Shown here: positions 1 to 64,000 of the stretch, piece by piece
Layout: each line of letters opens with the position of its first letter
Position numbering within the stretch: the stretch's first letter is position 1
From: an uncultured Sphingomonadaceae bacterium
GTDB lineage: Bacteria; Pseudomonadota; Alphaproteobacteria; Sphingomonadales; Sphingomonadaceae
Assembly: GCA_947493325.1 (NCBI GenBank)
Contig: CANLQI010000001.1
Location: forward strand, 1,058,501 to 1,122,500
DNA length: 64,000 nt
Reading direction: 5' to 3'
Made by a program: the position numbers and the translations under genes
The notes under the pieces: generated by a model
Seen by the model: the letters and a program-made list of their open reading frames with translations, nothing else
Told to the model about the DNA's origin: nothing
Database searches by the model: none

Positions 1-365
1 ATTTTGAGCAGCTCATCCAGGCTATCGAGCGAGAATATCCGCACACCATGCGTGAAATAGGCTTCGTGAATGGCTTCGGCGGTCTTGATGGGATGCATGA
101 AACACAGCGTTGCATCCGGCAAGATGCGGGCAACAAGTCGCACTTCCGCAATAGACGCCACATCATAGTGAGTGACGCCTGAATCCCACAGGATTTGCAG
201 CAATTCGGGCGAAGGGTTCGCCTTAACTGCATAGAGCGACTTCCCGGGGAAATTATCCACGAAGTAACGGGCGGCGCGGCGCGCAGCATGCGGTCTGTTG
301 AGGATTACGGGTTCGGTGGGGCGGTGGGCCCCAATTACAGCCAGTGCGTCAGGATAGATGTGCAA
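1..365 (-). CDS. Ornithine/lysine/diaminopimelate-type decarboxylase, N-terminal part (runs off window)
   Basis: About 121 codons are present; the 3' part lies beyond the window. The translation carries the fold-type III PLP motif YAVKANPSPELL (PLP lysine in VKAN), then VTHYDVASIAEV and FMHPIKTAEAI, as in alphaproteobacterial ornithine decarboxylases. The start is read as TTG at 365 because an in-frame stop lies just upstream, no ATG is available, and AGGGGG sits 9 nt before the TTG. It would make putrescine or cadaverine for the two polyamine enzymes encoded upstream on the same strand. Ornithine versus lysine preference cannot be read from the N-terminus. Family is secure, exact substrate is inferred. 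Confidence 0.88.
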   Translation of the reverse strand, partial: MHIYPDALAVIGAHRPTEPVILNRPHAARRAARYFVDNFPGKSLYAVKANPSPELLQILWDSGVTHYDVASIAEVRLVARILPDATLCFMHPIKTAEAIHEAYFTHGVRIFSLDSLDELLK

Positions 366-435
366 CTCAAGGGACCCCCTAAACGTTCGTCATAGCAAAA
401 TGCTGCCTTGCGGTTGGAAGTCCCCTTGGGGCAGC
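366..435 (-). promoter_or_regulatory. Structured 5' leader of the decarboxylase gene (candidate speF-type RNA)
   Basis: On the minus strand the leader has a perfect 6-bp stem, GCTGCC (435-430) with GGCAGC (407-402), enclosing CCAAGGGGAC. The segment AAGGGGAC (427-420) can instead pair, with one bulged G, with GTCCCTT (375-369). That second segment lies between the Shine-Dalgarno AGGGGG (380-375) and the TTG start, so the pairing would cover the ribosome-binding site. Alphaproteobacterial ornithine decarboxylase genes are known to carry the speF RNA motif (Rfam RF00518). That this is speF is inference from position and structure only. Confidence 0.45.
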
Positions 436-540
436 GAAGCGCGGATATATGCACGCCATGCCTCTATGTAAAGCATAAATATTTGCCGCATGCTGAACAA
501 ACGGTACGCATTTGTAAAATAATGTTCGACTTCTTGAGCG

Positions 541-1713
541 TTAGCTCAGGCGATCGCGAAATTCGGTCCAGTCAAACTCTCTGACACAGTGCAAGGCATC
601 GTTTTCACTGTTCCACAGCCAGATAGAGGGTAAAGGCACGCCATTAAACGTATTGGTTTTTACCATAGAATAATGCGCCTGATCCAGAAAAGCGACGCAC
701 TGCCCCGCCTCCATCGGCACGGGCAGCACGTAATCGCCGATAATATCGCCAGCCAGACACGATGGCCCGCCGAGCCGGATCTGCGCGCCTTGGTCTTTTT
801 CACCCAGCATGGCGGGGCGGTAAGGCGCTTCGATCACATCGGGCATATGGCAGGTGGCGGAGATGTCGGTAATGCCGACTTTCATGCCATTGTCCATCAC
901 ATCGAGTATCTCACCGACCAGTATCCCGGCGTCCAGTGCAATGGCTTCACCGGGCTCCAAATAGACTTCAAGTCCTGTATCTTCGCGGATCTGCGTGAGA
1001 AAATCGACAAGCAGATCGCGCTGGTAATCTGCGCGGGTAATATGATGCCCGCCGCCCAGGTTAATCCACTTAAGGTCAGGAAGTATATCCCGAATCTGCG
1101 GGTAAAGCCTCTCCCATGTCGTCCGCAAGGGCACAAAATCCTGTTCGCACAATGTGTGGAAGTGGAGACCCGATACGCCATGCAGATGCTCCGGCTTCAG
1201 CTGACTGACCGGGAAGCCGAGGCGGCTATGCGCCTGACACGGGTCATATTTCTCGACTTCGCCCAGCGGCATTTCGGGATTGATGCGCAGGCCGATATCG
1301 AAACTGTGACCGGCGGCACGCGCCTTGTCTGCGTCCCCTGAAAACCGGGCAATCTGGTCCGGGCTATTGAAAATCACATGATCGGACAGTGTAAATATCT
1401 CGGCCATGTCTTCGGCTTTGTAAGCGGGCGAATAGGTTTCGACCTCGCCGCTATATTTCTCCGCCGCCAGCCGCGCTTCCCACAGGCCCGATGTGCAGCA
1501 TCCATCCAGATATTCACTGACGAGTGGTGCCAGCGACCACATCGAAAACGCCTTAAGCGCAGCGAGTATCTTCACACCGCTGCGCGCTTTCACGTCAGCC
1601 AGTATTTCCAGATTGCGGCGAACAGCGACTTCGTCAACAACAAAAGCAGGCGTGGGGACACGGCTCAGGTCAAAGCCTGAAAACGCCCCCGGATCACCTG
1701 CTTTTGTTTGCAT
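541..1713 (-). CDS. nspC: Carboxynorspermidine/carboxyspermidine decarboxylase
   Basis: The 390-residue protein has the usual family length. It has the fold-type III PLP lysine in ILAALKAFS (K54), the NspC-type stretch LDGCCTSGLWEARLA, GLHFHTLCEQ, and the phosphate-binding INLGGGHHITRADY. The enzyme removes CO2 from carboxy(nor)spermidine to release the finished triamine in the cytoplasm. The ATG has GAAGGT 9 nt upstream. It lies downstream of the synthase gene and upstream of the diamine-forming decarboxylase, so the order is synthase, decarboxylase, ODC. The product may be spermidine, norspermidine or homospermidine; sequence alone does not decide. Confidence 0.95.
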   Translation of the reverse strand: MQTKAGDPGAFSGFDLSRVPTPAFVVDEVAVRRNLEILADVKARSGVKILAALKAFSMWSLAPLVSEYLDGCCTSGLWEARLAAEKYSGEVETYSPAYKAEDMAEIFTLSDHVIFNSPDQIARFSGDADKARAAGHSFDIGLRINPEMPLGEVEKYDPCQAHSRLGFPVSQLKPEHLHGVSGLHFHTLCEQDFVPLRTTWERLYPQIRDILPDLKWINLGGGHHITRADYQRDLLVDFLTQIREDTGLEVYLEPGEAIALDAGILVGEILDVMDNGMKVGITDISATCHMPDVIEAPYRPAMLGEKDQGAQIRLGGPSCLAGDIIGDYVLPVPMEAGQCVAFLDQAHYSMVKTNTFNGVPLPSIWLWNSENDALHCVREFDWTEFRDRLS

Positions 1714-1734
1714 TAGATTGTTACCTTCATAAAT

Positions 1735-1829
1735 CCGTCATTCCCAGCTTGACTGGGAATCTATCTCACAACGGTTGAATTAATAGGTATATGTCGCGAG
1801 ATAGATTCCCGCTTTCACGGGAATGACGG
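1735..1829. repeat. Paired REP-like palindromes (BIME-like), copy 1
   Basis: Two palindromes of the ATTCCC-N8/9-GGGAAT type stand in inverted orientation. The left arm (1735-1767) reads CCGTCATTCCC...GGGAATCTATCTC and the right arm (1798-1829) is its near-complement, ending GGGAATGACGG. Together they can form one long cruciform around a 30-nt centre. The element lies in the gap between two co-directional polyamine genes, where its transcript could stabilise or attenuate the message. A second copy with the same design is at 14777-14867. Confidence 0.85.
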
Positions 1830-1838
1830 TTTGCATAT

Positions 1839-3059
1839 TTAAAATCCCAGCGGCCCGTCCAGTTCCTTTACCTGCCAAGGCAGGCCATGTTCGTTTAGCA
1901 TCTCCATAAACGGATCGGGGTCGAACTGCTCCATGTTGAACACGCCATCGCCTTTCCATTTACCGGTCAGGATCATGGCCGCGCCGATCATGGCGGGTAC
2001 GCCGGTGGTATAGCTCACCGCCTGATTGCCGGTCTCCGCATAGGCCGCTTCATGGTCGCAGATATTGTTTATGTAATATGTTTTCTCGCTGCCATCCTTG
2101 GCAATCCCAGTGGCGATATCGCCGATATTGGTTTTGCCCTTGGTGGTTTCGCCCAGGCTCGCCGGCTCCGGCAATACGGCTTTCAGGAATTGCAGCGGGA
2201 TGATTTCTTTGCCTTCATACATCACCGGGTCAATCCGCGTCATGCCGACGTTCTGCAGCACTTCAAGATGCGTGAGATACGCATCGCCAAAGGTCATCCA
2301 GAACCGGATGCGCTGAATTTCAGGATAGTGGGTTTTAAGCGATTCAATCTCCTCATGATACATGAGGTACATGTTCTTCTCGCCCACACCTTCAAAATCA
2401 AATGCCTGTTTATGGCTGAGCGCGGGCGTTTCCACCCATTCACCATTTTCCCAGCGGCGCGCGGGCGCTGTGACTTCGCGGATATTGATTTCAGGGTTGA
2501 AATTGGTGGCAAAATGCTGGCCATGGTCGCCGCCATTACAGTCGAGAATATCGAGCGTGTCGATCCGGTCCAGATAATGTTTTTTTAGATAGCTGGCGAA
2601 TACCGATGTCACGCCAGGGTCGAACCCGGAGCCGAGCAGCGCCATCAGTCCTGCCTCCTTGAACCGCTCATGATAGGCCCATTGCCAGTGATATTCGAAC
2701 TTCGCTTCGTCGCGCGGTTCATAATTGGCGGTATCCATGTAATGCACGCCGGTTTTCAGGCAGACCTCCATAATATTGAGATCCTGATAGGGGAGCGCCA
2801 GATTGCACACGAGCGCGGGTTTGACTTGTTCGATAAGCGCAACTGTCGCATCTATATCGTCTGCATCAATGGCAAATGTGTCGATATCCACACCGGTACG
2901 TTCTTTCACGGAAGCGGCTATGGCATCGCATTTGGACTTGGTCCGGCTTGCCAGCGTGATATGCGAGAATATATCATTGTTCTCTTTTTGCACCTGGGCC
3001 ATTTTATGTACAGCAACCGAGCCAACGCCGCCTGCGCCAATTACCAAAATTCTGCTCAT
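1839..3059 (-). CDS. Carboxynorspermidine synthase (saccharopine dehydrogenase family)
   Basis: The 406-residue protein begins MSRILVIGAGGVGSV, a Rossmann NAD(P)-binding motif (GAGGVG, residues 8-13), and matches the saccharopine-dehydrogenase-like family used for carboxynorspermidine synthesis. It reductively condenses L-aspartate semialdehyde with a diamine to give a carboxy-triamine. I chose ATG 3059 over the longer frame to 3152 because AGGAGA sits directly upstream and the Rossmann fold starts at once. nspC, its pathway partner, follows. The start is only 53 bp from the divergent threonine dehydratase gene, so both promoters share that gap. A true lysine-pathway saccharopine dehydrogenase is unlikely given nspC next door. 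Confidence 0.92.
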   Translation of the reverse strand: MSRILVIGAGGVGSVAVHKMAQVQKENNDIFSHITLASRTKSKCDAIAASVKERTGVDIDTFAIDADDIDATVALIEQVKPALVCNLALPYQDLNIMEVCLKTGVHYMDTANYEPRDEAKFEYHWQWAYHERFKEAGLMALLGSGFDPGVTSVFASYLKKHYLDRIDTLDILDCNGGDHGQHFATNFNPEINIREVTAPARRWENGEWVETPALSHKQAFDFEGVGEKNMYLMYHEEIESLKTHYPEIQRIRFWMTFGDAYLTHLEVLQNVGMTRIDPVMYEGKEIIPLQFLKAVLPEPASLGETTKGKTNIGDIATGIAKDGSEKTYYINNICDHEAAYAETGNQAVSYTTGVPAMIGAAMILTGKWKGDGVFNMEQFDPDPFMEMLNEHGLPWQVKELDGPLGF

Positions 3060-3112
3060 CACTTTCTCCTGACAGGTGACGTTTCGTTCTATCTGCCATA
3101 TAGCCACTGCCC

Positions 3113-4093
3113 ATGACAGAACAATCCCTTTTGAATCCCCAGCGCACACCAAGCGCCGAAGGCGTGGCCCGCGCGGCAGAAAAAATTGCCGCTATATTGC
3201 CGCCAACGCCCTTGCTGCCGCTTGAGTTGGAAGGACGGACCATCTGGTGCAAGGCAGAGTGCCTGCAGCCTATCGGCGCATTCAAGATACGCGGCGGGTG
3301 GCACCGGCTCACGGATATGGGCGAGGAACAGCGTGCCAGGGGCGTGGTGGCCTTTTCCAGCGGCAATCACGCGCAGGGTGTGGCTTGGGCCGCGCGGCGG
3401 CTTGGTATCGCGGCGGTCATTATCATGCCCGAAGATGCACCTGCAGCAAAAATGCAGGCGACAGCGGATATGGGCGCAAAGATCATTACCTATGATCGGC
3501 TGAATGGCTCGCGTGAAGACATGGCGGCCGATATTGCGGCCGATACAGGTGCGACAATCGTGCCCAGCTTTGATGATCCCTGGATCATCGAGGGGCAGGG
3601 CAGTGCTGGCATGGAAGCGCGCGCACAAATGCTGGCGCTTACAGGTGAGGAGCCTGACCAGATTATCGCCTGTTGCGGCGGCGGCGGGCTCGCCAGCGGA
3701 AGCGCATTGGCGAATCCGCACGCCGGTATTGTGGTGGTGGAGCCGGAAGGCTGGGATGATATGGCACGCTCGCTGGAGGCTGGCGAGATATTACCAGTTG
3801 GCCCAAATCCCCCGCCCACTGCATGTGATGCGCTACAAACGCTGCGCGTGTCGCCGCTGACATTCGGTATATTGCATAGCCGCGGCGCAAAAGGTGTCCG
3901 GGTCAGCGAGGCGGAGGTGGAACACGCCATGCGTGTGGCTTTCAGCAAGCTGCAACTGGTTGTTGAACCGGGCGGGGCAGTCGCCTTGGCCGCCGTGCTC
4001 GCCGGCAAAGTGGGCGTCACCGATAACACTGTTATAACCCTGTCAGGAGGCAATGTTGATCCGGCCTTGTTTGCGCAGATACTTGCTAAGTAA
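3113..4093 (+). CDS. Threonine/serine dehydratase (PLP fold type II)
   Basis: The 326-residue protein has the family motifs in order: PLP lysine in PIGAFKIRGG (K58), SSGNHAQGVA, and the phosphate-binding loop CCGGGGLASGSA. It deaminates threonine (or serine) to a 2-oxo acid. It is the short form without the C-terminal ACT-like regulatory domain of biosynthetic IlvA, so catabolic threonine dehydratase or serine racemase activity is possible. It is divergent from the polyamine operon and its end overlaps by 8 bp the end of the convergent DNA ligase gene. Family secure, exact substrate not. Confidence 0.9.
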   Translation: MTEQSLLNPQRTPSAEGVARAAEKIAAILPPTPLLPLELEGRTIWCKAECLQPIGAFKIRGGWHRLTDMGEEQRARGVVAFSSGNHAQGVAWAARRLGIAAVIIMPEDAPAAKMQATADMGAKIITYDRLNGSREDMAADIAADTGATIVPSFDDPWIIEGQGSAGMEARAQMLALTGEEPDQIIACCGGGGLASGSALANPHAGIVVVEPEGWDDMARSLEAGEILPVGPNPPPTACDALQTLRVSPLTFGILHSRGAKGVRVSEAEVEHAMRVAFSKLQLVVEPGGAVALAAVLAGKVGVTDNTVITLSGGNVDPALFAQILAK

Positions 4094-5660
4094 TCATATT
4101 TTTGAGCGTCGCAACATGATCGGCTTCTTCTGCCGGTTTGTCCTTTCGAATGCGGCTGATGCGGGGGAAACGCATCGCTAGGCCAGATTTATGGCGTTTG
4201 CTTTCATGCACGGAATCGAATGCCACTTCGAGCACAAGTGTTTTTTCCACCTCGCGCACGGGACCGAACCGGTTGATGGTGTTCTGCCGTACAAACCGGT
4301 CGAGCCATTTGAGTTCCTCATCGGTAAAACCCGAATAAGCCTTGCCGACCGGATAAAGCTCGCCATCTTCGGTCCAGCAGCCGAATGTATAGTCGGAATA
4401 AAAGGATGAACGCTTGCCCGATCCGCGCTGGGCATACATCATCACGCAATCGGCATTAAGTGGATCGCGTTTCCATTTATACCACAGGCCCGTTTTGCGG
4501 CCCGCAATGTAGGGGCTGTCGCGGCGCTTGAGCATCACACCTTCGATCGCGGCATCGCGGGCGCCGCCGCGAATTTCCTCTAGATGGCCAAAATCACGCG
4601 CTTCGAGCAGGGTGGATATATCGAAATAACTGGCTTTTAGCTTGGGCACAAAGCGTTCGAGCCGTGCGCGCCTTTTGCTCCATGGTTGCGCGCGTATATC
4701 CTCTTCACCATCGAACAATATGTCGTACAGCCGCACAAATGCCGGATAATCCTCGCGCATCTTGGCGGAGACTTTTTTGCGGCCCAGGCGCTGCTGCAAG
4801 GCGTTGAAGCTTGCCGCTTCGCCGCCCTGGGCATCGCCGCGCACCAGCAATTCGCCATCAACTACGCCGACCTGCTCAAAATTCTCGGCAATTTCGGGGA
4901 AAGAGCCAGTAATGTCATCGCCGCCGCGGCTGTAGAGCCGTACATCTGTAGCGGTCCCCACAATCTGGATGCGGATGCCATCCCATTTCCATTCTGCCGC
5001 ATAGTCTTTCAGGTCGAGGCGCGTCTCTTCCAGCGGATGGGCGAGCATGAAAGGCCGGAAAAAGGGGATACCGCTGGGGTCGGGCCGCCCGCTCTTGCCT
5101 TCACCCCACGCAAACAGTTCTGTATAGGGCGGAGCGAGCGCGTGCCAGACCTCTTCGATATCATTGACGTCCAGACCAAATGCGCGGGCGAAGCAGGTCT
5201 TGGCGAGCCGCGCTGACACACCGACACGCATGCCGCCGGTTGCCAGCTTGATCACGGCATAACGGCTATTGGCGTCCATCCGGTCCATAAGGCTTGCGAG
5301 CAGGCGGGGGGCATCCTTGCGCGTGACTCCCTGCAATTGAGATACCACGCTGTTAAGACGGATATCCTCTGTGGCGCCCTCACGCATATGCTCGGGCCAG
5401 ATCAGGGCCACGGTTTCCGCAGTATCCCCCACAAAGTTGCGGCTCAGCTTGAACAGAACGGGATCGACACGCTCGGTCGCGGCTGTGCGGACAGCGGAGG
5501 CCTTGACTGTGGGGAAATCAAGGTCGCCCGTAAGCGCAGCCAATGCCCACCCGCGGTCAGGATCGGGCGTATCGCGCAGGTAACTGGCTATCAGGTCGAT
5601 CTTGGCGTTGCGTGAGCGGGTATAGATCAGCCGGTCGATCAGGGTGGCAAAAGCACGCAC
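4086..5660 (-). CDS. ATP-dependent DNA ligase (LigC/cisplatin-resistance type)
   Basis: The 524-residue protein has an N-terminal DNA-binding domain (about 1-200), the nucleotidyl-transferase domain with motif I EWKWDGIR (adenylated K225), later EGVMLKRRDSPY and YKWKRDPL, and a C-terminal OB domain. It seals nicks with ATP and is separate from the essential NAD-dependent LigA. The start is GTG at 5660, overlapping the stop of the upstream exonuclease gene by one base (TAGTG), so translation is coupled. The pair matches the ligase-associated DNA damage response module. The helicase and PdeM genes often found with it are not adjacent. Confidence 0.95.
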   Translation of the reverse strand: MRAFATLIDRLIYTRSRNAKIDLIASYLRDTPDPDRGWALAALTGDLDFPTVKASAVRTAATERVDPVLFKLSRNFVGDTAETVALIWPEHMREGATEDIRLNSVVSQLQGVTRKDAPRLLASLMDRMDANSRYAVIKLATGGMRVGVSARLAKTCFARAFGLDVNDIEEVWHALAPPYTELFAWGEGKSGRPDPSGIPFFRPFMLAHPLEETRLDLKDYAAEWKWDGIRIQIVGTATDVRLYSRGGDDITGSFPEIAENFEQVGVVDGELLVRGDAQGGEAASFNALQQRLGRKKVSAKMREDYPAFVRLYDILFDGEEDIRAQPWSKRRARLERFVPKLKASYFDISTLLEARDFGHLEEIRGGARDAAIEGVMLKRRDSPYIAGRKTGLWYKWKRDPLNADCVMMYAQRGSGKRSSFYSDYTFGCWTEDGELYPVGKAYSGFTDEELKWLDRFVRQNTINRFGPVREVEKTLVLEVAFDSVHESKRHKSGLAMRFPRISRIRKDKPAEEADHVATLKNMIT

Positions 5661-6661
5661 TACCCGTCATCCTCATCTTCACGGCCCACCATTTCCAGTG
5701 CGCGGGCTTTGCGCTGGTTCAGCTCGCACCAGTGCACCAGCGCATCTTCGCGGCCATGCGTGACCCATGTCTCCTCCGGATCAACTTCGGTGATGGTATC
5801 GGTAAGTTCCGTCCAGTCGGCATGGTCGGAAATGACCAGCGGTATTTCAACATTGCGCTGGCGTGCCCGCTGCCGCACCAGCATCCAGCCCGATGCCATG
5901 GCGGTAATCGGATCCGGCAGGCGGCGGCTCCACCGGTCATTGAGCGCAGAGGGCGGTGCAAGCACAATCTGCCCGCGCATTTCATCCTTTTCGGTGTCCA
6001 TGACAGGCCGCAAGTCACCCAGCTCCACGCCATGATGTTCGTACAACGCACACATTTTTTCCAGTGCGCCATGCAAATAGACGGGCGCATTATGACCCAG
6101 CTGCCGCAGTTCAGCAATTACTCGCTGTGCCTTGCCCAGCGCATAGGCACCCACCAGCACGCAGCGATCCGGGTTTTCCTCCAGCGCCGTGAACAGCTTG
6201 CCAATCTCATCTTTTGTCGGTGGATGCCGGAATACCGGCAGGCCGAATGTTGCTTCGGTAATGAATATATCGCAATTCACAGGCTCAAAGGCGGGGCAGG
6301 TCGGGTCTGCGCGGCGTTTATAATCGCCTGTAGCAACCACGCGTTCGCCTGCATATTGCATCAGTATCTGGGCGGAGCCAAGCACATGTCCGGCGCTGTG
6401 ATAGCTTATCTTGACGCCTTCAATTTCAATCTCTTCGCCATAGGACACAGGATTTCCAAGCTTTGTGCCATAACGCAAAGCCATGATATCGAGCGTTTCC
6501 GGGGTTGCCCAGACCTGTCTATGCCCGCCACGCGCATGATCGGCATGACCATGTGTCACAAGTGCGCGTTTTACGGGGCGTGATGGGTCAATCCAGGCAT
6601 CTGCCGGTTTTATATAGATGCCATGCGGGTGCGGTTCGATCCAGGTGGAGGCGTTGGTCAT
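5660..6661 (-). CDS. Ligase-associated DNA damage response exonuclease (TIGR04122-like)
   Basis: A 333-residue metallo-beta-lactamase/beta-CASP nuclease of the SNM1/mRNA-end-processing superfamily. The metal motif HxHxDH is THGHADHARGG (H37, H39, D41, H42), followed by HSAGHVLGSAQ, TGDYKRR and SDHADWTEL. It is predicted to trim DNA ends before the ATP ligase closes them. It is the first gene of a two-gene unit, overlapping the ligase start by one base. An RNase role is less likely because of this linkage. Confidence 0.92.
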   Translation of the reverse strand: MTNASTWIEPHPHGIYIKPADAWIDPSRPVKRALVTHGHADHARGGHRQVWATPETLDIMALRYGTKLGNPVSYGEEIEIEGVKISYHSAGHVLGSAQILMQYAGERVVATGDYKRRADPTCPAFEPVNCDIFITEATFGLPVFRHPPTKDEIGKLFTALEENPDRCVLVGAYALGKAQRVIAELRQLGHNAPVYLHGALEKMCALYEHHGVELGDLRPVMDTEKDEMRGQIVLAPPSALNDRWSRRLPDPITAMASGWMLVRQRARQRNVEIPLVISDHADWTELTDTITEVDPEETWVTHGREDALVHWCELNQRKARALEMVGREDEDDG

Positions 6662-6763
6662 AAACTATATATGGGGCAAACCCGTAAATGTTCCAAATTG
6701 CCGCATTCATGTGCATGTACCCGGGAAAGATTATCTGGGAACTGCCTGCATCATAAACAGCAA

Positions 6764-6787
6764 CGGCGGACTCTTTCGAGCCCGCCG
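6764..6787 (-). terminator. GAAA-tetraloop hairpin downstream of the DUF2853-OmpA gene
   Basis: On the minus strand CGGCGGGCTC-GAAA-GAGTCCGCCG forms a 10-bp stem with one G-U pair and a GNRA loop, about 35 nt after the stop codon at 6823. The following TTGCTGTTTATG is only moderately T-rich, so this is a plausible but not canonical intrinsic terminator. It separates this gene from the exonuclease gene at 6661. Confidence 0.6.
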
Positions 6788-6822
6788 CACTTTTTCGAAA
6801 CCGAATTGTTCCGGTTACAAGA

Positions 6823-7881
6823 TTATTTGACTGTCACTTCAACCCGGCGCGCCTGCGCCATATCTGTGTCTTCGTCAGTTGTATCAACCGGCTTGACCAG
6901 ATCGATGGAAGCTTCGGGAACGCCTGCTGCAATCAGCGCAGCCTGTACGGCCTGTGCCCGGTTTTTGGACAGTTCAGCATTGAGCTCTGCATTGCCGGTC
7001 GGATCATTATAGCCTGATACTTCCAGCATTGTGTCCGGATTTTCATCGACATAGGCTTTCATGGTCGCAACTTCATCCGAAAATTCAGGTGCGACATCTG
7101 CCTTGCCAGTTTCAAAATACACGATGACAGCAGGTTTTTCGTCACGAAGTTCGGAAATAACGCCCGCACCTTCGGGAATTTCGGTTGCACCCGGCTCCGC
7201 CGCAGGTGTTGTCTGCGCTGCCGTATTGTCATCTGCGCCCTGCACGGCATCGCCGTTATCGCGCGTGAAAAGCCAGTAGAGCAGACCCGCCAGAGCAGCG
7301 GCCAGCAACAGCCAGAGCAACCAGCCAAGGCCGCCTTTTTCTTCGTCATCTGCATAACCACCGCCATTGTCATAGTCAGATGTAGCGTGCATCGGTTCCT
7401 CATGCGTGGTCACAGTGTCTGCCGCGCCGGCTGTATTTGCAGCGTCGTCGGCAGCATTCGCTGTACCCGCCAGACCCGCTGCACCTGTTGCGGCCGCTGC
7501 CGTTGCCGTGCCTGACCCTGTGGAAGCTGTTGTGGTTGCGGCTGTATATGTCCCTGCGGTTCCGCCGAATACATCAAGTTTGCCAAACAGCTCGGTCAAA
7601 AGGTAATAGACAGTGACCCGGTTCTTGGTCGGATCATCGCTCATACGTTCACCGACTGACGCGATGGCGGCATCAAGCTCTGAATCTGGATGTGTTAAAC
7701 CGAGCTTTTTCTTCAGAAAACTCTCCCGAACGCGGTCTGTTTCCTTGGTATCGCTGAATGCAACGAGCGATGAATCCTTGTTCTGCAAAGCGATTCCGCA
7801 ATGTTTGACGATCGCGTCGATGACGCTATCGACTGCATCGGGTGCATATTTCTTGACATCAACTGCCCAATCTTCTGCCAT
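6823..7881 (-). CDS. DUF2853 domain fused through a TM helix to an OmpA-like peptidoglycan-binding domain
   Basis: The 352-residue protein has three parts. Residues 1-105 match DUF2853 as I remember it (DWAVDVKKYAPDA, IVKHCGIAL, FLKKKLGL, RVTVYYLL). Residues 106-180 are a low-complexity Ala/Thr/Gly then acidic linker, followed by one TM helix at about 186-206. Residues 250-352 are OmpA-like, with VYFETGKADV, SGYNDPTGN, NAELSKNRAQAV and ARRVEV. The predicted topology puts DUF2853 in the cytoplasm and OmpA in the periplasm on peptidoglycan. ATG 7881 is preferred over 7944 because GGAGAG precedes it and the domain starts there. Function unknown. Confidence 0.85.
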   Translation of the reverse strand: MAEDWAVDVKKYAPDAVDSVIDAIVKHCGIALQNKDSSLVAFSDTKETDRVRESFLKKKLGLTHPDSELDAAIASVGERMSDDPTKNRVTVYYLLTELFGKLDVFGGTAGTYTAATTTASTGSGTATAAAATGAAGLAGTANAADDAANTAGAADTVTTHEEPMHATSDYDNGGGYADDEEKGGLGWLLWLLLAAALAGLLYWLFTRDNGDAVQGADDNTAAQTTPAAEPGATEIPEGAGVISELRDEKPAVIVYFETGKADVAPEFSDEVATMKAYVDENPDTMLEVSGYNDPTGNAELNAELSKNRAQAVQAALIAAGVPEASIDLVKPVDTTDEDTDMAQARRVEVTVK

Positions 7882-8015
7882 AATGGCTCTCCTCTCCCTT
7901 ATTGATAGTGAGGAATGCCTTAAAGTATCAAGGCAGGCGGTCAATAACAGCCTTTAAAGTGTTACCAGTCTTTACGTTACGTGACATACGTTTCCGCAGA
8001 TCAAAGAAAGAGAAC

Positions 8016-9230
8016 CTACGCCGCGAGACGCAGCTCCATTCGTCCCCAGATTTCCACAAGAGCCTTGGTCAGATCGCGCATCATGCCTTCGGTATGCGCC
8101 GGGCCAGGTGTGAACCGTAGCCGCTCTGTACCGCGCGGGACGGTCGGGTAGTTGATGGGCTGTACGTAAACACCATATTCGTGCAGCAATATATCGCTGA
8201 CCTGCTTGGCCTTGACGGGATCGCCGACCATCAGGGGCACAATGTGCGTTGTCGATGGCATGATCGGCAAACCGGCTTCATTGAGCATGACTTTCAGTTT
8301 TTCTGCCGCAGCCTGCTGTGCTTCGCGCTCAATATTCGAAGATTTCAGATGTTTCACACTGCCAAGCGCCCCCGCCACCAGCGCAGGTGACAGACTGGTC
8401 GTGAAAATAAAGCCGGGGGCATAGGAACGGATGACATCGATAATCTTCTGATCCGCCGCAACATACCCGCCCATCACACCAAATGCCTTGCCCAACGTAC
8501 CCTCAATTATGGTAATACGGTCGGCTGCCTCGTCACGTTCCGATATGCCGCCGCCGCGTGGGCCGTACATGCCGACCGCATGCACTTCATCCAGATAGGT
8601 GAGCGCATTATATTTATCGGCCAGATCGCAAATCTTGTGCAGCGGCGCTACATCGCCGTCCATGGAGTAGACGCTTTCAAATGCGATAAGCTTGGGCGTG
8701 TTAATGTCTTCTGTAGCCAGCAGTTCTTCCAGATGCTCTATATCATTATGGCGGAACACACGTTTTTCGCATCCGGAATTGCGGATGCCGGCAATCATCG
8801 ATGCATGGTTGAGTTCATCGGAAAATATCACGCAGCCGGGCAGTAATTTTGCCAGCGTGGAAAGCGTCGCGTCATTTGATACATAGCCCGAAGTGAACAG
8901 CAGCGCGCCGTCTTTGCTATGCAGGTCGGCAAGCTCGTTTTCCAGTTCGACATGATAATGCGTATTGCCGCCAATATTGCGCGTGCCGCCTGAACCTGCA
9001 CCGACGTTATGCAGCGCCTCTTCCATCGCACCGATCACATCTGGATGTTGACCCATGGCGAGATAGTCGTTCGAACACCATACCGTAATTGGCTTGGGCC
9101 CATTATGTCCGCCAAAACAGCGGGCATTGGGATAGGACCCCTTGTTGCGCAGTATATCAATAAAAACCCGGTAGCGGCCCTCGGCATGCAGCCGTTCAAT
9201 AGCGGAGTCAAATATCTGGTCGTAATTCAA
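8016..9230 (-). CDS. hemA: 5-aminolevulinate synthase
   Basis: The 404-residue PLP enzyme condenses glycine with succinyl-CoA to give 5-aminolevulinate, the alphaproteobacterial (Shemin) entry to haem. Motifs are [32 protein letters not shown] and the PLP lysine in EGTLGKAFG (K248). The start is TTG at 9230, giving the family-typical MNYDQIFD; GGGAT lies upstream. It follows murI on the same strand after a 152-bp gap. Succinyl-CoA also comes from the ScpA pathway encoded further on. Confidence 0.97.
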
Positions 9231-9382
9231 ACTGTCTATCCCGGTAATTATTCAGAGATACAGCTGGTCAAACATGCTCTCCGGCGTTTCCTGAATAGCC
9301 CTTTAGCAAAAATATCGAGGATTTCCAGCGCGAACGGCTTGCAATAAGCGGTGCATGACTTGCGCGGGATGAACAAAGCCAG

Positions 9383-10195
9383 CTATAACGTTGAATATTG
9401 CGCAAAACCATAGGCGCCGAGCGCGTGTTCATAGGGCCCGAGTTCCGCAATATTTCCGGTTGTGACGAAATGCAGATCCTGCTTTTCCTCCGGCCATGGC
9501 TGACCCTGCGTGAGATAATCTATCCGCCGCGCTATCCCGGCACCGCCATGTACGAAGTTGATGGTTTCGGAGCAGAACTGCGCGAGTTCATTCTGTATCA
9601 GGGGAAAGTGAGTGCAGCCCAGAATGACTGTATCAATCCGCTTTCCTTGCGGTTGGTCCAGCAATCCGTGCATTGCGCGTTTATAAATGTCAGGGTCGAC
9701 ATTTTCGCCGCGTATTTTAGCTTCTGCCGCAGGAGCCAGTTTGGCAGAGCCGTGGCGTAGCAGGACCACATCCCGCGCAAACTTCTCCGCCAGCACATCA
9801 ATATAATTCTGCCGCACGGTGGCTTCTGTTCCCAGCAATCCGATCACGCCTGTTTTGGTGTTTTCGGCTGCCGGTTTGATAGCAGGCACTGTGCCGACAA
9901 TGGGAATATCAAGTACTTGCCGTACACTATCAAGCGCAATGGTGGAGGCCGTATTGCAGGCTATTGTGATAAGGCGGGGTTGGAAGCGTTCTGCAAGTTT
10001 GCCAAGCAATAAAGGAACGCGCGTGGCGATTTCCGCTTCCGATTTGGTTCCATAAGGAAAAGCCGCATTGTCCGCGACATAGATGACAGGCGCATTGGGC
10101 AGGATTTTTTGCGTTTCGGCAAGAACCGACAGTCCGCCGACACCTGAATCAAAAAACAGGAGCGGTGCATGCGCTTTCTGGTTATCCGTGCTCAT
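9383..10195 (-). CDS. murI: Glutamate racemase
   Basis: This enzyme makes D-glutamate for peptidoglycan. The 270-residue product has FFDSGVGGLSV near the start and the two catalytic cysteines in ITIACNTAS (C80) and VILGCTHFPLI (C194). I chose ATG 10195 because the conserved core begins within 12 residues; the frame stays open to 10276, and ATG 10213 is an alternative. No strong Shine-Dalgarno is visible at any of them. The gene is divergent from plsY across about 120 bp that contains a palindrome. Confidence 0.95.
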   Translation of the reverse strand: MSTDNQKAHAPLLFFDSGVGGLSVLAETQKILPNAPVIYVADNAAFPYGTKSEAEIATRVPLLLGKLAERFQPRLITIACNTASTIALDSVRQVLDIPIVGTVPAIKPAAENTKTGVIGLLGTEATVRQNYIDVLAEKFARDVVLLRHGSAKLAPAAEAKIRGENVDPDIYKRAMHGLLDQPQGKRIDTVILGCTHFPLIQNELAQFCSETINFVHGGAGIARRIDYLTQGQPWPEEKQDLHFVTTGNIAELGPYEHALGAYGFAQYSTL

Positions 10196-10247
10196 AACGC
10201 TCACGCATAGCATCGGAATTGGATCAATCAAGCGGCGACATCGGCTT

Positions 10248-10264
10248 TTGTCATCTTGTGACAA
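10248..10264. promoter_or_regulatory. 17-bp palindrome between murI and plsY
   Basis: TTGTCA-TCTTG-TGACAA has perfect 6-bp arms around a 5-bp centre and lies between the divergent genes murI and plsY. The size and symmetry resemble a dimeric repressor site. No regulator is identified. Confidence 0.4.
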
Positions 10265-10312
10265 TCCGTCAGACACGCTAGCACAAGTGCAGAAACATCA
10301 TTGGAGCAAAAC

Positions 10313-10909
10313 TTGGATATCGGCGATTGGACAAATCCTGCACTTATGGGGCTGCTTGGTTATATATTGGGATCAATCCCATTTGGCCTGGTTCTCACCA
10401 ACCTGACCGGTGCAGGCGATTTGCGCAGTATAGGTTCGGGCAATATCGGCGCCACTAATGTGTTGCGCACGGGTAAGAAAGGTCTGGCCGCAGCCACGTT
10501 ACTGCTGGATATCGGCAAAGGTTTCGTGGCCGTGCTGATTGCGGAAATGCTGTTTCCCGGCATGGGTAAATACGCTGCACTGGGGGCGTTTCTCGGGCAT
10601 CTTTATCCCATATGGCTTAGGTTTAATGGCGGTAAAGGCGTTGCAACATTGCTGGGCATATCGCTGGCACTGCATTGGATGGTTGGGCTGATCTTTGCGG
10701 CCGTATGGCTCATGACGGCATTGATATCGCGTTATTCTTCACTCAGCGGGATATTGGCATCTGTCTCGACACCGGTTGCTTCCTATCTGCTTGGCGTGGC
10801 TGCACTCGTACCGGTGTTTGTAATCATGGCAATATTGGTCCTTATCAAACACCGCGCCAATATTTCCCGGTTGATAACGGGGTCAGAACCCAAAATCGGT
10901 AAAAGCTGA
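10313..10909 (+). CDS. plsY: Glycerol-3-phosphate acyltransferase PlsY
   Basis: An integral membrane enzyme of 198 residues that transfers acyl from acyl-phosphate to glycerol-3-phosphate, the first step of phospholipid synthesis. It has the family motifs GSIPFGLVL, GSGNIGATNVLRTG and FNGGKGVAT, with several TM helices. TTG 10313 is preferred because GGAG ends 6 nt before it; TTG 10301 and ATG 10346 are in frame too. It is followed after 9 bp by dprA, a common alphaproteobacterial neighbour. Confidence 0.93.
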   Translation: MDIGDWTNPALMGLLGYILGSIPFGLVLTNLTGAGDLRSIGSGNIGATNVLRTGKKGLAAATLLLDIGKGFVAVLIAEMLFPGMGKYAALGAFLGHLYPIWLRFNGGKGVATLLGISLALHWMVGLIFAAVWLMTALISRYSSLSGILASVSTPVASYLLGVAALVPVFVIMAILVLIKHRANISRLITGSEPKIGKS

Positions 10910-10918
10910 AATATATTC

Positions 10919-12028
10919 ATGCCGGACCAAAAGGAAAAATTTGCAAGGATTCAGCTACTGCGTTCCGGCAATATTGGTCCTGTAACCTATTTTCAGCTCA
11001 TGGCACGTTTTGGCAATGCGCAAGCGGCCATCGAAGCCTTGCCTGACATAGCCCGGCGCGGCGGCGGGCGTGCACCTTGCCTGGCCAAGGCAAATATGGT
11101 GGAGAAGGAAATAGCGGCCGTTAAGCGCGCGGGTGCACATTATCTTTTCCACGACAGTCCCGAATATCCGGCTTTGTTAACGCATTTGGAAAGTGCGCCG
11201 CCGATATTGACCTATCGCGGCAATGCCGCGCTCCTGAAGAAGCAATCGGTTGCCATGGTGGGCGCACGCAATGCTTCTGCGGCAGCGTGCAAGTTCGCGC
11301 GGCAGCTTGCCTATGATCTGGCGGGGCAGGGATGCACAGTGGTGTCGGGCCTTGCCAGAGGAATTGATACAGCCGCGCATATGGGGGCGGGCGCAAACAG
11401 CATCGGCGTTATCGCCAGCGGTATTGATATCGCTTACCCGCCCGAAAATGCCGAATTGCAGGAACGCATGTCATCTGTTGCGCTCGTGATTGCCGAACAA
11501 CCACCCGGAACAGAGCCGCTCGCACGGCACTTTCCATTTCGTAACCGGATAATTGCTGGGCTTGCCATGGGGACACTGGTGGTCGAGGCGGCACCGCGTT
11601 CGGGTTCACTTATCACCGCGCGGTTGGCGGGTGAAGCGGGGCGCGATGTCATGGCCATTCCCGGTTCACCGCTTGATTCGCGTTCGCGCGGCTGTAATGC
11701 GCTCATCCGCAATGGCGCAATCCTGGTGCAATCTGCCGAAGACATATTGGAGCAACTGGGCTCCATTGATGATCGTCTGGTGCGGGAAGATAAGGGGGCA
11801 TATCATGTATCAGCGCCTGATGTCGCGGCTTGTGAAGCTCATATAGAAGTTTCGGATTCTGCGCGCACGCATTTGCATGATTTGCTGAGCATGACGGCCA
11901 CAGGGACAGATGAGCTCGTGCGACAATCCGGTTTGCCTGCTGCCGAAGTCGCGACTATTCTGCTGGAACTTGAACTTGCAGGTCGTCTCGCGCGGCATGC
12001 AGGCGGTAAAGTTTCACTCCCCGCATGA
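10919..12028 (+). CDS. dprA: DNA-processing protein DprA
   Basis: The 369-residue protein has an N-terminal helical domain, a Rossmann-like core (VAMVGARNAS, VVSGLARGIDTAAH, FPFRNRIIAGL, APRSGSLITA, VMAIPGSPLD) and a C-terminal winged-helix region (about 310-369). DprA binds incoming single-stranded DNA and loads RecA during transformation. Presence alone does not prove competence, since it is conserved in non-competent bacteria. It is 9 bp from plsY, so the two are probably co-transcribed. Confidence 0.95.
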   Translation: MPDQKEKFARIQLLRSGNIGPVTYFQLMARFGNAQAAIEALPDIARRGGGRAPCLAKANMVEKEIAAVKRAGAHYLFHDSPEYPALLTHLESAPPILTYRGNAALLKKQSVAMVGARNASAAACKFARQLAYDLAGQGCTVVSGLARGIDTAAHMGAGANSIGVIASGIDIAYPPENAELQERMSSVALVIAEQPPGTEPLARHFPFRNRIIAGLAMGTLVVEAAPRSGSLITARLAGEAGRDVMAIPGSPLDSRSRGCNALIRNGAILVQSAEDILEQLGSIDDRLVREDKGAYHVSAPDVAACEAHIEVSDSARTHLHDLLSMTATGTDELVRQSGLPAAEVATILLELELAGRLARHAGGKVSLPA

Positions 12029-12134
12029 AGCTGTATTTTGCGTGTTTTGAATGCGCGCATGATACATAAATCACACCTTTACACTGGACCCCCTTGACGA
12101 AAGGGGATAGGCCGCCACACCTAATAGAGGATCA

Positions 12135-12153
12135 GATACGGGCTGCCCGTATC
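12135..12153 (+). promoter_or_regulatory. Perfect inverted repeat in the topA leader
   Basis: GATACGGG-CTG-CCCGTATC has 8-bp arms and a 3-nt centre and ends about 40 bp before the topA start. There is no T-tract after it, so it looks more like an operator or mRNA hairpin than a terminator of dprA. A second, weaker pairing (CCCC/GGGG around 12089-12106) lies just upstream. Confidence 0.5.
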
Positions 12154-12194
12154 AATTAACCGGCTGAATTTACGAGATCGGAACTATACACGAT

Positions 12195-14768
12195 ATGCAA
12201 TTAGTCATTGTCGAATCGCCTGCAAAAGCGAAAACCATAGAAAAATACCTGGGTAAGGATTTCCGCGTTCTGGCGTCTTATGGCCACATCCGCGACCTGC
12301 CACCCAAAGACGGCTCGGTTAATCCCGATGAGGGTTTCGAGATGACTTGGCAAAATTACGGCGACAAGACCAAGCAGCTTAAAGCGATTACCGACCTCGC
12401 CAAAAAATCCGACCGCCTGATCCTCGCGACTGACCCTGACAGAGAAGGCGAGGCGATTAGCTGGCACGTGCAGGAAGTGCTTAGAAAACGCAAAGCCTTA
12501 CCCAAGCAAGTAGACCGGGTCACGTTTAACGCCATCACAAAGGCGGCGGTGACCGAGGCCATGGCAAGCCCGCGCGGCCTTGATGAAGACCTAATCGATG
12601 CTTATCGCGCGCGGCGAGCGCTGGATTATCTGGTGGGCTTTACACTATCACCCGTGCTTTGGCGCAAATTGCCGGGCGCGAAATCTGCCGGGCGTGTGCA
12701 GTCTGTGGCACTGCGCATATTGGTTGAGCGTGAGCGTGAGATCGAAGCGTTTAAGCCAGAGGAATACTGGTCTGTCATTGCCAATATGGAGCAGGGCGGA
12801 CAGGAATTTGTTGCCCGGCTTGTACGTCTGAACGGCGAAAAAATAGAAAAAATGACTCTGGGCAACGCAGGTTCAGCGGACGCTGCGAAAGCCGCTGTCG
12901 AAAATGGCAAATTCACCGTCGAAAGCGTTGAGACAAAGCCGCTTAAGCGCAATCCGCCACCGCCATTTACCACATCTACTCTGCAACAGGAGGCTGCACG
13001 AAAGCTGGGCTTTGCAGCCAGCCACACAATGCGTATCGCGCAGCAACTGTATGAAGACGGTGCAATCACATACATGCGTACTGACGGTGTGCAGATGGAT
13101 GGCAGCGCGATATCGGCTGCGCGCAAGGCGGTGTCCGACCGCTATTCCGGCGCATATCTGCCCGAAAAACCGCGCCATTATGCCAGCAAGGCCAAAAATG
13201 CACAGGAGGCGCACGAGGCCATACGCCCGACAAGCTTTACCAGAGACAAAGTCGGGTCCGGCGACCATGCAAAACTTTACAGTCTGATTTTCAAACGCGC
13301 GCTGGCAAGTCAGATGGCGACTGCGCAATTGGAGCGGACAACGGTTGAATTTCTGGATGGTACGGGACAAACCGGCCTGCGCACCACAGGACAGGTTGTC
13401 AAATTTCCCGGCTTTATGGCACTCTATGAAGAAGGCCGTGATGACCGGAAAAAGGATGACGGCGGGGAGGGGCTATTGCCGCCACTGTCTAAAGGCGACA
13501 GTCCAGCCAAAAAATCGGTCGAAGCGGACCAGCATTTCACGCAGCCACCGCCGCGTTATTCCGAAGCCAGCCTTGTTAAAAAACTCGAAGAGCTGGGCAT
13601 TGGCCGTCCTTCGACCTACGCATCGACTTTGCAGGTACTGAAAGACCGTGCTTATGTCCGTGTTGAAAAAAATCGTTTTTTTGCAGAGGAAAGCGGGCGG
13701 CTTCTTACAGGCTTTCTGGAGCGTTTCTTCACCCGCTATGTCGAATATGACTTTACGGCGGAACTGGAAGACGAACTGGACGACGTTTCCGGCGGCCGTG
13801 CACAGTGGCAGGAATTTCTGAGCGCTTTCTGGAAAGATTTCAAACCCAAAACCGAAGAGGTGATGGAGCAAAAACCGTCCGATATCACGGCGGAACTGGA
13901 CATTTTCCTGGAGCCGTATCTCTTTCCCGAAAATGAAGATGGCAGCGACCCGCGCCTGTGCCCACGTTGCAATGATGGCCGGCTTGCGCTGCGTGGCGGC
14001 CGTTTTGGCGCGTTTGTGGCCTGCTCCAATTATCCCGAGTGTAAATATACCCGCAAATTTGCGCAGGGCGGTGCCAAGGATGATGGCGATACAGGACCGG
14101 TTGAACTGGGCGAAGATCCGGTGACGGGCGAGAAAATAAGCCGCCTGAGTGGTCGTTTCGGTCCATATGTGCAGCGCGGTGAGGGTAAGGAAGCCAAGCG
14201 CGGTTCAATCCCGAAAGATATGAACGCGGCTGATATCGATCTCGACTGGGCGCTCAAGCTGCTGTCGCTGCCGCGCACGATTGGCGATCACCCGGAAACA
14301 GGCAATGAAATCAAGGCCTCAATCGGTCGTTACGGCCCGTATCTGGTGCATGACGGTAAATATGCAAAGCTCGAAAACACTATGGAAGTGTTTGAAACCG
14401 GTATGAATGCTGCGGTTGTCAAGCTGGCTGAAGCTGCGCTCAAAAAACCGGGCAGGGGGCGCGGCAGGCAGGAGCCTCTAAAGGTTCTGGGCAAACATCC
14501 CGGGAATGAAGCGGATGTGAAAGTCATGGATGGTCGCTACGGTGCCTATGTAACCGATGGCAATGTCAATGCGACTATTCCCAAGACGATGGACAAGGAT
14601 GAAATCACGCTGGATGAGGCGGTCCGCCTGATCGACGAACGCGCGGCCAAAGGACCGGCGAAGAAAAGGCGCAAGGCCCCGGCCAAGAAAAAGACTGCAG
14701 CGAAAAAGAAGGCTCCGGCGAAGAAAAAAGCGCCAGCGAAGAAAAAGGCTGCGGCGAAAACCAGCTAG
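12195..14768 (+). CDS. topA: DNA topoisomerase I
   Basis: The 857-residue type IA topoisomerase relaxes negative supercoils. The TOPRIM domain starts at residue 1 (LVIVESPAKAKTIEKYLG), DPDREGEAI holds the metal-binding acids, and the catalytic tyrosine is Y293 in AITYMRTDG. One four-cysteine zinc finger lies near residues 588-620 (LCPRCNDG, VACSNYPECKY), followed by glycine-rich repeats of the GRYGPYL type. From about residue 812 the tail is built from Lys/Ala/Pro repeats (AKKK) and should bind DNA nonspecifically. It is preceded by a 166-bp leader. Confidence 0.98.
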   Translation: MQLVIVESPAKAKTIEKYLGKDFRVLASYGHIRDLPPKDGSVNPDEGFEMTWQNYGDKTKQLKAITDLAKKSDRLILATDPDREGEAISWHVQEVLRKRKALPKQVDRVTFNAITKAAVTEAMASPRGLDEDLIDAYRARRALDYLVGFTLSPVLWRKLPGAKSAGRVQSVALRILVEREREIEAFKPEEYWSVIANMEQGGQEFVARLVRLNGEKIEKMTLGNAGSADAAKAAVENGKFTVESVETKPLKRNPPPPFTTSTLQQEAARKLGFAASHTMRIAQQLYEDGAITYMRTDGVQMDGSAISAARKAVSDRYSGAYLPEKPRHYASKAKNAQEAHEAIRPTSFTRDKVGSGDHAKLYSLIFKRALASQMATAQLERTTVEFLDGTGQTGLRTTGQVVKFPGFMALYEEGRDDRKKDDGGEGLLPPLSKGDSPAKKSVEADQHFTQPPPRYSEASLVKKLEELGIGRPSTYASTLQVLKDRAYVRVEKNRFFAEESGRLLTGFLERFFTRYVEYDFTAELEDELDDVSGGRAQWQEFLSAFWKDFKPKTEEVMEQKPSDITAELDIFLEPYLFPENEDGSDPRLCPRCNDGRLALRGGRFGAFVACSNYPECKYTRKFAQGGAKDDGDTGPVELGEDPVTGEKISRLSGRFGPYVQRGEGKEAKRGSIPKDMNAADIDLDWALKLLSLPRTIGDHPETGNEIKASIGRYGPYLVHDGKYAKLENTMEVFETGMNAAVVKLAEAALKKPGRGRGRQEPLKVLGKHPGNEADVKVMDGRYGAYVTDGNVNATIPKTMDKDEITLDEAVRLIDERAAKGPAKKRRKAPAKKKTAAKKKAPAKKKAPAKKKAAAKTS

Positions 14769-14776
14769 TTTTTTGG

Positions 14777-14867
14777 CGTCATTCCCAGCTTGACTGGGAA
14801 TCTATCTCACAAGACTGGCATTCTGGCATAGGGTTCAAAAGATGGATTCCCGCTTTCGCGGGAATGA
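14777..14867. repeat. Paired REP-like palindromes (BIME-like), copy 2
   Basis: The left arm begins CGTCATTCCCAGCTTGACTG and runs to CTATCTCAC. The right arm (14841-14867) is GATGGATTCCCGCTTTCGCG then GGAATGAT. It shares the left arm with copy 1 at 1735 almost base for base. It lies between the convergent ends of topA and era, where the hairpins could terminate both transcripts. Confidence 0.85.
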
Positions 14868-14881
14868 TATATTGAGAGATA

Positions 14882-15787
14882 TTATCCCGCCCAATCCAGG
14901 CCGATGGTTTCGTAGACTTCCTTGTCTTCATCCCATTTTTCGCTGACTTTGACGTGCAGGTAGAGATGTACCTTGCGGCCCAATATGCGCGACAGTTCCT
15001 CGCGCGCTGCGGCACCGATTTCCTTGATACGTGCACCGCCTTTGCCCAGTACAATTGCCCGTTGCGTTGGCCGGGCCACAAGGATTTGCTGATGGACCTC
15101 GACTGACCCGTCTTTTTTCTCAATATATTTTTCGGGAACCACAGCGCTCGCATAGGGCAGTTCGTTGTGGAGCTGCCGGTATAGCTGTTCGCGGGTGATT
15201 TCGGTGGCGAGTATCCGTTCACTGGCATCGCTCACTTCATCTTCCGGGAAATGCCATGGGCCTTCAGGCATATTGTCGGCTAGCCAGTCCTTGAGTTCCG
15301 CCACGCCATCGCCGGTGGTCGAACTCACGAAAAACACCTCTTCGAAATCAAGTTTTTCGGTAAGTTTCTGCGTCTGGATGAGCAGCTTGTCCTTCGCCGC
15401 AATATCAACTTTGTTCAGCACAAGTATCTTGCGGCCTTCACGGTGTGCAAGCGCTTCGACGATCTGATCCGTCTTCTTGCTCATTTTTGCTTTGGCATCG
15501 ACCACCAACGCGATGATATCCGCGCCTTCGCTGCTGCCCCAGGCGGCGCTTACCATGGCACGGTCCAATTTGCGCTCCGGTGCGAAAATACCTGGCGTGT
15601 CGACCAACAATAGCTGCGCTTCATCGCGGATGGCGATGCCCATTAACCGGACACGGGTGGTCTGTGCCTTGGCGCTGGTAATGGCCACTTTCTGCCCCAC
15701 CAAAGCATTGACCAGAGTAGACTTGCCCGCATTGGGCGCGCCGATGACGGCGACAAGACCGCAGGTTTTTTGCTTTTCTTCGGTCAT
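14882..15787 (-). CDS. era: GTPase Era
   Basis: A 301-residue GTPase for 16S rRNA maturation and 30S assembly. The G motifs are GAPNAGKST (G1), VDTPGIF (G3) and LNKVD (G4). A C-terminal KH RNA-binding domain carries IVLGKGGARIKEIG. It overlaps the end of rnc by 4 bp (ATGA), so the two are translationally coupled, as in many proteobacteria. Confidence 0.97.
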   Translation of the reverse strand: MTEEKQKTCGLVAVIGAPNAGKSTLVNALVGQKVAITSAKAQTTRVRLMGIAIRDEAQLLLVDTPGIFAPERKLDRAMVSAAWGSSEGADIIALVVDAKAKMSKKTDQIVEALAHREGRKILVLNKVDIAAKDKLLIQTQKLTEKLDFEEVFFVSSTTGDGVAELKDWLADNMPEGPWHFPEDEVSDASERILATEITREQLYRQLHNELPYASAVVPEKYIEKKDGSVEVHQQILVARPTQRAIVLGKGGARIKEIGAAAREELSRILGRKVHLYLHVKVSEKWDEDKEVYETIGLDWAG

Positions 15788-16455
15788 GTATATTTTTCCA
15801 TGAATTTCTTGGCTGCGAGTTTCTCTGCTGCCTGCTTGCTGTTTGCAGTTGCCTGCACTTCGCCGACATTGTGCACGGAAACACGCACGGTGAATTCCAA
15901 CGCATGATGCGGCCCGCTGCGGTCGATGAGTTCATATTTGGGTGTCTTGCGATTATCTTGCGCGGCCCATTCTTGAAGCGCAGATTTAGGGTGTTTGGGC
16001 GCGTCGGCGACACCGTCCATCTTCGCAAGCCAGTTCATATGGATAAAGTCACGCGCAGCTTCAAAACCGGCATCCATATAATAGGCACCGATCAGGGATT
16101 CCATCACGTCACCCAGTATATTGCTACTGTCCGCGCCGCCATCGTCGCGCGCCTGTTTGCCAAGGCGGATATGCGGTGCAATGTGCAGTTTGCGCGCAAC
16201 ATCTGCGCAGGCTGCACCGGATACAAGTTGGTTGAGCCGGCTTGATAACCGTCCTTCGGCCTCTCCGGTAAAACGTGTGTACAGCCACTCCGCTATAACG
16301 AGCCCGAGTACACGGTCACCCAAGAATTCGAGGCGCTGGTAATCTTTTTTCCTGCCTGTGCTGCCATGAGTCAGTGCTTCGATATATAATTCTTCCTGCT
16401 TGCGCGCGACAGGGAAGAGCGAGTCCAGAAAGCCTTTCGTGCCAGGCTGACTCAA
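15784..16455 (-). CDS. rnc: Ribonuclease III
   Basis: The 223-residue double-strand RNA endonuclease has the signature RLEFLGDRVLG and a second acidic cluster DVMESLIGAYY. A C-terminal dsRNA-binding domain begins at about residue 150. I place the start at TTG 16455 because it overlaps the lepB stop as TTGA, GGAGAAGG lies just upstream, and the length then matches the family. An upstream start at 16497 would add 14 residues inside lepB. Order lepB-rnc-era is a classic processing/assembly operon. Confidence 0.95.
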   Translation of the reverse strand: MSQPGTKGFLDSLFPVARKQEELYIEALTHGSTGRKKDYQRLEFLGDRVLGLVIAEWLYTRFTGEAEGRLSSRLNQLVSGAACADVARKLHIAPHIRLGKQARDDGGADSSNILGDVMESLIGAYYMDAGFEAARDFIHMNWLAKMDGVADAPKHPKSALQEWAAQDNRKTPKYELIDRSGPHHALEFTVRVSVHNVGEVQATANSKQAAEKLAAKKFMEKYT

Positions 16456-17297
16456 AATCCTTCTCCAATCCGTTCCCAGCGTGGTGCGGTAAACCATGTG
16501 ACGGGATTGAGGCTTGCAGAGCCATCGGTAGAAAACACCGAAACCTGCGCGCGTCCGACCAGATTGGCTTGCGGGACAATGCCGATGCCTTGGCCTTCGA
16601 CAGCCGGAAAGCGGCTATCCAGGCTATTGTCGCGATTATCACCCATCAGAAACATATGCCCTTCCGGTACAATAATGGGCGGCGTGCTGTCGGCTCCGCT
16701 GGCGCGCAGATCCAACACATTATAGCTTTTGCCATTCGGCAGTGTCTCGCGGTATTGCGGATAACGGCAGATGGCATCGCCATTCTCGTCAACATCTTCA
16801 AAACGTTCTTCGTTGCATGTTGTATTGTCGGATACGGCAATAATAAAATCTTCGATGCGTTTTTTAGGAATGGCATTGCCGTTCAGGTACAGCTGGCCAT
16901 TTTGCATCTGCACCGTGTCACCCGGAAGACCGATCACGCGTTTGATATAATCCTGATTGCTGTTTGGCGGCGCCTTGAAAACAACAACATCACCGGCATC
17001 TGGCTCGCTTGCAAATATACGTCCGGGAATCAGTGGAACACTGAATGGCAAACTGTATCTGGAATAGCCGTAAGACCATTTGGAAACGAGCAGATAATCG
17101 CCGTTCACAAGCCGTGGCTGCATCGATTCCGAAGGAATATTGAAAGGCGAATAGATGAAGCTGCGAAAAATCAGCACAAAAATCGCCAGCTTTACGAGGA
17201 ATTTGGTGAAATCCGCCCATTCAGATTTTGCGTCTGGCTTGGCTTCAGCAGTGCCGCCATCACTATTTGTTTCGGCCATATTATTATATTCGCTCAT
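16452..17297 (-). CDS. lepB: Signal peptidase I
   Basis: The 281-residue inner-membrane serine protease removes signal peptides in the periplasm. One N-terminal TM helix (about 31-50) precedes the catalytic serine in IPSESMQP (S58). The general-base lysine is K119 in YIKRVIGLPGD, and GDNRDNSLDSR is near the C-terminus. It is the first gene of lepB-rnc-era and diverges from pgi. A second ATG (17279) would shorten it by six residues. Confidence 0.97.
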   Translation of the reverse strand: MSEYNNMAETNSDGGTAEAKPDAKSEWADFTKFLVKLAIFVLIFRSFIYSPFNIPSESMQPRLVNGDYLLVSKWSYGYSRYSLPFSVPLIPGRIFASEPDAGDVVVFKAPPNSNQDYIKRVIGLPGDTVQMQNGQLYLNGNAIPKKRIEDFIIAVSDNTTCNEERFEDVDENGDAICRYPQYRETLPNGKSYNVLDLRASGADSTPPIIVPEGHMFLMGDNRDNSLDSRFPAVEGQGIGIVPQANLVGRAQVSVFSTDGSASLNPVTWFTAPRWERIGEGF

Positions 17298-17362
17298 ATT
17301 ATTGCTGTTTTTCCGCCATTGATTTTCTTTGTAACAGTAATCTGTCCCTTGATGCGCGTATG

Positions 17363-17392
17363 TTCACCACCATCTGTTGTGTAGCCTATAAT
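17363..17392 (+). promoter_or_regulatory. Candidate promoter for pgi
   Basis: A perfect -10 box TATAAT (17387-17392) stands 18 bp after TTCACC (17363-17368), a weak -35 match. It is about 80 bp before the pgi start, in the lepB/pgi divergent gap. Confidence 0.4.
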
Positions 17393-17473
17393 TGGGGTAC
17401 GGCGCGATTGCCATGTATTTTCATCATATATCGCGGTAACTTTTATGAAGTCAGGGGCGAATAGGGAAAAGAT

Positions 17474-18985
17474 ATGACCATCACACCAGCAGATTGGGGC
17501 CGTTTTGCAGGGGCGGAAGTTATGCGAATCGAGAATCTGTTTGCGGAGGCAGATCGGTTGAAAGATTTCAGCATTCTTACAGATATGCCGGGCGGCGAAA
17601 TATATTTCGATCTTTCCAAAACGCATCTGGATCATGGCAAGCTGGACCTGTTCATTGAACTTGCTGATGCGCGCGGCCTGACGGACATGCGCGCGCAGCT
17701 GTTGTCCGGGGAAAAAGTCAACAGGAGCGAAGGCCGTGCAGCCGAACATACAGCGCAGCGAGGCATGGGCAATGAAGACAGCGTTGCACTTGCAAAGCAT
17801 CTGCATGACCGGATGCGCGCGTTGGTAGAAGCTATCCACGGTGGCGCATTTGGGGAAATAAAGCATGTGCTGCATATTGGTATCGGCGGTTCGGCACTGG
17901 GGCCTGATCTAGTAATTGATGCGCTGGGCCGTGAAGAACCGCTGTGCAATGTTGAAGTTGTGTCCAATGTAGATGGCGCAGCGCTGGAAGAAGCATTTGC
18001 GCGACTTGACCCGCAGACAACCTTGATCGCCATAGCGTCCAAGACATTCACAACCACAGAAACAATGCTGAATGCTGCCAGCGCGCTACAATGGCTGGAG
18101 CAGGAAGGCGTTGAGGACCCTTACGGCCGTGTGGTGGCGCTTACCGCATCGCCGGATAAAGCCGTCGAATGGGGCGTGGATCAATCGCGCGTGCTGCCTT
18201 TCTCTGAAACTGTGGGCGGTCGTTATTCCATCTGGTCTTCGATCGGCTTTCCGGTGGCCGTGGCGATTGGCTGGAACGAATTTGATGCTTTCCTGCGCGG
18301 TGCGGCAGCGATGGACAAGCATTTTGCCGAAGCAGATTTTACCCGTAACGCGCCAGTTATGGGGGCTTTTGCGGATCTATATTATGCGCAGGTGGTAGGT
18401 GCGCAAACGCGCGCGGTGTTTGCTTATGATGAGCGGCTCAGGCTTTTGCCCAGTTATTTGCAGCAGCTGGAAATGGAAAGTAACGGCAAATCGGTGACGC
18501 GCGATGGCGTGCCACTCAATGTTCCGACATCGCCCATTACATGGGGCGGGGTGGGCACCGATGCGCAACACGCGGTGTTTCAGTTATTGCATCAGGGGAC
18601 GCATGTGCTGCCAGTGGAATTTCTGGCATCGAAAACCCCGGGACATGACCTCGACCCCGCACATCATCAAAACCTGCTCACCAATTGTTTCGCGCAGGGT
18701 GCGGCCTTGATGGCCGGGCGCGGTTCGGATGATCTGGCGCGAAGTTATGATGGGGACAGGCCTTCGATCACAATATTGCTGGATGATATCAATCCGGCCA
18801 GCCTGGGCGCACTGATTGCTTTTTACGAGCACCGCACTTTCGTCAACGCAGTGATGCTAGGTATCAATCCATTCGACCAGTTTGGCGTCGAACTGGGGAA
18901 AGAAATTGCCAAAGCCATGAACAGTGATGCCGACATGAAATTTGACCCATCCACACAGAAATTAATCGAACTGTCCGCGCTGTAA
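17474..18985 (+). CDS. pgi: Glucose-6-phosphate isomerase
   Basis: The 503-residue enzyme interconverts glucose-6-phosphate and fructose-6-phosphate. Both family signatures are present: VGGRYSIWSSIGFPVA and GINPFDQFGVELGKEIA. The sugar-phosphate loop reads IGIGGSALGPDLV, and SKTFTTTETM lies between. AGGGAAAAG precedes the ATG. It is followed after 31 bp by gor, a pairing that links glucose flux and NADPH use. Confidence 0.97.
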   Translation: MTITPADWGRFAGAEVMRIENLFAEADRLKDFSILTDMPGGEIYFDLSKTHLDHGKLDLFIELADARGLTDMRAQLLSGEKVNRSEGRAAEHTAQRGMGNEDSVALAKHLHDRMRALVEAIHGGAFGEIKHVLHIGIGGSALGPDLVIDALGREEPLCNVEVVSNVDGAALEEAFARLDPQTTLIAIASKTFTTTETMLNAASALQWLEQEGVEDPYGRVVALTASPDKAVEWGVDQSRVLPFSETVGGRYSIWSSIGFPVAVAIGWNEFDAFLRGAAAMDKHFAEADFTRNAPVMGAFADLYYAQVVGAQTRAVFAYDERLRLLPSYLQQLEMESNGKSVTRDGVPLNVPTSPITWGGVGTDAQHAVFQLLHQGTHVLPVEFLASKTPGHDLDPAHHQNLLTNCFAQGAALMAGRGSDDLARSYDGDRPSITILLDDINPASLGALIAFYEHRTFVNAVMLGINPFDQFGVELGKEIAKAMNSDADMKFDPSTQKLIELSAL

Positions 18986-19016
18986 GGCGCAAAGACAGCA
19001 ACAGGAGCAGCGGATT

Positions 19017-20363
19017 ATGAGCGAATATGATTATGACCTTTTTGTCATTGGTGCAGGATCGGGCGGTGTGCGTGCCGCGCGTGTGTCTGCATCCATGGGC
19101 GCAAAAGTCGCCGTTGCCGAAGAATATCGTGTCGGTGGTACATGTGTGATCCGCGGCTGTGTCCCGAAAAAACTGCTTGTCTACGGCTCTCATTTCGCCG
19201 AGGATCTGGAGGACGCGCAAAATTATGGCTGGTCCATTGAAGGTGCCAGCTTTGACTGGATCAAGCTGCGTGATCATGTGCTGAACGATGTGGACCGGAT
19301 TAATGGTGCCTATACCGAGACACTCAAAAACCATAATGTCGAACTGTACCACGAGCGGGCAGAAATCGCCGGACCGCATGAGCTGAAACTCGCCAGCGGC
19401 AAGACTGTCACCGCCAAATATATTCTTGTGGCCACCGGTGCATGGCCTGATGTCCCCAAATTTGAGGGTAGTGAGCATGTCATCACCTCGAACGAGATGT
19501 TTCATCTGGAGAAGCTACCCAAGCGCGCGATCATTGCGGGTGGCGGCTATATTGCCAATGAGTTTGCGGGCATCCTGAACGCGCTTGGCAGTCAGGTGAC
19601 GGTGGTGAATCGCTCGGACGTTATCCTGCGCGGCTATGATGAGGCGCTGCGCGATAGGTTGCTGCAAATCTCCATGACACGCGGCATTGAATTCAAATTC
19701 AACTGTACATTCGATAAAATCGTGAAGCGCGATGATGGCGCATTTGATGTCTATGCCGATGGCCGCGATCCGGTCATTGCCGATATCATCCTGTTTGCGA
19801 CGGGCCGCAAGCCCAATAGCGAAGGTCTGGGGCTGGAAAATGCGGGCGTCGAGATGGATGAAAAGGGCGCCATCAAGGTTGATGAATATAGCCAGACAAG
19901 CTGCGAAAGCATTTATGCCGTCGGCGATGTAACGAACCGTGTGCAACTCACGCCTGTGGCCATCCGCGAAGGCCAGGCTTTTGCCGAAACCGTGTTTAAC
20001 GACAATCCGAGCACAGTGGATTATGACAATATCCCGGCGGCGGTATTTTCACAGCCGCCCATTGCCTCGGTCGGCTTGACGGAAGGCGAAGCGCGTAATC
20101 AATATGGCAATATCCGCGTCTATTCATCCGACTTTCGTGCCATGAAAAACGTGTTTGCCAACCGCCCAGAACGCGGGCTTTACAAAATGGTGTGCGAAGA
20201 ATCCTCCGGCAAGATTCTCGGACTGCACATGATTGGCCCGGAAGCACCGGAGATTCTGCAGGCGGCCGCAGTGGCGGTAAAAGCGGGCCTCACCAAACAG
20301 GCATTTGACGACACTGTCGCGCTGCATCCAAGTATGGCTGAAGAGCTTGTACTGATGAAATGA
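19017..20363 (+). CDS. gor: Glutathione-disulfide reductase
   Basis: A 448-residue FAD/NADPH disulfide reductase. FAD binding starts at FVIGAGSGGVRAA, the redox disulfide is C43/C48 in GGTCVIRGCVPKK, and the catalytic histidine region is ALHPSMAEELV at the C-terminus. GGYIANEFAG marks the NADPH domain. AGGAG precedes the start. Lipoamide dehydrogenase is excluded because a separate lpdA is at 42388. Confidence 0.94.
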   Translation: MSEYDYDLFVIGAGSGGVRAARVSASMGAKVAVAEEYRVGGTCVIRGCVPKKLLVYGSHFAEDLEDAQNYGWSIEGASFDWIKLRDHVLNDVDRINGAYTETLKNHNVELYHERAEIAGPHELKLASGKTVTAKYILVATGAWPDVPKFEGSEHVITSNEMFHLEKLPKRAIIAGGGYIANEFAGILNALGSQVTVVNRSDVILRGYDEALRDRLLQISMTRGIEFKFNCTFDKIVKRDDGAFDVYADGRDPVIADIILFATGRKPNSEGLGLENAGVEMDEKGAIKVDEYSQTSCESIYAVGDVTNRVQLTPVAIREGQAFAETVFNDNPSTVDYDNIPAAVFSQPPIASVGLTEGEARNQYGNIRVYSSDFRAMKNVFANRPERGLYKMVCEESSGKILGLHMIGPEAPEILQAAAVAVKAGLTKQAFDDTVALHPSMAEELVLMK

Positions 20364-20373
20364 TGCCGCTTCT

Positions 20374-20402
20374 TTGACATTGGTTGCAGTTTGCTATTGA
20401 AT
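20374..20402 (+). promoter_or_regulatory. Candidate sigma-70 promoter upstream of the reductase gene
   Basis: A perfect -35 TTGACA (20374-20379) is followed after 17 bp by TTGAAT (20397-20402), four of six matches to the -10 consensus. It lies between gor and the gene at 20433. Confidence 0.5.
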
Positions 20403-20432
20403 TGCTGCAATCGATTTTCAGGGAGAAATATA

Positions 20433-21449
20433 ATGGCAGGCAAAGTCCTTGTTACCGGCGGTACCGGCTATATTGCGGGCTATATCATTCGGCAGTTGAT
20501 GGATGAGGGGTGGGAGGTGAACACCACCATCCGCTCGCTGTCCAAAGAAGCAAAACTGCGCGAGATATTGGCGGTCGATAATAGCCGGCTGCACGTCTTT
20601 GCCGCTGATCTAATGTCCGATGATGGTTGGGCGGATGCCGTGCAGGGCTGCACGCATGTAGCGCATGTGGCCTCTCCGCTGCCCGCCGCCACGCCCAAGC
20701 ATGAAGATGAATTGATTGTTCCGGCGCGTGAAGGCGCTTTGCGGGCGCTGCGTTTTGCCAAAGATGCGGGCGTGAAGCGGGTGGTGATGACATCATCCAT
20801 GGCGGCGGTAGCGTATGGCGTGGGCCGCGGCACGCACCATTTTGACGAAAGCCACTGGAGCAATATCGATCATCCCGATGCCTATCCATATGTGAAATCC
20901 AAAACCATTGCCGAGCGCGCAGCGCGTGACTGGATGGCGGAAAATGGGGGCGGTATGGAATATTGCTCAATCAATCCCGGCATGGTGCTGGGTCCGCAGA
21001 TGAGTGATGATTTTTCGACATCGCTGGAGGCAGTCAAAAAACTGCTCGAAGGCGCTTTTCCCGGAACACCGGATCTGGGTTTTGCCGTGGTTGATGTGCG
21101 TGACGTAGCGGATTTGCATGTGAAGGCGCTTACCGCGCCGGATATGGATGGAGAACGTTTTCTTGCCGCCGGTAAATTCCTGAAATTGCGCGATATAGCT
21201 GATCTGATGATCGATAATCTGGGCAAGGATGCGCGCAAGGTGCCCAAACGCAATCTGCCCGACTGGGTCATGAAATTTGTGGGGAAATTTGACCCGGTGG
21301 CTGCAAGCGTTGTGTCAGAGCTGGGCAAGGTGCGGATTGTCGATTCCAGCCATGCACAAGAAAAGCTGGGCTGGACTATGCGGCCCGAAGAAGACAGCGT
21401 GCTGGATACCGCCCGCGACCTGATTGCCCGCGGCACCGTGAAAGTGTGA
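20433..21449 (+). CDS. NAD-dependent epimerase/dihydroflavonol-4-reductase-like reductase
   Basis: The 338-residue extended short-chain dehydrogenase has the NAD(P) motif TGGTGYIAG at the N-terminus and the catalytic YxxxK as YVKSK (Y153, K157), with MTSSMAAVAYG just before. Such enzymes reduce carbonyls of unknown small substrates; the natural substrate cannot be told. ATG 20433 is chosen because GGGAGA precedes it and the Rossmann fold begins immediately. It has its own promoter candidate. Confidence 0.9.
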   Translation: MAGKVLVTGGTGYIAGYIIRQLMDEGWEVNTTIRSLSKEAKLREILAVDNSRLHVFAADLMSDDGWADAVQGCTHVAHVASPLPAATPKHEDELIVPAREGALRALRFAKDAGVKRVVMTSSMAAVAYGVGRGTHHFDESHWSNIDHPDAYPYVKSKTIAERAARDWMAENGGGMEYCSINPGMVLGPQMSDDFSTSLEAVKKLLEGAFPGTPDLGFAVVDVRDVADLHVKALTAPDMDGERFLAAGKFLKLRDIADLMIDNLGKDARKVPKRNLPDWVMKFVGKFDPVAASVVSELGKVRIVDSSHAQEKLGWTMRPEEDSVLDTARDLIARGTVKV

Positions 21450-21493
21450 ATTTAATCATTCAAGAAATTGCAATATATTCCGGTTTGTGGAAA

Positions 21494-21514
21494 GGCTGTT
21501 GCATACCAACAGCC
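21494..21514 (+). promoter_or_regulatory. Hairpin in the pccB leader
   Basis: GGCTGTT-GCATACC-AACAGCC has 7-bp perfect arms and ends 22 nt before the pccB ATG. It has no T-tract, so an mRNA structure or operator is more likely than a terminator. Confidence 0.4.
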
Positions 21515-21536
21515 CATTCATGAAACTGGGGACGAT

Positions 21537-23069
21537 ATGCAGGAAATTCTGGAACAGGTAGAGCAAAAGCGCGCGGCGGCAAGGCTGGGCGGCGGGCAGA
21601 AGCGCATTGATGCGCAGCATGCCAAGGGCAAATTGACCGCGCGTGAGCGTATCGAAGTATTGCTGGATCCTGGTTCATTTGAAGAAATCGATATGTATGT
21701 CGAACATAATTGCGTCGATTTCGGCATGGAGGAAACCAAAATTCCAGGCGACGGTGTTGTCACAGGTTCCGGCACGATCAATGGCCGTCTTGTCTTCCTG
21801 TTCAGCCAGGACTTTACCGTTTTCGGCGGTTCCCTGTCAGAGCGTCATGCCGAGAAAATCTGCAAGGTCATGGATAATGCCATGAAAGTCGGCGCGCCTG
21901 TCATTGGTATTAATGACAGTGGCGGTGCGCGTATTCAGGAAGGTGTGGCATCGCTCGGCGGCTATGCCGAGGTGTTCCAGCGCAATGTGCTTGCAAGCGG
22001 CGTGGTGCCGCAAATTTCGCTTATCATGGGGCCGTGCGCAGGCGGCGCGGTCTATTCACCCGCGATGACAGACTTTATCCTGATGGTGAAGGATTCCAGC
22101 TATATGTTTGTCACTGGCCCCGATGTGGTCAAGACGGTGACCAACGAAGTGGTGACGCAGGAGGAACTGGGCGGTGCGGTTACGCATACCACCAAGTCCG
22201 GTGTGGCCGATATCGCGTTCGATAACGACATTGACGCGTTGCTCGCGGCACGCGATCTGGTGGATTTTCTGCCGCTCAACAACCGTGAAGAAGTGCCGGA
22301 GCGCCCCACAGCGGATGAATGGGATCGGATAGACGATAGTCTGGACACACTTGTGCCGGACAATGCCAATGCGCCCTATGATATGCATGAACTGATCCGC
22401 AAAACGGTTGATGAGGGAGACTTTTTTGAAATCCAGCCCGATCATGCCGGCAATATCATCTGCGGCTTTGGCCGTGTGGAAGGCCGCACGGTCGGCATAG
22501 TCGCCAATCAACCTATGGTGCTGGCAGGTTGCCTGGATATCGGGGCTTCCAAAAAAGCCGGGCGCTTTGTGCGTTTCTGTGACGCGTTTGAAATTCCGAT
22601 TATCACTTTTGTCGATGTGCCAGGTTTCCTGCCAGGCGTGAGTCAGGAACATAACGGCATTATCAAACATGGCGCGAAACTGCTGTTTGCCTATGCCGAG
22701 GCGACCGTGCCGAAAATCACCGTGATTACACGGAAAGCCTATGGCGGGGCCTATGACGTTATGGCGTCAAAGCATCTACGCGGTGACCTCAATTACGCCT
22801 GGCCTACCGCTGAAATCGCCGTGATGGGCGCAAAAGGTGCGGTCGAGATTATTTTCCGCAAAGATATCGGCGACGCGGACAAGATTGCCGAGAAAACCAA
22901 GGAGTATGAAGACCGCTTCGCCAACCCGTTCGTGGCGGCAAGCAAAGGCTTTATCGACGAGGTTATCATGCCGCATTCAACGCGCCGGCGGATTGCACTG
23001 GGACTGCGTAAGCTGCGGAACAAGCAGTTAGAGAACCCGTGGAAGAAACATGACAATATCCCGCTCTAA
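21537..23069 (+). CDS. pccB: Propionyl-CoA carboxylase beta subunit
   Basis: The 510-residue carboxyltransferase moves CO2 from carboxybiotin to propionyl-CoA, giving methylmalonyl-CoA. Features are the oxyanion/CoA loops [11 protein letters not shown] and [12 protein letters not shown], then [14 protein letters not shown] and YGGAYDVM, all typical of PccB rather than AccD. The ATG at 21537 has GGGGA upstream; the frame is open to 21468 but the conserved N-terminus (MQEILEQ) begins here. The partner pccA is 6.7 kb downstream. Confidence 0.95.
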
Positions 23070-23079
23070 CACCACAGTC

Positions 23080-23099
23080 ATTCCCGCGAAGGCGGGAAT
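23080..23099. repeat. Single REP-like palindrome
   Basis: ATTCCCGCGAAGGCGGGAAT is one unit of the ATTCCC-N8-GGGAAT family seen at 1740 and 14780, just after the pccB stop. It probably acts as a hairpin at the transcript end. Confidence 0.8.
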
Positions 23100-23154
23100 C
23101 CATCTCTTACTTATCGTAATGATGCGAACTTAAAATTGGAAACAAGGAACTGCA

Positions 23155-23583
23155 ATGAAAAAGCATGCTGCAGAAATTATCATTATTCTGTCATTGACGT
23201 TAATAATGACGAGTTGCTCAAATGCTGACACTGCTTTCAAAGGGGATGCAAATTTAGATTCAGAAACTTTAGCTGATACAACTGATGACAGTAGTATTGA
23301 AATTTCCTCTCCCTCTGATCCTAATGCGAGTTATAAAATTGTTAAAATAGATGAAATGTCGAATGGAAATCTGGAAGTTATTAGCAAACGTCAAGGCCCC
23401 TCTGGTATTAGCTTTGCTAGACGAGAAATTTCCTGTTCCAACTATACCTACCGATATTTAGGTGAAGGTAATACGCAAGCTGAATCAGAAGAAGACAGCT
23501 CATACATCGGTGAAATGAGTGCGCTTACTGGTACCTCCGCTTCATCAGATGTAGCAAATGCAGCTTGTGAAAAGATCAAATAG
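23155..23583 (+). CDS. Hypothetical small lipoprotein
   Basis: A 142-residue protein with a lipoprotein signal peptide: KK, then a hydrophobic stretch (8-19) ending MTSC, lipidated C21. The mature part is acidic and rich in Ser, Asp and Thr, with two further cysteines that could form a disulfide. AAGGAAC precedes the ATG. The gene is clearly more AT-rich than its neighbours and sits between pccB and a DUF808 gene, which suggests later acquisition. I recognise no family. A real gene is likely given start, signal peptide and lipobox. Confidence 0.65.
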   Translation: MKKHAAEIIIILSLTLIMTSCSNADTAFKGDANLDSETLADTTDDSSIEISSPSDPNASYKIVKIDEMSNGNLEVISKRQGPSGISFARREISCSNYTYRYLGEGNTQAESEEDSSYIGEMSALTGTSASSDVANAACEKIK

Positions 23584-23618
23584 TGAATCAGATTGTTAAA
23601 CTTTTCAGAAAGTAACAT

Positions 23619-24563
23619 ATGCCATCAGGACTATTAGCCTTACTCGATGATGTGGCTGCCATTGCCAAGGTTGCGGCGGCGTCTATCGACGACATCGGCG
23701 CGGCCGCAGGGCGTGCGGGCTCAAAGGCCGCGGCCGTTGTCATTGATGACGCCGCGGTGACGCCGCGTTATGTCACGGGCTTCTCGCCGGCACGCGAATT
23801 GCCAATGATCTGGAGAATCGCCAAGGGGTCAATCAAGAACAAAATGCTGTTCTTGCTCCCGGCGGCAGTACTGCTGGGGCAGTTTGCGCCGTTCCTTATT
23901 CCCGTGATCCTGATTATCGGTGGGCTATTTCTGTGCTATGAAGCAGCGGAAAAAGTGCTGGAAATGTTTCATGTCGATGAGACGAATGTCAAAGAGCAGC
24001 CCGTTATTATGGAAGGCGAAGACCGTGAAGATGAGATGGTCGCAGGCGCCATTCGCACCGACTTTATACTATCGGCAGAAATCATGGCGATTGCGCTGTC
24101 CGAAGTGGCCGATGAGGTATGGTGGCAGCAGGCGATTATTCTGGCGATTATCGGGATTGTTATCACGATCGTAGTCTATGGCGCGGTTGCGCTGATCGTG
24201 AAAATGGATGATGCAGGACTACACCTTGCCAAAACACGTGAAGGCGCGGTGGCCAGTTTTGGGCGCGGGCTGGTGTCATTCATGCCAACGCTTTTGAAAA
24301 CCATATCGGTGATCGGCACATTGGCCATGGCATGGGTTGGCGGCGGATTGCTAGTGCACAATGCCGCTGAACTTGGGTGGCATGGGCCCGAACACTGGAT
24401 TGAAATGGTTGCAGAACCAATTGTCCACGCCATGCCCATGGGCATGCAGGGCTTTATGGACTGGCTGATTTTCGCAGTGCTTTCGGGCCTGGCGGGCACT
24501 GCCATTGGCGCGGTGATTGCACCCATAGTCCATAAAGTTGTGCCGCATGGGGAGGGGCATTAG
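23619..24563 (+). CDS. DUF808 family membrane protein (YedI-like)
   Basis: The 314-residue protein begins MPSGLLALLDDVAAIAKVAA and has the DUF808 hallmarks: ASIDDIGAAAG, KAAAVVIDDAAVTP, and LFLCYEAAEKV. It has about five to six TM helices. Function is unknown in the family; it is an inner-membrane protein in E. coli (YedI). The ribosome-binding site is weak. The next gene, a small membrane protein, follows after 9 bp, so they may work together. Confidence 0.9.
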   Translation: MPSGLLALLDDVAAIAKVAAASIDDIGAAAGRAGSKAAAVVIDDAAVTPRYVTGFSPARELPMIWRIAKGSIKNKMLFLLPAAVLLGQFAPFLIPVILIIGGLFLCYEAAEKVLEMFHVDETNVKEQPVIMEGEDREDEMVAGAIRTDFILSAEIMAIALSEVADEVWWQQAIILAIIGIVITIVVYGAVALIVKMDDAGLHLAKTREGAVASFGRGLVSFMPTLLKTISVIGTLAMAWVGGGLLVHNAAELGWHGPEHWIEMVAEPIVHAMPMGMQGFMDWLIFAVLSGLAGTAIGAVIAPIVHKVVPHGEGH

Positions 24564-24572
24564 GAGGATATT

Positions 24573-24821
24573 ATGATCGAGTCCTGGGAAAAAATTGTCA
24601 TCATTGTCTTTACGGCTGTCCTGACCATCTGGTTTGGGAGAAAAATTCTCACTGCGCTGACGACCGGATACCTGTCATTACAGCCTTTTGGTGAAGCCAG
24701 ACGCGCTGAGGAATCCGGGGCGTTTTGGTTCTATTTTGCATTTGTGTTTCTGATGTTTGCCGGAAGTACAGCGATATTCGGACTGACAGCCCTGACATGG
24801 ATAAAGGAAGCTGTTGGATGA
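24573..24821 (+). CDS. Small two-TM membrane protein
   Basis: An 82-residue protein with TM helices at about 8-28 and 50-75, joined by a loop with RRAEESG. A strong AGGAGG lies before the ATG. Its TGA overlaps the ATG of mce (ATGA), so it is translationally coupled to methylmalonyl-CoA epimerase. No family recognised. The strong Shine-Dalgarno and coupling argue that it is a real gene. Confidence 0.75.
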   Translation: MIESWEKIVIIVFTAVLTIWFGRKILTALTTGYLSLQPFGEARRAEESGAFWFYFAFVFLMFAGSTAIFGLTALTWIKEAVG

Positions 24822-25261
24822 AACTCGGCCGTCTCAATCATATCGGCATTGCAACACCTTCCATTGCAGACAGCATCGCCTATTGGCGTGATGTCATGGG
24901 GGCGACGCATATCCATGAGCCGTTTGACCTGCCCGAACAGGGCGTCAAAGTCTGTTTTGTTGATACGCCTGCTGATGGCCCCAACAATGGCACACAGGTC
25001 GAGCTTATCGAGCCATTGCCGGGTAATACATCCATAAAGGGATTTCTGGATAAAAATCCGCTGGGCGGGCAACATCATATCTGTTTTGAAGTGCCGGAAA
25101 TTCATACCGCGCGCGAAGAATTCATCGCCATGGGCAAACGCGTGCTGGGCGAACCCCGCATTGGCGCGCATGGCACACCGATATTTTTCGTGCATCCCAA
25201 AGATATGCAGGGCATGCTGGTGGAAATTATGGAAACGCCGAATGAGGGTGCGGGACATTAG
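24818..25261 (+). CDS. mce: Methylmalonyl-CoA epimerase
   Basis: A 147-residue vicinal-oxygen-chelate protein. Metal ligands are expected in LNHIGIAT (H8), GGQHHICFEV and the C-terminal MLVEIMETP. It converts (S)- to (R)-methylmalonyl-CoA between PccAB and ScpA. The start is the ATG at 24818 overlapping the upstream stop. A longer frame from 24725 runs inside the previous gene and is not needed. Confidence 0.95.
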   Translation: MKLGRLNHIGIATPSIADSIAYWRDVMGATHIHEPFDLPEQGVKVCFVDTPADGPNNGTQVELIEPLPGNTSIKGFLDKNPLGGQHHICFEVPEIHTAREEFIAMGKRVLGEPRIGAHGTPIFFVHPKDMQGMLVEIMETPNEGAGH

Positions 25262-25276
25262 CTGTTGAAAATAGTG

Positions 25277-25351
25277 CCGTTAGTGCTGAGCCTGTCGAAG
25301 CACGCCCTGCGGTAATAGATGAACGTCCTTCGACAGGCTCAGGACTAACGG
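25277..25351. repeat. Inverted repeat of the CCTTCGACAGGCTCAGG type, copy 1
   Basis: The left arm CCGTTAGTGCTGAGCCTGTC (then GAAG, to 25300) and the right arm (25327-25351, ending CAGGACTAACGG) match at about 23 of 24 positions. This is a second repeat family, different from the ATTCCC one. The right end overlaps the GGAG that precedes the next ATG. Confidence 0.85.
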
Positions 25352-25360
25352 AGTTATAAG

Positions 25361-26161
25361 ATGCAATATGAAATGCTGGAACTGGATGTGGATGAAAGCA
25401 CCCATGTTGCTACCATCACGCTAAACCGGCCCGAGCGACTCAATGCTATGCCGCCATCCATGGCGGATGAGGTTGTGAAAGCGATAGATGCGGCGCTGGC
25501 GCACAAGGTGCGGGTGATATTGATAACGGGTGAGGGGCGGGCCTTTTGCTCCGGAGCAGATCTTGCCAGCGGCGGTGATCTTGCCAATGCAGCAAGCCAT
25601 GGAGCCGCAGCCAAAGCTTCATTGCTGGGCAGCTATAACCCTATGATGAAGAAAATCGCTGAAATCCCTGTGCCAGTCATTACAGCGGTCAATGGCCCGG
25701 CGGCGGGTGTCGGTTGCTCGCTCGCATTGTCAGGGGATTTTGTACTTGCGGGTGCTTCTGCCTATTTCCTGCAAGCCTTTGTCAACATAGGGCTGGTCCC
25801 CGATGGCGGTGCAACATGGATGTTACCGCGTCTCATCGGCAAGGCACGTGCATTTGAAATGATGATGCTGGGCGAGAAAATTGGCGCGGATAAGGCCTAT
25901 GGCTGGGGCATGATATATAAAGCGGTTTCCGATGAGGAACTGATGGCCGAAGCGCGTACGCTGGCCGAACGTCTTGCCACCGGGCCGACAGTGGCGCTCG
26001 GCATCATGCGGCGCATGGCTTTCGAAAATCTGGACCGGACTTATGCCGGGGCTCTGGAAGCAGAAGCGGAAGGCCAGCATATCGCGGGTGATAGCGACGA
26101 TGCTCGGATTGGCGCAATTGCTTTCCTGAAAAAGGAAAAAGCCGAATTTACAGGGAAGTAG
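25361..26161 (+). CDS. Enoyl-CoA hydratase/isomerase family protein
   Basis: The 266-residue crotonase-fold protein has TITLNRPERLNAM, ITGEGRAFCSGADLA (oxyanion hole), VNGPAAGVGCSLAL and VPDGGATWMLPRLIG. The last motif resembles PaaG-type 1,2-epoxyphenylacetyl-CoA isomerases as well as hydratases. It probably acts in acyl-CoA breakdown feeding propionyl-CoA. The gene is bracketed by two repeat pairs of the same family. Substrate not determined. Confidence 0.9.
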   Translation: MQYEMLELDVDESTHVATITLNRPERLNAMPPSMADEVVKAIDAALAHKVRVILITGEGRAFCSGADLASGGDLANAASHGAAAKASLLGSYNPMMKKIAEIPVPVITAVNGPAAGVGCSLALSGDFVLAGASAYFLQAFVNIGLVPDGGATWMLPRLIGKARAFEMMMLGEKIGADKAYGWGMIYKAVSDEELMAEARTLAERLATGPTVALGIMRRMAFENLDRTYAGALEAEAEGQHIAGDSDDARIGAIAFLKKEKAEFTGK

Positions 26162-26170
26162 TTTAGCATT

Positions 26171-26245
26171 TTGGTTAGTGCTAAGCCTACCCAAACACAT
26201 TGTGATTTACTGAGAAACGCCCTTCGACAATCTCAGGGCCAACGG
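26171..26245. repeat. Inverted repeat of the CCTTCGACAGGCTCAGG type, copy 2 (degenerate)
   Basis: The left arm (26171-26190, TTGGTTAGTGCTAAGCCTAC) and right arm (26219-26245, containing CCCTTCGACAATCTCAGGGC) are eroded versions of the repeat at 25277. The element lies between the enoyl-CoA hydratase gene and scpA. Confidence 0.65.
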
Positions 26246-26260
26246 TTATAGGGTTATGAT

Positions 26261-28399
26261 ATGACTGACAAACCGACCATGAATGACTGGCAGGCCAAAG
26301 CCGAAAAGGAAACCAAAGGCAAGAACCTGAACTGGGACACGCCCGAAGGCATAACCGTCAAGCCGATCTACACCGCCGATGATGTGGAAAGCGACCCCGG
26401 CCTGCCGGGTTTTGCGCCTTACACGCGCGGCCCCTATGCCAGCATGTATACCGGGCGGCCATGGACCATCCGCCAATATGCGGGTTTTTCAACGGCAGAA
26501 GAATCAAACGCTTTTTATCGCCGCAACCTTGCCGCCGGGCAGAAAGGTCTGTCGGTGGCATTCGATCTGGCCACACACCGTGGCTATGACAGCGATCACC
26601 CCCGTGTGCGCGGTGATGTGGGCAAGGCCGGCGTGGCCATTGACTCGGTTGAGGATATGAAAATCCTGTTCGACCAGATTCCGCTCGACAAAATGTCGGT
26701 GTCAATGACGATGAACGGTGCGGTCATCCCGTGCCTGGCATTCTATATCATCGCAGCGGAAGAGCAGGGCGTGTCGCCGGATCAGCTCGCGGGTACGATC
26801 CAGAATGATATCCTCAAAGAATTCATGGTGCGCAACACCTATATTTATCCGCCTGAACCGTCGATGCGAATTATCTCCGATATTTTTGCCTATACCAGTG
26901 ATAATATGCCTAAATTCAACAGCATATCGATTTCCGGTTATCATATGCAGGAAGCAGGCGCGACGCAGGTGCAGGAACTTGCCTTCACCATTGCCGACGG
27001 CATGGAATATGTGAAATATGGTATGGCATCAGGGCTGGATATCGACAAGTTTGCCGGGCGTCTGAGCTTCTTTTTCGCAATTGGCATGAATTTCTTCATG
27101 GAAGTCGCGAAACTGCGCGCGGCACGGCTGTTATGGCACCGTGCCATGACACAACTTGGGGCGCAGGCGGAGCGTTCGAAAATGCTCCGCACGCACTGCC
27201 AGACATCGGGCGTGTCGCTGACCGAGCAGGATCCGTATAACAACGTTATCCGCACTACGGTCGAAGCGATGGCGGCTATGCTCGGCGGTACACAGTCGCT
27301 GCACACCAATGCCCTCGATGAGGCCATTGCACTACCCACAGATTTTTCAGCAAGAATCGCACGTAACACACAGATAATATTACAGGAAGAAACCGGCATG
27401 ACCAATGTTGTCGACCCACTGGGCGGCTCTTATTATGTCGAGGCTTTGACCAAAGAACTGGCCGACAAGGCTTGGGAAATTATCGAGCGTGTGGAAGGCG
27501 AAGGTGGCATGGCAAACGCCGTGGCCGCTGGCTGGCCCAAGGCGATGATTGAGGAAGCGGCCGCCGCTTCACAGGCGCGTGTTGATCGCGGCGATGCAAC
27601 CATTGTGGGCGTCAATAAATACCGTCTGGCCGAGGAAGAGCTGCTTGAAACGCTTGAGGTTGATAACAGCAAAGTACGCGAAGGGCAGATTGCGAGCCTC
27701 AAGCAAATCCGTGCCACACGCGACGAAGATGCTTGTCAGGCGGCGCTCAGGGCTCTCACCAAAGGCGCCGGGAGCAAGGGCAACTTGCTTGCGTTGGCGG
27801 TGGATGCCGCGCGTGAGCGGGCAACACTGGGCGAAATATCCGCCGCAATGGAAGAGGTGTTCGGGCGCTACAATACTGTGCCGACCCCTGTGAAAGGTGT
27901 GTATGCGGCTCCCTATGCCGAGGATACACGCTGGCAGCAGGTGCTGGACGGTGTGGTGGCAGTCGAAAACCGCCTGGGCCGCAAGCCCAGGATGATGGTC
28001 GCCAAAATGGGGCAGGATGGTCACGACCGCGGCGCCAATGTGATCGCATCGGCCTTTGCCGATATGGGTTTTGATGTTGTGAGCGGACCATTATTCCAGA
28101 CGCCGGAAGAATCGGCGGCCATGGCGATTGACAATGATGTTGACGTTGTGGGTGCATCCTCGCTTGCCGCCGGACACAAGACACTCGTGCCTGAACTCAT
28201 CGCCAAATTAAAAGAAGGCGGACGCGGCGATATTAAGGTTATTGCGGGTGGTGTTATTCCGCCGCAGGACTATGATTACCTGCGCGATGCGGGTGTGCAG
28301 GGGATATATGGACCCGGTTCCAATATCGTCGAATGCGCCGCCGATGTGCTGCGCCTTCTTGGCCATAACATGCCGCCGCTGGATGAAGCTGCAGAATGA
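26261..28399 (+). CDS. scpA: Methylmalonyl-CoA mutase
   Basis: The 712-residue adenosylcobalamin enzyme isomerises methylmalonyl-CoA to succinyl-CoA. The N-terminal TIM barrel has [20 protein letters not shown] and [12 protein letters not shown]. The C-terminal B12-binding domain has the DxHxxG motif in [11 protein letters not shown] (D586, H588, G591). Catalytic and B12 parts are in one chain, so it is the homodimer/large-subunit type. No MeaB-type chaperone gene is adjacent. Two consecutive TGA codons end the gene. Confidence 0.97.
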
Positions 28400-28425
28400 T
28401 GAATAATATTAGATGAATAATATTA
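28398..28425. repeat. Perfect 14-bp tandem duplication after scpA
   Basis: GATGAATAATATTA occurs twice head to tail (28398-28411 and 28412-28425). The first copy overlaps the scpA stop codon. It looks like a slippage duplication. Confidence 0.8.
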
Positions 28426-28467
28426 CTTGCAGATGCCTTTTCTTTATGAACTGAAAAGGGCAGTGTG

Positions 28468-29511
28468 ATGGTGAATATCGATAGAAAGCACAAAATGACT
28501 GAAATCCGTACCGACTGGACGCGCGATCAAATCGCTGAGCTATTTAACATGCCGTTTACCGAATTGCTGTTCCAGGCGGCATCGCTGCACCGGGAGTACC
28601 ACAAACCAGATGAGATTCAGCTATGCACATTGCTGTCAATCAAGACCGGCGGGTGCCCGGAGGATTGCGGCTATTGCTCACAGTCGGTTGAGGCGGACAG
28701 TGGCGTCAAGGCGACCAAGCTGATGGATGTGCGGCAGGTGCTGCAATCGGCGGCGCAGGCCAAGGATAATGGCAGCCAGCGTTTCTGCATGGGCGCGGCC
28801 TGGCGCAACCCCAAGGACCGCGATATGCCGGCGATTGTCGAAATCGTGAAGGGCGTGCGTGATATGGGCATGGAGACCTGCATGACGCTGGGCATGCTCA
28901 CACCAAAGCAGGCGGATATGCTGGCCGAGGCGGGGCTTGATTATTACAACCATAATATCGATTCCAGCCCCGAATATTACGAGAAAGCCATTTCCACGCG
29001 CAAGATGCAGGACCGGCTTGATACGCTGTCGCACGTGCGTGATAGCGGCATCAATGTCTGTTCAGGTGGTATTGTCGGTATGGGCGAAACCCGCGCGGAC
29101 CGGGTCGGTTTTATCCATACGCTGGCGACACTGCCAAAGCATCCCGAAAGCGTGCCTGTAAACGCGCTGGTGCCGGTCAAGGGGACGGTGCTGGGTGATA
29201 TGCTCGCCGACACGCCGATGGCCAAGATTGACGATATCGAATTTGTCCGCACCGTCGCGGCGGCGCGTATCACTATGCCGATGAGCATGGTCCGGCTTTC
29301 TGCGGGCCGCGAAAGCATGTCAGAGGCCGCACAGGCGCTCTGCTTTATGGCGGGCGCGAACAGTATCTTCACCGGCGACAAGCTGCTCACTGCGCCGAAT
29401 GCGGGCGATGACAGCGATGCGGCGCTGTTTGAGAAACTGGGATTGGTGGCGCTCCAGGGCGAGGAGCCACTGCGGGCATGTAAGAGCGGTGAACTGGAGG
29501 CGGCGGAGTGA
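28468..29511 (+). CDS. bioB: Biotin synthase
   Basis: The 347-residue radical-SAM enzyme converts dethiobiotin to biotin. The 4Fe-4S motif CxxxCxxC is [13 protein letters not shown] (C63, C67, C70), followed by [21 protein letters not shown] and [11 protein letters not shown] 28468 has AGGG upstream; GTG 28471 and ATG 28495 (MTEIRTDW, the more conserved N-terminus) are alternatives. The TGA overlaps the next start as GTGA. No other bio gene is near; the gene stands in the carboxylase operon whose biotin it supplies. Confidence 0.95.
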
Positions 29512-29759
29512 GTTTTGGCGACAAACCATCATTAACAATCGGCCAAAAAGTCGGCTGTCTTGCCTATGGATTAGTCGCCTTCATAATTGTTACGAACGGG
29601 TTGATTTTTGTGTCTACGGGACATTGCGCTCCAGAATATGATGGTACGAGTTGTGAATATGACGGTTTAACCAAGTTTATAATATTTCCTGGTTCTCTAA
29701 TCGCCTCAATTGTTGGTGGCATTTTTCTGGTTAGATATATGATGAAAGACAGAGGATAA
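29508..29759 (+). CDS. Small two-TM protein between bioB and pccA
   Basis: An 83-residue protein with TM helices at about 15-36 and 57-77. The loop between them holds two cysteines ([16 protein letters not shown]) that could pair in the periplasm. It starts with GTG in GTGA overlap with the bioB stop and ends in TAATG overlap with the pccA start. Such double coupling makes a real gene likely. It is more AT-rich than its neighbours and I recognise no family. Confidence 0.7.
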
Positions 29760-31729
29760 TGCTAAAAAAAATCCTGATCGCGAACCGTGGTGAAATTGCC
29801 TGCCGGGTTATCCGCACAGCGAAGAAAATGGGCATTGCCACTGTGGCGGTCTATTCCGATGCTGATGCGCGCAGCCCGCATGTCGAGATGGCTGACGAGG
29901 CCGTGCATATTGGTCCGGCGGCGGCGTCTGAATCCTATCTGATCGCCGACAAGATTATCGCTGCGTGCAAGGAAACGGGCGCGGATGCGGTGCATCCCGG
30001 CTATGGCTTTCTGTCTGAGCGTGCCTCTTTTGTTGAGGCGCTGGACAAGGCCGGCATCACCTTTATCGGCCCGCCACCGAATGCCATTGCGGCGATGGGT
30101 GACAAGATTGAATCCAAAAAACTTGCCGAAAAAGCGGGTGTCAGCGTCGTTCCGGGACATATTGGCGAGATTGATGACACGGACCATGCGGTGAAAATAG
30201 CCACCGAAATCGGCTATCCGGTTATGATGAAGGCGAGCGCGGGCGGCGGCGGCAAGGGCATGCGGCTTGCTTATAGCGAAAAGGACGTGCGCGAGGGCTT
30301 TGAAGCGACGAAACGCGAGGGTTTGAGCAGCTTTGGCGATGACCGTGTTTTTATTGAGAAGTTTATCGAACAGCCGCGCCATATCGAAATCCAGATGCTG
30401 GGCGACAAGCATGGCAATATCGTTTACCTCAACGAACGCGAATGTTCGATCCAGCGGCGTCACCAGAAAGTCGTCGAGGAAGCGCCATCGCCGTTTGTTG
30501 ACGCAGAAATGCGCAAAGCCATGGGCGAGCAGGCTGTCGCGCTGTCGGCCGCTGTCGGCTATTATAGTGCAGGTACGGTCGAGCTGATCGTGGGCGCTGA
30601 CAAGAGCTTCTATTTTCTCGAAATGAATACCCGCCTTCAGGTGGAACATCCGGTCACCGAACAAATCACCGGACTTGATCTGGTCGAACAGATGATCCGT
30701 GTCGCGGCCGGGGAAAAGCTTAATTTCACGCAGGATGATGTAACGATCAATGGCTGGTCAGTCGAAAACCGGGTTTATGCCGAAGACCCATATCGCGGTT
30801 TTCTGCCCTCCACAGGGCGTCTGGTGCGTTATAGTCCGCCTGCGGACAAAGACGGCGTACGCGTTGATGACGGCGTGGCCGAGGGCGGTGAGGTGTCAAT
30901 CCATTACGACCCGATGATTGCCAAACTCATCACCTATGCCGATACGCGCGAAGAAGCAATTGACCTGCAGATCGCCGCGCTGGATCAGTTTGAAATCGAT
31001 GGTCCCGGCCACAATATCGATTTTCTGTCTGCAATCATGCAGCATCCCAAATTCCGCTCGGGTGATATCTCTACCGCGTTTATCGCTGAAGAATATCCCG
31101 ATGGTTTTGAAGGTGCTCCGGCTTCTGCTGAACTCATGACACGGCTCGCCGCAATAGCCGCTTTTATTGCCACAGCGCATGCGGACCGTAACCTGCGGAT
31201 CGATGGTCAGCTTGGTGGCCGTTTGCGCCCGCCATCCGAATGGCGCGTCAAATCGGGTGATGCACTGTTTGAAGTCTCCATCAGCGAAGATGCCGTGGTC
31301 GTGAACGGTGAGGAAGTGCCGCTATCCATGGCCTATACGCCAGGTGAGGCGCTTGTGCTCGCAGAGTTTGATGGTGAGGAGCTGGCGGTGCGCACCGCAC
31401 TGATCCGCTCCGGTTTCCGCCTGACGACGCATGGTGCAGGTCATGACTTACAGGTGCTGCCCGGCCATATTGCCCGCCATGCGGTGCATATGATCGAGAA
31501 GGAACCACCTGATCTTTCCAAATATCTGCTCTGTCCGATGCCCGGCCTGCTGGTGAAACTGCATGTGGGTGAGGAGGACAAGGTCGAGGCAGGGCAACCG
31601 CTCGCCATTGTCGAGGCCATGAAGATGGAAAACATCCTGCGCGCCGAAAAAGCGGGGACGGTCAAATCGGTCAGCGCGGCAGAAGGAGAGAGCCTTGCGG
31701 TCGATGCAGTCATTCTAGAAATGGAATGA
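29759..31729 (+). CDS. pccA: Propionyl-CoA carboxylase alpha subunit (biotin carboxylase + BCCP)
   Basis: The 656-residue protein has a biotin carboxylase half (FKKILIANRGE-type N-terminus, ATP-grasp loop KASAGGGGKGMR, EMNTRLQVEHPVTE), a middle linking domain, and a C-terminal biotinyl domain with VEAMKMENI, the lysine at about 622. It carboxylates biotin with ATP and hands CO2 to PccB (21537). 3-Methylcrotonyl-CoA carboxylase is less likely because scpA and mce are in the same cluster. Translation is coupled to the small gene upstream. Confidence 0.95.
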   Translation: MLKKILIANRGEIACRVIRTAKKMGIATVAVYSDADARSPHVEMADEAVHIGPAAASESYLIADKIIAACKETGADAVHPGYGFLSERASFVEALDKAGITFIGPPPNAIAAMGDKIESKKLAEKAGVSVVPGHIGEIDDTDHAVKIATEIGYPVMMKASAGGGGKGMRLAYSEKDVREGFEATKREGLSSFGDDRVFIEKFIEQPRHIEIQMLGDKHGNIVYLNERECSIQRRHQKVVEEAPSPFVDAEMRKAMGEQAVALSAAVGYYSAGTVELIVGADKSFYFLEMNTRLQVEHPVTEQITGLDLVEQMIRVAAGEKLNFTQDDVTINGWSVENRVYAEDPYRGFLPSTGRLVRYSPPADKDGVRVDDGVAEGGEVSIHYDPMIAKLITYADTREEAIDLQIAALDQFEIDGPGHNIDFLSAIMQHPKFRSGDISTAFIAEEYPDGFEGAPASAELMTRLAAIAAFIATAHADRNLRIDGQLGGRLRPPSEWRVKSGDALFEVSISEDAVVVNGEEVPLSMAYTPGEALVLAEFDGEELAVRTALIRSGFRLTTHGAGHDLQVLPGHIARHAVHMIEKEPPDLSKYLLCPMPGLLVKLHVGEEDKVEAGQPLAIVEAMKMENILRAEKAGTVKSVSAAEGESLAVDAVILEME

Positions 31730-31775
31730 GTCCGTCTAGTGTAATATCCGAATTCTCCATGGCATGGTAAATCAC

Positions 31776-32675
31776 TTAGGCAAGCAGCCAAGCTAACACT
31801 TCATCCATCTGCGTTGCAGTCTGCGCGAAAGCATGCCCGGCATCGTAAACACGGGTTTGCAGATGGCATCCCCGCTGCCATCCTAACCCCGTCAGGCTGT
31901 CCGCAATGGCGGTCTGGTGCGGTGTCATACCCGTATCCATCATTTCAGTTCCATGGTCTAGCCATAGTCTACGCCCTGCGGGATTCTTAAGCTGTGAAAA
32001 ATAGGTGGCCCAAACTGATGGGAGTTGCGGGAGATCAATCATGCGCTCATCGTAAATTGGCCAGTTCGGGGACATACATGCCGCACGGCCAAAGCTTTGC
32101 TGTGCCTCCACGAATATTGCTCCGGCCATCACACCTGCCATGCTAGCCCCAAAAACGGCGGTGTCCAGGCGATTTTCAGAAGTTCGATAATGCGCATCTA
32201 CGAATGGTTTCAACTCTGTTTCAAGAAAGCGAATAAACTCATTCGACACCAATGATTTTGCGCCGACACGGTGGATTTCCCTCTCGATAGTGGTCCGGAC
32301 GTCATCACCCGAACGTTCGTAGATAGTTTGGGGCATGTACTGGAGAAAACGATTTTCACCGAGATTGTCTATTGCGACTATCAAAGTAGGCGGAACGGTT
32401 TTCGTTGCCATCAATCTCGCTATACGTTTATCGGCTGAAAAATTCACGCCATCGCTATCATCGTGGAAGGCGAACTGTCCATCCAGCATATATAGAGTTT
32501 GGCATATATAATCAGATTCGTCATAGGCTGGTGGAAACCATATCCGCACCCGGGGGGCTATTTTAAATCCACGTAATTTTTCAATCCTGCCTACAGCGTT
32601 GTTCTCCAACGCCAATGAGGGCGATGCTGCCGCTATAGCAGCGAGAGACAGAAATTTTCTGCGATGGAGAAACAT
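31776..32675 (-). CDS. Tat-exported alpha/beta-hydrolase (esterase D/enterochelin-esterase-like)
   Basis: The 299-residue protein starts with a twin-arginine signal (HRRKFLSLAAIAAASPSLA), so it should be exported folded. The hydrolase core has YMLDGQFAFHDD, VAIDN, the nucleophile elbow FGASMAG (S178), the acid candidate D240 in WLDHGTE, and H281 in DAGHAF. The elbow is GASMA, where family members usually have GxSxG. It resembles putative siderophore or feruloyl esterases, but the substrate is unknown. The gene and the 200-bp gap after its start look more AT-rich than the flanking metabolic genes. Confidence 0.82.
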   Translation of the reverse strand: MFLHRRKFLSLAAIAAASPSLALENNAVGRIEKLRGFKIAPRVRIWFPPAYDESDYICQTLYMLDGQFAFHDDSDGVNFSADKRIARLMATKTVPPTLIVAIDNLGENRFLQYMPQTIYERSGDDVRTTIEREIHRVGAKSLVSNEFIRFLETELKPFVDAHYRTSENRLDTAVFGASMAGVMAGAIFVEAQQSFGRAACMSPNWPIYDERMIDLPQLPSVWATYFSQLKNPAGRRLWLDHGTEMMDTGMTPHQTAIADSLTGLGWQRGCHLQTRVYDAGHAFAQTATQMDEVLAWLLA

Positions 32676-32874
32676 GGATAAAGACTTTCTTTTAGATCCA
32701 TATTTAGCACAAATCTCTGATCACATAAATCCATACCTCTTAGAAGTTATTTGGTTTTATTCAGGTCTGCAGGCTGGCCTCTTAAAACAACTTTCCTACT
32801 CACCATGGCCTATGCTAGCCCATGATTAGAAAACAGGGCGCTAAAGCAAAAACCGTGAAGGGCAAGAGGGAAAT

Positions 32875-34512
32875 ATGAGCGAAACAATTGCGGCTGCAGA
32901 GATGCATGAACCTTCCGCAAAGGAAGTCCGCCTGGTCATTGGTGCGTCATCGGCGGGGACTGTTTTCGAATGGTATGACTTTTTCATCTACGGCACGCTG
33001 TTCTATATTATCGGCCCCACATTTTTCCCCAGCGGCAATGAAACGCTCGAAATCCTGCTGGTATGGGCGACATTCGCCATCGGCTTTGGTTTCCGTCCGG
33101 TAGGCGCGGTGCTGTTCGGTTTTCTGGGTGACAAGCTTGGGCGCAAATATACCTTTTTGGTCACCGTAACCCTTATGGGTATAGCCACGGCGGGGGTGGG
33201 GCTGGTCCCCAGCTATGCCTCGATTGGGCTTGCCGCACCGGCGATTGTCATCCTGTTGCGCATAATACAGGGGCTGGCGCTGGGCGGCGAATATGGCGGA
33301 GCGGCGATATATGTCGCGGAACATGCGCCGCCCGAAAAGCGCGGGTTTTATACCAGCTTTATTCAGGCCAGCGTGGCAGGCGGCTTTGTACTCAGTATCG
33401 CGGTTGTGCTTGCCTGCCGCTTCCTAATTCCTGCAGACGCTTTTGCGGAATGGGGTTGGCGGATACCGTTCCTGCTCTCCATCATCCTGCTCGGCATTTC
33501 ACTGTGGATGCGCCTGATGCTTTCGGAAAGCCCTGTTTTTCAGGCTATGAAGGCAGCGGGTGAAACTGCGCATAATCCGTTTGTCGAAAGCTTCACCTAT
33601 CCAGGCAACAAAAAACGCATTTTCGTGGCGCTTTTCGGGATTACCGGTGTCCTCACTACCATCTGGTACACCGCCTTTTTCTCCGGCATGAGCTTTTTGC
33701 GCGGGCCCATGCATGTCGAGGCGCTAACCGTTGAGCTGATCCTGTTCGTGGCGGGACTTATCGCCATGGGCTTTTACCTGATTGTCGGCAAATGGTCGGA
33801 CCGGGTGGGGCGCAAGAAACCGATTATTATCGGCGCCCTACTGACTCTATTGCTGCTCTTCCCGGCCTTCTGGGGGCTTGGCAGCCTTGCCAATCCGGGA
33901 CTAGCACAGGCAGCAGAAAATACGCCCATAACGGTTGAGGGCACGCTGTGCAGCACCGATCCTTTTGCTGAACTGTTCAGCCGTAAACAGACGGATTGCG
34001 GGAAAGTATTGGAAACCCTAACTTCATCAGGTGTGCCCTATGATGTAAAGCAGAGCGATACACTGCGCCTGCTAGCAGGAGACGCGGAAATAGCGCTTGA
34101 TCCGGCATGGCTGGAGGATGGCAATGCGCGGCGTGAGGGCATACATGGCGCGCTGGGCGAATATGGTTTTGACTTTTCGAAACAGCAGCCGGGCATGGCC
34201 AACATTCTTGGCATCATTGCCATATTGCTCGGGCTGGGCATGTTGTCCGCGCTCACATATGGTTCGGTCGCGGCGCTTCTTTCGGAGATGTTCCCGCCGA
34301 AAATCCGCTACAGTTCCATGTCGATTCCCTATCATATCGGGGCAGGCTATCTGGGTGGTTTCCTGCCACTTATAGCCGGCGTAATTGTCGCAAGCACAGG
34401 CAATATCTATTCCGGTCTGTGGTATACATGGATTGTCGTTGCATTTGGCGTGATCGTGGCATGGTGGGGTCTGCCTGATGGCCCGCCGCGCGATTTTTCC
34501 GATGCAGGATAG
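32875..34512 (+). CDS. MHS-family MFS transporter with a large hydrophilic insertion
   Basis: The 545-residue protein has metabolite:H+ symporter motifs: SSAGTVFEWYDFFIYG in TM1, FGFLGDKLGRKYTF between TM2 and TM3, RIIQGLALGGEYGGA, and GKWSDRVGRKKP between TM8 and TM9. Residues 338-444 form a soluble insert with two cysteines (TLCSTD, TDCGKV), not found in the usual family members of about 430 residues. The substrate may be a carboxylate or betaine but is unknown. GAGGGAA precedes the start. Its end overlaps alr by 11 bp. Confidence 0.9.
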   Translation: MSETIAAAEMHEPSAKEVRLVIGASSAGTVFEWYDFFIYGTLFYIIGPTFFPSGNETLEILLVWATFAIGFGFRPVGAVLFGFLGDKLGRKYTFLVTVTLMGIATAGVGLVPSYASIGLAAPAIVILLRIIQGLALGGEYGGAAIYVAEHAPPEKRGFYTSFIQASVAGGFVLSIAVVLACRFLIPADAFAEWGWRIPFLLSIILLGISLWMRLMLSESPVFQAMKAAGETAHNPFVESFTYPGNKKRIFVALFGITGVLTTIWYTAFFSGMSFLRGPMHVEALTVELILFVAGLIAMGFYLIVGKWSDRVGRKKPIIIGALLTLLLLFPAFWGLGSLANPGLAQAAENTPITVEGTLCSTDPFAELFSRKQTDCGKVLETLTSSGVPYDVKQSDTLRLLAGDAEIALDPAWLEDGNARREGIHGALGEYGFDFSKQQPGMANILGIIAILLGLGMLSALTYGSVAALLSEMFPPKIRYSSMSIPYHIGAGYLGGFLPLIAGVIVASTGNIYSGLWYTWIVVAFGVIVAWWGLPDGPPRDFSDAG

Positions 34513-35554
34513 CTGCCCGTCGCCTGCCAGGCTGATTCTGGACAGAAATGCGTTAGTGTCCAACTGGGAGGCGCTGGCCCGGATCAGCGGCGGTGCTGCT
34601 ACCGGTGCAGCCATAAAAGCCGATGGATATGGCCTGGGCGCGGCGGATATTCTGCGCATTTTATATGATGCGGGCTGCCGGGATTTTTATGTGGCGCACT
34701 GGCAGGAAGCGGCACCTTTGCTGCCGCTCCTTCAGGATGCGTCACTTTCTGTCCTGAATGGCGTCATGCCGCAGGACATGGCGAACCCGCACCTGCACCA
34801 TCCCGCCGTCAAGCCTGTGCTCAACAGCATGGCGCAAGCGGAAAGATGGGCCAGGGCAGGGGGCGAACGCTGTGACCTGATGGTGGACACGGGCATGAAC
34901 CGGCTCGGCCTGTCCATGGCCGATATAGCAGATCCACTCCTGCAAAAACTTGATATTGATGTGTGTATGAGTCATTTGGCATCTGCCGATGAAGATGTGC
35001 CGCAAAATGAGGTGCAGCTTGATAACTTTCGTGCCGTGCGCAGCGCCATTAAGGCCGGGCGTTACAGTCTGGCCAATAGTGCCGGCATTGCGCTTGGCCG
35101 GGACTATCATTTCGATCTGACACGGCCCGGATTATCGCTCTATGGCGGTGTCCCGCGCGCGGAGATGCGGGAACATATCAAAGCTGTCGCCACAATTGAT
35201 ACAATGGTGTTGCAGGTTCGCGACCTGAAAGCAGGCGATATGGTCGGATATAACGCCATGTTCACGGCGGACAGGGTAATGCGTATTGCAATCCTGTCAC
35301 TCGGTTATGCGGATGGGTATCTTCGCAACTTTACAGGCAGCGGCATGCTGCTCCATAAAAACAGCGAGCTACCAGTCCTTGGGCGCATATCGATGGATCT
35401 GATTGCTGCTGATATCAGCGCGTCGCCAGATTTGCAGGAAGGCGACCGGGTTTTATGTGCATATGATCTTATGCATTACGCAGCGGCTACGGGACTTTCC
35501 CAATATGAACTGTTGACAAATCTGGCGGAGAGGTTTGAACGCGTCTGGGTATAA
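34502..35554 (+). CDS. alr: Alanine racemase
   Basis: The 350-residue PLP enzyme makes D-alanine for peptidoglycan. The PLP lysine is K39 in AAIKADGYGLGA, the substrate region MVDTGMNRLGL follows, and the second-base tyrosine is in VGYNAMFTAD. RISMDLIAAD is also conserved. ATG 34502 overlaps the transporter end by 11 bp; the frame extends to 34478 without a better start. Coupling to a transporter gene is common in alphaproteobacteria. Confidence 0.95.
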   Translation: MQDSCPSPARLILDRNALVSNWEALARISGGAATGAAIKADGYGLGAADILRILYDAGCRDFYVAHWQEAAPLLPLLQDASLSVLNGVMPQDMANPHLHHPAVKPVLNSMAQAERWARAGGERCDLMVDTGMNRLGLSMADIADPLLQKLDIDVCMSHLASADEDVPQNEVQLDNFRAVRSAIKAGRYSLANSAGIALGRDYHFDLTRPGLSLYGGVPRAEMREHIKAVATIDTMVLQVRDLKAGDMVGYNAMFTADRVMRIAILSLGYADGYLRNFTGSGMLLHKNSELPVLGRISMDLIAADISASPDLQEGDRVLCAYDLMHYAAATGLSQYELLTNLAERFERVWV

Positions 35555-35679
35555 CGCCAGTGCTTCACGGACGGATTTATTAGTTAATTCCATAAAATTC
35601 GTCAGAACTTCCGGTCCATGTTGCGGCGCACTATGATTGGATGCTACTATGCTGCCAACTTCTTTTTGGAGAGCCATGC

Positions 35680-36243
35680 ATGCCCAATTCCCAATCCGGT
35701 TCCGATGATGCCATCATCATCAAAAAATACGCCAACCGCAGACTGTATAACACACAATCATCCAGCTATATCACGCTCGATTATCTTGCCAAAATGACAC
35801 GTGATGGCACAGATTTCAAAGTTGTGGATGCTAAGACAGGCGCGGATATTACGCACAATATCCTGACGCAGATCATCATGGAGGAGGAAAGCAGCGGTCA
35901 ACAGATGTTGCCGGTCGGCTTCCTGCGCGAGCTTATTTCCATGTACGGCAATTCGATGCAATCAATGGTGCCGCAATATCTGGAAGCATCCATGGAATCT
36001 TTCCGGCAAAATCAGGAAAAATTCCAACAGGCAGTCAAAGGCAGTATTGCCGCCAATCCGCTCGCGAAAATGGCCGAGCAGAATATGGCGATGATCCGTG
36101 ATGCAGCAGGGGTGCTCATTCCGGGGGCATCAAAAAACCGTGGTGATAAAGATAATGACGCCGATAAGGAAGAAATCGCTGAGCTCAAGGCGCAACTCGC
36201 CGAAATGCAGAAAAAAATGGATGCGTTAACCAAGGATAGCTGA
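35680..36243 (+). CDS. phaR: Polyhydroxyalkanoate synthesis regulator (PhaR-like)
   Basis: A 187-residue protein with the PHB/PHA accumulation regulator DNA-binding domain at the N-terminus (IIIKKYANRRLYNTQSSSYI, then TLDYLAKM). The PHB accumulation regulatory repeat follows (VVDAKTGADITHNILTQII), and a C-terminal coiled coil ends in AELKAQLAEMQKKMDAL. Such proteins repress granule-protein genes and sense PHA granules. No phaC or phasin gene is adjacent, so the targets lie elsewhere. GGAGAG precedes ATG 35680. Confidence 0.92.
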   Translation: MPNSQSGSDDAIIIKKYANRRLYNTQSSSYITLDYLAKMTRDGTDFKVVDAKTGADITHNILTQIIMEEESSGQQMLPVGFLRELISMYGNSMQSMVPQYLEASMESFRQNQEKFQQAVKGSIAANPLAKMAEQNMAMIRDAAGVLIPGASKNRGDKDNDADKEEIAELKAQLAEMQKKMDALTKDS

Positions 36244-36294
36244 ACATAAACGCACTTAACTTTCATCTGAAAACATCACACTTAAATAGACACA

Positions 36295-37848
36295 TTGAAA
36301 CAGACAGGCGAAATATTGGCGAAGAAAAATGCACTGCCCGTTACCCGCGAACAGGATTTTGCGAAATGGTATCAATCCGTAATTACCGAAGCTGACCTTG
36401 CCGAAGAATCCGGCGTGCGCGGTTGCATGGTGATGCGTCCATGGGGCTATGGTATCTGGGAGCGTGTCCAGCAACTGCTTGATAAGCGCATCAAGGAAAC
36501 CGGGCATGAGAATTGCTATTTTCCGCTCTTCATTCCGCTCAGCTATTTTGCGAATGAGGCTGAGCATGTGGATGGTTTTGCAAAGGAAATGGCTGTCGTT
36601 ACGCACCACCGGCTGAAATCCGAAAACGGTGATCTGGTGGTTGATCCAGAAGCCAGGCTGGAAGAACCACTCATTGTGCGCCCGACATCGGAAACAATGA
36701 TCGGGGCCGCATTTGCGCGCTGGCTGCAAAGCTGGCGAGACCTGCCGATCATGATTAACCAATGGGCCAATGTCGTGCGGTGGGAAATGCGCACGCGAAT
36801 GTTTCTGCGCACTAGTGAGTTTCTGTGGCAGGAAGGGCATACTGCGCACGCGACGAAAGAAGAAGCGGTTGAAGAAACGCTCACTATTCTGAAAATGTAC
36901 CGCGACTTTTCCGAAGAAGTGCTGGGCATGCCTGTTGTTGCGGGTGAAAAGCCCGAAAACGAACGCTTCCCGGGTGCAGATGCCACTTATTCGATTGAAG
37001 CAATGATGCAGGATGGCAAGGCGTTACAGGCCGGTACATCACATTATCTGGGGCAGAATTTCAGCAGGGCGCAGAATATTCGGTACCAGGACCGCGAAGG
37101 TGAGTTCCAGCACGCCTATACCACCAGCTGGGGGGTATCAACGCGCCTGATCGGCGGTGTTATCATGACGCATGGCGACGATGATGGCCTGCGTGTACCA
37201 CCGCAGATTGCGCCGTATCAAGTTGTGATCGTACCGATGCTGCGTGATAAACCCGAAGATGATGCATTGCTGGAATATTGCCAGACAATTGCAAACGCGC
37301 TCAAAAGCAAAACGATCTTTGGTGAAAGCGTGCGTGTGCAACTCGACAAGAAACCGGGCAAAGCCTCTGGCAAGCGCTGGGCGTGGGTCAAGAAAGGCGC
37401 GCCCATCATATTGGAAATCGGCGGGCGTGATGCTGCTGGAGAGCAAGTCACCATGATGCGCCGTGACGCATTATATCAGGAAAGTGGCAAGCTCGATAAT
37501 AAAGCCATGGGCTGGCAGGAATTTGTGGATGCTGCACCGGCAATTCTTGAGGAAATACAGAACAACTTGCATGCTGAAGCCAAGGCGCGTTTAGATGCTA
37601 ATATTCGTAAAGATATAAAGAGCTTTGAAGAACTATCTGATTTCTATAAAAAAGATAAACACGCTGGCTGGGTTCAAGTGCAATGGTCGAAGCCGACAGG
37701 CGATGCCCTGGAAGCTGTAGTTGAAAAGCTGAAATCACTTAAACTCACAATCCGCAACACGCCCGGAAATGCGGATACTCCTGATGGCCCGTGTTTCTTC
37801 ACCGGGGATGACGCCGTGGAATATATCCTCATTGGCCGTGCATATTAA
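36295..37848 (+). CDS. proS: Prolyl-tRNA synthetase (eukaryote/archaea-like type)
   Basis: A class II synthetase of 517 residues that charges tRNA-Pro. Motif 2 and active-site stretches read RPTSETMIGAAFARW and WANVVRWEMRTRMFLRTSEF. LQAGTSHYLGQNF and VIMTHGDDDGLRVPP are typical of the archaeal/eukaryotic-type ProRS rather than the bacterial type with an inserted editing domain. The start is TTG at 36295 or TTG 36316; neither has a good Shine-Dalgarno. rnr begins on the next base after the stop. Confidence 0.94.
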   Translation: MKQTGEILAKKNALPVTREQDFAKWYQSVITEADLAEESGVRGCMVMRPWGYGIWERVQQLLDKRIKETGHENCYFPLFIPLSYFANEAEHVDGFAKEMAVVTHHRLKSENGDLVVDPEARLEEPLIVRPTSETMIGAAFARWLQSWRDLPIMINQWANVVRWEMRTRMFLRTSEFLWQEGHTAHATKEEAVEETLTILKMYRDFSEEVLGMPVVAGEKPENERFPGADATYSIEAMMQDGKALQAGTSHYLGQNFSRAQNIRYQDREGEFQHAYTTSWGVSTRLIGGVIMTHGDDDGLRVPPQIAPYQVVIVPMLRDKPEDDALLEYCQTIANALKSKTIFGESVRVQLDKKPGKASGKRWAWVKKGAPIILEIGGRDAAGEQVTMMRRDALYQESGKLDNKAMGWQEFVDAAPAILEEIQNNLHAEAKARLDANIRKDIKSFEELSDFYKKDKHAGWVQVQWSKPTGDALEAVVEKLKSLKLTIRNTPGNADTPDGPCFFTGDDAVEYILIGRAY

Positions 37849-40185
37849 GTGACGGGCCCTGGCAAACCAAAACGCAAGGCAGGACAGTCAAAAGGACTGC
37901 CGACTTCCAAACAGGTGATGGAGTTTATCACGTCATCCGGCGAACCAGCGGGTAAGCGCGAAATTGCACGCCATTTCGGCCTGAAAGGTCAGCAGAAAAT
38001 TGCGCTTAAGGCGCTTCTCAAGGATATGGCGGACGAGGGCCTGATCGACAGTAGCAAGGGCCGCGCTTTTCATAAAATGGGCGGTATACCTAAGGTTACA
38101 GTCCTGAAAATTGTTAAAATTGATGGCAATCAACCGATAGCAGTTCCAGAGAATTGGCAAGCGGAGGCGGCGGTGCCACCTCGCATCAGGGTTATTGAAC
38201 GCGGCCGCCGCAATGCTCTCGCTGTGGGTGACCGTATATTGGCCCGCACCGAAGAAGCGGGTAACGGGTGGACTGCACATCCGATGAAAAAACTTTCCCG
38301 CGCTTCGGAAATGCTGATGGGCGTGGTTGAAAAAGGTGAGGGCGGCAAATTGTGGCTGGCACCGGTAGACAAGAAAATCCGGTATAGCACTCCGATCAAG
38401 GATCCGGGTGATGCGCAACCGGGTGATCTTGTTATGGCCGAAAAATCGGGTAGCCGCGACCGCGTTACGGCCTCTGTAAGCGAGGTTCTGGGCGACCCGC
38501 TTGCGCCGCGTTCGTTCAGTCTGATTGCGCTCAATAAATATGATATTCCGATTGAGTTTCCGCAAGCCGTTCTGGATGAAGCGGAAGTCGCGGCCAAGCT
38601 GCCGATTGAAGGCGATTATCGCGAAGATTTGCGCGATTTGCCGATTATCGCCATCGACCCTGCTGATGCGCGCGATCATGACGACGCGATCTGGGCCCAG
38701 CCGGATGACAGCCCTGAAAACCCGGGCGGGTTCCGCGCGGTTATCGCCATTGCCGATGTGAGCTTCTACGTCCGCCCGGGTGGTGAAATTGACCGGTCGG
38801 CGCGCAAACGCGGGAACAGTGTCTATTTTCCTGACCGCGTCGTACCAATGTTGCCCGAAATCCTCTCGGCGGATGTATGTTCGCTGAAACAGGGGCAGGA
38901 CAGGGCAGCCATGGCGTGTCACATTGTTATTAATGCGAAGGGACAAGTGACGTCATGGCGTTTCACCCGTGCAATCGTGCGATTATCCGCCAATATCGCC
39001 TATGAAGATGCGCAGGCGCAATATAACGCGATGGACAGCGCATTTGCGAAAGAGGTGCTGAAACCGCTATGGGACTGCTGGAAATTGCTGCTGAAAGCGC
39101 GCCATGCGCGTGATCCGCTTGAGCTTGACTTGGCCGAACGACGGGTTGTCCTTGATGAGGATGGCAATATCGAAAGCGTGGCACCACGTGAACGCCTTGA
39201 TGCGCACCGGCTTGTCGAGGATTATATGATCGCGGCCAATGTCGCTGCGGCCAAGGCACTGGAAGCGAAAAAAGCCCCGACCGTCTACCGCGTCCATGAA
39301 GTGCCGAGCCGCGAGAAACTGATTGCACTCAAGGAATTTCTCGCCGGTCTGGATATCAAGTTTGCGCTGGGGCAGGTGATCCGTCCGGGCACTTTTAACC
39401 ATATCATGGACAAGGTGGATAACGAGGAGAAAAAACCGCTGGTGACGCAGCAGGTGCTGCGCAGCCAGACACAGGCCTATTACACGCCGCACAATCAGGG
39501 GCATTTCGGGCTCGCGCTCGGCAGCTATGCGCATTTCACCAGCCCGATCCGCCGTTATGCCGACCTGTTGGTGCATCGCGCGCTGGTCGATGCCTACAAT
39601 CTGGAAGGACTCAAACCGCAAAACAGCGATATTCCCGCTAAATCGGGCCTGGGCGAAGCAGATCGCGATAATCTGGACGGCATTACCGAACGTATCAGCG
39701 GCTTTGAACGCCGTGCCATGAAAGCTGAATGGGAAACCATTGACCGCTATGTGGCGGCATATCTCGCCAAAAGCATTGGGGAAATACATACCGTACGGAT
39801 CACCGGCGTTCAGGATTTCGGTTTTTTCGTGACGGTGGATGATATTGGCGGCGACGGGTTGGTGCCGGCGCGTTCGCTGGGCGATGAGTATTTCGTTTAT
39901 GATGCCGGTGCGCAGACGCTGATCGGGGAGCATAGCCGGGAAAGCTATTATGTTGGCCGCAAGCTGGACATGCGCCTGGTTGAAGCCAATCCGATATCAG
40001 GCGCGCTGAAATTTGAATTGCCCGAAGGCGGCAGTAGCGGCAATAATAATGGTATCCGCAGGGACCGGCGCGGGCGCGGCGGTAGGCCGCCATCTGGTAA
40101 ACATAAGCGCGGTAGCAAGAATAAGAGCAAATACCGTAGCGGTAAGCGCGGGCGTTCTGCCAATATAAAGCATAAGGGCCGGTAA
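37849..40185 (+). CDS. rnr: Ribonuclease R
   Basis: A 778-residue 3'-5' exoribonuclease. An N-terminal winged-helix domain (about 20-85) is followed by cold-shock domains and the RNB catalytic domain with IDPADARDHDDAIWA. An S1 domain (about 640-720, RITGVQDFGFFVTV) follows, then a basic Gly/Arg/Lys tail. It digests structured RNA and helps tmRNA-linked quality control. It starts with GTG directly after the proS stop, so the two are probably co-translated. RNase II is excluded by the N-terminal winged helix and length. Confidence 0.95.
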   Translation: MTGPGKPKRKAGQSKGLPTSKQVMEFITSSGEPAGKREIARHFGLKGQQKIALKALLKDMADEGLIDSSKGRAFHKMGGIPKVTVLKIVKIDGNQPIAVPENWQAEAAVPPRIRVIERGRRNALAVGDRILARTEEAGNGWTAHPMKKLSRASEMLMGVVEKGEGGKLWLAPVDKKIRYSTPIKDPGDAQPGDLVMAEKSGSRDRVTASVSEVLGDPLAPRSFSLIALNKYDIPIEFPQAVLDEAEVAAKLPIEGDYREDLRDLPIIAIDPADARDHDDAIWAQPDDSPENPGGFRAVIAIADVSFYVRPGGEIDRSARKRGNSVYFPDRVVPMLPEILSADVCSLKQGQDRAAMACHIVINAKGQVTSWRFTRAIVRLSANIAYEDAQAQYNAMDSAFAKEVLKPLWDCWKLLLKARHARDPLELDLAERRVVLDEDGNIESVAPRERLDAHRLVEDYMIAANVAAAKALEAKKAPTVYRVHEVPSREKLIALKEFLAGLDIKFALGQVIRPGTFNHIMDKVDNEEKKPLVTQQVLRSQTQAYYTPHNQGHFGLALGSYAHFTSPIRRYADLLVHRALVDAYNLEGLKPQNSDIPAKSGLGEADRDNLDGITERISGFERRAMKAEWETIDRYVAAYLAKSIGEIHTVRITGVQDFGFFVTVDDIGGDGLVPARSLGDEYFVYDAGAQTLIGEHSRESYYVGRKLDMRLVEANPISGALKFELPEGGSSGNNNGIRRDRRGRGGRPPSGKHKRGSKNKSKYRSGKRGRSANIKHKGR

Positions 40186-40196
40186 GGCCGAGGTCG

Positions 40197-40652
40197 TTAG
40201 CTCAACCGGTCGATATCTTCGTTTCCAAGCGAACCCGGGATGACCATGACGGGGCAGGGCAGGCCGCCTGCTTCGCTTCCCGCAAAGTGCGCCACCAACG
40301 GTCCGGGTGAGCCCGTTGCAGCCGCGCCCAGAACCAGTGCGGACACTTCGCTGTGTTCGGCCAGAAACTCTTTTACATTGGCAACCGCATCGCCCTGCCG
40401 GATCGACATGGCGGGGCGTACGCCTGATTCATCGAATAATGTGCCTGCTGCACTCGCGACCAATGCTTCGGCGCGGTCCTTGGACTCCGCCTCGATAGTC
40501 GCCTGAACGCCGCCCCATGCCAGAAAATCTTCCTTGGGAATCAATGCCAGCACATGGACACCGCCACCGGTTTTCTGTGCGCGCCGTGATGCGAAGCGTA
40601 AAGCCTTGCGTGCTTCCGCCGTTTCATCGACAATCACCAGATAAATACGCAT
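40197..40652 (-). CDS. Universal stress protein (UspA family)
   Basis: The 151-residue single-domain protein has the Usp fold pattern: IYLVIVDETAEARKALRFA at the N-terminus, VLGAAATGSPGPLVAHFAGS in the nucleotide-loop region, and CPVMVIPG at the end. The ATP-binding glycines are only partly conserved. It lies convergent to rnr and divergent from pdhC. Role in stress survival is by family only. Confidence 0.9.
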   Translation of the reverse strand: MRIYLVIVDETAEARKALRFASRRAQKTGGGVHVLALIPKEDFLAWGGVQATIEAESKDRAEALVASAAGTLFDESGVRPAMSIRQGDAVANVKEFLAEHSEVSALVLGAAATGSPGPLVAHFAGSEAGGLPCPVMVIPGSLGNEDIDRLS

Positions 40653-40802
40653 ATCCTGTCCCCATTGCAGCGTAAAATGTCCGAGAAATGGAGACTGCGC
40701 TATTTTTTGGGGCTGTGCAAGCCCATTGCCCCTTGACCCTACGGCGATAAGGGTATCAATAGGGATAAATCCGAATTGCCTTGTTGGGAGCCTTGTTTCT
40801 AA

Positions 40803-42089
40803 ATGCCAATTTCACTGAAAATGCCCGCGCTATCCCCCACTATGGAAGAAGGAACACTGGCCAAGTGGCTTGTGAAGGAAGGCGATGAGGTTTCTTCCGG
40901 TGATCTTCTGGCGGAAATTGAGACCGACAAGGCGACGATGGAGTTTGAAGCCGTTGATGAAGGCACGATAGCCAAAATTCTGGTCGCCGAAGGCACCGAC
41001 AATGTGAAAGTCGGCGAAGTCATTGCTGTGCTGGCCGAAGAAGGCGAGAGCGCCGAAGATGCGGCGAGTGCGGCGGACAGTGGCGGTGGCGACGCAGCAC
41101 CTGCGCTGGCTCCTGCAGAAGAACCTGCCGCACCTGCAGCCGCGCCAGAACCGACACCGGCTCCAGCGCCAGCGCAACCTGCCGCAGCAGCGCCTTCATC
41201 AGGTGATCGTATCAAGGCGAGTCCATTGGCGCGGCGTATTGCCGGGCAGAACGGTGTGGATCTTTCCGCCATAACCGGCACGGGTCCGGGCGGACGGATT
41301 ATCAAGGCCGATGTTGAGGGCAAAAGCGCGAGTGCTCCTGCGCCCAGTGCCGCGGCGGATACCCCTGCACCGGCAGAAGCTTCAACATTTGAAACCACCA
41401 TCCCGCATGAAGCCGAAAAGCTCAGCAATATGCGCAAAACCATTGCGCGCCGCCTGACCGAAGCGAAGCAAACCATTCCGCATATCTACCTTACGGTTGA
41501 TATCCAGCTCGATGCGCTGCTTAAATTGCGCAGTGAATTGAACGCCGCGTTGGCCCCGCGCGAGATCAAGCTGTCGGTCAATGACATGCTGATCAAGGCG
41601 CTGGCCATGGCATTGGTGCAGACTCCGAAATGCAATGTCTCCTTTGCGGGCGATCAGCTGGTCAACTATCAGCGCGCCGATATTTCGGTGGCGGTCAGCA
41701 TTCCCAATGGCCTGATTACCCCGATTATTGAAGGCGCGGACAGAAAGTCGCTTTCCGCCATTGCCGTGGAGATGAAAGAGCTTGCGGGCCGCGCCAAGGA
41801 AGGCAAGCTGCAGCCGCATGAATATCAGGGCGGCACGGCCAGCATTTCCAATATGGGCATGTTCGGCATCAAGCAGTTCGACGCGGTTATCAACCCGCCA
41901 CAGGGCATGATCCTGGCGGTGGGTGCAGGCGAAAAACGCCCACATGTGATTGACGACAGCCTGCAGATCGCCACGATCATGAGCGCCACCGGCAGCTTCG
42001 ATCACCGCGCCATAGACGGCGCAGACGGCGCGCAGCTGATGAAAACGCTGAAAGAGCTGGTGGAGAACCCGCTAGGGCTGGTGGCTTAA
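40803..42089 (+). CDS. pdhC: Dihydrolipoamide acetyltransferase (PDH E2)
   Basis: The 428-residue E2 has one lipoyl domain ([11 protein letters not shown], lipoyl lysine K43), an Ala/Pro linker, and an E3/E1-binding domain ([19 protein letters not shown]). A second linker and the acetyltransferase domain ending [13 protein letters not shown], with catalytic H and D, follow. The long Ala/Pro linkers are typical of alphaproteobacterial PDH. The E3 gene follows within 300 bp, but no E1 genes are next to it, so E1 is encoded elsewhere. Confidence 0.95.
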
Positions 42090-42090
42090 A

Positions 42091-42372
42091 TTGCACATCA
42101 ATGAAGCAGACAATGATTATTATGAATCTGAGTCTTTCAAGACCAGTGCGGGGCTGCTTTTTCTGGGCTTGTTCATTTTCTTACTGAGCTTGTTTTTTGT
42201 ATTTGAAACTCAAAATTATTTGTATCTTGGGATAAGTATATGGGCTTTATGTGCAATTGGTTTGGCAGTTAAAACCAGGCGATATGCAAAAGATCCTTGG
42301 AAATCATTGTCCAAATTCTGGTTTGCAGTTACTTTTGCTGGCATGGTAGTAGCAGTTAATATTTATAATTAA
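42091..42372 (+). CDS. Small membrane protein between pdhC and lpdA
   Basis: A 93-residue protein starting at TTG 42091, one base after the pdhC stop. It has about three TM helices (about 21-42, 44-61, 77-91) and a charged loop with RRYAKDPWKS. It is markedly more AT-rich than the two flanking PDH genes. No family recognised. The frame fits neatly between two operon genes, which supports it as real. Confidence 0.6.
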   Translation: MHINEADNDYYESESFKTSAGLLFLGLFIFLLSLFFVFETQNYLYLGISIWALCAIGLAVKTRRYAKDPWKSLSKFWFAVTFAGMVVAVNIYN

Positions 42373-42387
42373 AATTAAGGGTTTAGT

Positions 42388-43782
42388 ATGTCGAATTCCT
42401 ATGACCTTATCGTTCTCGGCTCTGGCCCTGGCGGCTATGTGGCTGCCATCCGTGCAGCGCAGCTAGGGCTGAAAACCGCGATTGTCGAGCGGGAGAATCT
42501 GGGCGGGATCTGCCTTAACTGGGGCTGTATTCCGACCAAGGCGCTGCTGCGTTCGGCGGAGATTTACCATTATATGCAGCATGCGGGGGATTATGGTCTG
42601 GCTGCGGATAAAATCAGCGCCGATCTGGAGGCCGTGGTCAAGCGCTCGCGCGGGGTGGCGAAACAGCTTAACCAGGGCGTCACGCACCTGATGAAAAAGA
42701 ACAAGATCACCGTACATATGGGTGATGGCAAACTAATCGGGAAAGGCAAACTTTCCGTCACCAAGGATGGTAAGACAGAGGAGCTGACCGCCAAGGATAT
42801 CATTATCGCCACCGGCGCGCGGGCGCGCGACTTGCCGTTTGCGCCCGCTGATGGCAAGCGTATCTGGACTTACCGTACCGCCATGACGCCGCCGGAGATG
42901 CCGAAAAAGCTACTGGTCATCGGTTCTGGCGCGATCGGCATCGAATTTGCGAGCTTTTACAATGATATGGGCTGCAATGTGACAGTGGTCGAAATGATGG
43001 ACCGGATCGTGCCGGTCGAAGATGCAGAAGTGTCTGCCTTCCTTGAAAAATCGCTCACAAAACAAGGTATGACTATCCATACTTCCGCAGGTCTGGAAAA
43101 ACTGGAAAATACCGGCAAGGGCGTGAAGGCTGCTATCAAGGGCAAGGATGGCAAGGTCACGTCGTCCGAATTCACCCATGCCATTGTCGCCATCGGCATT
43201 GTTCCCAATACAGAGGATATCGGACTGGAAGCGCTCGGCATCAAAACCGACCGCGGGCATATTGTCACCAATGGCAAGTGTCAGACAAGCGCCGCGAATG
43301 TCTATGCCATTGGCGATGTGACGCAGCCGCCATGGCTGGCGCACAAGGCAAGCCATGAAGGCGTGATTGCGGTTGAGGCAATTGCCGGTGGTCATCCGCA
43401 TGAGATGGACCCACTCAATATTCCGGGTTGCACCTATTGCCACCCGCAGATCGCCTCTGTCGGCCTGACCGAAGCCAAGGCGAAAGAAGCGGGCTATGAA
43501 CTGAAAGTCGGCAATTTCCCCTTTATCGGCAATGGCAAGGCGATTGCGCTGGGCGAAGCGGAGGGCTTTATCAAGACCGTATTCGATGCCAAAACCGGTG
43601 AACTTCTGGGCGCGCATATGATCGGCGCGGAAGTAACCGAGCTGATCCAGGGCTATACTGTCGGCAAGACGCTGGAGACCACCGAGGAAGAGCTTGGCAA
43701 TACGGTATTCCCGCACCCGACACTCAGCGAAATGATGCACGAAAGCGTTTTGAGCGCTTACGGGAAGGCATTGCATATCTAA
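42388..43782 (+). CDS. lpdA: Dihydrolipoyl dehydrogenase (E3)
   Basis: A 464-residue FAD disulfide reductase that reoxidises lipoamide of the PDH complex. FAD binding is VLGSGPGGYVAA, the redox pair is C42/C47 in GGICLNWGCIPTK, NAD binding is VIGSGAIGIEFA, and the C-terminal TVFPHPTLSEMM holds the catalytic histidine. AAGGG precedes the start. It pairs with the E2 gene upstream. Confidence 0.95.
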   Translation: MSNSYDLIVLGSGPGGYVAAIRAAQLGLKTAIVERENLGGICLNWGCIPTKALLRSAEIYHYMQHAGDYGLAADKISADLEAVVKRSRGVAKQLNQGVTHLMKKNKITVHMGDGKLIGKGKLSVTKDGKTEELTAKDIIIATGARARDLPFAPADGKRIWTYRTAMTPPEMPKKLLVIGSGAIGIEFASFYNDMGCNVTVVEMMDRIVPVEDAEVSAFLEKSLTKQGMTIHTSAGLEKLENTGKGVKAAIKGKDGKVTSSEFTHAIVAIGIVPNTEDIGLEALGIKTDRGHIVTNGKCQTSAANVYAIGDVTQPPWLAHKASHEGVIAVEAIAGGHPHEMDPLNIPGCTYCHPQIASVGLTEAKAKEAGYELKVGNFPFIGNGKAIALGEAEGFIKTVFDAKTGELLGAHMIGAEVTELIQGYTVGKTLETTEEELGNTVFPHPTLSEMMHESVLSAYGKALHI

Positions 43783-43800
43783 ACATTAGCAGGAGGCGAT

Positions 43801-44718
43801 ATGGCCAAAGGCTCGCATGATTTTACGCCGGATGAACGCAACCAGTCGGTATTGATCAATGTAAATGGTAATATTGTCCCGCGCGCGGATGCAGTTGTGT
43901 CCGTGTTTGATAGCGGCTTCATGCTGGGCGACGGTGTGTGGGAAGGGCTGCGCGTGCATCGCGGTAAGATTGCTTTCCTGGACGCACATATGGACCGTTT
44001 ATGGGAAGGCGCCAAAGCCATCGACATGGATGTCGGCATATCGCGCGCCGCGATGGTGCAGCGGCTTTATGATACGCTGGCCGCCAACGGCATGGACGGC
44101 GATACCGATGGCGTGCATATCCGCCTGATGGTGACGCGCGGTATCCGTTCGACACCCTATCAGGACCCGCGCGTGGTAATATCGGACGCGACGATTGTCA
44201 TTATTCCTGAATATAAAGACCCATTGCCTGTCATGATTGAAAAGGGCGTAACGCTCTTTACCGTGCATGTGCGCCGTGGCGATCCTGCCGTACAGGACCC
44301 GAAACTCAACAGCCATTCCAAGCTTAATTGTATAACCGCTTGTATTCAGGCTGCAAAAGCAGGTGCGAATGAAGCGCTGATGCTTGATCCGCAGGGGTTT
44401 GTTGCCACCTGCAACAGCACGCATTTCTTTATAGTCCGCAAGGGAGAAGTGTGGACCTCGACCGGTGACTATTGCCTTGGCGGTATTACGCGGCGCAATG
44501 TCATCGAAATCTGCCGTGAAAATGATATTCCGGTGTTTGAGAAAAATTTCTCTTTAACGGATGTTTATGGCGCGGACGAAGCCTTTATCACCGGCACGTT
44601 TGCAGGTGTTGTGCCCGCAACCGAAGTTGACGGCAGGGTGCTGACCAAGGGCAGGGGACCAATGGTGGAACGCCTGCAGGAACTGTACAAGGCGCGGATT
44701 GAGAAAGACATCTCATGA
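43801..44718 (+). CDS. Class IV aminotransferase (D-amino-acid/branched-chain type)
   Basis: The 305-residue fold-type IV PLP enzyme has DSGFMLGDGVWEGLRVHRG, the PLP lysine in NSHSKLNCITA (K174), GYLGGITRRNV-like YCLGGITRRNV, and FITGTFAGVVPATEVDGR. It transaminates an amino acid; branched-chain, D-amino acid or aminodeoxychorismate substrates are not separable here. An ideal AGGAGG precedes the ATG. Its stop overlaps the start of the broken sulfotransferase gene (ATGA). Confidence 0.9.
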   Translation: MAKGSHDFTPDERNQSVLINVNGNIVPRADAVVSVFDSGFMLGDGVWEGLRVHRGKIAFLDAHMDRLWEGAKAIDMDVGISRAAMVQRLYDTLAANGMDGDTDGVHIRLMVTRGIRSTPYQDPRVVISDATIVIIPEYKDPLPVMIEKGVTLFTVHVRRGDPAVQDPKLNSHSKLNCITACIQAAKAGANEALMLDPQGFVATCNSTHFFIVRKGEVWTSTGDYCLGGITRRNVIEICRENDIPVFEKNFSLTDVYGADEAFITGTFAGVVPATEVDGRVLTKGRGPMVERLQELYKARIEKDIS

Positions 44719-45117
44719 CGCAGCAGGGCATTACACGAGAACCAGTCCGCATCGCCATGTGGTCTGGGCTATGAAAAGCAGTGGGATTATGTCCAATATT
44801 GCTGCGACAGGGATGGCGAAGCACCCGCTATTTTCGATTCAGCCCATATACTTGCAGAGCCGGAACCGATGCTTCGCCTGCTCTGCCAAAAACTGGACAT
44901 TCCCTGGGATGCGGCCATGCTAAGCTGGGAACCGGGGTATCGTGAAACGGACGGCATATGGGCCAGCCATTGGTATAATCAGGTCATTGAGACAACGGGT
45001 TTCTCCGCCGGTGTGAGCAAGCCGCCGATGCTGAATCGCGCGCAACAGCATATCAATGCCGAATGCCAGCCTTTCTATGAAAAGATGTTGGGCTTAAAAA
45101 CATTTGCGCGAGCCTAA
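44715..45117 (+). pseudogene. Sulfotransferase-like gene with an internal deletion and frame shift
   Basis: The first frame starts at ATG 44715 and reads MTQQGITREPVRIAMWSGL before a stop at 44772-44774. The second frame then reads GYEKQWDYVQYC from 44767, through DSAHILAEPEPMLRLLCQKL and IWASHWYNQVIETTGF to 45117. Intact alphaproteobacterial relatives, as I remember them, are about 240 residues, begin with a similar RIAMWSGPRNIST segment and end with the same C-terminal part. Here the middle, with the PAPS-binding region, is missing and the frame is broken. Its ATGA overlap with the aminotransferase gene shows it was once in that operon. Confidence 0.75.
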
Positions 45118-45192
45118 TTCCCGTAAAATTGCACAAGTTAAGGCAAAATATGATAGGTTGAGCGGGCATGTAAAACTCATCTGGGGAGACTT

Positions 45193-45537
45193 ATGATGCA
45201 TTTATCACTCGTTTTGGCACTTTTGCTCGCATCTGCTCAGGATGACGCGTTTAACAAGGCGCGCAAAGCCTATTCCAACTGTATCGTGGACGCGATGACT
45301 GAACATCTGGACAAGGATGCAAGCAAAGCCGAATTCGAAGCTGCTGCACAGCAAAAATGCATGGCACAAAGTAACAAATACAAGGCAATTGTTGTCAAAT
45401 CTGAAATGGAACTGGATGCGTCCAAGACGGAAGCCGAAGAATATGCACGCGAGGAAATCGCAGCCGTCATAAGTGCGTGGGTGGACAGCTATATGGATTA
45501 TAAAAATACCAAAACACGGCCGACAAAAGAGCGGTAG
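45193..45537 (+). CDS. Small exported protein of unknown function
   Basis: A 114-residue protein with a short signal peptide (MMHLSLVLALLLASA, cleavage before QDD) and a helical, charged mature part with two cysteines (NCIVDA, QKCMAQ) that may pair. GGGGAGAC precedes the start; ATG 45193 and 45196 are both possible. No family recognised. It is followed closely by a convergent tRNA gene. Confidence 0.65.
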   Translation: MMHLSLVLALLLASAQDDAFNKARKAYSNCIVDAMTEHLDKDASKAEFEAAAQQKCMAQSNKYKAIVVKSEMELDASKTEAEEYAREEIAAVISAWVDSYMDYKNTKTRPTKER

Positions 45538-45560
45538 GTGTTTGGGCTATGGTGGATTGC

Positions 45561-45650
45561 TGGCGGACAGGGTGGGATTCGAACCCACGGAGAGCTTGCA
45601 CCCTCGCCGGTTTTCAAGACCGGTGCATTCGACCACTCTGCCACCTGTCC
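45561..45650 (-). tRNA. tRNA-Ser (anticodon UGA)
   Basis: On the minus strand the acceptor stem GGACAGG pairs with CCTGTCC. The anticodon stem CCGGT/ACCGG encloses CTTGAAA with anticodon TGA. A long variable arm typical of serine tRNA and the T arm GTGGG-TTCGAAT-CCCAC follow. The discriminator G and an encoded CCA end the gene. It decodes UCA, and by wobble other UCN codons. Confidence 0.95.
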
Positions 45651-45814
45651 CGCTCAGCGATGCGCTTCTAGCGTCATGTCACGCTATATGCCAAGTTAAA
45701 AATTGAGCGCAGGGTTAAAAATAGCGGGGAAAATATCAGCCGTGCAAAAATATACACAGATTTACGATATAAAGTTTGAATTGAGCGGCATTTGGGATTC
45801 CCCGGCGGCAGAAA

Positions 45815-46951
45815 ATGTGTAAAACATTATGCATGACACAAAAACCATTCCCCCGCATCCGCTCCACATCGCTTATCGCTTCTGCCCTGCTGCTTGGTTT
45901 TACCGCCACCGGTTCGGGAGCTTCTGCCCAGAGTGAACCTTCTGTTCCAAACCCTGCATCAGTGCCAAGCAGCGTTTTGGTGCAATCTGCGTCTCTCACG
46001 GAACAGGGCTTTCAGCGATATTTGCGCGAACTTGCCCAGCAGGCGCGCCGGGAAGGGGTGAGCGAACGTGCGATCAACAGCGTTATGCCGACGCTCACAT
46101 ATAACCCGCGCGTCGTTGAACTTGACCGGCGGCAGCCTGGCGGCTCGCGCAATTCGCCTATCCCGCCGTTTGAACCGTATAAGCGCCGTCACGTGGATGC
46201 TGCGCGGATTCGCGGTGGGCAGCGTACATATCAGGCGAATCTTTCGACAGTGCGCCGTATCGAACGTGAAACCGGCGTGCCGGGTTCTGTGATGACAGCG
46301 ATCTGGGGACATGAAACCAATTATGGCAGCTATATGGGCAATTTCGATTTGCCGCGTTCGCTCGCTAGCCTTGCCTATGAAGGCCGCCGCCGGGCGCTGT
46401 TTTCGGGCGAGTTTATTGCCACGCTCAAGATGATCGATATGGGCGTTCCGCGTTCAAGCCTTAAGGGCAGTTGGGCAGGAGCATTCGGCAATCCTCAATT
46501 CCTGCCATCCGTATATCTACGCCTTGCAAAAGATGGCGATGGCGACGGGGTTGCCAATATTCGGTCGAGCACCGCGGATACCTATGCATCCATTGCCAAT
46601 TATTTCATCAATGCTGGATGGCGTCCGGGCGTGCCATGGGGCGTGGCGGTGCGCGTACCGGCTTCGTTTGATGCCAATGCCGTGCGCAACCGCACGACCA
46701 GCCCGCGCTGCCCACGCGTGCATGCGCGGCATAGCGAGTGGAAAACCATGGCAGAATGGCGCCAATTGGGTATATCACCTGCTACCGGGCGCTGGGCGGC
46801 GGATAATGTGATGGCGACGCTGTTAGAGCCGGATGGCCGCGGGAAAACCGCCTATCTGCTGACCAGCAATTACCGCGTTATCCTCGATTATAACTGTTCG
46901 AATTTCTACGCGCTGTCCGTAGGGCTGCTGGCAGATGAAATCCGGCGTTAA
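45815..46951 (+). CDS. Lytic murein transglycosylase (MltB family)
   Basis: The 378-residue exported enzyme cleaves peptidoglycan with formation of 1,6-anhydro ends. A signal peptide (about 17-38, ending ASAQ) is followed by the SLT_2 domain with GVSERAINSVMP, the catalytic glutamate in AIWGHETNYG (E167), and GAFGNPQFLPSVYL. The C-terminal part includes YNCSNFYALSVG. ATG 45833 (MTQKPF) is a possible later start. It lies 50 bp before a D,D-carboxypeptidase gene, another wall enzyme. Confidence 0.93.
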   Translation: MCKTLCMTQKPFPRIRSTSLIASALLLGFTATGSGASAQSEPSVPNPASVPSSVLVQSASLTEQGFQRYLRELAQQARREGVSERAINSVMPTLTYNPRVVELDRRQPGGSRNSPIPPFEPYKRRHVDAARIRGGQRTYQANLSTVRRIERETGVPGSVMTAIWGHETNYGSYMGNFDLPRSLASLAYEGRRRALFSGEFIATLKMIDMGVPRSSLKGSWAGAFGNPQFLPSVYLRLAKDGDGDGVANIRSSTADTYASIANYFINAGWRPGVPWGVAVRVPASFDANAVRNRTTSPRCPRVHARHSEWKTMAEWRQLGISPATGRWAADNVMATLLEPDGRGKTAYLLTSNYRVILDYNCSNFYALSVGLLADEIRR

Positions 46952-47000
46952 CGTATAGACATAAATTCTTAAACAGCTTTTTCAAAATATCAGGAAACGA

Positions 47001-48143
47001 ATGAAACACACTGTATTTGCATCATTAATTGTACTTTCTCTCTCCACCTCAGCTCTGGCACAGACGCCCACATATAAAACCGATGCGCCCATTGCCTATA
47101 TGACGGACCTGTCATCGGGCGCTGTTTTGTTCGCGAAAGATGCGGACCGGCAGATCCCCCCCGCGTCTATGGCGAAAATCATGACGGTCTATGTCGCGTT
47201 TGATATGATCAAGAAGGGCGAGCTCAAGCTCGACCAGAAATTCACAGTGCAGCCTGAAACATGGAAGAAATGGAATAATCAGGGTTCGTCCATGTTTCTG
47301 CCCGTCGGCGATGAGGTCAGTGTTGCGGATCTGTTGCACGGCATTGTGACGCTGTCAGGCAATGATGCCTGTGTCGTGCTGGCGGATGGCATAGCCGGAA
47401 ATGAAGACGCCTTTGTGCAACTCATGAACCGCAAAGCCGAAGAGCTGGGCATGAAGAATAGCCGGTTCGGAAACAGCAATGGCTGGCCCGATGAAGGGCG
47501 CACCGTGGTCACGGCACGTGATCTGGGTATCCTCAGCCGTGCGACAGTCTATAACTTCCCAGACTTGTACGACGAGTTTTACGGGCAAGAAGAATTTGTC
47601 TGGAACAATATCAAGCAGTCCAACCGCAATCCACTGCTCGGCAAGGTGCGCGGGGCGGATGGCCTGAAAACCGGACATACCGAGGAAGCGGGCTATGGTT
47701 TTGCGGGGTCGGCTGAACAGGACGGGCGGCGGCTTGTTATGGTCCTTGCCGGACTGGACAGCTATAATGGCCGTATTGCGGAATCAGTACAGTTCATGAA
47801 CTGGGGCTTTGCCAACTGGAAAAGCAAGCCTTTGTTCAAAGAAGATACAGTCGTGGCCGAAGCGCCGGTGCAACTGGGCAGCTCACGCTATATAGATTTG
47901 ATCGCGCCGCGCGATATGGCACTAACGATTCCGCGTATTGCCGATGATGAAAAGATCAGATTCAGCGTTGTATATAATGGTCCGATCAAGGCGCCGTTTA
48001 AGGAAGGTGATGAGATCGCACACCTCAAGATCACATCGCCCGATATGGATACACAGATGATTCCATTGGTTGCGGCAGAGACAGTCGAGGAAGCCGGGTT
48101 TTTAGGACGGCTGTGGTCCGGTTTCATGTCTATTTTCAGCTGA
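47001..48143 (+). CDS. D-alanyl-D-alanine carboxypeptidase (PBP5/6 type)
   Basis: A 380-residue low-molecular-weight penicillin-binding protein. A signal peptide (ending ALA-QTP) is followed by SxxK in PPASMAKIM (S56, K59), SxN in LSGNDACV, and KTG in DGLKTGHTEEAG. A C-terminal PBP5_C domain and an amphipathic end (GRLWSGFMSIF) anchor it to the membrane. It trims the terminal D-Ala of pentapeptides. AGGAAAC precedes the start, and tmk follows after 6 bp. Confidence 0.95.
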   Translation: MKHTVFASLIVLSLSTSALAQTPTYKTDAPIAYMTDLSSGAVLFAKDADRQIPPASMAKIMTVYVAFDMIKKGELKLDQKFTVQPETWKKWNNQGSSMFLPVGDEVSVADLLHGIVTLSGNDACVVLADGIAGNEDAFVQLMNRKAEELGMKNSRFGNSNGWPDEGRTVVTARDLGILSRATVYNFPDLYDEFYGQEEFVWNNIKQSNRNPLLGKVRGADGLKTGHTEEAGYGFAGSAEQDGRRLVMVLAGLDSYNGRIAESVQFMNWGFANWKSKPLFKEDTVVAEAPVQLGSSRYIDLIAPRDMALTIPRIADDEKIRFSVVYNGPIKAPFKEGDEIAHLKITSPDMDTQMIPLVAAETVEEAGFLGRLWSGFMSIFS

Positions 48144-48149
48144 TGGGCT

Positions 48150-48788
48150 ATGTATGATATTGTGACAGGACAGTTTATTTCGATTGAAGGCGGTGAAGGC
48201 GCGGGCAAATCCACGCAGATCCGCCTGCTTGCCGAATGGCTGGAAAGCCAGGGGCTCGAGACGGTCACAACGCGTGAACCCGGCGGCACACCAGGCGCAG
48301 AGGCTATCCGCGAATTGCTGATGTCGGGCAGTGCGGATCGCTGGAACAGCCGCGCCGAAGCATTGTTGTTTGCCGCGGCGCGGGCAGACCATGTCGATAA
48401 GCTTATCAGACCGGCTCTGGCCAAAGGGAAATGGGTGCTGTGCGACCGGTTTGTCGATAGCAGCCGTGCCTATCAGAGCGGTGGCAGCGGGCTGGCCGAT
48501 GCGGATATCATGGCGCTGCATGCGATTGGCAGCGAGGGCCTGCTCCCCGATATGACGCTGGTGCTCGAACTGCCGCTTGCAGAGGCCAGCGCCCGGGCGG
48601 CCGCGCGCGATGGAGCGGCCACAGATCGTTTCGGCGCGCGCAACACCACGTTTCATGAAAATGTCGCCGCCGCTTTTCGCGGTTATGCCGCCGAAGATAG
48701 CAACCGTTTCCGCATGATCGACGCGGCGGGTGATGTCGAAACGGTCCATATGCATATTGTACAGGCTATCGGGGCATTGCTGTCATGA
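48150..48788 (+). CDS. tmk: Thymidylate kinase
   Basis: A 212-residue P-loop kinase that converts dTMP to dTDP. It has IEGGEGAGKSTQIRLL (Walker A), TREPGGTPGAE, DRFVDSSRAYQ and a LID region. It overlaps holB by 4 bp (ATGA), a very common tmk-holB pairing. Confidence 0.97.
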   Translation: MYDIVTGQFISIEGGEGAGKSTQIRLLAEWLESQGLETVTTREPGGTPGAEAIRELLMSGSADRWNSRAEALLFAAARADHVDKLIRPALAKGKWVLCDRFVDSSRAYQSGGSGLADADIMALHAIGSEGLLPDMTLVLELPLAEASARAAARDGAATDRFGARNTTFHENVAAAFRGYAAEDSNRFRMIDAAGDVETVHMHIVQAIGALLS

Positions 48789-49795
48789 CGTCACTTTACG
48801 GCCATGATGCCCAGCAACAGGCGGTACTACGCGCTTTTTCAGGGGGCAAGATGCACCATGCATGGTTGCTGACCGGTGCAAAAGGCGTGGGGAAGGCGAG
48901 CTTTGCCTGGGCTGCGGCGCAGCATATCCTGTCACGTGAGCCCGCTTTTTGCACCGATACATTTACCCCAGACCTGCACGGAGCAGGGGGACAGCTGCTG
49001 GCCGCGCATAACCACCCCGACTGCCATTATCTGACGCGCGAACCGAAAGATGACAAGGAACGCCGCAACAGGGAAAATGGCAAACCCTATGAACGCCGCC
49101 GCAATATCCCGATAGATCAGGTGCGCGCGATGCAGCAGAAACTGACTACGCGGCCGAGTCTGGGCGCGCGCCGTGTCATCATCATCGATTGTGCCGATAA
49201 TCTGGAGCGCGGCGCGGCTAACGCACTCCTTAAAAGCCTGGAAGAGCCGCCACAAAATACCATTTTTTTCCTGATCTCACATAATCCGGGTAAATTGCTG
49301 CCCACCATACGCTCACGCTGTATGACGCTGGCTTTCCATGGGCTGGATGACGAATCGATGCGCCAGGCGCTGCTCACACAGGATGAAAGCCTGAAAGTAC
49401 AGCAACTGGAATCGCTACTGCAAATCGGGCATGGCTCGCCGGGTTATGCGCTCAAGTTCCTGGAACTGGGTATGGAGGAAATCCACACGCTGATGCGTAA
49501 AATTGCCGAAACCGGCGACCGTGATCAGAAACTGCGTCTGCAACTCGCTAAGTTATTGAGCGTCAAGGCTGCAAAGGAAAAATTGCAGGCCTTTGTCGAA
49601 TATGCCCCCGTTTTTGCCGCGCGTATCAGCCGCCAAAGACAGGGCAGGACACTGCCGCAAGCAATTGCCGCGTGGGAAGAACTGGTCTCACTCGCCGAAA
49701 AGGCACCGACCTATAATTTCACGCCCGATGTGCTGGTTTATCAAATTGGCGGCTTGCTGGCGCGGCTCGCACCGCCTAGAGAAGCTGCAGCATAA
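48785..49795 (+). CDS. holB: DNA polymerase III delta' subunit
   Basis: A 336-residue clamp-loader ATPase-fold protein. LTGAKGVGKASF is the P-loop (degenerate), RRNIPIDQVRAMQQ, VIIIDCADNLERGAANALLK and LEEPPQNTIFFLIS follow, with the SRC motif in TIRSRCMTL. The cysteines of the usual zinc module appear incomplete (FCTDTF, DCHYL). It opens the beta clamp with the other loader subunits. Tight run tmk-holB-metG-tatD. Confidence 0.93.
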   Translation: MTSLYGHDAQQQAVLRAFSGGKMHHAWLLTGAKGVGKASFAWAAAQHILSREPAFCTDTFTPDLHGAGGQLLAAHNHPDCHYLTREPKDDKERRNRENGKPYERRRNIPIDQVRAMQQKLTTRPSLGARRVIIIDCADNLERGAANALLKSLEEPPQNTIFFLISHNPGKLLPTIRSRCMTLAFHGLDDESMRQALLTQDESLKVQQLESLLQIGHGSPGYALKFLELGMEEIHTLMRKIAETGDRDQKLRLQLAKLLSVKAAKEKLQAFVEYAPVFAARISRQRQGRTLPQAIAAWEELVSLAEKAPTYNFTPDVLVYQIGGLLARLAPPREAAA

Positions 49796-49812
49796 AATTA
49801 TACAGGCAGCTT

Positions 49813-51381
49813 ATGTCCGAACCCTATTACATCACCACCGCGATCAGCTATCCCAATGGCCGACCCCATATCGGCCATGCCTATGAAGCCATTGCGGCTG
49901 ACGTTATCGCGCGTTTCCACCGGCAGATGGGGCGCGATGTGCGGTTTCAGACGGGCACCGACGAGCACGGCCTGAAAATGGCGCAAAAGGCGCGTGAACT
50001 GGGTCAGTCACCGCGTGAGCTTTCCGATGAAATGTCTTCCTATTTCATGGAGATGTGCGAAAAACTGAATATCTCGCATGACCGGTTTATCCGCACTGTC
50101 GAACCCGAGCACCACACCGCCAGCCAGGCCATCTGGAAAGCGATGGAGGCGAATGGCGATCTGTATCTGGACCGTTACGAAGGCTGGTACTCGGTGCGCG
50201 ACGAAGCCTATTATGACGAAAAGGAACTGACCGAGGGGGAGGGCGGAGAGAAACTGTCGCCGCAGGGGACGCCTGTAGAATGGACGGCGGAGGAAACATG
50301 GTTTTTCCGCCTGTCCAAATATCAGAAACCGCTGCTGAAACTCTATAATGAAAACCCCGGTTTTCTGCGCCCGGACAGCCGTCGCAACGAAATCATGCGT
50401 TTTGTCGAAGGCGGGCTGAATGATCTTAGCGTTTCGCGCACGAGCTTTGACTGGGGCGTGAAGGTACCGGGCAGTGATGGCCATGTCATGTATGTGTGGG
50501 TCGACGCGCTGACCAATTACCTGACAGGACTTGGATATCCTGAAAAAACAGAAGATTATGATAGATACTGGCCAGCGGACCTGCACCTGATTGGCAAGGA
50601 TATCGTGCGTTTTCACAGTGTCTACTGGCCCGCTTTCCTGATGAGTGCCGGCATTGACCTGCCGAAACAGGTGTTCGGTCATGGCTTCCTGCTTAACAAG
50701 GGTGAGAAAATGTCCAAATCAGTGGGCAATGTCGTTGACCCGATCGCGCTGGCTGATGCTTTTGGTGTGGATCAGATCCGCTATTTCCTGATGCGTGAAG
50801 TGAGTTTTGGCAGCGATGGCAGCTATTCCGCCGAAGCGATTGTGACCAAGACCAACGCCGATCTCGCCAACAGTTTCGGTAATTTGGCGCAACGCACATT
50901 ATCGATGATTTTTAAGAATCTGGATGGTGTTATTTCTGCTGACTGGGAAGAGGATGATGCGGACAAGGCGCTTTACGAAACTGTTTCCTCAGGTTGCGGC
51001 AAGGCATTTCAGGACGGTTTCGCCGACCTTGATTTCTCTAAAGCACTGGACGGGTGGATGCAGGCAGTGTTTGCCTGCAACCAATATGTCGATGAGCAGG
51101 CCCCGTGGAAACTGAAAAAAGAAGACCCGGAGCGGATGCGTGCGGTGCTGAACAATCTGTTCCGCTGTATTCGCATGCTAGCGATTGCCGTGCAGCCAGT
51201 TATACCGGATTCCGCTGGCAAGCTGCTGGACCAGATGGGCGTGGCCGCCAATGCGCGCAGCTTTGCCGATATGCAGGATACTGACTGGTTGCAGCAGCTA
51301 GCGGACCGATGCTTCACACTTGAAAAGCCCATTCCTCTCTTTCCGCGCCTTGAAATGCCGGAAGAGGAAGGGGAGGCGTGA
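49813..51381 (+). CDS. metG: Methionyl-tRNA synthetase
   Basis: A 522-residue class I synthetase. The HIGH motif is GRPHIGHAYEAIA and the KMSKS loop is EKMSKSVGN. There are no zinc-knuckle cysteines and no C-terminal tRNA-binding (EMAP) domain, which places it in the shorter MetG type. It charges both initiator and elongator tRNA-Met. The stop overlaps tatD (ATGA). Confidence 0.96.
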   Translation: MSEPYYITTAISYPNGRPHIGHAYEAIAADVIARFHRQMGRDVRFQTGTDEHGLKMAQKARELGQSPRELSDEMSSYFMEMCEKLNISHDRFIRTVEPEHHTASQAIWKAMEANGDLYLDRYEGWYSVRDEAYYDEKELTEGEGGEKLSPQGTPVEWTAEETWFFRLSKYQKPLLKLYNENPGFLRPDSRRNEIMRFVEGGLNDLSVSRTSFDWGVKVPGSDGHVMYVWVDALTNYLTGLGYPEKTEDYDRYWPADLHLIGKDIVRFHSVYWPAFLMSAGIDLPKQVFGHGFLLNKGEKMSKSVGNVVDPIALADAFGVDQIRYFLMREVSFGSDGSYSAEAIVTKTNADLANSFGNLAQRTLSMIFKNLDGVISADWEEDDADKALYETVSSGCGKAFQDGFADLDFSKALDGWMQAVFACNQYVDEQAPWKLKKEDPERMRAVLNNLFRCIRMLAIAVQPVIPDSAGKLLDQMGVAANARSFADMQDTDWLQQLADRCFTLEKPIPLFPRLEMPEEEGEA

Positions 51382-52157
51382 TGCTGGTCGATTCCCATTG
51401 TCACCTCAATTACAAGGGGCTTTCCGAACGGCAGGCAGAAGTGCTGGAAAACGCCCGTAGCCGCGGCGTGACGGCCATGCTCAATATCTCGACGCGCGAG
51501 AGCGAATGGGACGATATTGTCGGCACGGCCGAGCGGGAAAGCGATGTCTGGGCATCCATCGGTATACACCCGCATGAGGCCGATGCGCATCCCGATATTG
51601 ATACAGCCAAACTGCTAGGCCGTGCAGACCATCCGCGTGTCATCGGTATTGGCGAGACCGGGCTGGATTATTATTATGATCATAGCGACCGCATGCAGCA
51701 GCAAACGAGTTTCCGTGCGCACATTGCCGCTGCGCGGGAGACTGGCCTGCCGCTGATCGTGCATACGCGCGATGCGGAGGAAGATACCGCCGCGATATTG
51801 GCCGATGAAATGGGGAAGGGAGCCTTCCCGGCGCTTATCCACTGTTTTACAGCGAGCGCGGATTTTGCCGCCAAAGTGCTGGATATGGGGCTGTATGTTT
51901 CAATCAGCGGTATCGTGACATTCAAAAACGCCCGTGAATTGCAGGATGTGGCAAAAGATTTGCCGGCAGACAGGGTGCTGGTGGAAACTGACGCGCCTTT
52001 CCTTGCGCCCGTGCCGCATCGCGGCAAAACGGGCGAGCCTGCATTTGTTGCGGATACGGCGCAGTTCCTGGCTGAATTGCGCGGTGAGGAATATGCGCAG
52101 CTTTGCGAGACAACATCCTCGAATTTCTATACATTATTCAGTAAAGCCGCGCCGTGA
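51378..52157 (+). CDS. tatD: TatD family metal-dependent DNase/hydrolase
   Basis: The 259-residue TIM-barrel hydrolase has the metal motif DSHCHLNY (H7, H9), IGETGLDYYYD, IVHTRDAEED, IHCFTAS and ETDAPFLAPVPHRGK. Family members act as DNases or D-aminoacyl-tRNA-type hydrolases; the cellular role is not fixed. It is coupled to metG by ATGA and to the next gene by GTGA, the usual metG-tatD-MBL order of proteobacteria. Confidence 0.93.
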   Translation: MMLVDSHCHLNYKGLSERQAEVLENARSRGVTAMLNISTRESEWDDIVGTAERESDVWASIGIHPHEADAHPDIDTAKLLGRADHPRVIGIGETGLDYYYDHSDRMQQQTSFRAHIAAARETGLPLIVHTRDAEEDTAAILADEMGKGAFPALIHCFTASADFAAKVLDMGLYVSISGIVTFKNARELQDVAKDLPADRVLVETDAPFLAPVPHRGKTGEPAFVADTAQFLAELRGEEYAQLCETTSSNFYTLFSKAAP

Positions 52158-52921
52158 AGCTGACCATTCTTGGTTGCGGTACATCGGCAGGCGTGCCGCG
52201 TGTCGGCCATGACTGGGGAGATTGCGATCCGGGAGAACCACGCAATCGCCGCAGCCGTGTGTCGATTGTCGTGGAAAACCGGGCAGGGCAGCGGATATTG
52301 GTCGATACTTCGCCCGATTTGCGTATGCAGTTGCTTGATAACTGGATTGATACGGTGGATGCCGTGCTGTGGACACATGATCATGCCGATCATTGCCATG
52401 GCATTGATGACCTGCGCGCCATTTTCCATCGGCGCCGGGTGCCTATGCCGGGATATGGGCGTGAGTACACGATGCGCAATCTGAAATCGCGCTTTTCTTA
52501 TATATTTGAGGGAAATAAGGGTTATCCATCGATTGTTGATCAACATGTGCTGGGCCGTGAAGAAATGATATGTGATATCCGTGTGAGAACCACGGATCAG
52601 CCGCATGGCCCGGTGTTTTCCACCGGGTATCGCTTTGATACTGACGATGCCGCCATTGTTTATGCAACCGATTTTAGTGAAATCAGCGATGATATGGTGG
52701 CGCTTTATACAGATTGTGACATATTGATTGTCGATTGCCTGCGCAAAGAGCCGCATCCAACCCATGCGCATCTGGACATGGCGCTGGAATTGGCCGCAAG
52801 ATGTAATGCGCGCCGGACACTATTGACACATATGGATAAAAGCATGGATTACAAAAGCTTGCAAAATGAACTTACGGACGGAATTGAACCTGCATTTGAC
52901 GGCATGCTGGTAGAAATCTGA
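52154..52921 (+). CDS. MBL-fold metallohydrolase (PhnP-like)
   Basis: The 255-residue protein starts at GTG, overlapping the tatD stop. It opens with LTILGCGTSAGVPRVG and has the metal motif LWTHDHADHCHGIDDLR, then ATDFSEISDD and THAHLDMALELA. This matches PhnP-type phosphodiesterases that hydrolyse cyclic phosphates, but no phn genes are near. The TGA overlaps the next ATG (TGATG). Confidence 0.9.
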   Translation: MKLTILGCGTSAGVPRVGHDWGDCDPGEPRNRRSRVSIVVENRAGQRILVDTSPDLRMQLLDNWIDTVDAVLWTHDHADHCHGIDDLRAIFHRRRVPMPGYGREYTMRNLKSRFSYIFEGNKGYPSIVDQHVLGREEMICDIRVRTTDQPHGPVFSTGYRFDTDDAAIVYATDFSEISDDMVALYTDCDILIVDCLRKEPHPTHAHLDMALELAARCNARRTLLTHMDKSMDYKSLQNELTDGIEPAFDGMLVEI

Positions 52922-53541
52922 TGGGCGGTGACAATTATTCTATTGTCTACAATGCAATACTGCTGGTCGCGCTTATTGCCGTTCTTTTCACATTCCGTCT
53001 GTCGGCGAAACAGACTGTAAAGATGATTGCAGCGTGGATCGGCATCTTTGCGCTGGCTTTGCTGATTTTCAGCTTTCGTAGCGAATTTTTGACCATATGG
53101 GATCGCGTCAAGATAGAAACTATCGGCTATGACAAGCAGGACGTTGTCGGAAAGTCGCTGGTGCTGCGTCAATCTGAAGATGGTCATTTCTATATCACGG
53201 GCCGTGTAAACGGTCAGGAAACACGGTTTCTGGTCGATAGCGGCGCCACACAGACGGCGATTGCACGCTCCGAGGCCGAACGGCTCGGGCTTGATATTGA
53301 CACAACGTTCGCGATACCGATTAGCACGGCCAATGGAGAAACCACGGCGTGGCGTTCGCACATAGAGACACTCGAATTGGAAGGATTAATCACAAACGAT
53401 CACGGGGTGCTGATTGTCGATGCCATGAGAAACGGAAATTTACTCGGTATGAACTTCCTGTCACGCTTGGAGAGCTGGCGTGTCGAAGGCGATCGGATGA
53501 TCTTGGTACCAAAAGGAACGAGTGAATTGGAAGGCAGTTAA
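52921..53541 (+). CDS. Retropepsin-like aspartic protease, membrane-anchored (TIGR02281 type)
   Basis: The 206-residue protein has two N-terminal TM helices (about 8-26 and 33-51) and a retropepsin-like domain with the active-site triad FLVDSGATQTAI (D106). The later LLGMNFLSRLESWRVEGDRMIL is the family C-terminus. The protease domain should lie in the periplasm and act as a dimer. Substrates are unknown. It is coupled to the hydrolase gene upstream by TGATG. Confidence 0.88.
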   Translation: MGGDNYSIVYNAILLVALIAVLFTFRLSAKQTVKMIAAWIGIFALALLIFSFRSEFLTIWDRVKIETIGYDKQDVVGKSLVLRQSEDGHFYITGRVNGQETRFLVDSGATQTAIARSEAERLGLDIDTTFAIPISTANGETTAWRSHIETLELEGLITNDHGVLIVDAMRNGNLLGMNFLSRLESWRVEGDRMILVPKGTSELEGS

Positions 53542-53577
53542 TAGGCAGACGCGCCAATTAACACGCTAATTTACAAC

Positions 53578-53674
53578 AATATATTATGTTAATAAACACA
53601 AGAGACATTGATCACAGGAACAATTCAAGCAAATTGTAAAATGGTATCAAGCTATATAATTTAACATAATATAT
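53578..53674. repeat. AT-rich intergenic element with nested inverted repeats
   Basis: AATATATTATGTTAA (53578-53592) is matched by TTAACATAATATAT (53661-53674), 14 bp complementary, around a 68-bp centre. Inside is a second hairpin, ACAATT-CAAGCA-AATTGT (53620-53637). The whole 53542-53710 gap is far more AT-rich than its surroundings and precedes mazG. It may be a small mobile remnant, a promoter or a protein-binding region. No gene is seen in it. Confidence 0.65.
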
Positions 53675-53710
53675 ATTATCGGACTTAAGTTTATTGAAGG
53701 TCAGAAAGCT

Positions 53711-54448
53711 TTGATTAATCCCCTCGTGAAAATAATGGCGCGTTTGCGCGATCCGGAAAATGGTTGTTCCTGGGACGTTGCACAGGATTTCAAATCCATT
53801 GCGCCCTATACGATAGAAGAAGCTTATGAAGTGTCAGACGCCATTGACCGTGATGATATGGATGATCTCAAGGATGAACTGGGTGATCTTTTGCTGCAGG
53901 TCGTATTCCACAGTCAGATGGCCAAAGAGTCAGGCGCATTCACGATTGAGGATGTCATTACATCTATATGCAACAAAATGACGCGGAGGCATCCACATAT
54001 TTTTGCAGAGACGGATGTGAAAAACTGGGATTGGGAAAAGCTGAAAGAAGAAGAAAGAAACGATTCAGGACATGCGAGCGCCATGGATGGGGTAGCGTAT
54101 GCCCTGCCTGCGCTTATGCGTGCTCAAAAACTGCAGAAAAGAGCCAAACGCACAGGTTTTGACTGGGATGAAGTTGATGATTGCATTGCCAAGCTGGAAG
54201 AAGAAATTATTGAATTGCGTGCGGCAAAGACTGAAGCGCAGCAGCATGAAGAGTCAGGCGATTTGCTGTTCGCAGCGGTAAATGTTGTGCGGCACTATGG
54301 CGTAGATGCGGAAATTGCTCTGAAAGAAGGCAACAAAAAATTCGAAAAACGTTTTCGTAAAATGGAAGAATTGGCGGGCAAAACTTTCACGGCGCTGTCT
54401 TTGGAAGAAAAAGAGCAACTTTGGCAAAAAGTGAAATATACAGAATAA
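53711..54448 (+). CDS. mazG: Nucleoside triphosphate pyrophosphohydrolase
   Basis: A 245-residue protein with two MazG domains. The first has YTIEEAYEVSDAI and DELGDLLLQVVFHSQ (metal-binding Glu/Asp); the second has KLEEEIIELRAAK and GDLLFAAVNVVRHYG. It hydrolyses abnormal NTPs and lowers ppGpp-linked stress in E. coli. The start is TTG 53711, with GAAGG upstream; ATG 53735 would trim eight conserved residues. It ends 7 bp from the convergent hflX. Confidence 0.95.
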   Translation: MINPLVKIMARLRDPENGCSWDVAQDFKSIAPYTIEEAYEVSDAIDRDDMDDLKDELGDLLLQVVFHSQMAKESGAFTIEDVITSICNKMTRRHPHIFAETDVKNWDWEKLKEEERNDSGHASAMDGVAYALPALMRAQKLQKRAKRTGFDWDEVDDCIAKLEEEIIELRAAKTEAQQHEESGDLLFAAVNVVRHYGVDAEIALKEGNKKFEKRFRKMEELAGKTFTALSLEEKEQLWQKVKYTE

Positions 54449-54455
54449 ATATCTG

Positions 54456-55784
54456 TTATAAGGTTAAAAAACGTCCCCAGTCTTTCTCGGACAAACGGAC
54501 ATTTACAACCTGTTGATCACCATTTTCCTTTATAGATGCGACTTTGCCGTGTGCATGGAGCCATGCCAGTTTTTGACCGTCCGTCATGTCAATTGATATG
54601 GAACGCATGCGATGTGCAGCGATCAAAATATCCGAAACGAGCTGTGATAGCCGTTCTACGCCCTCTCCTGTCAATGCAGAAACTTTCTGATAAGGGCCGA
54701 CCGTTTTTTCAAATTCAGTGACGGCGGCGCGTTCTTCAGGGTCAAGCCGGTCCCATTTATTCCATGCCTCCACGATCGGAATAGGAATATTACCAGCATT
54801 TTGAAGGCCGGAGTTGATCCCCAGCGTTGCGAGAATATCCTCCACTTCTTGTTTTTGCGAACGTGTATCGGGATGCGATATATCCCGCACATGGATGATA
54901 AGGTCTGCAGACAGCACTTCTTCCAGAGTGGCCCGGAAAGCTGCCACCAATTCGGTGGGAAGATCGGATACGAAGCCCACCGTGTCGGACAATATTGCCT
55001 TTTCCAGCCCGCCTATTTCGACGGATCGCATGGTCGGGTCGAGCGTCGCAAAAAGAAGATCCTCTGCCATGACATCCGCGCCCGTCAGGCGGTTGAATAA
55101 AGTCGATTTTCCGGCATTTGTGTAGCCAACGAGAGCAATAACCGGCCACGGTGCTTTTTGACGTCTTTCACGGTGCAGCGAACGGGTTTTTTTGACTTGT
55201 TCCAGTTCCTTGCGCAATTTGGCCATGCGATTGCGGATCATGCGCCTGTCCGATTCAATCTGTGTCTCGCCGGGACCGCCCAGAAAGCCAAAGCCCCCGC
55301 GTTGGCGTTCAAGGTGGGTCCAGCTTCTGACCAGCCTCCCCGCCTGATAGTCAAGATGTGCTAGTTCCACTTGCAACCGTCCTTCGGCCGTTGCAGCGCG
55401 TTCCCCGAAAATTTCCAGAATCAATCCGGTGCGATCAATAACCTTGACCTTTAACCGTTCTTCCAAATTCCTCTGCTGAATGGCGGAGAGCGGTCCATCC
55501 ACTATCAAGAGCTCGGCTTCTTCAGCGTGTATGGCGGCTGAGATCTGGTCAATCTGACCGCCGCCGAATAATGTACCAGGCCGTGCGGTGCGAATGCGAA
55601 AGTCCAGCGTTTCACGCACATCAATCCCAATGGCAGCGGCCAGACCAACAGCTTCTTCCAACCGTGCTCTGGTATTGACGAGTCTTTTATTGCCAAGGTC
55701 CGGATATGCTATGACAGCGCGCGCGCCGCGGGCTATCTCACGGCGTTCATCGGTCGGAAAACTGCCGGTCCCCTGCCCGCTCAA
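54456..55784 (-). CDS. hflX: GTPase HflX
   Basis: A 442-residue ribosome-associated GTPase that splits stalled ribosomes. The HflX N-terminal domain ([29 protein letters not shown]) and the glycine-rich linker ([20 protein letters not shown]) precede the G domain with [22 protein letters not shown] and NKWD. The start is TTG 55784, overlapping the hfq stop (TTGA). The hfq-hflX pairing is conserved across proteobacteria. Confidence 0.96.
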
Positions 55785-56269
55785 TCTTCATCCGTTTCGT
55801 TATCACCAGATAAGTCCAATGGGCCGCTGGGCTGGATAGTGGACACCGCATGTTTATACGCAAGCTGCACCATGCCTTCCCGTTCTAACATCATGCAAAA
55901 TTGATCATAAGCAATGACTTGTCCTTGTAACATCACACCATTTACAAGGAACATCGTGACTGACATTTCAGATGTGCGCACATTGGACAGAAATATTTCC
56001 TGCAGCAGTTTGTTCTTACGGTTTATGGCATCCATGGCGTCTGCAAAAACATCTGTATCCATGGGCTGTGACGGCATGATGGTGGAGATGGCATGTTTAT
56101 ACACCAGCTGCGACTGACCGTCGCGACGCAGCAGGATCGAAAAATTGTCAAACCATGTGACAATCCCCTGCAGTTTGACGCCCTTGACCAGGAACATGGT
56201 CACAGGTGTTTTTGATTTTCTAAGTGTATTCAGGAACATGTCCTGTAAATTCTGTGCCTTTTCGGTCAT
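55781..56269 (-). CDS. hfq: Tandem-domain RNA chaperone Hfq (two Sm cores in one chain)
   Basis: The 162-residue protein holds two full Hfq cores. Core 1 (7-68) has [29 protein letters not shown] and YKHAIS. Core 2 (88-149) has [29 protein letters not shown] and YKHAVS. E. coli Hfq is a single core of about 65 residues plus tail and forms a hexamer; three of these chains could form the same ring. Core 2 lacks the basic rim patch (LRKSK in core 1, VRTSE in core 2), so the ring would alternate two kinds of faces. A 19-residue acidic/basic linker joins them. Translationally coupled to hflX. Confidence 0.96.
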
Positions 56270-56319
56270 TTTGACCCCCGGTCTTGGCGGCTTGATTACC
56301 GCTATATTCTGTTTAATTT

Positions 56320-56345
56320 CAAAAACCTATTAACGTGTTAATAGG
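56320..56345 (-). terminator. Intrinsic terminator downstream of ntrX
   Basis: On the minus strand CCTATTAA-CACG-TTAATAGG is followed at once by TTTTTG, about 40 nt after the ntrX stop. The palindrome (56326-56345) is exact apart from the centre. It separates the ntr genes from hfq, which would then need its own promoter in the roughly 50 bp that remain. Confidence 0.7.
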
Positions 56346-56384
56346 CAAAAATCTATTCCTAAAATCGAAAATTTAAGGATGTGA

Positions 56385-57770
56385 TTATTTTTCATCTGCG
56401 TTATTTTTGCGATCGGTCAGGCCCAAAAGTTTGAGTTTGCGGTGCAACGCCGAACGTTCCATGCCAATGAAATTCGCTGTTTTGGAGATATTGCCCGAAA
56501 AACGGCGGATCTGAATTTTGAGATATTCGCGCTCAAAGCTTTCGCGCGCTTCGCGAAGTGGAGCGCCCATAAGCGATGTAATTCCGACGCTACGGTTTGG
56601 GTCACCCTCAATCAATTCCACTGGCAACATATCAAGATCGATGCGCTGTAAACGCCCATGCGGTGCCAATATAATTGTACGTTCCACCACGTTACGTAAT
56701 TGCCGCACGTTTCCAGGCCAGTCATAACCCTGCATCGCCGCCATTGCTTCGCTGCTAATTTCCGGTGCAGTAAGCGATTGTTCGGCTGCAAAGCGAGCCG
56801 AGTAATGCTCTGTCAAAGCCGGAATGTCCTCACGCCTTTCGGTCAAAGCGGGGATTTCAACTGGAACAACATTTAATCTGTAAAAAAGATCCTCCCGAAA
56901 CCTGCCCGCAGCAATTTCTTCGTCCAGTTTGCGTGAAGTGGCGGAAACAATACGCACATCCACCTTGATCGGACGAGAACCGCCTACGCGCGTGAAACTT
57001 TGGTCCGTCAAGACGCGTAATATTTTTGCCTGTGTTGCCATAGGCATTTCTGCGACTTCATCCAGAAATAAGGTACCGCCATGCGCATTTTCCAGATGCC
57101 CTGCCCGCACAAGCTGCCCTTGTTTTTCAGAACCAAATAATTCTTCTTCGAACCGGTCTGATGTCATGCGGGCAGAGTTGACCGTAATAAAAGATGCCTG
57201 CGAACGCGGGCTCCACATATGCAACAAACGCGCGGCGACTTCTTTGCCAACACCAGCTGGCCCTGTAACCAAAACGCGGCTGCCCGTATTGGCAACGCGT
57301 TTCAGCGTCGCACGCACATTGTTAATCGCACTGGAATTTCCGGTAAGCTCTTCAGAAACACCCAGTTGTTCTTTCAGGCGCTTATTTTCCGAACGTAGCC
57401 GCTCCGTTTCTGTGGCCCGTTCTACAAGAAGCAAAAGACGCTCAGCTTCAAACGGCTTTTCAATAAAATCAACCGCGCCGCGTGATATCGCCGAAACGGC
57501 AGTATCGATATTGCCGTGACCAGAAAATATGATCACGGGCAAATTGGGATCACGCTCTTTGATAACATCCAAAAGGTCAAGGCCATCCAGCTTGCTACCT
57601 TTCAACCATACATCCAGCAATAGCAAGGAAGGTCGGCGGGCATCAATCTCTTCCAAAGCGCCATCGCTATTTGCGGCAGTACGGCACTCATAGCCTTCAT
57701 CCTCCAATACGCCGGATACAAGATCGCGAATATCTTTTTCATCATCAACGATAAGGACTTCTAGAGCCAT
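56385..57770 (-). CDS. ntrX: Response regulator NtrX
   Basis: The 461-residue protein has an N-terminal receiver (LLLLDVWLKGS, phospho-Asp), an AAA+ domain with GPAGVGKEVAARLLH, GGTLFLDEVAEMP and RVGGSRPIKVDVR, and a Fis-type HTH (SKTANFIGMERSALHRKL). The sigma-54 contact loop GAFTGA is absent: FGSEKQGQLVRAGHLENAHG occupies its place. It therefore probably does not activate sigma-54 and may act as a sigma-70 activator or repressor. It follows ntrY after 49 bp. Confidence 0.94.
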   Translation of the reverse strand: MALEVLIVDDEKDIRDLVSGVLEDEGYECRTAANSDGALEEIDARRPSLLLLDVWLKGSKLDGLDLLDVIKERDPNLPVIIFSGHGNIDTAVSAISRGAVDFIEKPFEAERLLLLVERATETERLRSENKRLKEQLGVSEELTGNSSAINNVRATLKRVANTGSRVLVTGPAGVGKEVAARLLHMWSPRSQASFITVNSARMTSDRFEEELFGSEKQGQLVRAGHLENAHGGTLFLDEVAEMPMATQAKILRVLTDQSFTRVGGSRPIKVDVRIVSATSRKLDEEIAAGRFREDLFYRLNVVPVEIPALTERREDIPALTEHYSARFAAEQSLTAPEISSEAMAAMQGYDWPGNVRQLRNVVERTIILAPHGRLQRIDLDMLPVELIEGDPNRSVGITSLMGAPLREARESFEREYLKIQIRRFSGNISKTANFIGMERSALHRKLKLLGLTDRKNNADEK

Positions 57771-57819
57771 AAGCTGCTGGACTTTCTCTGTTCTGAAATA
57801 AGCATTTGGTTAAAGAATA

Positions 57820-60069
57820 TCATGCATCCACCTTTACATCCGAACTTTTAATCAGTCCGTCCGAGACGCTTTTGAGCATGGCTGTATTGAGTGTAAGTGT
57901 TACTTTTGCACCGCCCGTAATCGCATTTTCAAAAGAGATTTCGCCGAAATGCTCTTCTACGATTTTCTTGACAATAGCGAGACCAAGTCCTGTTCCTTTT
58001 TCTCGTGTTGTCACGTATGGCTCAATAAGACGGTCACTATCATCGGGAAGACCAATGCCATTATCTGTCAGTGACAGGATGACATTTTCTTTATCCTGAA
58101 CGAATTCAACCAAAATCTTGCCTTTGTAATCAGCCGAAGAAGATTTTTCCTTGCTTTCAATTGATTCTATCGCGTTTTTTATAACATTAGTGAGTGCTTG
58201 GCCTATCTGGCGGCGATCACAATATATGTTGATGTCAGTAGATTGCGATAAGAATTCAAATTCGATACCGCCATGCGCCACATCGTGCATAAAGACCGCC
58301 TGTTTGACGAGTTCAAAATAATTCTCTTCACGGAATACAGGTTTGGGCATTTTGGCAAATGAGGAGAATTCATCGACCATATTGCGCAAGTCGCCCACCT
58401 GCCGGATAATAGTCTCTGTCAGGTTGGCAAATATCTCTGGGTCAGAGGATATCTCTTTTGAATAACGTCTCTTGAGACGCTCAGTCGCAAGCTGAATAGG
58501 CGTTAGCGGATTTTTGATTTCATGCGCGATACGCTGTGCAACATCCGACCAGGCGGCTTGACGCTGATCAAGCAATTGCTGGGTGATATCTTCAAATGTA
58601 ATCACATGGCCTATCGGTTCGCGAACGATTTTGACCGCCAAAGTCAGAAGGTTGCTGCCGGATGCCAGTTGGATGACATTTTCGGTAACGCCCGCTTCAA
58701 TCAGCTTTGCAAATTGCGGCGCAACCTGACTAAGCTGCGTTCCCAGCAAGCCCTGCTCATTTTCCTTATGCAGAATCTGCTGGGCAGAATTGTTCATAAG
58801 GCGGATCTTGCCATCGCTATCGACAGAGATAATGCCGGCGGTTGCAGATTCCACGATCGCTTCAATGAAAGCCCGCCGGTTATCCAGCTGCTCATTTGCA
58901 CTGACAAGCGCCTGTGTCTGCTTCTCCAGACGCTCTGCCATACGGTTAAATGCACGTCCGAGCACGCCCACCTCATCACGGCGCATTACCGTTTGCACAC
59001 GCGGCGTGAAATTGCCCGTGCTGATCTCGCGCGCCGCAATGGCCAGATCATCGAGCGGACGTACCATACGGTCCGCAAGCCGGAGCGCCGCCCACAAGGC
59101 TATGGCGACAATAAGCAGCGATACGAAAAAAAGGGCGAGATTAAAACGCACCTGTAAATTGCTGGTCTGCGCGCTGAATTCATCATAATCGTTCAAAACG
59201 TCCTGTACGCGTTCGCCCTGACTATAGGTCAAAAGATCCGAAGTACGCGCAGTATAAAGATAGATTTTTGCTTTTTTGTCGATAGCCAGTATGGCTTCGA
59301 CGCGTTCCCCGGATGCGGACACCAGCATTTTTTCGCTGCTCTTCAGGTTATTGATCATTTCATCATTGATACGGTCGATGGATGCCTCATCGCTGGGGCC
59401 AACGATGACCGGAATCCGGGGCTCTCCATCCTCGCCTATCTGAATAATCGCGGACTGGCTTAGCGACCTTACAAGAACCTGATACGAATAAGCTTCGGAA
59501 AATTCAGGGCTATCAATGGTTGTTTGCGTAAGATACCCGCTCAAGTCTTTCGCCAGAGCCTCCGTCTGGTTACCGATATCGCGTGTACTCTGGTCATAAT
59601 ATCCTTTTGCCAGTTCATTGGCATTTTCCAGAATGCTCCGTGACCGGTCGGAGAACCAGAATTCGACACCGGACTGAAAAAGCAATGATGCAAACACCAC
59701 GACAAGCAGAGTCGGAATCGCGGCAAGCAATGAAAACAGCCCTACAAGCCGGATATGCAATTGTCCGTTGCTGCCGGCTTCGGATTTCTGCGCTCTTGCT
59801 CGTGCAACGCGGCGGCCTATCAGGACCAGCAACGCCATCGCCGGCACCAGATTCGCCACCAGCAGGGTCGCCGCCATGACCGCAGGCAAAAGCTTGTCGC
59901 TCGACTGATAATCGGAGATAATTGTGTAGCTGACCGCCATAACCGCGATCAGGACAATAACAATGGCGAGCTCCAGAAATGAAAAAAAGCGGTCATCGCG
60001 TGCAAGCAATGCAAGCTTTCTGCGCCATATGGGTCTGTCATTCAAAGGTGTCATCGACGCAGTTGTCAT
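57820..60069 (-). CDS. ntrY: Sensor histidine kinase NtrY
   Basis: A 749-residue membrane sensor with about four TM helices in the first 330 residues and a periplasmic loop between the third and fourth. A HAMP domain (about 335-390), a PAS domain and the H box RIAHEIKNPLTPIQLATERL follow. The kinase ATP domain has DNGIGLPDDS and TREKGTGLGLAIVKKIVEEH. It responds to nitrogen or redox state and phosphorylates NtrX. It lies 60 bp after ntrC on the same strand. Confidence 0.95.
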   Translation of the reverse strand: MTTASMTPLNDRPIWRRKLALLARDDRFFSFLELAIVIVLIAVMAVSYTIISDYQSSDKLLPAVMAATLLVANLVPAMALLVLIGRRVARARAQKSEAGSNGQLHIRLVGLFSLLAAIPTLLVVVFASLLFQSGVEFWFSDRSRSILENANELAKGYYDQSTRDIGNQTEALAKDLSGYLTQTTIDSPEFSEAYSYQVLVRSLSQSAIIQIGEDGEPRIPVIVGPSDEASIDRINDEMINNLKSSEKMLVSASGERVEAILAIDKKAKIYLYTARTSDLLTYSQGERVQDVLNDYDEFSAQTSNLQVRFNLALFFVSLLIVAIALWAALRLADRMVRPLDDLAIAAREISTGNFTPRVQTVMRRDEVGVLGRAFNRMAERLEKQTQALVSANEQLDNRRAFIEAIVESATAGIISVDSDGKIRLMNNSAQQILHKENEQGLLGTQLSQVAPQFAKLIEAGVTENVIQLASGSNLLTLAVKIVREPIGHVITFEDITQQLLDQRQAAWSDVAQRIAHEIKNPLTPIQLATERLKRRYSKEISSDPEIFANLTETIIRQVGDLRNMVDEFSSFAKMPKPVFREENYFELVKQAVFMHDVAHGGIEFEFLSQSTDINIYCDRRQIGQALTNVIKNAIESIESKEKSSSADYKGKILVEFVQDKENVILSLTDNGIGLPDDSDRLIEPYVTTREKGTGLGLAIVKKIVEEHFGEISFENAITGGAKVTLTLNTAMLKSVSDGLIKSSDVKVDA

Positions 60070-60129
60070 GTGACCTTCTTACAACAGTTGGGTTGCAAAA
60101 AAACCAGAAAATTGCTTTTTGCAAAAATG

Positions 60130-61560
60130 TTATCGTATTTTCTGCTCCACATGCCGCAGTTTGTCGGCGTCTATGTCATAATTTGTCAATTTCTTTCGCA
60201 GCGTGTTGCGATTGATCCCAAGCATTTCTGCGGCTTTCAACTGATTTCCGTCACATTTTTTGAGGACATGCTCAAGCAGCGGAATTTCAAAGGCCGCAAG
60301 TGCTTTCGTATATACCGGACCTCCATCAAAATTATGGCAATTCAGAAATGCGCTGACAGCCAAATCAAAATCCGCGGTTTTAATTTCCGTGTCGTCGTGC
60401 TGTGGCATGTCATCAAGAAACGGCGTGATAATATCCGTAGTCACGGTCTCATCGCGGCTGAAAACAGCAATGCGGTAAATAAGGTTCTTAAGCTCCCGCA
60501 CATTGCCGCGCCAATATTGTTGCTTGAGCAGATTTCGCGCCGCTTCATCAAGCTTGCGTGGCGGCAGTCCTTCCGACACTGCCATGCGCGTAAAATGGTC
60601 GACCAGTGCATCGATATCATCGCGCCTTTCGCGCAAAGGCGGCAGATCAATCGGCACAACATTGATGCGGTAATACAGGTCTTCACGAAAATCGCCCTGC
60701 TCTATAAGCGCGCGAAAGTCCTTGTTGGTTGCACAAATAATCCGCACGTCGAGAGCAATGTCCCGCTTCCCGCCGATGCGCGTTATCTTTCCCGATTGCA
60801 GTGCGCGCAGTAATCTGGTTTGCGCCTGCATTGGCATATCGCCAATTTCATCGAGAAACAAAGTGCCGCCATGGGCCTGTTCGAATTTACCGACATATTG
60901 GCCGACTGCACCTGTAAATGATCCTTTTTCATGGCCGAAAAGTTCGGACTCGATCAGTTCCGCTGGTATGGCCGCCATATTAACCGCAACGAAAGACTTG
61001 TCGCGCCGGTGGCCAAGATTATGGATTGCGTCGGCAACAAGTTCTTTGCCGGTGCCAGATTCACCCAGAAGCAGGACGGACAGATCATTACGCAGAACGC
61101 GTGTAATCATCCGGTATACATCCTGCATTGCCTGACTGCGGCCTACAAGTGGCAGGTTTTCCGTGTCATGCAATATGGCTGATTTCCCTGCCCCGGCCTT
61201 GGCGCTTTTAATTGCCTGCACCGCCGCATCCACCAACTCATCCAGATCAAACGGCTTGGGAAAATATTCAAAGGCTCCGGTTTCCGAAGCTCGCACTGCG
61301 GTATCAAGAGTATTTTGCGCGGACAGAATAATAATCGGCATGTCAGGAAAATCGCGCCGCACAAATTCCAGTGATGCAATTCCGTCACCGTCACTTAGAA
61401 TAACATCCGTTAACATCAGTTGATACGTATTCTGGGACAGCAGAAGATCGCGTTCGGCAATGGAATCGCAGCTATCGACTTCCCATGCCTCTGCCTCGAG
61501 AGCTGCTGTTATTACATGTGATATGGAAGGATCGTCTTCCACCAGCAAAATACGTGTCAT
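60130..61560 (-). CDS. ntrC: Nitrogen regulation response regulator NtrC
   Basis: The 476-residue sigma-54 activator has a receiver domain (MLTDVILSDGDG, phospho-Asp), an AAA+ domain with GESGTGKELVADAIH, the contact loop GSFTGA (in KGSFTGAVGQYV) and GGTLFLDEIGDMP, and a C-terminal Fis HTH (LKAAEMLGINRNTLRKKL). It turns on nitrogen-scavenging genes when phosphorylated by NtrB. The start overlaps the ntrB stop by 4 bp (ATGA). Confidence 0.96.
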   Translation of the reverse strand: MTRILLVEDDPSISHVITAALEAEAWEVDSCDSIAERDLLLSQNTYQLMLTDVILSDGDGIASLEFVRRDFPDMPIIILSAQNTLDTAVRASETGAFEYFPKPFDLDELVDAAVQAIKSAKAGAGKSAILHDTENLPLVGRSQAMQDVYRMITRVLRNDLSVLLLGESGTGKELVADAIHNLGHRRDKSFVAVNMAAIPAELIESELFGHEKGSFTGAVGQYVGKFEQAHGGTLFLDEIGDMPMQAQTRLLRALQSGKITRIGGKRDIALDVRIICATNKDFRALIEQGDFREDLYYRINVVPIDLPPLRERRDDIDALVDHFTRMAVSEGLPPRKLDEAARNLLKQQYWRGNVRELKNLIYRIAVFSRDETVTTDIITPFLDDMPQHDDTEIKTADFDLAVSAFLNCHNFDGGPVYTKALAAFEIPLLEHVLKKCDGNQLKAAEMLGINRNTLRKKLTNYDIDADKLRHVEQKIR

Positions 61561-62660
61561 GGCATTGCACTTCCCGTTTTTTCCGAGCTTGGCAGCAGCA
61601 AACGAAAGTGACTTAAACCTTTCAGATTATCGCGTTCGTAATAAATGCGGCCATGCATGTCGGTTATCAGTTTTTTCACAAGAGCCAGGCCAAGTCCCTG
61701 CCCGTTTTTCTTGTCCGTTACAAAGGGAGAGAAAAGATGACCTTCGATATCTTCCGATACGCCGGCACCATTATCGGAAATCGTTATTTCAATGGGCAGT
61801 TTTACAGGTTTATCGCTATCTCTGGGTCGAAATTTTACGCCGCTTGTGTAGCGTGTGGTAATGATGATGCGCGCCTCTTCCTGATCCGCGCATGCTTCCA
61901 TCGCATTGCTGAGCAAATTGAGGAAAATCTGCGACAATGCATCGCGAGACCCGTGCACAGTGGGCAATGACGGATCATATTCTTTTTGAAACTTGATGCG
62001 TTGCGCCCGCGCCGCTTTTGCTACCGCGTGGGCATGGTCTAGGATTTCATATATATTGCATGGCTCCACCGGCTGCACCGTTTTGCTGCCAAGCGACTGC
62101 ATCTGGTCGACAAGACTTGCGATCCGTTCAACTTCCTTGCGGATCAATTGCGTCAATGCCTTGTCATTATCCGGCAATTTACGCTCAAGGAGCTGCGCGG
62201 CGCCCTTGATACCTGCCAAAGGATTTTTGATCTCATGCGCCAATATATCGGGAGACTGTACACGAAGCTCTGCACCGGCATCTTTGTGCTGCGGTCCGAA
62301 TACAGCCGACGGGCTGGGCTCCGAAAAGGCCACGATCCGCCAGCCGGGATTTTTCGTGAGAGGCGCAATGGATATATCTATATCATGTTTGCCGCCCCGC
62401 CGGGTTTGCATGGCAGCCATACGCGCCACCAGATAGGTATCGGTATCATGCAAAGCATTTTGCAGCCGGGCGTCGCTGAAATGCAATACAGTGGCTATGT
62501 CGCTTCCACACAATGTTTTGCTGCTCTGATCCAGAAAATTTTCGGCCGCCGGATTGGCGATAGTGATTCGGTGGTCAGGATCAATCAGCAGATACGGAAA
62601 TGGCAGGCTTGATATCTGCGCTGCCATATCCGGCTGTACCGCTGCATTATCGTTTTTCAT
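61557..62660 (-). CDS. ntrB: Nitrogen regulation sensor kinase NtrB
   Basis: The 367-residue soluble kinase has a PAS domain at the N-terminus (PYLLIDPDHRITIANPAAE), the H box DILAHEIKNPLAGIKGAAQL, and an ATP domain with SDNGAGVSED and DKKNGQGLGLALVKKLI. It senses nitrogen through PII and phosphorylates NtrC. ATG 62660 is chosen 18 bp after the dusB stop; ATG 62696 would overlap dusB and has no better ribosome-binding site. Confidence 0.95.
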   Translation of the reverse strand: MKNDNAAVQPDMAAQISSLPFPYLLIDPDHRITIANPAAENFLDQSSKTLCGSDIATVLHFSDARLQNALHDTDTYLVARMAAMQTRRGGKHDIDISIAPLTKNPGWRIVAFSEPSPSAVFGPQHKDAGAELRVQSPDILAHEIKNPLAGIKGAAQLLERKLPDNDKALTQLIRKEVERIASLVDQMQSLGSKTVQPVEPCNIYEILDHAHAVAKAARAQRIKFQKEYDPSLPTVHGSRDALSQIFLNLLSNAMEACADQEEARIIITTRYTSGVKFRPRDSDKPVKLPIEITISDNGAGVSEDIEGHLFSPFVTDKKNGQGLGLALVKKLITDMHGRIYYERDNLKGLSHFRLLLPSSEKTGSAMP

Positions 62661-62677
62661 TGCGTGCGGCACAGAGA

Positions 62678-63673
62678 TCAAGCGGCCGCTTTGCATAGCC
62701 AGGGCGTGTAAAACCGCTCCAGCGCATCCAGTGCCTCGGAAAGACTTTCCAATCTATTGAATGTATTGCGAAATTCGGCGGAACCATTCAACCCCTTAGT
62801 ATACCAGCCGATGTGTTTGCGCGCCACACGGACGCCAATATTTTCGCCATAAAGCTCCATCATCGCTTTATAATGTTCGACAATAACTGCGTATTGTTCG
62901 GCAATATCGGGGTCAGGCTGTTTTTCACCCGCCGCGAACCAATGCATCACCTGCCCCAACAGCCACGGCTTGCCATAGGCGCCACGGCCGATCATGATAC
63001 CGTCTGCGCCGCTTTGTTCGAGCGCGGTTTCGGCATCATCAATATTGCAAATATCACCATTCGCGATCACCGGCACAGAAACGGCGTCTTTTACATTACG
63101 GATAAAGGACCAGTCCGCCTGCCCCTTATACATCTGACACCGTGTGCGCCCATGCACTGTAATAAGCTGCGCGCCCAAATCCTCGGCAATATGCGCAAGT
63201 TCGGGCGCGTTCAGGCTACCATGATCCCAGCCCATGCGCATTTTAACAGTAACCGGCACTTTCACGGCTTTGACGGTCGCGTCAATCAGGCGCGCGGCGA
63301 GTGGCAAGTCACGCATTAACGCTGAACCTGCATCCCCGTTCACCACTTTTTTAACCGGGCAGCCCATATTGATGTCGATAATCTCTGCGCCGCGATCTTC
63401 ATTTAGTTTGGCCGCTTCTGCCATGGCTTCAGGGTCGCAGCCCGCCAATTGCATTGATACCGGCTCTTCGACTGGATCCCAGGCCGCTTTTTGCAGCGAC
63501 TGGCGCGTTTCACGGATCATTGCCTGGCTGGCGATCATTTCGGTGACATTCAGTCCCGAACCATAACGGCGCACGATGCGGCGAAAAGGCATGTCTGTGA
63601 CACCTGTCATGGGTGCAAGTATGACAGGAGATGCAATTTCTATATTGCCGATCTGAATGGGTTTTAATGCCAT
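62678..63673 (-). CDS. dusB: tRNA-dihydrouridine synthase (DusB/NifR3)
   Basis: The 331-residue FMN protein reduces uridines in the D-loop of tRNA. It has [16 protein letters not shown], the catalytic cysteine in [11 protein letters not shown], and [13 protein letters not shown]. In alphaproteobacteria this gene (nifR3) stands just before ntrBC, as here. ATG 63673 is used; an upstream ATG at 63751 would place 26 unconserved residues in front. Divergent from ispDF. Confidence 0.96.
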
Positions 63674-63695
63674 GCGAATTTCTAACTCGTATATT

Positions 63696-63712
63696 TGCCT
63701 AAAATTTAGGCA
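63696..63712. promoter_or_regulatory. 17-bp palindrome between dusB and ispDF
   Basis: TGCCTAAAATTTAGGCA is a perfect palindrome around a central A, with 8-bp arms, in the 90-bp divergent gap. It may bind a dimeric regulator controlling dusB-ntrBC, ispDF or both. No regulator is identified. Confidence 0.5.
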
Positions 63713-63763
63713 GTCATTATCCCTAAACTCTCTGGTGAGCAAGCAAGACATGGTTTACAGCCC

Positions 63764-64000
63764 ATGAAAATGGAAAATCCTGACAAAAATCATCCCGCGC
63801 TGGATAGCCGTATCAATCGCGCCGCCTTGATAGTTGCTGCCGGCAAAGGATTGCGCGTGGGTGGTAATCTGCCCAAGCAATTTTGCGCTTATAAAGGCAA
63901 GCCATTGTTGCGTCACAGCGTCGAGGCATTTCAGAGCAGCGGCTATTTTCAGAGGTATATAGTCGTTATTGCGAAAGACCAGGATGCGCTGGCGAACGAA
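63764..64000 (+). CDS. ispDF: 2-C-methyl-D-erythritol 4-phosphate cytidylyltransferase (IspD or IspDF), N-terminal part
   Basis: 79 codons are in the window. The translation has AALIVAAGKGLRVGGNLPKQ, the nucleotide-binding start of IspD, then GKPLLRHSVEAF. It activates MEP with CTP in isoprenoid synthesis. Most alphaproteobacteria fuse it to IspF, but the fusion cannot be seen here. ATG 63770 is also possible as start. Divergent from dusB. Confidence 0.85.
   Translation, partial: MKMENPDKNHPALDSRINRAALIVAAGKGLRVGGNLPKQFCAYKGKPLLRHSVEAFQSSGYFQRYIVVIAKDQDALANE

Follow-up and report, generated by a model that had tools for sequence, protein, structure and literature searches.

The window, a 64,000-nucleotide stretch of DNA from an uncultured Sphingomonadaceae bacterium, encodes a two-core (tandem) RNA chaperone Hfq of 162 amino acids. 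The hfq reading frame occupies 55781..56269 on the reverse strand, as do its sub-features and hflX. It begins with ATG and is recognised by both Pfam and NCBIfam models; a GGGGG run at 56275..56279, 5 bases ahead of this ATG on the same strand, is its likely Shine-Dalgarno sequence. Conversion of the profile matches to window coordinates places core 1 at 56060..56248 (PF17209, 109 bits) and core 2 at 55820..56005 (PF17209, 84 bits), with both matches separated by a linker (56006..56059) in which a helix is predicted at residues 73-82. An acidic C-terminal tail (55784..55819), ending in the residues SGDNETDED, completes the protein. Downstream lies hflX (54456..55784), encoding the GTPase HflX; its TTG start and the hfq stop share bases in the sequence TTGA. 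Upstream are NtrX (NF051870, 735 bits) and a sensor kinase, which by its position is probably NtrY; none of its NCBIfam matches was above cut-off among the 25 of 50 listed. The genes between 52921 and 60069 comprise a clan AA aspartic protease (TIGR02281), a MazG pyrophosphohydrolase, HflX, Hfq, NtrX and the sensor kinase. Across the whole genome, a profile search with E up to 1 finds the two cores of 55781-56269 as the sole Hfq matches.

PF17209 (Hfq) matches the protein twice (E 5e-57, 189.8 bits in total against a cut-off of 27), and NF010691, the two-core Hfq model, covers residues 1-162 with 294.1 bits (cut-off 270). The two cores are identical at 37 of 71 aligned positions, and chance likeness of the halves is ruled out by a local alignment score of 187, compared with a maximum of 46 in 1000 shuffles. 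These results bear out the initial annotation, which had proposed two Hfq cores in one chain. An assembly artefact is likewise ruled out as the source of the tandem form, which recurs in each of the 74 family genomes that were read from among the 202 having two matches. A YKHA motif is found in each core; this motif, and the assignment of positions to the proximal and distal faces used below, follow the general picture of Hfq and in part the papers cited below.

AlphaFold2, run on an alignment of 47 sequences that used 46 of 80 nearest-relative loci, models the single chain with the full Sm helix and strands twice over, plus a helix in the linker. The mean pLDDT is 87.9, with means over 10-residue blocks of at least 92 within both cores, and the pTM is 0.83; two of the five models were poor (pLDDT 47.7 and 43.4). 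The pTM suggests that the cores are placed in a defined relation within one chain, a single-chain value being no proof of a ring. In the predicted structure, core 1 resembles the Sm fold of 6gwk_R (Z 9.4, rmsd 1.1, 71 aligned) and core 2 that of 1hk9_E (Z 8.9, rmsd 1.1, 67 aligned). Foldseek and VIA-align 2 compare single chains and matched one core each, so that they are silent on the relative arrangement of the cores.

The tandem form is characteristic of the family. In a sample of 296 genomes from the order, 213 of them from the window's family and with matches counted by eye, 202 of the 213 family genomes carry two Hfq matches and 11 carry one, in agreement with the suggestion in the initial annotation that the architecture is lineage-wide. 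Both cores lie within one open reading frame in 74 of 74 genomes read among these 202. The genera it had named hold as well, since the two-domain form is in print for Zymomonas and named Novosphingobium genomes encode a two-core protein. No tandem Hfq was seen in the 83 genomes from other families of the order (77 with a match), nor in 285 genomes elsewhere in the class (233 with a match). Among 398 genomes sampled across the phylum, 18 matches reached E 1e-50 or better, all of them from the family; tandems as diverged as nine of those in genus g12 would escape this threshold. Two genomes show a second Hfq-like match of another kind: a separate 99-residue frame on another contig in the class sample (L202; G354 C3) and a 38-position piece on another contig in the order sample (L203; G001 C82).

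Gene trees point to one origin. An HflX tree of 92 rows has a branch (SH-aLRT 86) that separates all 64 tandem rows from the rest, and with rooting on the class rows the 11 one-core family members (L143-L153) fall outside the tandem group. This is one quick gene tree of moderate support, in which the outgroup is not one group and the long rows L143 and L157 are perhaps misplaced. A tree of the cores themselves, with 56 of each, recovers core 1 as one group and core 2 as another (SH-aLRT 87 and 99); it has 65 columns, on which the one-core groups cannot be ordered. Repeated gain or loss of the tandem form was rejected, as the HflX tree needs one change. The simplest history suggested by that one gene tree is a single duplication, without loss in the rows examined. 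The eleven one-core family genomes may show the state before duplication.

To compare the halves, core 1 and core 2 of each of 127 distinct tandem proteins were aligned, in E. coli numbering, with 53 one-core Hfqs from the class. The tandems comprise 71 from the nearest-relative search, 55 from other genomes and the window protein, and the sample is unevenly spread because so many come from that search. Before counting, L081 and L082 (from the genome of the window itself) were dropped, together with 11 tandems identical to another row between the core ends; L193-L203 were excluded from the counts, and L204-L219 served only for an extra comparison within g12.

In the window protein, core 1 presents the rim residues N14, R17, K18 and K20, an arginine patch of R48 and R49, and K29 and K32 on the distal face (E. 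coli positions 28 and 31). The corresponding residues of core 2 are S95, R98, T99 and E101 at the rim, E129 and R130 in the patch, and N110 and M113 on the distal face. The patch thus reads LLRRDG in core 1 and MLEREG in core 2, an exchange of arginine for glutamate, and further differences from core 1 to core 2 are K31 to M and M63 to Q in E. coli numbering. The rim strings given by the initial annotation, LRKSK in core 1 and VRTSE in core 2, are correct, and so is its contrast of K with N before the conserved glycine.

These differences are fixed or nearly fixed across the sample. Position 28 is lysine in core 1 of all 127 tandems and asparagine in core 2 of all 127, as it is in 53 of 53 one-core Hfqs. 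The pairing of 28K with 28N holds for every genus label, 51 names or codes that may overlap, and for one set without a genus. At position 31, core 1 has lysine in 123 tandems and arginine in 4, core 2 has methionine in 124, alanine in 2 and leucine in 1, and the one-core Hfqs have lysine in 53 of 53. Summed over positions 28 and 31, the charge is +2 in every core 1 (127/127), zero in every core 2 (127/127) and +1 in every one-core Hfq (53/53). The charge at 28 and 31 per pair of cores is therefore the same in total as in one-core Hfq, but it is gathered on core 1. The window protein fits this pattern, with 28K and 31K/R in core 1, 28N and a neutral 31 in core 2, and an acidic tail.

The rim follows the same division. 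Positions 16, 17 and 19 are all positive in core 1 of 125 of the 127 tandems and in all 53 one-core Hfqs, compared with core 2 of a single tandem. Core 1 keeps the first patch arginine in 125/127, and core 2 replaces it by glutamate in 102/127 or glutamine in 19/127. Core 2 also has Q63 in 125/127 and L41 in 114/127 (Q at 41 in the window protein). R16 is still present in 101 of the 127 core 2 sequences, so the core-2 rim is weakened and not wiped out. This rim is variable (2.0 bits per site), which points to a relaxation of constraint more than to selection of a novel surface.

Most of the base-pocket residues are shared between the halves. Across the 127 tandems, Q8, G29, Q52 and K56 are invariant in both cores and F42, Y55 and H57 nearly so; more broadly, proximal positions 8, 42, 55, 56 and 57 and distal positions 25, 26, 29, 30, 32, 33, 52, 60 and 61 are invariant or nearly so in both. 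The initial annotation had envisaged RNA-binding faces split between the halves. Its rim and distal-face differences recur consistently in the 127 tandems, but the proximal U-pocket and most residues of the distal pockets are present in core 1 and core 2 alike. A simple split of the faces is therefore not supported; what differs is the rim and the charge at 28 and 31. The best reading is the alternating, split ring of that annotation, corrected so that the rim and 28/31 charges would alternate and the base pockets would not. The alignment of relatives that it had advised as a check, with conservation read per half, shows unequal halves, core 2 being the less conserved (mean 0.85 bits against 0.52 in core 1).

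Excerpts of published work attach functions to these positions. K31 and R16 are sites of face mutants in E. coli Hfq: K31A brings an almost four-fold drop in captured RNA-RNA pairs, and with R16A such pairs nearly disappear, although part of the regulatory activity is retained (PMC12262471, a preprint). A simulation of Pseudomonas Hfq led to the proposal that N28, through its backbone, and I30 contribute a weak pocket in which the third base of an ARN repeat would sit (PMC8121710). The asymmetry of the cores thus touches surfaces known to matter.

The tandem architecture also bears on the position of the acidic tail. Between core-1 Pro64 and the LQ motif of core 2, the linker measures 15-24 residues in the 127 tandems (median 21) and has a median net charge of 0; the 15-residue linkers belong to four diverged g12 proteins, and most are longer. 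The last 8 residues carry a net charge of -2 or lower in 121 of 127 tandems and 50 of 53 one-core Hfqs, which indicates that the acidic tail has been kept and now stands behind core 2. In Caulobacter Hfq, according to the available excerpts, the acidic tip of a 15-residue tail packs on R18, K19 and K21 of the adjacent protomer (PMC6561178), residues taken here as E. coli 16, 17 and 19. The linker lengths are compatible with a Caulobacter-like path of the C-terminal extension. The proposed pairing of the tandem tail with the core-1 rim is an argument from charge and not an observed contact. Tail and rim can also be uncoupled: L127, a tandem from outside g12, keeps the whole core-1 rim although its tail is less acidic (-1). 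The same combination occurs in L008 (CALMBN010000020.1), but its Hfq frame extends by about 90 residues unlike other tails, which looks like an assembly error in a metagenome contig.

A positive Hfq rim, made up of positions 16, 17 and 19 and both patch arginines, promotes pairing of sRNA with mRNA. From the patterns above we infer that hfq underwent one internal duplication in a common ancestor of most members of this Sphingomonadales family, and that the resulting two-core form replaced the one-core form. The most likely assembly is a trimer of chains that would build the customary six-core ring, in which core 1 and core 2 occupy alternate places. Core 1 would retain the positive annealing rim and gain a second distal positive residue, 28K beside 31K/R, and core 2 would act as a largely neutral spacer at the rim and at 28/31 that keeps the proximal U-pocket and most distal base pockets. 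The extension of core 1, that is the near-neutral linker, may lie on the weakly charged core-2 rim by the Caulobacter path, and the acidic tail of core 2 may reach the positive core-1 rim of the next chain and gate it. With the linker on the core-2 rim and the tail on the core-1 rim, the model explains why the core-2 rim was the one lost and why the tail persists behind core 2. The ring would then offer three gated annealing sites in place of six. We assign this explanation as a whole (single duplication, alternating trimer ring, divided cores and tail gating) a probability of roughly 0.62. A stricter version remains tentative and falls somewhat short of even odds: an obligate, two-sector directional ring in which linkers fill the core-2 rims, tails gate the next core-1 rims at three annealing sites, and the 28/31 charge on alternate subunits allows mRNA and sRNA to be loaded in register on core 1.

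An alternating trimer could also have arisen by relaxation only, with core 2 having merely lost its rim because three patches are enough, no specialisation of core 2 and no directed partner for the tail. Overall conservation is lower in core 2 (0.85 bits, as against 0.52 in core 1), and core-2 positions 13, 17 and 19 vary without one strongly favoured residue (at 17, D in 37, E in 21, K in 20 and N in 14 of 127), as such an account would expect. However, several core-2 changes are near-fixed (M31 in 124/127, Q63 in 125/127, L41 in 114/127 and the patch glutamate in 102/127), and loss in core 2 offers no explanation for the gain of 28K in 127 of 127 core 1 sequences. Relaxation only is thus unlikely as the full account, if by no means far-fetched.

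Other assemblies would do away with alternation. Six chains might form a core-1 ring tethered to a core-2 ring, each with homogeneous surfaces; each core looks ring-competent and a linker of 15-24 residues could in principle span two rings, but linkers of that size are comparable with the 15-residue tail by which Caulobacter Hfq contacts a neighbouring subunit, and the pTM of 0.83 suggests a defined placement of the cores in one chain. Both points tell against tethered rings, an arrangement that we consider improbable. Cutting of the chain, or an inner translation start, would instead release freely mixing single-core proteins. The window protein does have in-frame ATG codons at 65, 70 and 79, located where core 1 ends and within the linker, and all 47 aligned proteins share Met65, though as part of core 1. 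Yet inspection reveals no evident Shine-Dalgarno sequence ahead of any of the three, and Met70 and Met79 each occur in only 7 of the 47, which leaves separate single-core products very improbable. The alternating ring with divided cores and a gating tail is preferred.

The window protein belongs to an established family of two-core Hfqs, and both the two-domain form and the question of a trimer have been in print since 2010. In the excerpted text of Yang et al. 2010 (PMC2877685), Hfq of Zymomonas mobilis (ZMO0347) is described with two Sm-like domains in one chain, as in the window protein, and likewise for six other Sphingomonadales species; whether only three chains make the ring is raised there as a test. 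No residue-by-residue comparison of the halves was met in these excerpts. Excerpts of PMC7064620 report that the Z. mobilis sRNAs Zms4 and Zms6 are unbound by Z. mobilis Hfq and that its role as an sRNA chaperone is not shown, which makes such a role presumptive for this group. NF010691 / PRK14091 (RNA chaperone Hfq, 176 positions), which the window protein matches over its full length, is a naming model only. The solved structure closest in sequence to core 1 is that of Caulobacter crescentus Hfq (PDB 6gwk; E 3e-34, about 80% identity). Caulobacter Hfq has an acidic tail that reaches the rim of its neighbour, as proposed here for the tandem tail (PMC6561178, in excerpt). However, it has one core per chain, giving six equal rims and six tails, unlike the two cores per chain of the window protein.

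Eukaryotic Lsm/Sm hetero-rings consist of specialised, ordered Sm subunits, which are separate proteins, seven per ring. An alternating Hfq would resemble them in arrangement only. Such hetero-rings are mentioned in the excerpts of PMC2877685, the only paper to treat the two-domain form in a sample of open-licence Hfq literature from PMC, represented in part by excerpts, which makes this a weak negative. In the same sample, and with the same weak weight, the charge asymmetry of the halves and its match to a single acidic tail were not met. PMC7546472 makes no mention of Sm, hexamer or trimer, and the excerpts of PMC9797736 and PMC10725011 do not mention a two-core architecture. The architecture itself is thus already known, and the fixed difference between the halves appears to be the new element.

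This fixed charge asymmetry turns the trimer question of 2010 into specific mutations. Hfq is normally built from six identical subunits, so that any mutated face is changed six times over. A naturally occurring Hfq in which the full rim is found on only half of the cores makes the number of rim patches and acidic tails that a ring needs testable by point mutations, and point mutations in the single gene could also ask whether RNA loads in a fixed register. A large group of environmental bacteria uses an Hfq unlike that of model organisms, which bears on the study of sRNA regulation in them.

Genus g12 departs in part from the general pattern of tail and rim. The acidic tail is absent in 9 of its 22 proteins (L139-L142 and L215-L219), and a core-1 rim charge is lost in 6 of these 9 compared with 0 of the 13 with a tail (Fisher p 0.001, ignoring kinship); the remaining 3 tail-less proteins keep the core-1 rim. 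As a natural test this joint loss is weak and suggestive, and it may represent one event in a subclade whose cores have diverged throughout. Read by eye, the nine tail-less proteins are related to one another and strongly diverged, with a shortened start of core 2, Tyr42 (8/9) and Gln57 (4/9) in core 1, and Phe55 (7/9) in core 2. They are possibly losing or changing the annealing function. The 16 further g12 proteins compared all have 28K in core 1. Exceptions to the 28/31 rule outside the 127 tandems are L217 and L219, with Arg31 in core 2, and L219 also has Ser28 there. The tandem proteins that score under the NF010691 cut-off come from 22 g12 genomes, two of g11 and one of g30.
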